Origin: a virus
DNA: 34,887 nt
IMG/VR virus record: IMGVR_UViG_3300033153_002866
Coordinates: 1 to 34,887 of that record
Reading direction: 5' to 3' (one strand)
How positions within the stretch are numbered: the stretch's first letter is position 1; every line of letters starts with the position of its first letter. The position numbers were made by a program, and so were the translations under genes. The notes under the pieces were generated by a model. That model saw only the letters and a program-made list of their open reading frames with translations. It made no database searches and had not been told where the DNA came from. This document shows positions 1-34,887 of this stretch, piece after piece.

Positions 1-330
1 ATGGGAGCCTTGTATCTACCTCGACCATTAAGGTCAACTCTTAACTGCTTGTGTTCTCCGGGCATCGGTACGCTTATAGCGTGCTATGACACTCTATTTT
101 CTGCTTAACGTTTAAATTTCCGTTTGGACGCTCTCCAAACTCTGAGATTATTTAATGGAGTCTCATACTCTCGGTACTTAACAGTGATAATTCTAAAGGG
201 GGGGTAGTTCATAAAAGAAGAGTATGCAAACTATCTTCTGATATATCCTTTAACCAATCCGAAAATTGGTGACAGTTTGCATACTGGTTAAAAGATACTT
301 ATTCGTTATTATATCATAATTAATATAAAA
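1..330. other. Non-coding structured region at window start
   Basis: No convincing gene with a ribosome site is present. Several inverted repeats are visible: a perfect 7-bp hairpin at 122-128/134-140, a 4-bp hairpin at 23-26/32-35, and a perfect 12-bp inverted repeat at 221-232/274-285. Inside the loop of the 12-bp stem, TTTAACC (249-255) can pair with GGTTAAA (286-292) outside it, which gives an H-type pseudoknot. A run of seven G lies at 198-204. If the genome is circular, this block joins 34730-34887 to form about 0.5 kb of leader upstream of the minus-strand genes that begin at 34729. That continuity is an inference. Confidence 0.45.
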
Positions 331-331
331 T

Positions 332-362
332 GCCAAACTGCTTCTGCGAGAGGCTGTTTGGC
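332..362 (-). terminator. Intrinsic-type terminator of the 376-1008 operon
   Basis: A near-perfect hairpin: outer arms GCCAAAC/GTTTGGC (332-338/356-362), one T-T mismatch, then an inner 6-bp stem (with one G-U pair) and a 3-nt loop. Read on the minus strand it is followed by ATTTTATATT, a modest U-rich tail, and it starts 14 nt past the stop codon of the 376-624 gene. The plus-strand flank is G-rich, so minus-strand termination fits better. Confidence 0.65.
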
Positions 363-375
363 TGAGGGGTTCATT

Positions 376-624
376 CTACTCTTTTTTGGGTTGGTTGTCA
401 AGTTTAGGCTTGAATTTGTTGTGATAAAATTGTGAACACTCCATACACTCGTCTGGGCATGGTTTGTATGTGCAATTCTCACAAGTTCTGCTTTCAAAAT
501 CATCGTAGATCTTATCTATTAAATCATCATGTAATGCTCTGATACTAACATGATTGGACCATCTTAGTTGTGGGTTTTCATGTTCCTTTTCCCACATGAA
601 ATTATGTGCTTCTTTTTTTGTCAT
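376..624 (-). CDS. Small Cys-rich (zinc-ribbon-like) phage protein, copy 1
   Basis: 82 aa. Cysteines cluster as CENC, then C and C, and a final CMEC in the second half, the pattern of a small zinc-binding fold. The N-terminal MTKKEA and the block IYDDF-x5-CENCTY match the 80-aa protein at 28928-29170 (MTREEA, IYDDL-x5-CGNCKY), so the two genes look like paralogues. The start is supported by AAGGAG a few bases upstream. It is the last gene of a minus-strand operon, just before the hairpin terminator. Function unknown. Confidence 0.75.
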   Translation of the reverse strand: MTKKEAHNFMWEKEHENPQLRWSNHVSIRALHDDLIDKIYDDFESRTCENCTYKPCPDECMECSQFYHNKFKPKLDNQPKKE

Positions 625-634
625 CTCATTCTCC

Positions 635-754
635 TTATGGTATTAAATAATCGCTCATCGTGTGAATAATCGTGTCTTTGGTTTCGTCTGTCTGGTTAAT
701 CGTGTAGACGTATAGAGTAGCCATTATTAGTATGGCGGTTAGGATTTGTTTCAT
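635..754 (-). CDS. Tiny single-pass membrane protein
   Basis: A 39-aa reading frame. The first 20 residues (ILTAILIMATLYVY core) form one hydrophobic helix, followed by a polar Asp/Thr-rich tail. Its ATG overlaps the stop of the upstream gene as ATGA (751-754), the usual sign of translational coupling in this genome, and an AAGGA-type site lies within the end of that gene. It could be an inner-membrane modifier such as a superinfection-exclusion peptide, but nothing in the sequence proves a role. Confidence 0.6.
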   Translation of the reverse strand: MKQILTAILIMATLYVYTINQTDETKDTIIHTMSDYLIP

Positions 755-1008
755 TTTTTATCCTTTTTTCTTTGATCTTCATAATCTTTCTGAGCATTGT
801 CACCCCATTCTTTTAAAACATCAGGTAGTTCTTCTTTCTTTTCTCTCCTCTCTTGCTTTTTGATAATCCTTAGACTCTCTCGTATCATTGTGGTTCTAAT
901 GAACTCTGATGTTGTATCTCCCTCTATTAGAGCCGCCTTTTTGATTGTGTCACTCTCTGACCTCTTGCCCTTACAAGCAATTATCACATCTCTTTTTTCT
1001 ACTTCCAT
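751..1008 (-). CDS. Ribbon-helix-helix DNA-binding protein (probable regulator)
   Basis: 85 aa. Residues about 5-50 have the Arc/MetJ layout: a short strand, then a helix around SESDTIKKAALIEG, a turn TTSEFIR typical of RHH/DUF1778 antitoxin-like proteins, and a second helix. The C-terminal 35 residues are highly charged. RHH proteins bind operators as dimers of dimers. This gene sits directly downstream of a consensus promoter that overlaps a 32-bp inverted repeat (1052-1083), so autoregulation and control of the divergent transcript are likely. The start has AAGGA upstream. No toxin partner is recognisable next to it. Confidence 0.75.
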   Translation of the reverse strand: MEVEKRDVIIACKGKRSESDTIKKAALIEGDTTSEFIRTTMIRESLRIIKKQERREKKEELPDVLKEWGDNAQKDYEDQRKKDKK

Positions 1009-1036
1009 TCTATTCCTTTTTATTAAATTATTCCAT

Positions 1037-1065
1037 ATTATAGCACGTTGTGGTTAAACTGTCAA
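1037..1065 (-). promoter_or_regulatory. Consensus sigma-70 promoter for the RHH operon
   Basis: On the minus strand TTGACA (1065-1060), a 17-nt spacer and TATAAT (1042-1037) are a perfect match to the bacterial housekeeping promoter. The start site would fall near 1030, about 20 nt before the ATG at 1008. Confidence 0.85.
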
Positions 1066-1083
1066 GCATACAATGGTTTAACC
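1052..1083. promoter_or_regulatory. Inverted-repeat operator between divergent transcripts
   Basis: Perfect 8-bp arms GGTTAAAC (1052-1059) and GTTTAACC (1076-1083) flank the -35 box of the leftward promoter. A second inverted repeat, AACCT-7-AGGTT, spans 1079-1095 and covers a rightward TATAAT. Arms of this kind are typical binding sites for dimeric repressors. The RHH protein encoded next door is the obvious candidate, by inference from position. Confidence 0.6.
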
Positions 1084-1089
1084 TATAAT
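1084..1089 (+). promoter_or_regulatory. Rightward -10 box (candidate)
   Basis: A perfect TATAAT on the plus strand between the two arms of the smaller inverted repeat. No good -35 is seen at 16-18 nt, so it may need activation. It would start RNA near 1096, at the left edge of the structured RNA region. Confidence 0.4.
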
Positions 1090-1095
1090 TAAGGT

Positions 1096-1640
1096 TAGAT
1101 TTGATAAACTGCTCTTAGAAGTTAATTTAGCTTCTGTGTTCTTTGAGTTTTTTATGAAGTGGTGCGGTGCTGAAAGTAGAAGCACTCTAGAGTCAAGGTA
1201 CGTCCGGCGTCGCGGTTGACTAAGTAGTATGACGAACTACAAAGAAACGTAGCAGGTTAACAACTGCCACCACTTCTCCGAGAGCTTTTATAAGTGGTGT
1301 AGAGAGTTAAAGGTTTTAAAATAGTGCGAATAGGTGGGCAAGTATGGCTTAGGCTGCAACCCCACGTAAACCTGACTATAAGGTAGTATGTGCCTAAGCA
1401 GAACCCTTCACTAAAAAGTCGCATTCATATATGTATGGATACTACACCACCTATAAGAGTTAAAATGCTCACTTGAGGGATAAGGTTTCCTCCTTCGGCT
1501 GACTACCTACAGCCGCCTTATCTCTCTAGTGAGCATTTGCTCAAGGTGTGTGACCTTATCACACTAACAATTAGTTTTCGTGAGGGTGATTGATGGTATC
1601 TTCCATCCTCTTCATTAAAGCTAGAAAGATACCAAAGGAT
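1096..1640 (+). ncRNA. Large structured RNA (unassigned class) or very long leader
   Basis: About 550 nt with no credible ORF but dense pairing. (a) A 9-bp helix 1156-1164/1268-1276 closes a junction holding four hairpins (1167-1171/1181-1185; 1191-1196/1216-1221; 1224-1228/1236-1240; 1252-1255/1264-1267). (b) A helix of about 19 bp, 1284-1302/1442-1460, has one mismatch. (c) Inside it are crossing helices: 1311-1316/1368-1373, 1323-1329/1419-1425, 1334-1338/1361-1365 and 1347-1354/1392-1399. (d) A three-tier hairpin has an 11-bp base 1463-1473/1528-1538, a 10-bp stem 1476-1485/1516-1525 and a 6-bp cap 1496-1501/1510-1515. Size, multi-way junctions and pseudoknots recall the ornate large phage RNAs (GOLLD, ROOL), but I see no diagnostic motif of either. 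No terminator precedes the gene at 1646, so it could also be that operon's leader. Confidence 0.55.
1592..1633 (+). promoter_or_regulatory. Mutually exclusive hairpins before the 1646 gene
   Basis: GATGG/CCATC (1592-1596/1603-1607) and the 8-bp GGTATCTT/AAGATACC (1595-1602/1626-1633) share bases and cannot form together. The larger stem ends a few bases before the AAAGGAT ribosome site of the gene at 1646, so the choice could affect its translation. Confidence 0.4.
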
Positions 1641-1645
1641 TAAAG

Positions 1646-1930
1646 ATGAAAAGAAGAAAATTTAAGAAGATTATGAATGGAATCAGAAAAACACAAACTT
1701 CTTTAAGAGTAGGACAAACTTTAACGGTTGTTAGGTGGAAAGTGCCATTAGCAGATGGGATAAGATTTGACCAGTCTTTTATTGGAGACGAACTTGAACT
1801 AGTAGCTATTGATTATCCGTTTGTAAAGGTCAGACTTTCAAGTGTTGGACTAGAGGGATATATTAAAACCTTAAGTATGGATAAAGTTGAATTGAAAATA
1901 TTAGATAAAAATTTTGTGAACATAAAATAA
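1646..1930 (+). CDS. Hypothetical basic protein, first gene of the rightward operon
   Basis: 94 aa. It starts with a strongly basic helix (MKRRKFKK), followed by a mostly beta-strand stretch with alternating hydrophobic residues (about 20-90). AAGGAT lies at good spacing upstream. It follows the large structured RNA directly. No family recognised; a small nucleic-acid-binding beta-barrel is possible from its composition only. Confidence 0.65.
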   Translation: MKRRKFKKIMNGIRKTQTSLRVGQTLTVVRWKVPLADGIRFDQSFIGDELELVAIDYPFVKVRLSSVGLEGYIKTLSMDKVELKILDKNFVNIK

Positions 1931-1940
1931 AGGAGACGTT

Positions 1941-2006
1941 ATGAAAACAGAAGTACTAAACAGAGCTATTGCTTTAGGAATTACAACACAGGAGGATTTA
2001 AAATGA
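1941..2006 (+). CDS. 21-codon leader-type ORF coupled to the AP2 gene
   Basis: ATG preceded by AAAGGAGA with good spacing. It encodes 21 residues (MKTEVLNRAIALG, ending QEDLK) and stops at TGA overlapping the next ATG (ATGA, 2003-2006). The ribosome site of the next gene, AGGAGG, lies inside its last codons, so it probably works by translational coupling. It may also be a genuine microprotein. Confidence 0.45.
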   Translation: MKTEVLNRAIALGITTQEDLK

Positions 2007-2587
2007 AAAGGTTAGTGCATGGATATGGCATAAATGATGCTGATTATTTAGTTAAGCCTATCATTAAAGGGAAAAGAAGAAAGTGTCCATATTATGAGAG
2101 GTGGACAAATATGCTGTCAAGGGCATATTCTCCCATATACCATGAAAAACAACCAACATATAGGGATGTAACGGTTTGTGATGAGTGGAAAAGTTTTATG
2201 TCGTTCAGGAGATGGATGATTAAACAAGATTGGCAAAAAAAAGAATTAGACAAAGACATTCTTTTTCCAAATAATAGGGTTTATTCCCCAAGCACTTGTG
2301 TTTTTGTCTCCAGAGAAGTAAATGCGTTGTTTGCAAAAGGGAAAACAGTAAAAAGCAAATATAAAATAGGGGTAAGTTTCCACAACAATAGTGGCAAATT
2401 TAGGTCTCGCATAAATATTCATGGGAAAGAGAATTCGCTTGGTTATTACGATACAGAGAATGATGCCAATCAAGCATATTTAATTGCAAAAGCAAATCAT
2501 ATTAAAACATTCTATCCTATAGTTTCAAAAAAAATAAAAAGTGGTCTAAAAAGACATGTAAAAATAATAAAAAAGGAACTATTATGA
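2003..2587 (+). CDS. HNH-like/AP2-domain phage protein
   Basis: 194 aa, basic. The first about 115 residues match the common phage family with the pattern YERWTNMLSRAY, TYRDVTVCDEWKSF, then YSPSTCVFV, often found with HNH/homing-endonuclease domains. I do not see a complete HNH triad. Residues about 120-170 are an AP2 DNA-binding domain: YKIGVSFHNNSGKFRSRI, GKENSLGYYDTENDANQAY. Such genes are frequently mobile within phage genomes. Coupled to the upstream mini-ORF and overlapping the next gene by ATGA. DNA binding is well supported; nuclease activity is uncertain. Confidence 0.8.
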   Translation: MKRLVHGYGINDADYLVKPIIKGKRRKCPYYERWTNMLSRAYSPIYHEKQPTYRDVTVCDEWKSFMSFRRWMIKQDWQKKELDKDILFPNNRVYSPSTCVFVSREVNALFAKGKTVKSKYKIGVSFHNNSGKFRSRINIHGKENSLGYYDTENDANQAYLIAKANHIKTFYPIVSKKIKSGLKRHVKIIKKELL

Positions 2588-2808
2588 AACCAAGTGAACT
2601 TATTATGAAAGCAACCAAGTCAGGTTGTGAGACAATCACGGATTATGTAGCATGGGCGTATGCTCAAGGGCAGAAAGATACCTATGATGAGGTGTTGAGA
2701 GATATGAAGAGGGTTGAAGGTGATAAAAAAGAAGATGATCTAGATTTTCTAAAGCCTGATTGGACGCCAAAAAGTGTAACACATTATACAAATAAGGATA
2801 AATCATGA
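2584..2808 (+). CDS. Hypothetical acidic small protein
   Basis: 74 aa, overlapping both neighbours by ATGA. A helical N-terminus is followed by an acidic region (KKEDDLDF) and a basic end. No family recognised. Its place immediately before ERF suggests an accessory early function. Confidence 0.6.
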   Translation: MKPSELIMKATKSGCETITDYVAWAYAQGQKDTYDEVLRDMKRVEGDKKEDDLDFLKPDWTPKSVTHYTNKDKS

Positions 2809-3209
2809 GTTTACAGCAAATACAAGAGAAGCTGAATGCTCCAAAAGATTTATTTAATAAATTTGCAGGTTTTAAATATAGAAGTGCTGAGAGTATTTTA
2901 CAGGCACTAAAACCACTACTTGCAGAGCATAAGTATTCCCTAGTGATTAGTGATGCTTTAGAGCTTATAGGAGACAGATACTACGTTAAGGCTACGTCTT
3001 GTCTATATGATGATAAAATGACTCTTATAGCACAAGCTAGTGCTTATGCAAGAGAAGAGTTAATGCTTAAAGGTCAACAGTCCTCACAAATTACAGGAGG
3101 TACAAGCTCTTATGCTCGTAAAATGATACGAAAGATGCTGATAGCCACGATAATAGTGAAGCACCAAAAGCAAAGACCGCAACAATACTTATCAACGCTA
3201 AACAAATAG
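2805..3209 (+). CDS. erf: ERF-family single-strand annealing protein, truncated by frameshift
   Basis: 134 aa as read. Residues 1-106 are a clear ERF (essential recombination function) core: LNAPKDLFNKFAGFKYRSAE, then LKPLLAEHKY, YYVKATS, AYARE and QITGGTSSYARK. In this family SSYARK is normally followed by a segment like YALNGLFxIDDTKDAD. Here that segment is missing and reading shifts at about 3120, giving a nonsense tail that ends at 3209. The expected continuation (NDTKDADSHDN and a long C-terminus) lies in another frame at 3122-3352. This is either a true loss of function, since annealing proteins act as oligomers needing the core, or an assembly deletion of about 28 nt. Confidence 0.8.
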   Translation: MSLQQIQEKLNAPKDLFNKFAGFKYRSAESILQALKPLLAEHKYSLVISDALELIGDRYYVKATSCLYDDKMTLIAQASAYAREELMLKGQQSSQITGGTSSYARKMIRKMLIATIIVKHQKQRPQQYLSTLNK

Positions 3210-3352
3210 CAGACATATCCACACTTGCGAATGAAGTTGGGTTAACTGTTCCACAGGTTTGTACTGCATGGACGATAAAAAGTTTAGCTGAACTTCACGC
3301 TGACAATTACGATAAAATGATTGAATGGCTGAATAGTCAAAGGAAAGCATAA
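3122..3352 (+). pseudogene. Out-of-frame C-terminal part of ERF
   Basis: Open frame of 76 codons plus stop with no start. It begins directly after a TAA and reads NDTKDADSHDNSEAPKAKT, then an apparently intact C-terminal domain (LTVPQVCTAWTIKSLAELHADNYDKMIEWLNSQ). KDAD is the expected family continuation of the upstream ERF frame, and the stop overlaps the next ATG as TAATG, as in normal operon neighbours. This shows that the two pieces once formed a single gene of roughly 190-200 residues. Confidence 0.75.
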
Positions 3353-3531
3353 TGAGTGATTTTGTAGGACTTTCTGGAGAAGAAGCTCTTGAAAAAACAC
3401 AAGAGGAAATGTATGAGGAGTTAGAAGTTTTACTTGAAAAGTTCAGAGAGGATGTGAAATCTATAGCTAAGAGAGAGCATTATGATTTAATAGATGATGC
3501 AAAGGAATATGCTAAGGATAACTTATGGTAA
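3352..3531 (+). CDS. Hypothetical acidic coiled-coil protein
   Basis: 59 aa. Residues about 10-55 are heptad-like and strongly acidic (EEALEKTQEEMYEELEVLLEKF). Starts at TAATG overlapping the ERF stop and ends inside the next gene. No family recognised; possibly a small DNA mimic or adaptor, by composition only. Confidence 0.6.
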   Translation: MSDFVGLSGEEALEKTQEEMYEELEVLLEKFREDVKSIAKREHYDLIDDAKEYAKDNLW

Positions 3532-3713
3532 GAACACCAACTCAACAAAAGTACATAGACGATCAAAAACGCTCTATGAAGGCAAGAGCATTAGCTTTGG
3601 GAGAAAAGACCACTACAGGGCAATATGATGCGTTCTGTAGAGGTAAATCTACAGATAACACACACAACTATGACAAGCAGGAAATAAATAGTTGGATGGA
3701 AGGAGATTTGTAA
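3525..3713 (+). CDS. Hypothetical small basic protein
   Basis: 62 aa, Lys/Arg/Gln-rich (MVRTPTQQKYIDDQKRSMKA). Overlaps the previous gene by 7 nt and shares one base of its stop with the next ATG. No family recognised. Confidence 0.55.
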   Translation: MVRTPTQQKYIDDQKRSMKARALALGEKTTTGQYDAFCRGKSTDNTHNYDKQEINSWMEGDL

Positions 3714-4255
3714 TGAAAATAATAAACAATAGCAATGTATGGTACTTACTTGACGACTCAAAAGAAGAAATAGTATTGACCCCACTTGATATAACCAAGG
3801 TCTATAGTGTCACTAAACAATCACAGACAGTTAGGACGCTACAAGCAAACAAAGCCTTGCATAAATACTATTCACTTACCGCAATAGCTCTAAATGATGC
3901 AGGATATTCAGTCCAGCACGTTTTGAACAGAAAGCGTGACAAAAAGATAGAAGAAGTAATGAATTGGCTTTATGAAAAACTAAATAGTGATTTGATACTA
4001 AAAGTAAAAGAAAAGATATTAGGGCATAGTGATGTAAAAATATCATGGACAGGGGAAAATGTTAAAAATCTTCTATGGAGAACATTTCAAAAGGCTTTAG
4101 TGGATAAAGAGTCCACTACTCAAATAAGCTCTAAAGATATTGATATAATATATAAAGAGCTTGACAAATATCTTACAGTATCTTACGGCATAGAGTCGAT
4201 TGATTTCCCAAGTGCGGAAAGTATGATATTTCAGCAAAACCATAAGGATAAATAA
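3713..4255 (+). CDS. NinB/Orf-like recombination protein
   Basis: 180 aa from the ATG at 3713, chosen because AAGGAGAT lies just upstream; the longer frame from 3692 has no ribosome site. The pattern RTLQANKALHKYYSLTAIALNDAGY, then WTGENVKNLLWRTFQKAL and KESTTQISSKDI, with a closing FPS, is that of the lambda NinB/Orf family. In lambda Orf helps load annealing proteins onto SSB-coated DNA. Its neighbours ERF and NinG, and SSB elsewhere in the window, fit that role. Assignment is by pattern recognition without alignment. Confidence 0.65.
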   Translation: MKIINNSNVWYLLDDSKEEIVLTPLDITKVYSVTKQSQTVRTLQANKALHKYYSLTAIALNDAGYSVQHVLNRKRDKKIEEVMNWLYEKLNSDLILKVKEKILGHSDVKISWTGENVKNLLWRTFQKALVDKESTTQISSKDIDIIYKELDKYLTVSYGIESIDFPSAESMIFQQNHKDK

Positions 4256-4425
4256 TGATAAGATTTTTAAGATGGATATTTTGGGGAGATGCTCATCTTC
4301 ATAAGTGGAAGATTATTAAAGAGATTAATATGATAAATAAGGAAGAAACTAGCCAGTGGATTAGGTACACGCTTCAATGTGAACATTGTGGAGATTTAAA
4401 ATTTAAAAATAGTAGTGGTATTTGA
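4255..4425 (+). CDS. Small Cys-pair protein
   Basis: 56 aa. A Trp-rich amphipathic N-terminus (MIRFLRWIFWGDAHLHKW) is followed by a single CEHCG zinc-knuckle half-site near residues 42-46. Starts as TAATG overlapping the NinB-like stop. Function unknown; one of several tiny Cys-motif proteins in this genome. Confidence 0.55.
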   Translation: MIRFLRWIFWGDAHLHKWKIIKEINMINKEETSQWIRYTLQCEHCGDLKFKNSSGI

Positions 4426-4436
4426 AAGGATAAATA

Positions 4437-4583
4437 ATGGAAATAATACTAATAACCCTAATGATTGTCGGTGTGATGTTAATACCCACACAAAAGAAGC
4501 ACGTCAAAAATGACAAATACAAAGATGAGGTTATCCAATATATTAACGGAAAGCCTATGATTATTGATTTAAGGGATAAGTGA
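4437..4583 (+). CDS. Tiny single-pass membrane protein
   Basis: 48 aa. Residues 2-16 are hydrophobic (EIILITLMIVGVMLIP), then a basic cytoplasmic-type tail. AAGGA lies upstream at good spacing; the stop TGA overlaps the next ATG (TGATG). Function unknown. Confidence 0.55.
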   Translation: MEIILITLMIVGVMLIPTQKKHVKNDKYKDEVIQYINGKPMIIDLRDK

Positions 4584-4792
4584 TGCTTTTAGTAAAAATG
4601 AAAGACCCTGAAGAGTGTCAAGGCATGGACGCAGAAATGGAAAAACTTATCCCGGTAGACAGGCATATCATACTAAGAATAAGCGATAGACGAGAGGATT
4701 TATACTATACAGTTGGTACATATCTTTTTACACATATTAATATGGAATGGGTAGATGAGGTTGTTTTTGAAGCCGTGAAGGATAAAGTATGA
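4583..4792 (+). CDS. Hypothetical small protein
   Basis: 69 aa from ATG 4583 (TGATG overlap). A GTG start one codon earlier at 4580 is possible. Acidic with a central basic strand (DRHIILRISDRRED). No family recognised. Its stop overlaps the NinG-like start by ATGA. Confidence 0.55.
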   Translation: MLLVKMKDPEECQGMDAEMEKLIPVDRHIILRISDRREDLYYTVGTYLFTHINMEWVDEVVFEAVKDKV

Positions 4793-5364
4793 ATATTAGT
4801 AAAGCAGATCAACTCTCCACAAAGCGATACAGAAAACGAAAATGCAAAACATGTAAAGAGTATTTCCGTCCAGAGAATGAAGGTCAATTAATTTGCATGA
4901 ACGCAGAATGTGCTATTCCTTTTGCCAAAGAGGTAATAGCCAAAGAGAACAGGAAGGCTGCCAAAAAATCAAGACAAAATACAATCTTTAAGCTAAAGAG
5001 AAGAGCAGAAATAGCGTGCAATAGGTACATAGTCAAAAGAGACCAAGGTTATCCATGTATATCTTGTGGCTATATTTGGGTATCTCCTAACGTAGGACGC
5101 GGACAACAAGCAGGGCACTGGAAGTCAGTAGGTGAAAGACAAGACCTTAGATACAATGAGGATAATATACATTTACAGTGCGATCGTTGCAACCTTCATA
5201 AAGGCGGTGGCATTCATCCAGGGTACAGACCTAATCTAGTCAAGAGAGTAGGGCTTGAAAAGGTTGAGCAATTAGAGAGCAATAATGTACCACGAAAGTA
5301 CAGTGAAGATGATCTCAGAGAGATCACGAAACACTATAAGCAGAAAAAGGAAATGTTGATATAA
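4789..5364 (+). CDS. ninG: NinG/Rap-like recombination endonuclease
   Basis: 191 aa, basic. An N-terminal zinc site (C19, C22, C36, C41) is followed by a Lys-rich helix. A second site has CISCG (C90, C93), QAGHW with H110, then NIHLQCDRCN (H128, C131, C134). This order is typical of lambda NinG (Rap), which cuts D-loops and Holliday-type branched DNA and promotes focused recombination. Last gene of the rightward operon, facing the tailspike gene across about 33 nt. No strong terminator is seen in that gap. Confidence 0.85.
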   Translation: MNISKADQLSTKRYRKRKCKTCKEYFRPENEGQLICMNAECAIPFAKEVIAKENRKAAKKSRQNTIFKLKRRAEIACNRYIVKRDQGYPCISCGYIWVSPNVGRGQQAGHWKSVGERQDLRYNEDNIHLQCDRCNLHKGGGIHPGYRPNLVKRVGLEKVEQLESNNVPRKYSEDDLREITKHYKQKKEMLI

Positions 5365-5397
5365 ATTAATTTCTTATTAACATTAACAATTTTTATG

Positions 5398-7524
5398 TTA
5401 TGTTTGTGTTCCTACTATTGTTCCATCTGTATCTGATGTTGGCGAAGAGTCTTTTATTCGTAATCTTTCACTAGCATCTACCCAAAAGTGATAAGTTCCT
5501 AGTCTTAGGTGTTGTCCGTTCCATACTCCATCTCCTATTATTGTATTGCCTTCTCTTTGGTTCAATAAGGAGTTCCCACTACTATTTAATTGATGTTGTA
5601 TATGTGCAGTTCCAGCCTCATATATAAATAATTTTGACGTGCCGCTTGTATCATTATTTCTAAAAAATCTTACTACACAATCGCCTGCCCCATCAAGTGA
5701 ATTAACACCAATATCAAGGAATGAGTTTGACCCATCTGTTGAAAAGGCTTCGAATTCACTAAGTGCACCCTGTACTAGTTTATCCACATGTAAATTAGGA
5801 GCACTATTATATTTCGCTGGTGAAAACTCAACAAGCCAGTTAGTAATTTGTGATAGAGAAAAACTATTAAAATAATATGGATATTCTGTAGTCCAAAACC
5901 CATCGGAACCCACACCAGTAGCGTATGAATATACTTTGCCTATAAATGTTATTGCTGATGCGGTTGACCCTATTCTAATATCTGCGTGTGCCCTTGTTGA
6001 CTGATCTTCACTTCCTACAGATAAATATCCATTTCTATTTGATGATACATTTATAAACATAGGATTGTTTCCAAGAATTAGTATACCATCTGTATAGCTG
6101 TCTTGCGCTTCAACATTATTAAATATATTATAAGAACCTTGTTCTCTCAAATTCCCGTATGTTTTATCGACTCTACCATTCCATATTACTTTCCCGTTAC
6201 TGTACTTATTAGTAGAACCGCTGGCATATAAACCAGCTCTATCATTCTTTTCTATATAGAAATTACTATACATCCCGTCTGATGAATATACTGCAAAGCC
6301 GTCTCTCCCACAATGAGACACACTAAAATCATTATACATTATTTTATAATTTGAAGGCTCATGGAATATTCCGTCTACTGCTGCATTTCCAGCATCAAAG
6401 TCATAACAATACATGTGTTTGTATGACTCTGGCGGCACATCTATTTTATCAGTAAATGGAGCGAAAGAGTTACCATCTGATGAGGAAGTAGAGGCAACAT
6501 AGATACATCCTCCTGATAAATTCCCGCCCCTGTGCCCATCAAAGGTTATAGAGTTCCATCCACATAAAGCAGAAGCAGCTGGTACTTCTAATAAATTATC
6601 ATTTGTACCAGCTTTGAGTTTTAAAATTGTAGCGCCTCTACCATCTCCGACTAGTCTAACTCTCTCTTTAAGAGTAATTTTAGAGGAAATGAATATTCCA
6701 GTAGGGAAAAATACTGTCCCGCCTTTTTTATAAGATGCTAAACTATTTACGTAGTCTATTGCGTTTTGTGTTGGAATTGTATCGTCTGTTGTTCCGTCAC
6801 CTTTGGCTCCTAAACATTTAACATTTAATGGACCACTAAATTCTTTTTCCCAGCCATATATTGTTACACCATTATTTATTGCGGCTTGCGAAACATCATA
6901 ATTATATACCCCACCACCACCATCATTTGATGTGTAATATCCTGATGCAACTACACGGCTTGTAACATTTGGATCAACTGTTAGCATCTGTGCAATACTC
7001 GTTACGTGCACTACATCTTCTATGGAAAATAAGTTATCAAGATATTCGAATCCTGTACCATCTTCTTTTAGCCTTAAATAGCCACCACTTACAGAACTAG
7101 GCAGTTCGTTATTTACGGAAATATCTGTATTCGGCAACAAAAGGACTCTGCCATGTAGTGTTGCAACATCAATAGATAAATAGGTTTGATAGTCTTGATC
7201 TTCGTCCAAAGTATCTGCGATAAAATCCCCCCCGGTTACATAATTTGTAGTTCTTGTCTTTGGTAAATCCCTTAATAAGATAATAGTATCACCAACTGAT
7301 GCAGGAGATACAAGTACGATAATACCCCCATTGTCTCCATCTATTGTGACGGTATAATCTGTTTCGTATGTCAATATATCTGTTGCATCTTCTGGGGTGT
7401 CTCCTGAAGGTGTTAAATATACTTTGAGGTCTGCCTCTTCAAATATTTTAAAATTGAAATCAAAGTCCGTTTGTGCCGCACCCGCTGTGAATATTTGTTT
7501 TCCTAAGTTCGTATTAAATGCCAT
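5398..7524 (-). CDS. Tailspike: T7-gp17-type N-terminus with pectate-lyase-like beta-helix
   Basis: 708 aa. Residues 1-125 match the N-terminal tail-attachment domain of T7-type fibres (DYTVTIDGDNGGIIVL, then LLRDLPKTRTTNY and DEDQDYQTY). From about 233 it has the Pectate_lyase_3 opening VKCLGAKGDGTTDDT and a right-handed beta-helix with many Asn/Gly turns to about 590, then a Ser/Asn-rich C-terminal part (HLRLGTYHFWVDASERLRI). It likely binds or degrades surface polysaccharide; catalytic residues cannot be assigned by eye. AAGGAG precedes the ATG. It is the promoter-distal gene of the late operon. Confidence 0.85.
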   Translation of the reverse strand: MAFNTNLGKQIFTAGAAQTDFDFNFKIFEEADLKVYLTPSGDTPEDATDILTYETDYTVTIDGDNGGIIVLVSPASVGDTIILLRDLPKTRTTNYVTGGDFIADTLDEDQDYQTYLSIDVATLHGRVLLLPNTDISVNNELPSSVSGGYLRLKEDGTGFEYLDNLFSIEDVVHVTSIAQMLTVDPNVTSRVVASGYYTSNDGGGGVYNYDVSQAAINNGVTIYGWEKEFSGPLNVKCLGAKGDGTTDDTIPTQNAIDYVNSLASYKKGGTVFFPTGIFISSKITLKERVRLVGDGRGATILKLKAGTNDNLLEVPAASALCGWNSITFDGHRGGNLSGGCIYVASTSSSDGNSFAPFTDKIDVPPESYKHMYCYDFDAGNAAVDGIFHEPSNYKIMYNDFSVSHCGRDGFAVYSSDGMYSNFYIEKNDRAGLYASGSTNKYSNGKVIWNGRVDKTYGNLREQGSYNIFNNVEAQDSYTDGILILGNNPMFINVSSNRNGYLSVGSEDQSTRAHADIRIGSTASAITFIGKVYSYATGVGSDGFWTTEYPYYFNSFSLSQITNWLVEFSPAKYNSAPNLHVDKLVQGALSEFEAFSTDGSNSFLDIGVNSLDGAGDCVVRFFRNNDTSGTSKLFIYEAGTAHIQHQLNSSGNSLLNQREGNTIIGDGVWNGQHLRLGTYHFWVDASERLRIKDSSPTSDTDGTIVGTQT

Positions 7525-7527
7525 ATC

Positions 7528-10236
7528 TTACTCCTTGCCTAGTAATTTTATAAGTTTGTGTTCTTTCTTTTGTTGTATCTTTTCAGATAATGCCTCATCA
7601 GATTGTCTCATCCATGCTTTCGCTGCCTCATCAAATGATCTTTTGACCGTATTCAACATAAGCACTCTTGCATCATCCGTAGGTGCCTCTTGATACATAT
7701 CACTTTCTATGATATCTTGCATAGTATCTTTAAAGTTCATTCCGTTTACTTCCATATCTTTTCTGGCATATTGCACAAAGTCGTGGTATTGTTGTGATGT
7801 TAGCTTTATGCCCTCAATGCGTTTTGAGGGTCTTGTAATCGCAACTGACCGTGTGGTTTCTGCAAGTCTTTGCATTTCTAGCTTAACTTTATCTTTTGTG
7901 GAAACTGACGTAGCCCAAGGGCTTAAAACTGTATCAAATACTATAGGCTCTCCATAGTTGTCAAGCCTATTTGGTAAATCCTTATTGAAGCCTGGGGTAG
8001 AAGCCCTTAGTTTTTCCATAGCACCAAAAGACTCCTTTATTGTATCATCACTTAGTTTTGCTAAATCTCTTCTTATTCCACTAAGAGGGGCAATAGCATT
8101 TACCATATTTTTATAGTAAGTCTTTCCATATCTCTCATGGTCTAACCATACTGACATAATGGACTTTACTCCTGTCATAAAAGTTTTGTCAAGTGTGTTT
8201 TTTGTGAAGCCTGCTATTAGCCCACCTACTGCGTCACTAAATGCTTTTTCTGCATCCTCGTCTGGGTCATCATACATAATCATATTTTGGTATTCCACCA
8301 TGTCTGCTACAGTACCAAAAATATAACTGAAAGGCTCTAGCCTGTCATAGCTAATATAGTCTTTTGTTCCATCCTCGTTTTCAAACACAAAAGATCGTGG
8401 TCTCCAACCTGTTTCATATCTCAATACTCTAGCCTTGTTGTCTGTCGGGTTACTTCCTGTTATTTTTCCACTTGTTGCCATTAATAAGGCATTCATTCCA
8501 AGCATTGTCCCATTAACCATCTTTGCCCTGGCTATCTGCGCTCTCGCTCCTCCTGCTGCTATTTCATCTTTATATTGTCTAGCAAATAGTCCGAGTGGTG
8601 TTCTCTCTAAAAAAGCTTGCTTCATAAGGTTGGTTGGAGTTTTAATAAAAGGCATAAACATTTTTAATGCGGGAGATTTGCTCACTACTCGCTGTATTGC
8701 TTGTCCTGTTTCTCCTAATGGCTTCTGAAAAGTCACATCTAACGCAAAATCTTCCATCTGTCTAATCATATCATCTGTAGGGTTTTCCATTAAGTCTGCA
8801 AGATAACGGCTTGCATCATCGCCGCTTAACCCACTTTGTGCAGCTTTTCTATATGCGACACCTGCAAGAGTTGATCGTTCCCCTAAGACTTTAAAGAATC
8901 CATCAACACCTCCCATTACTCTTTCAAGTGGTGCTCTTACTACTGTTCCGTAAGTGTCTACCATTTTACCTGCTATAGAATCGGCTTGCATTCCTAAATA
9001 TTCACTACTTATTGCTTTTTGATGCAACATATCAAGCTTATCTATACCACCGTAAGGTTCTGCTGTTTTGGCTACTTTCCATCCTGTTTGAAGTGCATCC
9101 TGAAAACCGTTTACTAATCCGAATACTTTTGCCAAGGCTTCATCTGCAAGTATCTTCTCTTGTTGGTCCGGCATGAGTTTGCCGATAACGGAAGCCACCA
9201 TAGTATCTGGGATATCCATACCTAAACGCAATCCATTGCCAGAAGTATTTACAATTTGAGTTTTAACACCCGACAAGATAGATGCGATAAAATTCTCTAC
9301 AAATACTTTTGTGCCTTTTCTTGCCATATTATCTTGTGCCTGCACTAGACCATTAATGCCTTTTGTAGTATCTACAGTCATAATCTGCTCGGCTAATCTG
9401 TCGATACTCATATCGTGAGCTACCATTCCCATTACTTCATTGATTTTAGCCTGTTCCATACCCTCCATAGGTACACCAAATGCTCTTAACCCTCGACCAA
9501 ATTCAGCCCTCATCCCCATAAATTGATTCATAAACTGTCTATGGAATTGCCATTGTTTACTAAAATCCAATTTTTCAAGGTCTGTTGCTGCATGGGTACT
9601 GATTTTTTGTGCGGCTTCCTTCAATCTTCCTGCACTCTGTTCCAACATTTGTCTAGTTGCTAAGACCGTTTCTGCATTTACGGCTGTTCCATGTTGTCTA
9701 TTCATAAATGCTGTAACAAATTCGGGATCTTGTCCTAAATCATTAGCAAGCCCTGTTAGCATATCATCTGTGATAACACCTCTTCTAGCTTCATCTATCT
9801 CTAGCTTGTTAGCATCTGCCATTTGTGCGATAGTAGCTGTTACATCGTCACCGCCCTCGATAGTGTCGAAATTTACTTGGTGTGAGTCTGTAGTTTTGAA
9901 TTGCTTTAATTCTGCGTTTGAAATATCATTTGCCTGCTTAACCATATCATCTACATTTTCCATGCCCGGAAGCTGTTTGGTTTTAACAGGGGGTACCTGT
10001 TCCAAAGGCTTCACAATAAGTCTCATCTTTTTTCGTGCTGTTTTTACTAATGGTTTTGTGGCTTTTAATAAAGTCCGAGCGCCCCAAGCGGATAAACCTG
10101 CATAACGCTCTTTTGGTATTTCTTGTGGTTCTTGTTGGGATATAGCCGTGTCTATATCTAGCATTTGTTGACCTTCTTTTTGTGCCAACTCTTTATCTAT
10201 TTCGGGTTCTCTTATTTCTAGTTTTTCTTCTATCAT
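7528..10236 (-). CDS. Large internal virion / DNA-ejection protein
   Basis: 902 aa, largely alpha-helical. The segment FVENFIASILSGVKTQIVNTSGN is characteristic of large podoviral ejection proteins. By position (third or fourth after the tail tube, directly before the tailspike) it corresponds to T7 gp16. Unlike T7 gp16, no lytic transglycosylase domain is seen at the N-terminus. The start overlaps the previous stop by ATGA. Such proteins leave the capsid first and extend the tail across the envelope. Confidence 0.7.
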   Translation of the reverse strand: MIEEKLEIREPEIDKELAQKEGQQMLDIDTAISQQEPQEIPKERYAGLSAWGARTLLKATKPLVKTARKKMRLIVKPLEQVPPVKTKQLPGMENVDDMVKQANDISNAELKQFKTTDSHQVNFDTIEGGDDVTATIAQMADANKLEIDEARRGVITDDMLTGLANDLGQDPEFVTAFMNRQHGTAVNAETVLATRQMLEQSAGRLKEAAQKISTHAATDLEKLDFSKQWQFHRQFMNQFMGMRAEFGRGLRAFGVPMEGMEQAKINEVMGMVAHDMSIDRLAEQIMTVDTTKGINGLVQAQDNMARKGTKVFVENFIASILSGVKTQIVNTSGNGLRLGMDIPDTMVASVIGKLMPDQQEKILADEALAKVFGLVNGFQDALQTGWKVAKTAEPYGGIDKLDMLHQKAISSEYLGMQADSIAGKMVDTYGTVVRAPLERVMGGVDGFFKVLGERSTLAGVAYRKAAQSGLSGDDASRYLADLMENPTDDMIRQMEDFALDVTFQKPLGETGQAIQRVVSKSPALKMFMPFIKTPTNLMKQAFLERTPLGLFARQYKDEIAAGGARAQIARAKMVNGTMLGMNALLMATSGKITGSNPTDNKARVLRYETGWRPRSFVFENEDGTKDYISYDRLEPFSYIFGTVADMVEYQNMIMYDDPDEDAEKAFSDAVGGLIAGFTKNTLDKTFMTGVKSIMSVWLDHERYGKTYYKNMVNAIAPLSGIRRDLAKLSDDTIKESFGAMEKLRASTPGFNKDLPNRLDNYGEPIVFDTVLSPWATSVSTKDKVKLEMQRLAETTRSVAITRPSKRIEGIKLTSQQYHDFVQYARKDMEVNGMNFKDTMQDIIESDMYQEAPTDDARVLMLNTVKRSFDEAAKAWMRQSDEALSEKIQQKKEHKLIKLLGKE

Positions 10237-11696
10237 TCGTTATCCTCCTGAGAAGTTGTTATCAGTGTTGTACCGCCCAATGATGCTATATATTTATCAA
10301 TATCTCCATGCTCTTTTTTTAGTTGTTTAATTGTTCTTTTTATTTGTTCCCATTCTTGCTTATCAAAAGAAGTAACATCAAGTATACTTTCGCTTACTGA
10401 TCCACCATCTGCCAAGACAATTCTTCCATCTTTCCCAACACCCCAATTTCTTGACGCTGTAATGTCTCCCCATAGTAAATCATAGTTTCCTAAATCAGAT
10501 AATCCTTCTACCCCAAATTTCTCTTCTGCCTCTATCAGAGCATTATATATTTTACCCGAGTCTTTTCTGTTGTTAAACATCACATCTTGTTTTTGAAGAA
10601 ATTTCACAAGCTGATTTATTTCTTTTCTTTTGTTTTTAAAATCAACAATTTCTGTGACATTATAATTTTTACCACTTTCATATATTTCTGGAAGAATATT
10701 TCCTGCTAAAAAATAATCGCTTTCTGCATCATTCTGTGAAAGCCCTCTGGCTGTTTTTGCGACTTTAAGAACTTTATTTTCTCCTAGGTCAAACACTTGT
10801 CTATCACTTCCCCCTTTTGATATTTTTTCAAGTTTTTGTATGTCGAATCTTTCTCTTGCTACTGTGTTTGTATCTCCATCAAACAGATTGAGTTTTCCTT
10901 TTAGCATTCTTGGGGGAGTGCCTCCACCTGCTGCCTTAATAGCTTCCTGTTCACCCTCTTGATAAAGTTCGCCAACACCTTTTTTAATGGCTTTGGCTCC
11001 TTTTGCAACACCTTTAGCTAGTTTTTCGCCACCCTTGACAAGCCCTGCGCCTGCAACTGCTCCGACTGCGCCTGCAACAGCTGTTTGTGTTAGGTCGAAC
11101 TCTTCCTGAACACCTGCTTCTACTGCTGATGTTTGACGCGCTGCATCATCTGAAGCCGTGAATATCGCTCCTTCTGTTGCCGCTACTGCTGCAGGACTCT
11201 TTAAGTATCTCATAGCACCTTGCTTCATTAACTCTTTAAAGCCTCTTTTGGCTGTTTGCTGTGCCGCTTGTTTACCAAAAAAGCTCATGCCTAAAGTAGC
11301 TACCCCCACATAACTTGAAGGGTCAACACCTACATTATATAAGCCTCTTAGTACACCATTCATTGATATGTCTTTCTTCTCGTATTGGTCCATCATATAA
11401 TAGAATGAAAGTTTAGCTTTATCATCTGCATCGCTCATTTTTTTAGTATAGCCGATAGTACCGTATGCTAAATTAAAATCAAATCTGCTCATAGCCCAAA
11501 GACCCTGCTTTGCTATATCTTCATCCGCACCGGACCACTCTTTGCCCTCTAAGACCTTATAAACATCTTTTGAAGCTTCTATCCAATCAGCATCCTGTAC
11601 AAGTTCTTCTTCTGTTGTGGAATAAGAATCGTTATACATTTTATCTGACATTTCTTTTGTGATTGTCTGTCTTTCTTCTAGGTTATAATCGCTCAT
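10233..11696 (-). CDS. Ejection protein with protein-kinase-like C-terminal domain
   Basis: 487 aa. The N-terminal half is helical; about 205-250 is Ala/Gly/Lys-rich and amphipathic (AVAGAVGAVAGAGLVKGG), suited to membrane insertion. Residues about 290-440 resemble a small protein-kinase fold: KGGSDRQVF (Gly-rich loop, 294-302), VLKVAK (309-314), a Glu at 325, a hinge-like NVTEIVD, then GDITASRNWG with D411 and N417, and LADGG with D430. The spacing D-x5-N then D-x-G matches the catalytic and metal-binding loops. Whether it is active is unknown. Co-transcribed with the other ejection genes through TAATG overlaps. Confidence 0.65.
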   Translation of the reverse strand: MSDYNLEERQTITKEMSDKMYNDSYSTTEEELVQDADWIEASKDVYKVLEGKEWSGADEDIAKQGLWAMSRFDFNLAYGTIGYTKKMSDADDKAKLSFYYMMDQYEKKDISMNGVLRGLYNVGVDPSSYVGVATLGMSFFGKQAAQQTAKRGFKELMKQGAMRYLKSPAAVAATEGAIFTASDDAARQTSAVEAGVQEEFDLTQTAVAGAVGAVAGAGLVKGGEKLAKGVAKGAKAIKKGVGELYQEGEQEAIKAAGGGTPPRMLKGKLNLFDGDTNTVARERFDIQKLEKISKGGSDRQVFDLGENKVLKVAKTARGLSQNDAESDYFLAGNILPEIYESGKNYNVTEIVDFKNKRKEINQLVKFLQKQDVMFNNRKDSGKIYNALIEAEEKFGVEGLSDLGNYDLLWGDITASRNWGVGKDGRIVLADGGSVSESILDVTSFDKQEWEQIKRTIKQLKKEHGDIDKYIASLGGTTLITTSQEDNE

Positions 11697-13297
11697 TAGT
11701 CAAATTGCTCCTGTAATAAATCAAAATCACTCTTTTTTTCAGATTTAAACATATTCATAAACTTTCCTGTAACAGAGTCATTATACGCTTTTTCTGCTTC
11801 TGCCTCTTCATCTTCTTTCTTTTTGATTTTGGCTTGTGCTTTTGCTTCTTTCTTTTGTTCTTTCTTCTCTGCGTATGCTGTCAAATGTTTGTCTGCAATA
11901 CTCATAGATTTAGATGCTCTTTGCTCTAAAGGTAAAGACTCTACTTCTGCGTAGAAACTTCTATAAACTGCATCATAATCTTTTGTATTTTGATTATTGA
12001 AGTCCATTTTACCCATAAGAGTACCTTCAAAGATGTTGAAGCTCTCCTTGATGCGTCTGCGTGATTCTCTACCGCTTTGAGTAGATAACCAGTTTGTTTC
12101 GTCTGCTACTTCTGCTCTACGCTGTTTTATTAAATCCCACTTTGTATTATCTTTAAAGTGTGGACTGTCCATGATAGTTTCTTCTGAAATATCTAAAACG
12201 TGTGATCTTGTAAATAATAGTTGTTGTGTATCATCCACAAGCTTACCACCGTCTTGAAGTTTGGTTGTGTAGGTTCCATGTGTTGCTAAGTCTATCTGAT
12301 TAGTGGCTAAAGCGTTATCTACATCATTTTGCATCAAATCACCCTGCATTAATTTGTCGTTAAAGTCTTGTGTGGTTTGATACTCAACTGCTTTAAATTC
12401 TGCTTCTGTTAATTTTTGTTCATTGGAATAAATAGCTAAATCATGTGAAACTTGGCTATGAATAGATGCTCTGAACTTTTCTACTTCTTGGAGTGTTATA
12501 ATGCCTCCATGATCTGCTTTTTTAAACTCATCATAGAATTTATGCGACTGTCCGGTGTTGATAGCGTTTGTCAAACCTCTTTGCATATTTGCCATATACG
12601 CTTCTGCTGATATTTTCTTTCCTTTTGCGAATGCTCCATTTTGTGAAATATAGTTACTGTTCACCATTGCTTGAAGTGTGCCTGCTACATCTGCTTGTAT
12701 TTTAAGGGCTTCCTCATTACTTACTCCATAAGCCGCGTTCAATCTTCTTGAGTGTAGGTCTAGTTGAGCATTAAGGCTGTTCTTTCTAAGTCTGTTTACT
12801 TGTGAGGCTTGGAGTGTAGCGATTTGTGACCTGAATCTTTCACCACTTTTTGCTAATCTGTTACCTATACTCTCTCTCAGTGCAATATCTTTAATGCCGC
12901 CCATCATGCCTTTTGAATAAGCATCCCATGATTTGCTGAAAGAAGATACATTGTAGTTATTTCTAGCCTTTTGAGCTGATAGAATATCGTTACCTAGTTT
13001 ATGTCCGTCTACATCAATATCTGCTATTAATGCTCTGTTTGCAGTATCACGATAGACATTTTGTGCCACCATTGCAACTGCTTTGCTGTCGATATTCCCA
13101 TCTTCTACATCTTTCAAGGCTTTTGCTACGGTTTCATCTGTAATCTGTGGCTCAGCATATTTCTCTACTGCTCCTCTAGCACCGGCTAATCTTTGTTGTA
13201 GTCTTTCACTTGATGATAAGGTTTGTAAGGCTATATTTGCTGCAGAGCCAAATTTAACATCTGTATTGACCGGTTTCTTTTGGTAAACTGGCATCAT
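11696..13297 (-). CDS. Internal virion protein (T7 gp15-like position)
   Basis: 533 aa, almost wholly helical with long amphipathic stretches. Residues about 470-505 are a Lys/Glu/Ala coiled-coil run. It lies between the gp14-like and kinase-like ejection genes, the place of T7 gp15, which forms the periplasmic part of the ejection tube. The function is inferred mostly from order and composition. A second ATG follows at the next codon. Confidence 0.65.
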   Translation of the reverse strand: MMPVYQKKPVNTDVKFGSAANIALQTLSSSERLQQRLAGARGAVEKYAEPQITDETVAKALKDVEDGNIDSKAVAMVAQNVYRDTANRALIADIDVDGHKLGNDILSAQKARNNYNVSSFSKSWDAYSKGMMGGIKDIALRESIGNRLAKSGERFRSQIATLQASQVNRLRKNSLNAQLDLHSRRLNAAYGVSNEEALKIQADVAGTLQAMVNSNYISQNGAFAKGKKISAEAYMANMQRGLTNAINTGQSHKFYDEFKKADHGGIITLQEVEKFRASIHSQVSHDLAIYSNEQKLTEAEFKAVEYQTTQDFNDKLMQGDLMQNDVDNALATNQIDLATHGTYTTKLQDGGKLVDDTQQLLFTRSHVLDISEETIMDSPHFKDNTKWDLIKQRRAEVADETNWLSTQSGRESRRRIKESFNIFEGTLMGKMDFNNQNTKDYDAVYRSFYAEVESLPLEQRASKSMSIADKHLTAYAEKKEQKKEAKAQAKIKKKEDEEAEAEKAYNDSVTGKFMNMFKSEKKSDFDLLQEQFD

Positions 13298-13764
13298 GTT
13301 AAATACCTAGCTGCTTCTGTTCCGCCCTTGACGAGTTCAGAGAATCCACCAAGTAACCCCATTGATGCTGCCGTTTTCCCTGCCGCCCTGCTTGCAGATG
13401 CTCCCATCATGGTTGAAACTTTCCTAGACTCGCCTGTTAATCTAATGCGTTCTTCTTCACGTTTAAGGTTTGCTATGCTTGTTTCTGTAAGAGCAGATAC
13501 AGAGCCGCCTACACCCCTTCCCGTTGCTGCTGCCATTACGTTTTGGAGTGCTAAGGTTTGTGCTAACTCTTCTTGCTTGTCTGCCATTATGAATTGAGCA
13601 TTAATTCCTATTTGTTTAGCGTTGATCTCTGCCATTGCCGCGTCATGCTCATAAGCAAGTTTCTTCATTTGCCCTGCTTCGTATGCCATAAACGCATCGG
13701 TTATAGCTCCCAAGCCTTTTGCATATCCCACATAGGTTGTTGTTGGTATGATTTCATTTGCCAT
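13294..13764 (-). CDS. Internal virion protein (T7 gp14-like)
   Basis: 156 aa. A helical N-terminus, a long central coiled coil (about 35-115) and a Gly/Ala-rich C-terminus (RAAGKTAASMGLLGG). The motif ATGRGVGGSVSAL within the coil and the position right after the tail nozzle gene are typical of gp14-type proteins, which form the outer-membrane part of the ejectosome. AAGGAG lies upstream. Confidence 0.7.
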   Translation of the reverse strand: MANEIIPTTTYVGYAKGLGAITDAFMAYEAGQMKKLAYEHDAAMAEINAKQIGINAQFIMADKQEELAQTLALQNVMAAATGRGVGGSVSALTETSIANLKREEERIRLTGESRKVSTMMGASASRAAGKTAASMGLLGGFSELVKGGTEAARYLT

Positions 13765-13773
13765 GTTGTCTCC

Positions 13774-16062
13774 TTAGTAACTTACTTCTAAATCTAAAGC
13801 TAAAATTGTTAACGGTTCAGGGTTATTTTGTGTAATTTCTACTTGTGCTTTTATATTATACCCTAATAGGTATGTTGACTTAATGCCCGTTATAGGTGTA
13901 AGTGGCTCATCTGTAGGGTCCCCAAACTTCCTATTGGTAATTAGTTGACCATTCAAGTAAACACCTCTAGACTCGTACATGTTAACCACACATTTTGTGA
14001 TACGTCTTAACTGATTGACTATATTACCCTCGCTCTGCGTCTCTAGTGCCACAGGAAGCGACTTTATCAACACATCATAGTTAAGCCCTGCATAGAGGAT
14101 ATCTGCGTCTCTGTCTGCGTATGCGTAATATGTTCCGCTTTCATTAACTGCTTGTGTGGTTGTTTGAGTAACACCATCAGCCACTACTCTTATTTCACTA
14201 TTCAAAAGTAAAATATCGACCTCTATTTTGTTTGATGTGGTAGTTTCAAAAGCATGGTCCAATAAAAGACTTCTGTCTATCACTTCAAGATACTCTATGC
14301 CGTCTCGTTCAACTATAAACGTAACCACGTCACCAGAAACTATAACTCTTTTAAATTCCCCTTGAGTGGTCCATTGCGTCCACCCTGCTATATCTTCTTT
14401 TCGCATAGTATTAAACACGGCTACGGTACCGTCACCATTGACCAAATATAAGAGATTTGACACAGAGATACTTGACCCTCTGACTATATCCAAGTCTTGG
14501 ACATCATTGATAATATGCTCTGCCAGAATACTTATAGGAGGAGATGAATATCCTGCATCATCATAATCATAGATAAACCCTCTTACTGTTTTTCTAAACC
14601 TATCCATAAAGTATGTAGCACCGTCAAGAGTAACAGGTTTTATGCGTGAAGATCCGTATCCTGTTGATCGTGTCCATGCACTTGACATAGGGGTTAATAT
14701 TTCTTCTGTATTAACGAATTCACCTCCTGCTGTCATAACTTGTAGGTTTCTACTCGATACTATATTTTGAATTGCGTTGAACTGATCTGTATCAAGTATG
14801 TCAAAGATAGCATCATCCGCCAAAACATCACTTTCCCCTGTATCGAAATTAAAGAAATCATTAATAACTGAACCCCAAACACTCGTGGGTTTAGATTTTG
14901 AACCACCAAACCATAACCGCCCTTGATGAAACGTACACGTTCTTGGATATCCTTTATCCTCTGTGCTATACTCTCCTAAATTAGTCCACTTTGATCTGTC
15001 CGAAAAGTCTGTTGTTGACAAGTCTACAAGAGTTAAAACAGTATTACATTTATATACATGGTTATCAAGCCCATTGACATCGTTCCCATCGTCATTAAGC
15101 ACTTGATCCCCATAATACAATATAGGTATGATGCTTGTGCCTGGACCTTCGTTTGTGTAATTAATATTATCATTTGTTATCCCCCATACGTTAGGTCTGA
15201 TGCCCTCATCACTCCAGAACCCATTATCCATCCAATTATCTGCATCTAGGTAGTCTTCTGTTGATAAATCTATAGATACCCTTTGAGTGATCGCTCTATA
15301 GACATGGGTATTATGTCCGTTTACATCATCCTCATCTAAGTTGTTGACAACTTCTCCTATTTCTACTGTTTGGGTGCTTGGTGTTCCATAGTTTGTGTAG
15401 TCGCCTATTTCTTTCGTAAAGTCAATTAAGGATAAGTCTGTGTCTAATACATCTCTTATTGCTTTATATAGATGCTCATTCGCCCCAATAAAAATATTTT
15501 TAGTGTTATTATAGACGATCTCATCTTTGTCTATATCAAAAATAAGACTATCCCCATAATTGAAATAGGTTGGTATTTTTGTAGTATCGTAATCAAACTT
15601 TGGGATATTGGTTAGTTCAATGTCTGATACCGCCCAAGCCGTGTGTGAACCTTGTCTTTGAATCTGTATAGGGTTAAAATCTTCATGAGTGATTATGATA
15701 GTGTCTGCATTTTGTATGATATCCATATCATTTAATTGTGTGGTAGTCAAAGGTGTTGACCATGGTATAGTGGCTTGAATCGTTCCGCTTTCAGGTAGAT
15801 AGACTTTGAAATTCGCGGTATTTAGAACGATTACATAGTTTTGAGTGATGCTGAATTCAAAACTAAACAATCGTGAACCTACAGTTACATCATCTAGTAG
15901 TTTTAGCCCGGGGCGCCTTTCCATTCCACCATGCGGTAATATGGTTACGTTTTCAGCTTCCTCAACCGCGCTATAATACTTTTTAAGATCAATACGCCCA
16001 AGAAGCGTTGGTGCGATAACACCTGCTATTAAACTGTTTTGGATTACTCTCGTGCGTGCCAT
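13774..16062 (-). CDS. Tail tubular protein B (tail nozzle)
   Basis: 762 aa. It opens with LIAGVIAPTLLGRIDLKKYY, then ENVTILPHGGMERRPGL; the RRPG block marks T7 gp12-type nozzle proteins. The rest is beta-rich, with a repeated motif around DVNGLDNHVYKCNT and DVNGHNTHVYRAIT (carbohydrate-binding-module-like insertions). It sits after tail tube A with a one-base overlap. It forms the distal tail tube to which spikes attach. Confidence 0.85.
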   Translation of the reverse strand: MARTRVIQNSLIAGVIAPTLLGRIDLKKYYSAVEEAENVTILPHGGMERRPGLKLLDDVTVGSRLFSFEFSITQNYVIVLNTANFKVYLPESGTIQATIPWSTPLTTTQLNDMDIIQNADTIIITHEDFNPIQIQRQGSHTAWAVSDIELTNIPKFDYDTTKIPTYFNYGDSLIFDIDKDEIVYNNTKNIFIGANEHLYKAIRDVLDTDLSLIDFTKEIGDYTNYGTPSTQTVEIGEVVNNLDEDDVNGHNTHVYRAITQRVSIDLSTEDYLDADNWMDNGFWSDEGIRPNVWGITNDNINYTNEGPGTSIIPILYYGDQVLNDDGNDVNGLDNHVYKCNTVLTLVDLSTTDFSDRSKWTNLGEYSTEDKGYPRTCTFHQGRLWFGGSKSKPTSVWGSVINDFFNFDTGESDVLADDAIFDILDTDQFNAIQNIVSSRNLQVMTAGGEFVNTEEILTPMSSAWTRSTGYGSSRIKPVTLDGATYFMDRFRKTVRGFIYDYDDAGYSSPPISILAEHIINDVQDLDIVRGSSISVSNLLYLVNGDGTVAVFNTMRKEDIAGWTQWTTQGEFKRVIVSGDVVTFIVERDGIEYLEVIDRSLLLDHAFETTTSNKIEVDILLLNSEIRVVADGVTQTTTQAVNESGTYYAYADRDADILYAGLNYDVLIKSLPVALETQSEGNIVNQLRRITKCVVNMYESRGVYLNGQLITNRKFGDPTDEPLTPITGIKSTYLLGYNIKAQVEITQNNPEPLTILALDLEVSY

Positions 16063-16607
16063 TAGTTTATATCCGTCAATGGGCTATGTACTATCGCATC
16101 TTGTGGGCGTGATGTGCTGTCTGTGAATTTTGCCCTCTTTAACTGCTTTTCATATAGTGTTTCATATACTAAGGCTCTTTGAGAGTTATCAGTAACAGGT
16201 ATAGCGAATTGTGCAGCCAATAAAAATTGGAGCGTAAGCACATAGTATGCCGGGAGTAGTGTTTCATCTACTCTATATCTGTAGTCTATTGATACATCGG
16301 AACTATCTGAATAGAGTTTATCTCCGTATATTTCATAATCGCAATACTCCTGCTCTTTAACAACTGTCACAATATCAGAAGGGAGTTGGTATTGGTATTT
16401 ATATCCATTAAGTGGTGCATCTGCAAGTCTTGCTAGTCTTACTTTTTTAGTAGCAAATCTCCATGAATGTGAAGCTATAAGACCTTTATAGGAGGTTTCA
16501 TATAGTGCATCTCCGATTACCCCCTCTGTGCCTTCTGTGAGTGAAGAAATAGCATTTGCTCCTATGAGAACCATTGCATTTGATATGATATTTATTTTTT
16601 GTAACAT
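16062..16607 (-). CDS. Tail tubular protein A (gatekeeper)
   Basis: 181 aa. The pattern HSWRFATKKVRLARL, then YKYQYQLPSDIV and a late LLAAQFAIPV segment is that of T7 gp11-type adaptor proteins, which bind beneath the portal and carry the nozzle. AAGGAT is upstream. It directly precedes tail tube B, as in T7-like phages. Confidence 0.88.
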   Translation of the reverse strand: MLQKINIISNAMVLIGANAISSLTEGTEGVIGDALYETSYKGLIASHSWRFATKKVRLARLADAPLNGYKYQYQLPSDIVTVVKEQEYCDYEIYGDKLYSDSSDVSIDYRYRVDETLLPAYYVLTLQFLLAAQFAIPVTDNSQRALVYETLYEKQLKRAKFTDSTSRPQDAIVHSPLTDIN

Positions 16608-16631
16608 GCTTTTATCCTTCTGTTATTATAT

Positions 16632-17033
16632 CTAAATAAATTTACTTCCGTTGTAGTAGGATTTCATTCCCGTTAACTGAAAATGTGCCATATCCCAACC
16701 CCATAAAGCATATCCCCAATCAACACCATCTATATTATGCAAAATTGCAGCTTTCTTCATGGCTTTGTTTATTTCAGAATAGTATTTTTCTTCCCATGTA
16801 GGTTTCCCATCAACATAAGCAACTAAATCCACAGCAAGACCGTAAAGGTGATAAGAGTCCATTGTCTTACTAACACCTCTCTCAACTAGCTTTCTCTGTT
16901 CCTCTGTTGTTCTGATGCCGTCAAGCACCATAAAGTCCTGCTTGGTTATCTTGATAGCTTCCATAACCACGAATGCGAGTTTAGGATGAACACCTATGAG
17001 TTCTTTTTGTGATCGTTTGCTAAGTTTATACAT
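16632..17033 (-). CDS. Endolysin, M15 L-alanyl-D-glutamate-type peptidase
   Basis: 133 aa, the usual size for single-domain M15C endolysins (T5 Lys type). DGIRTTEEQ is followed by SYHLYGLAVDL, giving zinc ligands H62 and D69, then WDMAHFQL with H117. It would cut the peptide stems of peptidoglycan. No signal peptide, so release depends on the holin encoded immediately upstream. Its ATG shares a base with the holin stop. Confidence 0.9.
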   Translation of the reverse strand: MYKLSKRSQKELIGVHPKLAFVVMEAIKITKQDFMVLDGIRTTEEQRKLVERGVSKTMDSYHLYGLAVDLVAYVDGKPTWEEKYYSEINKAMKKAAILHNIDGVDWGYALWGWDMAHFQLTGMKSYYNGSKFI

Positions 17034-17467
17034 TAGAATAGCTCTATATCTGAGTCTTTGACTGTCTTTGTTACCTTTTCAATTCCACGACTACCAAAAT
17101 ACGCGATAGTAACTGTCACTAAAATCGTTTCAAGCATTGGTATATACGCTTGATTTATATGAAACTCTCCGATATTTCCATCAAATAAAAGGACTAAAGT
17201 GAACAAAAGGTAACTCCAAAGAACTGTCATAGGTCTTACTGCCCTAGTGATAAAATGATCTTTATCTAAACTCCATCGTTTCGTAATTTCTTTTTCAAGC
17301 TCTACGCTTTGATCTGTTGCTTTGAGTTTCGCGTTAAGCCTTATTTCTTCCAACTCATTTTGAAGCAACTTTCTTTCTTCTTCGTTCGTGAAGATTTTAT
17401 CCGCTGCATTCCCTATTGAGTCGATTACTTTGTCTACTCCACCCGTTAAAAAATCACTTATTTTCAT
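17033..17467 (-). CDS. Holin (3TM, gene-transfer-agent type)
   Basis: 144 aa from the ATG at 17467, chosen for AAGGAGAG upstream and an ATGA overlap with the preceding gene; a frame from 17482 is less likely. An amphipathic N-terminus and a charged coiled coil (about 35-70) are followed by TRAVRPMTVLWSYLLFTLVLL and a second hydrophobic segment IPMLETILVTVTIAYFGSRGIEK. RAVRP plus the closing GSRGIEK is typical of the 3TM holin family. It forms inner-membrane holes that release the endolysin. Confidence 0.85.
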   Translation of the reverse strand: MKISDFLTGGVDKVIDSIGNAADKIFTNEEERKLLQNELEEIRLNAKLKATDQSVELEKEITKRWSLDKDHFITRAVRPMTVLWSYLLFTLVLLFDGNIGEFHINQAYIPMLETILVTVTIAYFGSRGIEKVTKTVKDSDIELF

Positions 17468-17808
17468 TGTCTCTCCTTGCATTTGATAATCTCTCTCCTG
17501 TTTTCGTCACAATCTTTTTCAAGCTCATTAAATTTATACTTATGAGTGACCAGAGATTCTGTAATTCTGGCTATATTAATAGCATGATATTCTGTATAGG
17601 CTTTTAAACTCTTGTTGGTCTCTCTCGCTGTTGCGTCAAGCCTGTTTAGACTTAGATTTAAGTGCTTGATTTCTGTTTTGAAAGTTGCTTCTAACTCTGG
17701 TACGTGGCTAGCATTGTTCCACATCATCCCCATAGCACCCGTAACAAGAAACATAATCATTCCTGTTAATATCGCACCTGCTCCGAAACTCTTTGTTTTT
17801 TCGCTCAT
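17464..17808 (-). CDS. Membrane-anchored coiled-coil protein, possible i-spanin
   Basis: 114 aa. A short cytoplasmic N-terminus, one transmembrane helix (about 10-30, ILTGMIMFLVTGAMG), then a long polar coiled coil ending in a charged Cys-containing tail. This layout and its place directly before holin and endolysin fit an Rz-like inner-membrane spanin subunit. No separate outer-membrane lipoprotein partner is recognised nearby, so the assignment is tentative. Confidence 0.55.
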   Translation of the reverse strand: MSEKTKSFGAGAILTGMIMFLVTGAMGMMWNNASHVPELEATFKTEIKHLNLSLNRLDATARETNKSLKAYTEYHAINIARITESLVTHKYKFNELEKDCDENRREIIKCKERQ

Positions 17809-17846
17809 TTGCTCTCCATTTTATCTTAAATTAACTATATGAAACA

Positions 17847-20800
17847 CTATACATTACTCTCTATGTCACTACCTGCTACTCCATTATGAGGAGAGGTTGC
17901 AGTAGTACATACATCTGTTAATGTTTTAGTTTTAGGCGAACCGGTATATCTCTCATACTGGAATGAGTAATCCCCCATATTCGCGTTAGCTTTTGCCCCA
18001 CCGTCTGTCTCATTAGTACCGTTTAACTTATTTGAAGTATCATAATAGTAGTTCCCGTCTGCTGTGACCCCCCCTGTTCTAATCATCCCATTTGCCATAT
18101 CTATAAATAGATTGTCATCAATAGCGGTAGGTCCATTAGGCTCATCTGAGACAAGATACTTAGCAGATACACAGTCCACATAAGTATTGTTAGCCCATTC
18201 AACATCGCTACCATCATTCATATCTACTGCGTAAAGGCTTCTGTTTCGAGGGTTTACATACCCTATCTGCCATATAATGTTATTTTTCATTTCACCCGTA
18301 AACGAGTAAGCAACATCAAGTTGATTTCCATAAGTGAATGCTTTAAGTGAATCAAATACAATGTTATTGTTGAATATCGTATTAAAACATCCATAATGAA
18401 AGACCACTACACCACCGCCCCCAAAGTCTGTAGTGCCACCGAATGAACCGTCTGCATTTCTATATCCCCACATGCGGTTGTTCGTTATAACCACTGGTTT
18501 CGCTGGGTCATCTGAACCTACTTTGAAGTCCATTGCATCTTCAGCGTGGTTGTATTCCCCATCAACATCATAAGTACCTGTTCCGTCTGTTCTTACCTCT
18601 GTATCACACCATACGTTATTGTCATCAATAATAGTGTCTGGGAATGAGATATCTTCCGTACTACTATAACTGCTTCTAATTAACTGGATACCATCACATG
18701 CGTTTCTAATATCATTAGATATAATTTTAGTACCATATATTCTAACACCTTCTACCCCTGCGTTAATAAGAGCTATTCCTATGCAGTCTCCACTTCTACC
18801 ATTTGTTGTCATTGTATCAACATAACTTTTCTGTATAGTATTGTAGTTAGATTGGTCTTTAGCTGTTATCCCATAATAATAATCTTTTAGATTTATCCTG
18901 TTTAGTACATTATGACAAGAACCTGAGTCAGTCACTCCGTTGGTGCCACCACCAAACCATATAACTATATTTGAGGCTTGATATTGCAAGAATGAAATTC
19001 TATCTATATCCCAATGACTGGCATCGTCCCATTGAAGTTTAACGTCTGCTTGGTTTGCTACACTTAGTGAAGCTGGATGAGTCTCTGCTTGTGGGTAAAG
19101 ACTTAAACTTCTTCTGTCTGCAGATGACCCATCTCTCGTAAGTACAATATTCCCATAAGTACCTGCCGGTAGATAAAAGTGCTTCCATACACTACTGTTA
19201 AGTGTGGCTGAGTCCCACCCTGAACCTGCGGTAGTACCTATTAGACAATGGGTAGAATTACCACTGTCATAAGTAGGTATATTTACCTCTTCCAAATATA
19301 TGTTTTCCCCAGTCTCAGCAATAACATTCACTACTCTCTCAGTTATTGTTGTTTGTGAATTAGAGTTAGTCACTGAATATTCTACTGAATATGCCCCTAT
19401 AGTCTCTGTATCAATATCATCTGATGTAGTTATATCATCTGTAATATCTCCATCCACTGCATCATACGCTGTAGCTCCTGAATCTGTATAAGTATTCCCC
19501 ACTACTACTGTAGCAGGGTTAGAGCCTAATATTGTAATAGAGGGCTTAGATATACCATTTCTTAAAATATCCATACCATTCACGTATCTAAGGAATGTAT
19601 CTCCTTGTGTTGGGGTACCTACAATTATATCAAAGCTAGTAACTCCTGTAATATCTGTTTCAGTTGCCCCAGTATCTAAGTTATTGGTTGCCAAGAACTC
19701 TGTAACATTCCCATTCATGGTATATTTAACATATCTGTTTGCATTTACTGTACTTCCAGACACTCTAAAGGTATGAATATGTGAGGGGTCTAATGAACTT
19801 AAAGTCATTGTATAGTCATTCACGCCATTATAATAACACCGTTGTTGTTGTGCATCTAACAAGAACCCGGAATTGTCACCACTCACTGGTGCATCTGTAT
19901 TAGATAGAGATACTTCTGAATTCACACTAAGTGTAATCCCCGTAGGGTTATTATTCTCGTCTACTAAAGCGATAGGGAATACATTACCTATCTCATTTAT
20001 TGTAACTCCAGTAGGTGGTGCAGGATGTACTTCCCCCATTGATAAATATATAGTAGGTAAATCACTTTCTGAGTCTGAGATAATATTAACCACTCTAGTC
20101 TTTTCATCTGCGGCTAGACTCTCTGAGTCCACTACATTATAGTCTACTGAATAAACCCCTATTGTGTCTGCATCTACATCACTCGTAGGTACTATATCTG
20201 CTGTAATGTTTCCATCTTCCGGATCTGAAGCAGTTGCTCCTGCATCTGTATAGGTACTTCCTACTATTTGAGTTGCAGGGTTATCACCCAGTATTGTGAT
20301 TACTGGTTGTTGATTACCGCCTGAAGTTTTCTGTATAGTCTGTGAACTTAAATATCCTGCACCTGAATCTGGAGAGTCATAATATACAAATATTTTACCA
20401 TTTGCGTCTGGTGTAATATCTGAAAAGGTGATACCATTTGTATAGTTGTCTCCAATATTTAGGGTTTGTTTTGTTTCCGAATTTACTATAACACCTAAGT
20501 ATCTATTTGTATCTGACGTATCTCTTGAACCTGTGAATGTAAGCTCATAAGTTCCATCTATATCTACAGTATACTCATATACTCCTGTTTGATTTGCTGA
20601 AGTATATCCGTAACTCATTAGTGCGTCAAAGTGAAAACCTGTGTTATTATTAAAGTCTGCTCTATTACCAGCTGTTCCACTGCCCAATGGAGAAGTAAGT
20701 TGTCCGGTCCAACCAGTATCATCTCCATTAACATCATATAAATCTACTAAATCTGTAATTAATCCAGAAGCTATATAGTTTAAAGTCTCACTGTCTGGAA

Positions 20801-21215
20801 CAGGGTAATCTCCTGTATCTGGTGTACCAAAACTGAAACACACTAACTCGGAAGAAGTGATAGGTTCTTCAGCAGTTGTGCCTGAAACACTTGTACTGTA
20901 AGCTATATTTGAAGAGGTGTCTATAGCTTTAACCCTAAACCATCTAGTTACTTCATAACCAAGTCCTATTATAGAAGTGGAACCACCTCCTATTGGTACA
21001 TTAGATTCTAGGGTTGACCAGTCTATGTTATTACTTGATATCTCTATATCTACCTGGAATACTTCTACATTGTCTGTGCTTACACCATAAGTTGCCCTTA
21101 ATGCACCAGCAAAAGGTTCCTCTACACTGATTATTGCTCCGGGGATAGGGGATTCAGAATCTTGGACTACAAGTGGATAAGACCCAGAAAAACCGAAATT
21201 AAAACCAAAATACAT
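17847..21215 (-). CDS. Giant modular fibre/spike with duplicated Ig-like units and beta-helix
   Basis: 1122 aa. Residues about 20-115 resemble a fibronectin-III-like domain. Two tandem units follow (about 122-378 and 386-632). Each has a beta-sandwich module (TFTGSRDTSDTNRYLG versus TFRVSGSTVNANRYVK) and a DUF5011-type Ig-like domain (ITILGDNPAT-x8-YTDAGATA versus ITILGSNPAT-x8-YTDSGATA). From about 690 to 1060 there is a right-handed beta-helix with NNxxW and NNN turns. It is probably a receptor-binding or glycan-processing virion protein. It lies between capsid and lysis genes, not next to the tailspike. The ribosome site is weak. Confidence 0.75.
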   Translation of the reverse strand: MYFGFNFGFSGSYPLVVQDSESPIPGAIISVEEPFAGALRATYGVSTDNVEVFQVDIEISSNNIDWSTLESNVPIGGGSTSIIGLGYEVTRWFRVKAIDTSSNIAYSTSVSGTTAEEPITSSELVCFSFGTPDTGDYPVPDSETLNYIASGLITDLVDLYDVNGDDTGWTGQLTSPLGSGTAGNRADFNNNTGFHFDALMSYGYTSANQTGVYEYTVDIDGTYELTFTGSRDTSDTNRYLGVIVNSETKQTLNIGDNYTNGITFSDITPDANGKIFVYYDSPDSGAGYLSSQTIQKTSGGNQQPVITILGDNPATQIVGSTYTDAGATASDPEDGNITADIVPTSDVDADTIGVYSVDYNVVDSESLAADEKTRVVNIISDSESDLPTIYLSMGEVHPAPPTGVTINEIGNVFPIALVDENNNPTGITLSVNSEVSLSNTDAPVSGDNSGFLLDAQQQRCYYNGVNDYTMTLSSLDPSHIHTFRVSGSTVNANRYVKYTMNGNVTEFLATNNLDTGATETDITGVTSFDIIVGTPTQGDTFLRYVNGMDILRNGISKPSITILGSNPATVVVGNTYTDSGATAYDAVDGDITDDITTSDDIDTETIGAYSVEYSVTNSNSQTTITERVVNVIAETGENIYLEEVNIPTYDSGNSTHCLIGTTAGSGWDSATLNSSVWKHFYLPAGTYGNIVLTRDGSSADRRSLSLYPQAETHPASLSVANQADVKLQWDDASHWDIDRISFLQYQASNIVIWFGGGTNGVTDSGSCHNVLNRINLKDYYYGITAKDQSNYNTIQKSYVDTMTTNGRSGDCIGIALINAGVEGVRIYGTKIISNDIRNACDGIQLIRSSYSSTEDISFPDTIIDDNNVWCDTEVRTDGTGTYDVDGEYNHAEDAMDFKVGSDDPAKPVVITNNRMWGYRNADGSFGGTTDFGGGGVVVFHYGCFNTIFNNNIVFDSLKAFTYGNQLDVAYSFTGEMKNNIIWQIGYVNPRNRSLYAVDMNDGSDVEWANNTYVDCVSAKYLVSDEPNGPTAIDDNLFIDMANGMIRTGGVTADGNYYYDTSNKLNGTNETDGGAKANANMGDYSFQYERYTGSPKTKTLTDVCTTATSPHNGVAGSDIESNV

Positions 21216-21216
21216 A

Positions 21217-21450
21217 TTAACTCATTAATACGTCTGCTGATGAGGTGATGGTATCACAATCTGCCTCATCATGAACATAGAAATCTTGACCTGCTAGAAC
21301 AGCAACGGCTAAATCTCCTGCGTCATAATGGAAGGTAATTATACCGTCAGCCAATGCCTTTATAAGCCTCTCTGTCTTGAGTGTTTCTATCGTGACTGTT
21401 CCTTCTATTGTTTCGCTAGTGATAGGGAATACTTGATAAGTTGTTACCAT
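21217..21450 (-). CDS. Hypothetical small structural protein
   Basis: 77 aa, beta-rich and acidic. Strong AAAGGAG upstream. It stands between the 84-aa gene and the giant fibre, within the capsid cluster, so a head or decoration component is plausible. No family recognised. Confidence 0.6.
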   Translation of the reverse strand: MVTTYQVFPITSETIEGTVTIETLKTERLIKALADGIITFHYDAGDLAVAVLAGQDFYVHDEADCDTITSSADVLMS

Positions 21451-21465
21451 TTGAAGCTCCTTTAA

Positions 21466-21501
21466 TGCTTAGTGAGACCCTCATAGAGAGCCTCGTAAGC
21501 A
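21466..21501 (-). other. Intergenic hairpin after the 84-aa gene
   Basis: A 36-nt imperfect hairpin with outer arms TGCTTA/TAAGCA and inner GAG-x-C/G-x-CTC pairing, directly after the stop codon at 21502. The minus-strand continuation is not U-rich and leads into a ribosome site, so it looks more like an mRNA stability or processing element than a terminator. Confidence 0.4.
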
Positions 21502-21756
21502 CTATGCCACTAGGGGATAGCCTGTAACAACAACGTCTGCTGCTGAAATTGAAACCACATATAAAAGTACGGGTGCAGTATCAGATGTTGAAGCATAAAT
21601 CAGATCATCTACCTCTACTCTGTCTGCAATACCATCAAAAAAACTATCTGCAATTACTTCTGCTTTAGTGTTTGTTGACCCTTTATATGTATGAACCTTT
21701 GGAGCAGATGAACCCGCCCCGATGCCGCCTGAAAATAACGTTCTATCAAATGCCAT
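21502..21756 (-). CDS. Hypothetical small structural protein next to capsid
   Basis: 84 aa, Ala/Gly/Ser-rich, beta-type. Strong AAGGAG upstream. It follows the capsid gene by about 10 nt, so it should be expressed at a similar level. A head-decoration or capsid-stabilising role is plausible but not shown by a motif. Confidence 0.6.
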   Translation of the reverse strand: MAFDRTLFSGGIGAGSSAPKVHTYKGSTNTKAEVIADSFFDGIADRVEVDDLIYASTSDTAPVLLYVVSISAADVVVTGYPLVA

Positions 21757-21766
21757 AATTTACTCC

Positions 21767-22633
21767 TTATGCTTCTGTAGCTTGGTATTTAACAAGACCA
21801 CGAATGTCACGGATAACCGCACCTGCTTTAAGATATCCTGTTGATTTCCAAGAATCTTTATCTACCGACCACTCGACCCTAGTCGTAACGTCGATACCAT
21901 TTGCATAACCAACTGCTGATTCATGCCATGCGTACCCGTCTCTAACTGCTGCCGCTTTAGCCATACCGCCTTCTGCTCTCGTTCCGATAGTATGGAATTT
22001 GAAGCCTAAGAATGTATCTACATCACCTTGAACAAGTGCTTTTACTGAGTTGTAGTCAGAACTTGTGACCTGTGTTTCACCCAATAGACCTTCAAGCCCA
22101 CTTGCTGAAATATTGATGTGTCTACCGTCTGATGGTACTTCTTCATCATCCATATACTTTTTAATACGTCTGAGTTTGGCTACATTCACATTTGTTCCTG
22201 AACCGCCCACGTCTGTACCTACTAAGTAGCCTTCTGTTGCTGCTGGTGTAGCCGAGAATGTTCCTGCTTCCATTGCATCAATTTTGATTTGATCGTCTCT
22301 TCTTCCTAATGCTCCTGCAATAGTGAATCCAAGTTCTTTGACCTCATCGAAGTTAACATCTATACTGTTGAAAATGTCCGTATATTCCGGTGCATCCCAG
22401 TCTGTAAGATTACACGCAATAAAGTCGTGGTCAACATTCATTGGAATCGCGTCAGCTGATGGAGCAGTACGCTCTTTAGCTAGACCTTTTCCCATCTTTC
22501 TAAACTTATACTCGTTTCCTACAACACCTCTACGTTCTGTTGTCGTTCCACCGAGTACGCCCATTGATTGGTATGCGTGTTTCGTCTCAGTATCGAACTG
22601 AGTTACCGCAACCGCTGATAGTTCTCTTGACAT
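21767..22633 (-). CDS. Major capsid protein
   Basis: 288 aa. The pattern YQSMGVLGGTTTERRGVVGNEY, then KMGKGLAKERT and IAGALGRRDDQIKIDAMEAG is that of HK97-fold major capsid proteins of podoviruses with T7-type tails. It follows scaffold and portal in the expected order. AAAAGGA lies upstream inside a short AACTTT/AAAGTT hairpin loop. A dedicated extended -10 promoter (22781-22797) precedes the leader. Confidence 0.85.
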   Translation of the reverse strand: MSRELSAVAVTQFDTETKHAYQSMGVLGGTTTERRGVVGNEYKFRKMGKGLAKERTAPSADAIPMNVDHDFIACNLTDWDAPEYTDIFNSIDVNFDEVKELGFTIAGALGRRDDQIKIDAMEAGTFSATPAATEGYLVGTDVGGSGTNVNVAKLRRIKKYMDDEEVPSDGRHINISASGLEGLLGETQVTSSDYNSVKALVQGDVDTFLGFKFHTIGTRAEGGMAKAAAVRDGYAWHESAVGYANGIDVTTRVEWSVDKDSWKSTGYLKAGAVIRDIRGLVKYQATEA

Positions 22634-22780
22634 AACTTTCCTTTTTAAAGTTTTATTTTGTTTTGCGGATTTTTTGGGTATTGTACTCCAAATGAAAGGA
22701 GTACAGCTAAATCCTAGCTATACCATCGATTCACTTTAGAGCCTTTTGAGAGGGTGTTCTAAGTCGAAATTTTAAGTAAC
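22634..22780 (-). promoter_or_regulatory. Structured 5' leader of the capsid mRNA
   Basis: About 147 nt without a gene. Hairpins: TGTACTCC/GGAGTACA (8 bp), AGCTA/TAGCT (5 bp) and AACTTT/AAAGTT at the ribosome site. Such leaders often stabilise abundant capsid mRNA. No U-tract, so not an obvious terminator. Confidence 0.45.
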
Positions 22781-22797
22781 TGTGCCAATTATAACAT
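22781..22797 (-). promoter_or_regulatory. Extended -10 promoter for capsid (late promoter 1)
   Basis: Minus-strand ATGTTATAATTGGCACA contains TGnTATAAT with no -35 box at the normal distance. It matches the sequence before the terminase small subunit at 15 of 17 positions. A perfect 19-nt palindrome lies immediately upstream (22805-22823). Confidence 0.6.
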
Positions 22798-22804
22798 AAA
22801 TTTG

Positions 22805-22823
22805 ATTGATTAACTTAATCAAT
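22805..22823. promoter_or_regulatory. 19-nt perfect palindrome, putative operator
   Basis: ATTGATTAA-C-TTAATCAAT, 9-bp arms about a single base, centred roughly 33 nt upstream of the expected capsid transcript start and also upstream of the opposite-strand gene at 22877. It could bind an activator or repressor for both. Confidence 0.55.
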
Positions 22824-22876
22824 TTGATTTATTTCCTATTTTATTATTTAAATAGTATGATTAAAGAAAAAGGGAA

Positions 22877-23095
22877 ATGATGCGAGAACTAATACAAAAG
22901 ATTAAAACCTACACGGAAGCAGGGATTATCTTAAATCACATGGAGTTGTTTGATGAGGCTTTTTCTGTACAACTTGAGCAACACTACGAAGGAGTAGAGT
23001 TAAGGAATGAATTGATTTCCATAGAAGCCAACACTTCAGAGAATTTAAGGGCTGAAATTAGATTATATAGGAAGAGGCTGGGCATGAAGCCCTAG
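22877..23095 (+). CDS. Opposite-strand small gene inside the late operon
   Basis: 72 aa, or 71 from the second ATG at 22880, which has better spacing from AAAGGG. Helical and charged, no family recognised. It points against every neighbour and ends with a 4-nt tail overlap with the scaffold gene. It fills a gap otherwise too long for this compact genome, with an AT-rich promoter-like upstream, which fits a late-acquired moron-type gene. It could still be chance. Confidence 0.5.
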   Translation: MMRELIQKIKTYTEAGIILNHMELFDEAFSVQLEQHYEGVELRNELISIEANTSENLRAEIRLYRKRLGMKP

Positions 23096-23844
23096 TCCCC
23101 ATAATACTCTTTCATAGCTTTAGTAACCTTAGCCCTATAAGCAGGGTTAACATCCATAAGTCTTTGACCTTTGTCGTTTGTAGCAAGTTGCATCGTTTTA
23201 AGTTCTGCTTCTTTATCAGCTTTTGTATTAGCGTCTTCTACTATCGTTTTATCTACCATCTTGCTGTTTTTAGTCATTCCGATAAGCTTCTCTAAGACCT
23301 CAACATGACCTGCGTTTTGAGCTAACCCCTGGAATTGCACGAACTCTTCTGTATTTAGGTTGTTTTTACCCCATTGTGCTAAGTCTTGGATGCGCTGATC
23401 TGCTCTTTCTCCTAGTGCTTCTTTGGCTGCCGTCTCATCTTCTGTTTGTTGACTAGCGGCAAGTTCACTTACTTTATTGAAGAGGTCTGAGAGTCCGTCA
23501 TTTGACAATCCTTTTTCTCCCCCCCATTCTGCAACGGTTTTAAGTAGTGGGTTATCGTCAAAGTTTACACCTTCTATCTCATACTTACCATCTTCTGGGG
23601 CTCCCGTAAAGCTTCCCATTTTCTTTTCAAGTTCTGGATATGCTTCTGCTTGTGCTGATATGGTTTTATATTTGTCTTTCTTAAACCACTCTGGCGCGTC
23701 TCCTTCGCCTGCTACACCATCTGCGAATAGATATGTAGGCTCTGGTGGGTTTCCTTCTTGTGGTGGTGCTTCTGCTGGGGGTGTCCCCTCTGGTGGTGTT
23801 CCTTCACCTTCTGCTGGTGGTGCTTCATTTGGGATTAGTGACAT
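23092..23844 (-). CDS. Capsid scaffolding protein
   Basis: 250 aa, acidic. An N-terminal Pro/Glu/Gly-rich low-complexity tract (about 8-37) is followed by a helical acidic body and a Lys-rich C-terminal helix (AYRAKVTKAMKEYYGD), the usual scaffold architecture, where the basic end contacts the capsid shell. DAPEWFKKDKYKTISAQAEAYPELEKKMGSF is close to the conserved opening of podoviral scaffolds. Located between portal and capsid. AAGGAT upstream. Confidence 0.82.
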   Translation of the reverse strand: MSLIPNEAPPAEGEGTPPEGTPPAEAPPQEGNPPEPTYLFADGVAGEGDAPEWFKKDKYKTISAQAEAYPELEKKMGSFTGAPEDGKYEIEGVNFDDNPLLKTVAEWGGEKGLSNDGLSDLFNKVSELAASQQTEDETAAKEALGERADQRIQDLAQWGKNNLNTEEFVQFQGLAQNAGHVEVLEKLIGMTKNSKMVDKTIVEDANTKADKEAELKTMQLATNDKGQRLMDVNPAYRAKVTKAMKEYYGD

Positions 23845-23908
23845 CTAATGTATCCTTGTATTTTATTTTGAGCATATAACTCACTAATGAACTCCGAAGA
23901 GTCCACAA

Positions 23909-24175
23909 TCAATTATATTCCATTCTTTGAATAATCTCGCTCACGTGATTTGAATATCCTTGTTTAACACCAATATCTAGCAAGCCATCACCCTGTTCTG
24001 CAATCGCTCTTGCCATGTGCATTTTAACCATGTGATTTAAAACTATTTGCCCGTCTTGTGTTTTAAACACCCTTGCATAAGCACTGTTGATGTTCTTTGT
24101 TTCAGTTTCATACTCATCTTGTGTTTGTTGTGCTTTACGTCTGTCTCGATATGCTTTAAGTATTCGTTCTATCAT
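23909..24175 (-). CDS. Bbp19-like small virion-cluster protein
   Basis: 88 aa. A basic N-terminal helix, then AYARVFKTQDGQIVLNHM and GYSNHVSEIIQRM; the F-x-T-x-DG-x-x-VL core is found in Bbp19-type proteins encoded between portal and scaffold in many short-tailed phages. Role unknown. Start overlaps the portal stop by ATGA. Confidence 0.6.
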   Translation of the reverse strand: MIERILKAYRDRRKAQQTQDEYETETKNINSAYARVFKTQDGQIVLNHMVKMHMARAIAEQGDGLLDIGVKQGYSNHVSEIIQRMEYN

Positions 24176-25689
24176 TCCTGCATTCCTTGTGGTTGTGCTG
24201 CCATAGCGTGTGCCATTTTCATATCGTACTCGTTAACCTCTTCTTCTGTTCTTATGAGTTTGGATGGGACACCCATATTCTCAGCGATGTAACCAGGTAC
24301 ATCTTCAAACTTGATGCGTTTAGCTAATTCTTCCGGCGGTATTCCTGTAGCTCCTAATGTTTGAGCATACTCAACTATCACACCAATATCTTGACGGTCT
24401 TGTTGTTTAGCTAGAGGTGAAGTGAATTTAATGGTGATTTCTTTACCGTCTATCACGATAGGAGCTATTTTACCTGCCTTTTGAAGCACGTCTACCATTC
24501 TTTTAATCAATCTTTCGAGTAATTCTGTTTGAAAGCGACTAAAGGCTGCTGATGTCATTTGAAAAGACTCATCTCTTCTCTCTTGTACTTCTCCAAGTGT
24601 TCTTACAGGAGTACGTCCTACTTCTCCAAGTGGTGAACCAAATAGAGTTTTATTGATAAGATCTTGTTTCTGCTCTATTTTGATTTGCGCTATATTAAAG
24701 TCACCGCTTCTCTCTAGTGGTCTGAGTGATGGATTCTGATTGTTATTACTTCCTACTGGTATGACTGTGCCCGGAACCAATCTCACATTATAAGGGTTCA
24801 GCACTCCATCGTCTGAAGCAGTATAGACACCGCTTATCGCTAGTCCTGCGTTCTTTAAGTCCATTTCACAGATTTTATTCAAGACTTTTATATCGTTAAG
24901 GAGTTGGATAACCCTACCCATTCCATAAATACCATTGGATGTTACACGCTCTCGAAAGATAACAACAGGGTTACTGTCGTCTACTACATCATAGATGATC
25001 TCTTCCTCTTCTTTGAAGAATATCGTATGCTCATACTTCCTGTCTTTGTTTTTAATAACACATTCTGTCAATTCAGCCATAGCGTTTTTATCTTTTGCAA
25101 GTTTATCTTTAAGCCCTATAGAGAGTTCAGCACCTATAATAGTAGCTTCAATCTCATCAATTCTTATCTTAAACTCGCTAAAGGTATTATCCAATATCCC
25201 TGTAGTGGACTCTTCAAAGACCAAATCTTCAACTGATTTACTATCGAAAGTGAGTGACGATTCTATACCGTCTCCCTCTTCACAAGTGATGATACCTGTT
25301 GATATACCTACATCTTGGAAGGCTTCATTGATTTTGGTGTTGAAGTTTGAATGGTTGATGTGGTCATACATTATCTCTGTGATCTCGTCAAGTTGAGGTT
25401 GTACTTGTTCATGTAACTCTTCGGGTATTTCACTCCCAGGCATTAACATGAACCATTTACGCCAAGGAGGTGTGAGGTTCTGTTGTACTTTGTCAGCATA
25501 CGTGCCAAGCCCTAAGATAGCCGTACTGTCGTAAATCTTAGTTGTGCGTTTACCGTTTGATAAGGTATCGAAATAACCTCTTTCGGGTGCTGCATAAGTG
25601 TAAGCTTCTTGCAGAACTGATTGATAAGCATAAAAGTTCTTCTTTGCCTTTTCGTGTCGCTTGATTAAGTCTTTGACTTTCTCCATCAT
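24172..25689 (-). CDS. Portal (head-to-tail connector) protein
   Basis: 505 aa, the usual length for T7-type portals. Early KIYDSTAILGLGTYADKVQQNLTP and WFMLMPG are the family's hallmark, followed by a long C-terminal helical crown (ERRDESFQMTSAAFSRFQTELLERL, then KFTSPLAKQQ). It forms the dodecameric ring for DNA passage and terminase docking. A second ATG is next to the first. Confidence 0.92.
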   Translation of the reverse strand: MMEKVKDLIKRHEKAKKNFYAYQSVLQEAYTYAAPERGYFDTLSNGKRTTKIYDSTAILGLGTYADKVQQNLTPPWRKWFMLMPGSEIPEELHEQVQPQLDEITEIMYDHINHSNFNTKINEAFQDVGISTGIITCEEGDGIESSLTFDSKSVEDLVFEESTTGILDNTFSEFKIRIDEIEATIIGAELSIGLKDKLAKDKNAMAELTECVIKNKDRKYEHTIFFKEEEEIIYDVVDDSNPVVIFRERVTSNGIYGMGRVIQLLNDIKVLNKICEMDLKNAGLAISGVYTASDDGVLNPYNVRLVPGTVIPVGSNNNQNPSLRPLERSGDFNIAQIKIEQKQDLINKTLFGSPLGEVGRTPVRTLGEVQERRDESFQMTSAAFSRFQTELLERLIKRMVDVLQKAGKIAPIVIDGKEITIKFTSPLAKQQDRQDIGVIVEYAQTLGATGIPPEELAKRIKFEDVPGYIAENMGVPSKLIRTEEEVNEYDMKMAHAMAAQPQGMQE

Positions 25690-26123
25690 TCAGCCTTTAA
25701 TGCTTCTAGTAGGGTTTCTTTATTCATGTTTGAATACCCTTTTATCTCTCGTTCTTTTGCTACTTTTCTTAACGATTTAATGTTCATTGTCTGATATGGT
25801 GTCGCTTCTTTAGTTTCAGTTTTATCATTTATGTCCTTTGCAAGTATTGAATAATCATTCTTAAATGTTTCACCTGGAACTCTATAGCTTAATGCCCCAT
25901 CAATATATTTAACCTCAACATCGCCATTTTTAAACATACCAATAGCTTCTATCCTGTTTTCACCATCTGTTGTATATGTAAGGCTGTCATTAAGTGGTAA
26001 CGCCTTCTCAATATTACAAGTACAGTTCAATCCACTAAATTCGCGTCCCGGCTCAATGATCGTCTCTGCATTACAATCTTCACATACTACCCTACTGTAG
26101 TTTATGCTCTTAAATTTACTCAT
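25686..26123 (-). CDS. Protein with N-terminal Cys cluster and Rho-N-like C-terminus
   Basis: 145 aa. An N-terminal CEDC then CTC pair may bind zinc. The last 35 residues (MNIKSLRKVAKEREIKGYSNMNKETLLEALK) match the Rho_N/SAP-like helix-extended-helix fold that binds nucleic acid or tethers phage head proteins. Lies between portal and a 93-aa gene. AGGAG upstream. Function unknown. Confidence 0.65.
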   Translation of the reverse strand: MSKFKSINYSRVVCEDCNAETIIEPGREFSGLNCTCNIEKALPLNDSLTYTTDGENRIEAIGMFKNGDVEVKYIDGALSYRVPGETFKNDYSILAKDINDKTETKEATPYQTMNIKSLRKVAKEREIKGYSNMNKETLLEALKAE

Positions 26124-26124
26124 G

Positions 26125-26406
26125 TTACACTCCTAATGCTTGTGTTTTTTCTTCCACCCCAAGTTCAGAGCCATACAATAGCCCACCTCTTGACGCGCCC
26201 TTAATTAAACGCTTTTGCCCCTCTTTAACTTTCAGGGCGGCTGCTTTTTCTTCTTTAAGTGCTAAGGCTTCCTGCTCCTCTTGTGCTAATCTTGCTTCTT
26301 CTTCTTGTGCCTCTAGTGCTTTCTTCTGCTCTTTTCCTGCTTTATATGAAGAGAATGCTGCTACTCCTCCTAGTGCTGCCGTGATAAATGGTAATGCTGG
26401 TGCCAT
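26125..26406 (-). CDS. Small helical virion-cluster protein
   Basis: 93 aa. N-terminal hydrophobic Ala/Gly stretch (LPFITAALGGVAAFSSY), then a Glu/Ala/Lys coiled coil (30-65) and a Gly-rich end. Similar small genes sit between terminase and portal in many podoviruses. Possibly a minor head protein. No specific family recognised. Confidence 0.6.
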   Translation of the reverse strand: MAPALPFITAALGGVAAFSSYKAGKEQKKALEAQEEEARLAQEEQEALALKEEKAAALKVKEGQKRLIKGASRGGLLYGSELGVEEKTQALGV

Positions 26407-26750
26407 TAATGAATCCTTTTCGTTATGAATTTAGGTAGCTGCTCTGTATGCACCACCTTTTGATATTTAGAGAAGATATACTTCATCCCCTTGCTGTATG
26501 CCTTAATCCCTTGATATGAACCGTCACACCACGAATAACACATGAATTGCTTGTTTTCAATCTCCATTATACAACAAAAAGCTAAGATTTTATTATTATC
26601 ATTTACGCATACTTCATTGATGTGTTCTCTATTGAAATATGCCTTGAAGTCATCATCATTGTATATCTTGCTGTCAATCGCTCTCATATTCTTTTCGATG
26701 AACGGTCTTATCTCGTCACCCATCTGTTTAAATATCATATCATACTCCAT
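26406..26750 (-). CDS. Small protein, possibly GNAT-like (T7 gp13-like position)
   Basis: 114 aa. Alternating strand/helix pattern with NNKILAFCCIMEIENKQFMCY followed by a helix SYQGIKAYSKGMKYIFSKYQKVV, reminiscent of the acetyltransferase fold seen in small podoviral proteins such as T7 gp13. No acetyl-CoA loop can be asserted. Overlaps the large terminase gene by 16 nt. Confidence 0.5.
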   Translation of the reverse strand: MEYDMIFKQMGDEIRPFIEKNMRAIDSKIYNDDDFKAYFNREHINEVCVNDNNKILAFCCIMEIENKQFMCYSWCDGSYQGIKAYSKGMKYIFSKYQKVVHTEQLPKFITKRIH

Positions 26751-28135
26751 TCTTCCTGTATAACTATCGGTTTAGCATCTCTGAACTTATTACTACTTTT
26801 AAGCTCACGACTTGCACCTGTACCGTCTACTAGAAACTCAAAGGCATTTGCAACGTGAGAGAATTTGCCTTTGTCTGGTTTCTCTGCGTATTTCTCACCA
26901 CTTACATTGACCCTCTTGTACTGATATCCACCGTTTAAAGCTTTTCTTAGGTTCACACATTTGTCACTTATGATGATAGCCGGTTGACTAACTGTGATTT
27001 GTCCGAACTTCTTTTTAACTGCTTCCACCATTGTTGTTGGGGAACCTGTTTGTGACACTCTGGGGTTAAGCCCTGCATTATTATAGACTTTAAACATAGT
27101 ATCATCTGTTACCTGCCCTCTTTGATTAGCAGCCCAAGGGTCAAGCCATGACTCGAATTTATAACCGTCATAGTGTAGTTTCATGTGTGATGCTATAATC
27201 TCACTAAACACAGTTAGGTTTACATCGTCACTGACTATCTCATCAAAGACAACTAATCTCCCTAACGGGTCCATTTGACCTATTAAAAAACCACTCCATC
27301 TTCCATTATCTCCGCCACATATCAATGGTAAGCTTTTAGTAGGTGGTGCTAAATCCTCATGTCTTATGCAGTGTAGCTGATCGTTGTATTCTGGGTAAAC
27401 AGGCTTTCCGGTCTGTAGAGGGATGAACTTAACCTTATACATTACATCTACATAGTCTTTGGTTTTGCCTTCTGTTTGCGCTCTATAGTATTCATAAGGT
27501 AGATTGTTGAGGTTTTCAGCTTTGGGGTTGACTGAGTTATCTTCGAGTAGTGCAGGAGGCTGGATAAATAATCCCCATCCTTTAGGTTTGTTTTCCATAA
27601 ACAGCTTATAAATCCATGTCTCATTATCAAATGCGTTGGTATCTGCAATACATTGCTGTTTTGTGGCTCCCGGACCATCTTTTCTATCTGGATATCTTCC
27701 TAGCCTTGATGTAACATTCTCTAAGGCTTCACGCGGTAATTCTCTGATTTCATTTAGGTAGGCAAATGTGATCTCGAGTGAGAGCAGCTTCCTCATATCC
27801 CCAGGTTTATCAAGCGCTCTGAACAGAAATTCACATCTAACATCATCATGCTCGTATAAGGCAGTGAGGTTTCCCCAGTTGAATTTTAATAGATCACCAT
27901 AATAACCTTCAAATGATTTAATGGTCGTATCTCTAAGCTCAACGCTTGTATTCCTTATAACGGCTATCCTAGTGCGTCTTATTCCGTCATTGTCTGGTTC
28001 TTGTTCATAGATAAGCCTGTCTAGCTTTAAGATACTTCCTAAAGTCTTGCCGGATCCCACGGGACCTATTATCAAAGAAACGAAACTATCATCTAAATAA
28101 TAGTCTGAGATTATAGGAGCTAGGTTTATTTCCAT
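26735..28135 (-). CDS. terL: Terminase large subunit
   Basis: 466 aa. ATPase: Walker A GPVGSGKT (24-31), Walker B ITFAYLNE with catalytic E129. RNase-H-like nuclease: GGDNGRW (D276), a hydrophobic strand ending VVFDE, WLDPWAA (D332) and a closing HVANAFEFLVDG. Shorter than T7 gp19 but within the podoviral range. It packages DNA through the portal; the small subunit is encoded about 1 kb upstream. The ribosome site is weak (AGGTAATC). Confidence 0.93.
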   Translation of the reverse strand: MEINLAPIISDYYLDDSFVSLIIGPVGSGKTLGSILKLDRLIYEQEPDNDGIRRTRIAVIRNTSVELRDTTIKSFEGYYGDLLKFNWGNLTALYEHDDVRCEFLFRALDKPGDMRKLLSLEITFAYLNEIRELPREALENVTSRLGRYPDRKDGPGATKQQCIADTNAFDNETWIYKLFMENKPKGWGLFIQPPALLEDNSVNPKAENLNNLPYEYYRAQTEGKTKDYVDVMYKVKFIPLQTGKPVYPEYNDQLHCIRHEDLAPPTKSLPLICGGDNGRWSGFLIGQMDPLGRLVVFDEIVSDDVNLTVFSEIIASHMKLHYDGYKFESWLDPWAANQRGQVTDDTMFKVYNNAGLNPRVSQTGSPTTMVEAVKKKFGQITVSQPAIIISDKCVNLRKALNGGYQYKRVNVSGEKYAEKPDKGKFSHVANAFEFLVDGTGASRELKSSNKFRDAKPIVIQEEWSMI

Positions 28136-28137
28136 GA

Positions 28138-28938
28138 TTACCTAAACGAAAGTGGTCTTGTTTTGTTTATGTAGTCGTTATGCAGTAGTACAATATCATA
28201 ACTGACTGACCCATCTACTGTTCCTTGTGAGGTTATCGCTTCCACTTTAAAGTCATATCCCTCTGGAAACCTCAACCAAGGTAATATCTTTTGATTTGAA
28301 CTTTCAAAATTGAACATTCTCTCTTGATATTTGAATACTCCTCCTGCTACTCTTGCATAAGCTACCATATCAACATCTTTACCTTTTGTAGCTGTTCCAT
28401 ACCAATTAGTTACAAAGCCAGTAAAGCCTTTAGGAATAGTGAATATCGAGGTTAGTGTTTGATTGACGTGTTTACCGTTGTATTCTGTAGGAATGTGTGC
28501 ATAAGCGTTGTCTGTCGCGGGGACTCCTGCCGTTGGTGTTTGTTCGGACCCAACATAAACATCACCCACCAAGTTTGTGCCATTTGTATTGAAGCCTCTA
28601 AATACTGTCCTAAATACGTTTGTGAGCTGTTTGGCTGTTTGCCCTGTTAGAGCTACATATTCACCTATGATCTCACCTGTCCCATACTCTACACCCTCTA
28701 TGTACATTATCTGGGTATCTGTATCATCTGATGAGCTTATATAGAGTGTGTCCCCATCGTAGTTGAATGGATCTTGGTTTTGTAGTGTGCTTATAATTGT
28801 TGGAGTTACAATGATTGAATCTGACTCTGCGAACTTGTGATAAACTTGACCTATGCCGTCCGGGAGCAAGCCTAGTTGTAATGCAGGGATTATGTCTTCT
28901 AGGGATTGTACGTAATCGGTTATGCTTTTAGTTTCCAT
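28138..28938 (-). CDS. Probable virion protein between terminase subunits
   Basis: 266 aa from the ATG at 28938; a frame open to 29082 lacks a ribosome site, while GAGGCAAAAG precedes 28938. Mostly beta with features such as FTIPKGFTGFVTNWYGTATKGKDVDMVAYARV and WLRFPEGYDFKVEA, suggesting a jelly-roll-like structural protein. Overlaps the Cys-rich gene by 11 nt. Packaging-cluster location supports a head role; no exact family recognised. Confidence 0.6.
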   Translation of the reverse strand: METKSITDYVQSLEDIIPALQLGLLPDGIGQVYHKFAESDSIIVTPTIISTLQNQDPFNYDGDTLYISSSDDTDTQIMYIEGVEYGTGEIIGEYVALTGQTAKQLTNVFRTVFRGFNTNGTNLVGDVYVGSEQTPTAGVPATDNAYAHIPTEYNGKHVNQTLTSIFTIPKGFTGFVTNWYGTATKGKDVDMVAYARVAGGVFKYQERMFNFESSNQKILPWLRFPEGYDFKVEAITSQGTVDGSVSYDIVLLHNDYINKTRPLSFR

Positions 28939-29170
28939 CTTTTGCCTCAAACTTATTACAACCAAAATCTTTACCCATGTCAAATTCAAACATTTCGCCT
29001 TTACTCCATGGGTCGTGATGTTTCTTGCAGTAGTTACTTGAACAATAGCTTTTTTCTCCCGTATAATACTTGCAGTTCCCACAAATTTCTTTATCTAAAT
29101 CATCGTAAATAATGTTTACAATTTCGTCATCTCCACAATTATTTCTTTCATACGCTTCTTCCCTGGTCAT
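28928..29170 (-). CDS. Small Cys-rich (zinc-ribbon-like) protein, copy 2
   Basis: 80 aa. Cysteines in CGNC, then C, C and a final C. MTREEA and IYDDL-x5-CGNCKY match the 376-624 product, so these are paralogues about 28 kb apart. Overlaps the terminase small subunit gene (ATGA) and the downstream virion gene. Unknown function, but tight placement inside the packaging cluster suggests a late role. Confidence 0.7.
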   Translation of the reverse strand: MTREEAYERNNCGDDEIVNIIYDDLDKEICGNCKYYTGEKSYCSSNYCKKHHDPWSKGEMFEFDMGKDFGCNKFEAKDGN

Positions 29171-29580
29171 TCTTTTTCCTTTGTTGGGTTTACTATCACG
29201 GTGCGGTGAACCATTTGTCCTGAGTGTTTTATCTCTTGCTTGTCTGAGTAGCTGTGGTTATTCTTCAAAAGGAAGATTGTCATAGTCTTATCTGTTATCC
29301 CCATGAGTCCACTTTCTACCTGATTTCTCAGTATCATATTCTTTGCTTTTTTTATAGTGGTAAAAAACTCACTGTTTTTCTGATAGTTCATTAAACTTTG
29401 TCTTGTCATATCTAATACATCGCATAACCCTTCTATACAATAAGGAATAGGCTTTTTAAGGTCTACAACTGACTCTGATTTCTTATCATACACTTGCACA
29501 ATGTTGGTATCACATAGATTAAAATACTCATCTATCACTTTTTGCATTTCTTCTGGTGTGTTATATAGTTTAGGTCTCAT
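29167..29580 (-). CDS. terS: Terminase small subunit
   Basis: 137 aa from the ATG at 29580 (146 aa from a GTG at 29607). RPKLYNTPEEMQKVIDEYF, then GLCDVLDMTRQSLMNYQ (helix-turn-helix), EFFTTIKKAKNMI and FLLKNNHSYSDKQEIKHSG form a classic small-terminase pattern. It recognises phage DNA and hands it to the large subunit. No normal ribosome site; the extended -10 promoter would start RNA at about the A of the ATG, so a leaderless message is possible, with the GTG start used on read-through RNA. Confidence 0.88.
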   Translation of the reverse strand: MRPKLYNTPEEMQKVIDEYFNLCDTNIVQVYDKKSESVVDLKKPIPYCIEGLCDVLDMTRQSLMNYQKNSEFFTTIKKAKNMILRNQVESGLMGITDKTMTIFLLKNNHSYSDKQEIKHSGQMVHRTVIVNPTKEKE

Positions 29581-29596
29581 GTGCCTATTATACCAT
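29580..29596 (-). promoter_or_regulatory. Extended -10 promoter for packaging genes (late promoter 2)
   Basis: Minus-strand ATGGTATAATAGGCACA, a TGnTATAAT box with no proper -35. Almost identical to the capsid promoter motif at 22781-22797 (ATGnTATAATnGGCACA). A 12-nt tandem repeat lies directly upstream. Confidence 0.6.
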
Positions 29597-29605
29597 GTTT
29601 TACAC

Positions 29606-29629
29606 ACTTAGGTACAGACTTAGGTACAG
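29606..29629. repeat. 12-nt tandem direct repeat upstream of terS promoter
   Basis: ACTTAGGTACAG occurs twice head to tail (29606-29617, 29618-29629), followed by a partial third ACTT. It fills the intergenic gap and lies where an activator would bind relative to the -10 box at 29587-29592. Confidence 0.7.
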
Positions 29630-29632
29630 ACT

Positions 29633-29872
29633 TCATGCGTTCACCTCCAACCCATACCCACGACTTGCACTAAAATCTAAAGGCTCCAGCCCTAATGCTT
29701 TTCGCTTTTTGCTCCCTCTTGGAGTTGTAAACCTAGTATCAACTGTGCTTTTGGCATTGAAGTATTTTTGGTTGCCCCTGCAATGAGTACATCTTTCGGC
29801 GTAACGTGACACTTCAGTTCCACAATCTACGCAATGCTTTTGAACGTGTGCGTTTTTTCTTGATTTGCTCAT
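29633..29872 (-). CDS. Zinc-ribbon miniprotein
   Basis: 79 aa, basic. CVDCG and CTHCRG, 16 residues between the first and third Cys, form a four-Cys zinc ribbon at residues about 14-33, followed by a basic tail (RGSKKRK). Likely binds nucleic acid or a polymerase. Last gene before the late promoter. AAGGATAGG upstream. Confidence 0.65.
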   Translation of the reverse strand: MSKSRKNAHVQKHCVDCGTEVSRYAERCTHCRGNQKYFNAKSTVDTRFTTPRGSKKRKALGLEPLDFSASRGYGLEVNA

Positions 29873-30249
29873 AGCCTATCCTTGACTTTGTGATATTCTG
29901 CGATGATCTTCGGAGCTTTGATAAAAAATCTATGATTACCTAGCCCGTCTTTTGCTCTAAATAGAGTATAGTTTATAGCTGTTGCAAAACCATTGAAATT
30001 TTTATAAAGCCCTTTCTTCATTAGATGTTTGCTAAATGCACTTACTTTCTTTTTGTCTGACAACTCATAGTAAATCTCTGTTAACTGTGCCTTGTAGTCC
30101 TCTTGTTCATTCATATACTTTCTATATGCTTCTGTGAGGTTTGGACTTAGGCTTATTATGTACTGATATCGTGCAGGGCATGATGTTTTAATGGAAGCGA
30201 AAAAGTTTTGGTGTAGCCCTAGTGTTGTTGCGTGTTGTGACGCACTCAT
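29869..30249 (-). CDS. Hypothetical helical protein
   Basis: 126 aa, basic, mostly helical, with a central KKKVSAFSKHLMKKGLYKNF stretch that could form a winged-helix-like unit. Overlaps both neighbours (TAATG and ATGA). No family recognised; by place it belongs to the early/replication cluster. Confidence 0.55.
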   Translation of the reverse strand: MSASQHATTLGLHQNFFASIKTSCPARYQYIISLSPNLTEAYRKYMNEQEDYKAQLTEIYYELSDKKKVSAFSKHLMKKGLYKNFNGFATAINYTLFRAKDGLGNHRFFIKAPKIIAEYHKVKDRL

Positions 30250-30419
30250 TACTCTTCCTCTCTTTCAATTACAAATCCTATCTCTTGTGTCTCTTCTGTT
30301 GCAATAACCATATTATGAACAAGCCCACAATCACAGCATTTGAATTTAAATATTTCGTTTGATTGCATCGTAATTGGTTCACCGTCTATTAACTGTTCAA
30401 AGCCGTCCTCTCTTTTCAT
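30249..30419 (-). CDS. Small Cys-motif protein
   Basis: 56 aa. A single FKCCDCGLVH knuckle in the centre and an acidic C-terminus (EREEE). The start overlaps the upstream stop by ATGA and the stop overlaps the next ATG by TAATG. Function unknown. Confidence 0.55.
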   Translation of the reverse strand: MKREDGFEQLIDGEPITMQSNEIFKFKCCDCGLVHNMVIATEETQEIGFVIEREEE

Positions 30420-30601
30420 CACTCTTCCACCTGGATGATTGTTTCTCTCATATCATTAGTCTTGTAGTCTTTCACTATCTCAATTTTCTTTCCGTTGATG
30501 GTGTGAGTATCAATACCCTCTCTAATCATGTGATTTACTTCATCTCTTATGTGTTGGTCTACTATGTGAGTGCCGTAGATTGTTTTTATTTCGTGGTGCA
30601 T
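30419..30601 (-). CDS. Hypothetical small protein
   Basis: 60 aa, His- and Asp-rich in the first half (MHHEIKTIYGTHIVDQHIRD), strand-rich in the second. GGAG precedes the ATG at good spacing. Follows ssb by 9 nt. No family recognised. Confidence 0.55.
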   Translation of the reverse strand: MHHEIKTIYGTHIVDQHIRDEVNHMIREGIDTHTINGKKIEIVKDYKTNDMRETIIQVEE

Positions 30602-30610
30602 GATGTTCTC

Positions 30611-31099
30611 CTAAAACGGTATTTCATCTTCGTTGATGTCAATTTCTGGGATGTTAGATGCCTGTGCTTGCTGTGGTGCAGCTTGTGGTGCTGGTTGTGA
30701 AGGTGCCGGCTGTGAATAGGTATCTCCAGCAGGTGCATTGTTATACCCACCTCCACCTTGTGCCTCATCTTTGCTTCCTAGCATCTGTAGGTTCTCTACA
30801 GTTACAGAGTGTTTACTTCTCTTTGTACCATCTTGTGCTGTCCACTGGTCAAGCTTCAATCTTCCATCTACTAAAACTTTAGATCCCTTACGCAAATACT
30901 GATTAGCAATTTCAGCAGTTCTTCCAAAAAATGTTAAGTCTACAAAAAGAACTTCTTCTTTCTGCTCCCCTGTTTGAGATTTAAATTCGCGTGTAGTTGC
31001 TATGGCTGTGTTTCCGATAGCTGAACCGCCTTGAGCGTAGCGAATTTCTATGTCTCTTGTTAGATTTCCTGCTAGGATTATTTTATTGTAGCTACTCAT
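30611..31099 (-). CDS. ssb: Single-stranded DNA-binding protein
   Basis: 162 aa. An N-terminal OB fold (1-110) with NKIILAGNLTRDIEIRYAQGG, FFGRTAEIANQYLRKGS and a dimer strand VLVDGRLK; then a Gly/Pro/Gln-rich linker and the acidic tip EDEIPF that recruits partner proteins. Bacterial-type SSB rather than T7 gp2.5. It would coat single strands for ERF/Orf-type recombination. Coupled by ATGA to the gene upstream, whose translation may be controlled by a pseudoknot. Confidence 0.95.
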   Translation of the reverse strand: MSSYNKIILAGNLTRDIEIRYAQGGSAIGNTAIATTREFKSQTGEQKEEVLFVDLTFFGRTAEIANQYLRKGSKVLVDGRLKLDQWTAQDGTKRSKHSVTVENLQMLGSKDEAQGGGGYNNAPAGDTYSQPAPSQPAPQAAPQQAQASNIPEIDINEDEIPF

Positions 31100-31542
31100 A
31101 TCGTTATCTCCTTATTGTTAAGGGCTTCGGCTATTCTTATGGCTGCTTTTTCACTCATATAAACAGAGCCTAAATTTTTATAATTATGATGATACCCAAC
31201 ATTAAACCTACTTCCATTTGTTGAAATATAGTAATCGCTTTGTTTGTTTTCTCTCCAATCAGGGTCAATCACTCTACTATACGCTTCAAGTTTGTTGCGA
31301 GTGTTTGAATTATTCATGGCTATCATCATCAATTCATGGCTTTTGTAGCGATTAACATCCCCATTAAAACCATGTCCACTTTTCAGTAATTTCAACTCAT
31401 CACACTCTTTGAGTTGCTTTTTGAGTTCGATTAAATCTTTGTCGTAAAAATCAACTCTTTCTTTATAAAAGTTCAAAGAGAAATTTGAATTTTCTCTGCA
31501 CGCTCTATTTTCTGTAATTTTGTCTTGGATTTCTTGTTTCAT
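31096..31542 (-). CDS. Hypothetical protein coupled to ssb
   Basis: 148 aa. An N-terminal coiled coil (1-50), then a C-terminal strand-rich domain (about 90-148) with DYYISTNGSRFNVGY and SEKAAIRIAEALN, a pattern frequent in small phage early proteins. Strong GGAGG ribosome site, but that site lies in a potential pseudoknot (31549-31629). ATGA overlap with ssb. Confidence 0.6.
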   Translation of the reverse strand: MKQEIQDKITENRACRENSNFSLNFYKERVDFYDKDLIELKKQLKECDELKLLKSGHGFNGDVNRYKSHELMMIAMNNSNTRNKLEAYSRVIDPDWRENKQSDYYISTNGSRFNVGYHHNYKNLGSVYMSEKAAIRIAEALNNKEITI

Positions 31543-31548
31543 GTTGTA

Positions 31549-31629
31549 CCTCCGTACATTGTGCCATTATCAAGCCACCACTCACCACCTTGTAACGGAG
31601 GAGTTTTAGAGTATGAGTGGTTTGATAAT
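31549..31629 (-). promoter_or_regulatory. mRNA pseudoknot sequestering the GGAGG ribosome site
   Basis: Minus-strand RNA: a 16-bp stem interrupted by a 3-nt bulge (31614-31629 with 31566-31584) carries in its loop CCTCCGTTAC (31592-31601). That segment is complementary, with one bulged base, to GTACGGAGG (31549-31557), which is the ribosome site six nt before the ATG at 31542. Together they make an H-type pseudoknot that would block initiation. The 150-nt gap 31543-31696 holds no other credible gene. Confidence 0.6.
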
Positions 31630-31696
31630 AAACTCTTGGTTGAACGGCATAACCGAAACCTTGTATATTGTATCTACTTTTGGTTAACGAGTGGTA

Positions 31697-32830
31697 TCAA
31701 AACAGAGTATTATTTACAACCTCTTTCCGAACAAAACTAGGCTCTAAAGGCTCTCCGAATTCTACCTTATGTGCAAACATGGCTTTGAGCAGATTTCGTG
31801 TGGTTGATATGTCCATAGCGTTGCCGATAAACTCATAGCCGATAAACTCATAAAGTTTGGTGTTGCTTGCCTCACCTTGTTTGAACATTTCCTGGAAATC
31901 TCCTTGGACTCTACTGCATTCTCTTGGAGTTAAGCGTCTGATGCGTTCTTCTTTTATATACCCTTGTGCATACCCATGTGTTCCGGCACATAAACTTGGA
32001 CTTACTCCATCTGGACCAAATACTGCTGATGCTTGTGTGTTTTGGTTTATAAAGCCTATCTTTTTTATATTTTTGCTTTCACTTACCCCGCCACAGTTCC
32101 CTGCTCTTAAGCAGAATGCTATTTTATCACTTCCACTATATGCACCCCTGTTTGTAGAATTTCCTATATGAATTGAATGCTTATCTTTTAATTCTATCTC
32201 ACTAAAACCACTCATGGCTTTTTCACTCAAATAATATTTCTCATCCACCACCTCTTCAAGCACATCTGCCAAACACTTGTCGAGTTTAATTCTCTTCGGG
32301 AAAGGCATAGGCATACATTTACCTCTAAATCCAACAATAAACACACGCTCTCTGTTCTGCGGTGTTCCCTGGTCTTTAGCGTTCATCACTCCCCATGTTA
32401 CTGTATAGCCTTTGAGCGATCTCACATCTCTTAGAATGTTCTTCCAATCTTCGCCATTATTTGAACTAAGCAAGCCTTTAACATTTTCTATCGTGAACAT
32501 CTTTGGTTGAACTTCATCAATAGACTTGATCGCTTCAAACATAAGACCGCCTCTCTCATCATCTGCACCTCCACGACTTCCGGCAAGTGAATAGCTCTGG
32601 CATGGTGGGGATAAATGATAAAGATCAATTTCACCCTTGTATTTTGTTCCGTCCATATCTCTAATATCTTTATAGAAGTTCGATGTAGGCTCCCCATGGT
32701 TATGTAGATATGATTTTCTTTGTGGGTCTAACCATTCACACGCAAACTCTACTTCATGTGGTATATTTTCGTATTTCATGGCAAACTCGATTGAACCGAA
32801 ACCGCCACTAAATGCTGTTGCTATTTTCAT
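31697..32830 (-). CDS. Orphan C5-cytosine DNA methyltransferase
   Basis: 377 aa from the ATG at 32830 (AAAGGA upstream; the 32854 start lacks one). Motif I is ATAFSGGFGSIEFA, motif IV is SPPCQSY with catalytic C77, motif VI is ENVKG (115-119), motif VIII is QNRERVFIVG, motif IX is RRLTPRECSRVQGD and motif X is YEFIGNAMD. All core parts are present. Motif X is preceded by an exact duplicate YEFIG caused by a 15-nt tandem repeat. No restriction enzyme gene lies nearby, so a role in evading host restriction or in marking phage DNA is likely. Confidence 0.9.
   Translation of the reverse strand: MKIATAFSGGFGSIEFAMKYENIPHEVEFACEWLDPQRKSYLHNHGEPTSNFYKDIRDMDGTKYKGEIDLYHLSPPCQSYSLAGSRGGADDERGGLMFEAIKSIDEVQPKMFTIENVKGLLSSNNGEDWKNILRDVRSLKGYTVTWGVMNAKDQGTPQNRERVFIVGFRGKCMPMPFPKRIKLDKCLADVLEEVVDEKYYLSEKAMSGFSEIELKDKHSIHIGNSTNRGAYSGSDKIAFCLRAGNCGGVSESKNIKKIGFINQNTQASAVFGPDGVSPSLCAGTHGYAQGYIKEERIRRLTPRECSRVQGDFQEMFKQGEASNTKLYEFIGYEFIGNAMDISTTRNLLKAMFAHKVEFGEPLEPSFVRKEVVNNTLF
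31823..31852. repeat. 15-nt perfect tandem duplication in the methyltransferase gene
   Basis: GCCGATAAACTCATA appears twice in direct succession (31823-31837, 31838-31852), giving YEFIGYEFIGNAM in motif X. It stays in frame. Confidence 0.85.
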
Positions 32831-32934
32831 ATCAATCCTTTCACAGTCAGCCAATATTTATATTTCTCTAAACTTGTCACCTTCCCAAGCATGATCTTTG
32901 ATCTTAGGTTGATTAGTTGTTGTGCTATCTTCAC
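32827..32934 (-). CDS. 35-residue basic mini-ORF coupled to the methyltransferase
   Basis: GTG start with AGGAGG six nt upstream; basic and helical (KIAQQLINLRSKIML). Its TGA overlaps the methyltransferase ATG as ATGA. A genuine small gene or a coupling device for methyltransferase translation. Confidence 0.4.
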   Translation of the reverse strand: MKIAQQLINLRSKIMLGKVTSLEKYKYWLTVKGLI

Positions 32935-32969
32935 CCCACGCCTCCTATCATCTTTTTGTGTTTGCTCAT
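32931..32969 (-). CDS. 12-codon leader ORF
   Basis: ATG with AAGGATA upstream; ends GGGGTGA, its stop overlapping the GTG of the next mini-ORF. Too short to judge as a product; likely a translational leader. Confidence 0.25.
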   Translation of the reverse strand: MSKHKKMIGGVG

Positions 32970-32973
32970 GGTG

Positions 32974-33213
32974 TTATCCTTTTAACCGAATAATTTTCTT
33001 TAATACTTTACTCATTTTCTTTAGTTTCTTTAGAGAGATATCCTCAAAATCTATTTGAATATCCTTACCATCATACTTACCCCATAGTGTAGCCCACACT
33101 GTTTTATCTGCGTGTGCATCATCTTGAAAGTTAAAATATAGTTTCTGCTCACCACTTGAGTTTTTAGCTTTTAGTTTTATTCCATCTGTGTACCAATCTG
33201 TTTTCTTACTCAT
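32974..33213 (-). CDS. Hypothetical small basic protein
   Basis: 79 aa. An N-terminal strand-rich part (EQKLYFNFQDDAHADKTVWATLWG) and a Lys-rich C-terminal helix. AAGGGAT precedes the ATG. No family recognised; early/replication cluster. Confidence 0.6.
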   Translation of the reverse strand: MSKKTDWYTDGIKLKAKNSSGEQKLYFNFQDDAHADKTVWATLWGKYDGKDIQIDFEDISLKKLKKMSKVLKKIIRLKG

Positions 33214-33216
33214 CTC

Positions 33217-33771
33217 TTATCCCTTAATTGTATTTTCTAATAAGTGCTTGACTTTTGTTTGATTGCTTGTCAGAGCTTCATATTTGCTCTTGGCTACATA
33301 TCTACCCAAAAATAACTGCATCAAATTATCCTCTAGTTTGTGCTGTTCACAAAGTTCGACTATCGCACGTGAGCTGCCAAGTCCGGAAAGTGCCTTAATC
33401 TCCTTGTCTGTGAAGAATTTGCCTTCCCCATTAGGATTTCCCGTTGTAGAAAATGGTTTTTCATTCCCAAGCTCTATTTGGTTTTTAATATGTGTTCGTG
33501 CTTGTTCTACTTTGAGTGTGAGTTGCTTTGAGAAGTTCATCGCTGTTTCGTGTGGGAGCTTTGCATTTGCTTGTAATCTTTTATACATCCGTGACAAGGT
33601 TAAAAGTCTTTCTGGCTTTGTTTCGTATTCAATACCATTCTTTTTATCTTCTAAGAACTGATAAAAAGCTTCTGTATCTTCTATTCCGTGTAGTGCCTCT
33701 GTGATTGCAACACCATGTTGAGCCGATTTTGAATCTAATCCCATAAGATTGCTAATTCTCAATGGTAACAT
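33217..33771 (-). CDS. Hypothetical replication-cluster protein
   Basis: 184 aa, helical and moderately basic. AAAGGAGT precedes the ATG at 33771, so this start is preferred although it overlaps the upstream gene by 20 nt. FFTDKEIKALSGLGSSRAIVELCEQHK could be a small helical interaction domain. No family recognised. Place after the replisome-organiser-like gene suggests a helper in replication initiation. Confidence 0.55.
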   Translation of the reverse strand: MLPLRISNLMGLDSKSAQHGVAITEALHGIEDTEAFYQFLEDKKNGIEYETKPERLLTLSRMYKRLQANAKLPHETAMNFSKQLTLKVEQARTHIKNQIELGNEKPFSTTGNPNGEGKFFTDKEIKALSGLGSSRAIVELCEQHKLEDNLMQLFLGRYVAKSKYEALTSNQTKVKHLLENTIKG

Positions 33772-34039
33772 CTATTACTCCTTTATCTAAATTCATCATA
33801 TATTCTATGCTTCCAATCTCTGTGACTCTGTTACTTTTTGTAACTTTTACATCAAATAACCCCTGCCATCCGTTTTGGATGGACTGCTCCAAGATAACAA
33901 CATGATTATCTTTATGCTGCTCTAAAAATTTAAGCTGTCTGCTTATAGTTGTCTGCACAAGTTTCTTTCTTATCTCTTTGCGAAACTGCACCCATTCAGC
34001 CCAGGCTTCTTTGTTTAGCCATTGTGGTAGGTCTTTCAT
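33752..34039 (-). CDS. Replisome-organiser C-terminal-like protein
   Basis: 95 aa. LPQWLNKEAWAEWVQFRKEIRKKL, then QLKFLEQHKDNHVVILEQSIQNGWQGLF is the helical block that closes many phage replication initiation (O-like/DnaD-like) proteins: an invariant WLN-x-W-x-EW and a GWQGLF end. Here it stands alone without the usual N-terminal winged-helix DNA-binding domain. It probably still contacts host helicase/primase. Shares one base with its upstream neighbour (TAATG). Confidence 0.6.
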   Translation of the reverse strand: MKDLPQWLNKEAWAEWVQFRKEIRKKLVQTTISRQLKFLEQHKDNHVVILEQSIQNGWQGLFDVKVTKSNRVTEIGSIEYMMNLDKGVIDVTIEN

Positions 34040-34269
34040 TATTCGTCCTTAAAATCAGGGTTGAGTAATATTCCGTAAGTATCATCTTTTATGATTAAGT
34101 CGGGATAATCAACTAGCCATATATTTTCTAAACACTCTTGACATATATGTCCATTATTTCTTAAAAACTTTGCTAATGGTTTAGTGGCATCCCAACTTAA
34201 ATCATACAGTTTTACGCTTTCCTCTGTATTTTGACAATCATCTTCATCGCAATAACATAAACAACTCAT
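34039..34269 (-). CDS. Cys-rich acidic protein
   Basis: 76 aa. Cysteines in CLCYC, then C and a later CQEC; many Asp/Glu. Likely a zinc-bound small fold. ATGA overlap with the gene before and TAATG with the one after. Function unknown. Confidence 0.6.
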   Translation of the reverse strand: MSCLCYCDEDDCQNTEESVKLYDLSWDATKPLAKFLRNNGHICQECLENIWLVDYPDLIIKDDTYGILLNPDFKDE

Positions 34270-34439
34270 CTCACATCCTTTGCTTTCACTATTAAAACCT
34301 TTTTGCTTTCAACTCTTGACTTTATCCGTCCTTGAAACTTTTTATCTCTCAAGTGCTTCAAGAGGCAGTCTTTGCTTGACATCTTTTTTCTTTGTGGGTA
34401 GATCATTGAGGTTAGTTTTATTTCTTTAGGTACGTTCAT
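34266..34439 (-). CDS. Hypothetical small basic protein
   Basis: 57 aa from the ATG at 34439, which overlaps the upstream stop as ATGA. A frame open from a GTG at 34451 is less likely. Very Lys/Arg-rich with CLLKHLRDKKF in the middle; may bind nucleic acid. No family recognised. Confidence 0.55.
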   Translation of the reverse strand: MNVPKEIKLTSMIYPQRKKMSSKDCLLKHLRDKKFQGRIKSRVESKKVLIVKAKDVR

Positions 34440-34729
34440 GATTTTATCCACACTTCTGAATCATCTTCCATTGTTTTACTGAACCCACCCTTAAGTAATA
34501 TTTTCTCCATTAATGGGAGTGGGTTTGGAACTGCTATTCTAAATCCTAATGCTGATATATTGCCAAATAGTTCAGTCAGGGTTCCTTTGTTTTTTTCTTT
34601 TGATTCTATAAGCGATAAATATATTTTATCTTCGATCTTCCATAAATATGAATAACCCATAAACTTCTTACTTGTAAAGCCTAATCTTTTTCCATAGTTA
34701 CTATCTATTTGTATAGGTCCGTCTTCCAT
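34436..34729 (-). CDS. GNAT-like small phage protein
   Basis: 97 aa. Central strands YSYLWKIEDKIYLSLIES, then a helix after KNKGTLTELFGNISALG and FRIAVPNPLPLMEKILLKGGF. The NKG turn and the closing 'MEKIL-x-KGGF' resemble compact phage acetyltransferase-fold proteins. The acetyl-CoA loop is not clear. First gene of the leftward early cluster; AAAGGACAA upstream. Confidence 0.55.
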   Translation of the reverse strand: MEDGPIQIDSNYGKRLGFTSKKFMGYSYLWKIEDKIYLSLIESKEKNKGTLTELFGNISALGFRIAVPNPLPLMEKILLKGGFSKTMEDDSEVWIKS

Positions 34730-34887
34730 GCTTTGTCCTTTGTTTACTTTTGTTAGATTAAGTGTTTGGCTTATAAAGAATTGCCCAGCCTAAAAAGACT
34801 AGGTTTACTTCCGTTGAGTATCGCGTAGGAAAGTTTATTCTTATACTGCATAGCTATTATAAATAAGAAAAGAGAAGTAACTTAGAT
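34730..34887 (-). promoter_or_regulatory. Upstream region of the leftward early operon
   Basis: 158 nt without a well-supported gene. Minus-strand TATAAT at 34856-34861 may be a -10 box; no good -35 is visible before the window ends. A 26-codon ORF (34771-34851, ATG without a ribosome site) is the only open frame, and CCTA/TAGG arms form a weak hairpin. Confidence 0.35.

Follow-up and report, generated by a model that had tools for sequence, protein, structure and literature searches.

An early region of a T7-like podophage very probably encodes a real, conserved and structured RNA, immediately upstream of the early operon. The DNA analysed, hereafter called the window, is the whole of a 34,887-b virus record in IMG/VR; the RNA is encoded at positions 1096-1645 of its + strand. 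An earlier note on this DNA had proposed a large pseudoknotted RNA in a phage early region, and this proposal is borne out by compensatory changes in the core of a homologue in a second phage (L116). The structured RNA is previously undescribed, within Rfam 15 and the collections searched, and two phages are known to carry it. Judged from sequence, it probably represents a new, unnamed class of phage RNA with a putative function, and with two members known its family status and mechanism are provisional. Large structured phage RNAs are few and mostly without known function. Here, a defined conserved core, a natural domain A deletion variant and a fixed place before the early operon make the role testable by reporter.

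Genomic setting and parts of the element

The window has the organization of a T7-like podophage. Its - strand carries the late genes for tail, portal, capsid and terminase; rightward from 1646 runs a short early operon, which encodes an HNH endonuclease, an ERF recombinase and NinG. No tRNA genes are present in the window. The host is probably a Campylobacterota bacterium, because the single-strand binding protein shares 63-66% identity with those of Nitratiruptor phages and a relative of the terminase (68%) lies on a contig binned with a Campylobacteraceae MAG. The little-studied phages of Campylobacterota would then carry RNA elements absent from Rfam. The HNH endonuclease (2003-2587) has relatives in many Vibrio and Rheinheimera phages, the best being that of Pseudoalteromonas phage HM1 (49%). 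The parts of the element and its surroundings are, from 5' to 3':

1037-1065, - strand: leftward promoter (TTGACA-17-TATAAT, 12/12 matches), its second hexamer preceded by TG; divergent from the RNA
1052-1083, unstranded: inverted repeat GGTTAAAC...GTTTAACC between the divergent promoters, read from the sequence; possible operator
1084-1089, + strand: -10 box TATAAT, read from the sequence and lacking a good -35 hexamer; the RNA is predicted to start at about 1096
1117-1135, + strand: hairpin P0 near the 5' end, conserved in L116 (26/28 identical, 93%)
1156-1276, + strand: domain A, a four-hairpin junction with closing stem 1156-1164/1268-1276 (9 bp)
1284-1460, + strand: domain B, the conserved pseudoknotted core, closed by P1
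1285-1302/1442-1459, + strand: P1, 17/18 pairs
1311-1316/1368-1373, + strand: P2 (AGGTTT/AAACCT), crossing P3 and P5, invariant in both phages
1323-1329/1419-1425, + strand: P3; in L116 one G-T pair has become G-C, and there is a bulge
1334-1338/1361-1365, + strand: P4, crossing P5; a crossing stem absent from the earlier note
1347-1354/1392-1399, + strand: P5, CTTGGAC/GTCCAAG in L116
1463-1538, + strand: hairpin C in three tiers, outer stem 1463-1473/1528-1538 (11 bp) and two inner tiers; CCTCCTT at 1489-1495
1594-1634, + strand: hairpin E (1594-1602/1626-1634), just 5' of the ribosome-binding site
1634-1639, + strand: AAAGGA, Shine-Dalgarno sequence of the first early gene, read from the sequence
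1646-1930, + strand: first early ORF, 94 aa, of no family and without counterpart in the L116 operon

On the other side of the divergent promoters, an 85-aa protein encoded on the - strand (751-1008) shows weak TacA1-type antitoxin similarity (Pfam E 2e-4) and sits behind the perfect consensus promoter. It may be an early repressor with the inverted repeat at 1052-1083 as its target.

Non-coding status and folding

In agreement with the gene-free stretch of about 550 nt originally described, the ORF listing contains no + strand frame of at least 50 aa in 1096-1645. The + strand of this region folds at -177 kcal/mol against -143.2 +/- 6.5 kcal/mol for shuffled sequences (z -5.16), a value matched by 0/100 shuffles, and the - strand also folds well (z -4.52). 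Long perfect Watson-Crick helices are likewise enriched: four reach at least 9 bp, a number attained by none of 200 shuffles, and eight reach at least 8 bp, as in a single shuffle of 200. The dense packing of helices that had been claimed is thus real, and all the helices named at that time, i.e. the domain A closing stem, P1, three crossing stems and the three-tier hairpin, were found.

A homologue in a second phage

Rfam holds no match to the element at the gathering score and only chance matches at a relaxed score, in line with the earlier note, which recognised no signature of GOLLD or ROOL. Homologues were to be collected by blastn; that route returned no relative of the element from phage and plasmid collections, and an exact 27-base pattern had no match. 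The first-gene protein had no relatives either. One true homologue came from a search with six degenerate seeds taken from an open antisense frame over the core: it lies in phage L116 (contig IMGVR_UViG_3300033141_001404, 34,219 b), whose DNA is 73% identical to window 1282-1459 (E 1e-25). A single-sequence model built from the window's core alone (R1) scores 105.5 bits on L116 (E 3e-23); unrelated sequences reached at most 15.9 bits when collected loci were first searched. The homologous stretch of L116 folds with a z of -7.16. An antisense-frame protein (1257-1424) was rejected as the source of the match, which is due to DNA conservation; indels break the frame.

Relatives of the late genes have different early regions with no such RNA, and their short matches fall in coding genes. 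The early region of one related phage (L095) holds a pentapeptide-repeat protein gene at 5060-5701. Two pattern scans gave chance matches only, besides the L116 contig. Campylobacterota genomes were scanned with R1 as a 397-genome sample plus families of 104 and 228, and one weak match was judged to be chance, the inner half of P1 being missing.

The element occupies the same place in both phages, with divergent promoters upstream and the early operon directly downstream. The L116 promoter, TTGACA-17-TACAAT, ends just 5' of P0, where the window has its -10 box, and the element extends in both phages as far as the first early gene's ribosome-binding site; neither the window nor L116 has a strong terminator between RNA and first gene. 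The first early genes themselves are unrelated; an ERF-like gene follows in both operons, recognized by Pfam in the window and by reading of the sequence in L116.

Conservation of the pseudoknotted core

Core helices have changed on both strands between the two phages. Double changes affect two pairs of P5 (1351/1395 and 1353/1393; A-T to G-C and G-C to A-T) and one of P4 (1336/1363, G-C to T-A), and the A-C mismatch of P1 at 1293/1451 is repaired to A-T in L116. The end pair of P5 and two P4 pairs are lost. The total of three double changes and two repairs comes from two sequences, a depth too small for R-scape-type significance, and most core pairs are invariant and therefore uninformative on structure. 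Furthermore, the alignment was made with R1 and is hence biased toward P1, P3 and P5. An independent ranking of perfect helices in the L116 core placed P1 (15 bp) first and P5 (7 bp) second, with P2 among the 6-bp helices, and the window helices 1330-1337/1447-1454 and 1383-1389/1439-1445 had no 6-bp counterpart there. The loops AGAGAGTTAA, AGTATGTG, AGCAGAACCCTT and AAAAG are conserved between window and L116. Because two pairs of P5 and one of P4 have changed on both strands, the comparison supports, within the limit of two sequences, a pseudoknotted RNA fold that would be under selection.

Modularity of the RNA

Of the RNA of about 550 nt first proposed, the core is conserved, and the whole is not a single conserved unit: L116 lacks domain A and has other hairpins at the 3' end. 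There, some 10 bases separate P0 from P1, and on this comparison domain A (1156-1276) is to be regarded as an optional insertion, an added module. The interchangeable GTGGTG/CACCAC pairs of the two domains, which had been suggested to allow a conformational switch, exist in the window as the swap pairing 1268-1275/1292-1299 (CACCACTT/AAGTGGTG). This pairing requires domain A and has no counterpart in L116, which excludes a conserved switch. Apart from the shared AAGTGGTG/CACCACTT closing stem, paralogy of domains A and B was rejected, the local score not exceeding that of shuffles and the global score being marginal.

The 3' hairpins of the two phages do not align, but both sets carry TTCCTCCTT. 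On the + strand CCTCCTT, a motif picked after inspection, has a single occurrence in the window, which lies inside the RNA, and three in the 33 kb of L116 examined, two of them inside the RNA; 3/4 occurrences in both phages together thus fall within it. Its sharing between hairpins of both RNAs is a lead. The AAAGGA of the first gene can pair modestly with the CCTCCTT loop (-7.5 kcal/mol), and the loop pairs more strongly with several other phage genes than with this Shine-Dalgarno sequence.

Possible functions

The best overall explanation, to which we give a little under even weight, is a 5' leader on the rightward early mRNA of this T7-like podophage, with a conserved core ahead of variable hairpins displaying CCTCCTT. 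It is suggested by the layout from promoter to ribosome-binding site in both phages. Somewhat more tentatively, we propose a cis action of this leader on the early operon, which is one of recombination. Its conserved core would serve as the binding site of a ligand, with a protein or RNA polymerase as the likeliest candidates. The variable 3' hairpins with CCTCCTT would provide the output: they would either uncover or occlude Shine-Dalgarno sequences (AAAGGA in the case of the first gene) or protect the message. Riboswitch-type leaders, with an aptamer and an expression platform, offer a likeness in their pseudoknotted core and variable hairpins near a Shine-Dalgarno site. In contrast to them, the element belongs to no known aptamer family, has no known ligand and is followed by different genes in the two phages; a riboswitch matched to a particular gene fits poorly because the two operons start with unrelated genes.

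Alternatively, the RNA could act in trans in early infection, being processed or terminated before the first gene and behaving like ROOL or GOLLD or, through its CCTCCTT loops, as an antisense RNA on host or phage Shine-Dalgarno sequences. We regard this as possible and rather doubtful. The size and complexity of the element, the lack of conservation of the downstream genes and the anti-Shine-Dalgarno motif in hairpins of both RNAs argue for it, and two palindromes read from the sequence, the loop GTTAAC (1257-1262) and CATATATG (1426-1433), could drive dimers; however, the GTTAAC loop belongs to domain A, missing from L116, the RNA runs in both phages straight into the ribosome-binding site with no convincing 3' terminator, and no tRNA genes lie nearby, unlike the case of ROOL and GOLLD. 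The latter are ornate phage RNAs of hundreds of nt, with several pseudoknots, conserved and variable parts and unknown function, and the element shares with them a phage-borne location, a length of hundreds of nt, pseudoknots and modularity (PMC12286853). It differs in lying directly upstream of an early operon, not near tRNA genes, and in a conserved part of only about 180 nt on the 5' side, with the 3' hairpins replaced in L116, whereas GOLLD has a universally conserved 3' region. ROOL is often found near tRNA islands and forms a homo-oligomeric cage. As families, both are excluded by Rfam and context and remain analogies. The C-rich loops of S. aureus RNAIII and RsaA pair with Shine-Dalgarno sites, and the unpaired C-rich motif of the element is similarly complementary to Shine-Dalgarno sequences; its sequence and fold are unrelated to theirs, and a trans action would here be putative, by analogy (PMC3961350, PMC2837412). 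It is unlikely that the element represents a new class of ornate phage RNA that is produced immediately upon infection and uses its pseudoknotted core as a scaffold for anti-Shine-Dalgarno hairpins, which would reprogramme translation in trans.

A role in antitermination seems less likely still. The put RNA of HK022 modifies RNA polymerase so that terminators are ignored, and put, like the nut sites of lambda, heads the transcript from an early phage promoter, whatever gene lies downstream. The element shares this promoter-proximal position, in both phages, and this independence of the downstream genes, and the leftward operon likewise starts with a conserved non-coding stretch. Unlike put and nut, it is far larger and pseudoknotted; moreover, the window's early operon contains no + strand terminator-like site after the leader, so there is little to read through, and the rightward and leftward leaders share no detectable sequence. 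That the region is structured DNA only, serving as a replication origin or regulator sites without an RNA function, would accord with the good folding of the - strand and the adjoining divergent promoters. We consider it very improbable, since crossing stems with compensatory changes and conserved loops suit an RNA fold and, in both phages, a promoter immediately precedes the element. Finally, the order of strands (P2 5', P3 5', P4 5', P5 5', P4 3', P2 3', P5 3', P3 3') is that of the nested double pseudoknot of HDV-like ribozymes. Against this likeness, no Rfam ribozyme or intron model matches, no conserved catalytic motif or catalytic cytosine context is apparent by eye, the counterpart of P1.1 has 7-8 bp rather than the 1-2 of HDV-like ribozymes, and the core lacks a P4-like hairpin and is enclosed in the long P1, so that we give a ribozyme hardly any credence. 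A group I intron was also rejected: no Rfam model matches and no split gene surrounds the element.

A second conserved non-coding stretch

Another non-coding stretch, window 34736-34887 plus 1-328, is contiguous in the compared sequence G408 (14130-14612); the window ends therefore join, and the record is circularly permuted. This is the most conserved DNA between the two phages (94-98%). It has no Rfam match, begins after TTGGCA-17-TATAAT on the - strand and includes a hairpin in which both arms have changed in a compensatory way (AGTATGCAAACT to AGTGTGCAAACT). It may be a second RNA or a replication or packaging element, and is possibly the leader of the leftward operon. Further stretches conserved with G408 (80-81%) lie at 22788-22958, between the capsid gene and that at 23092, and are partly intergenic.
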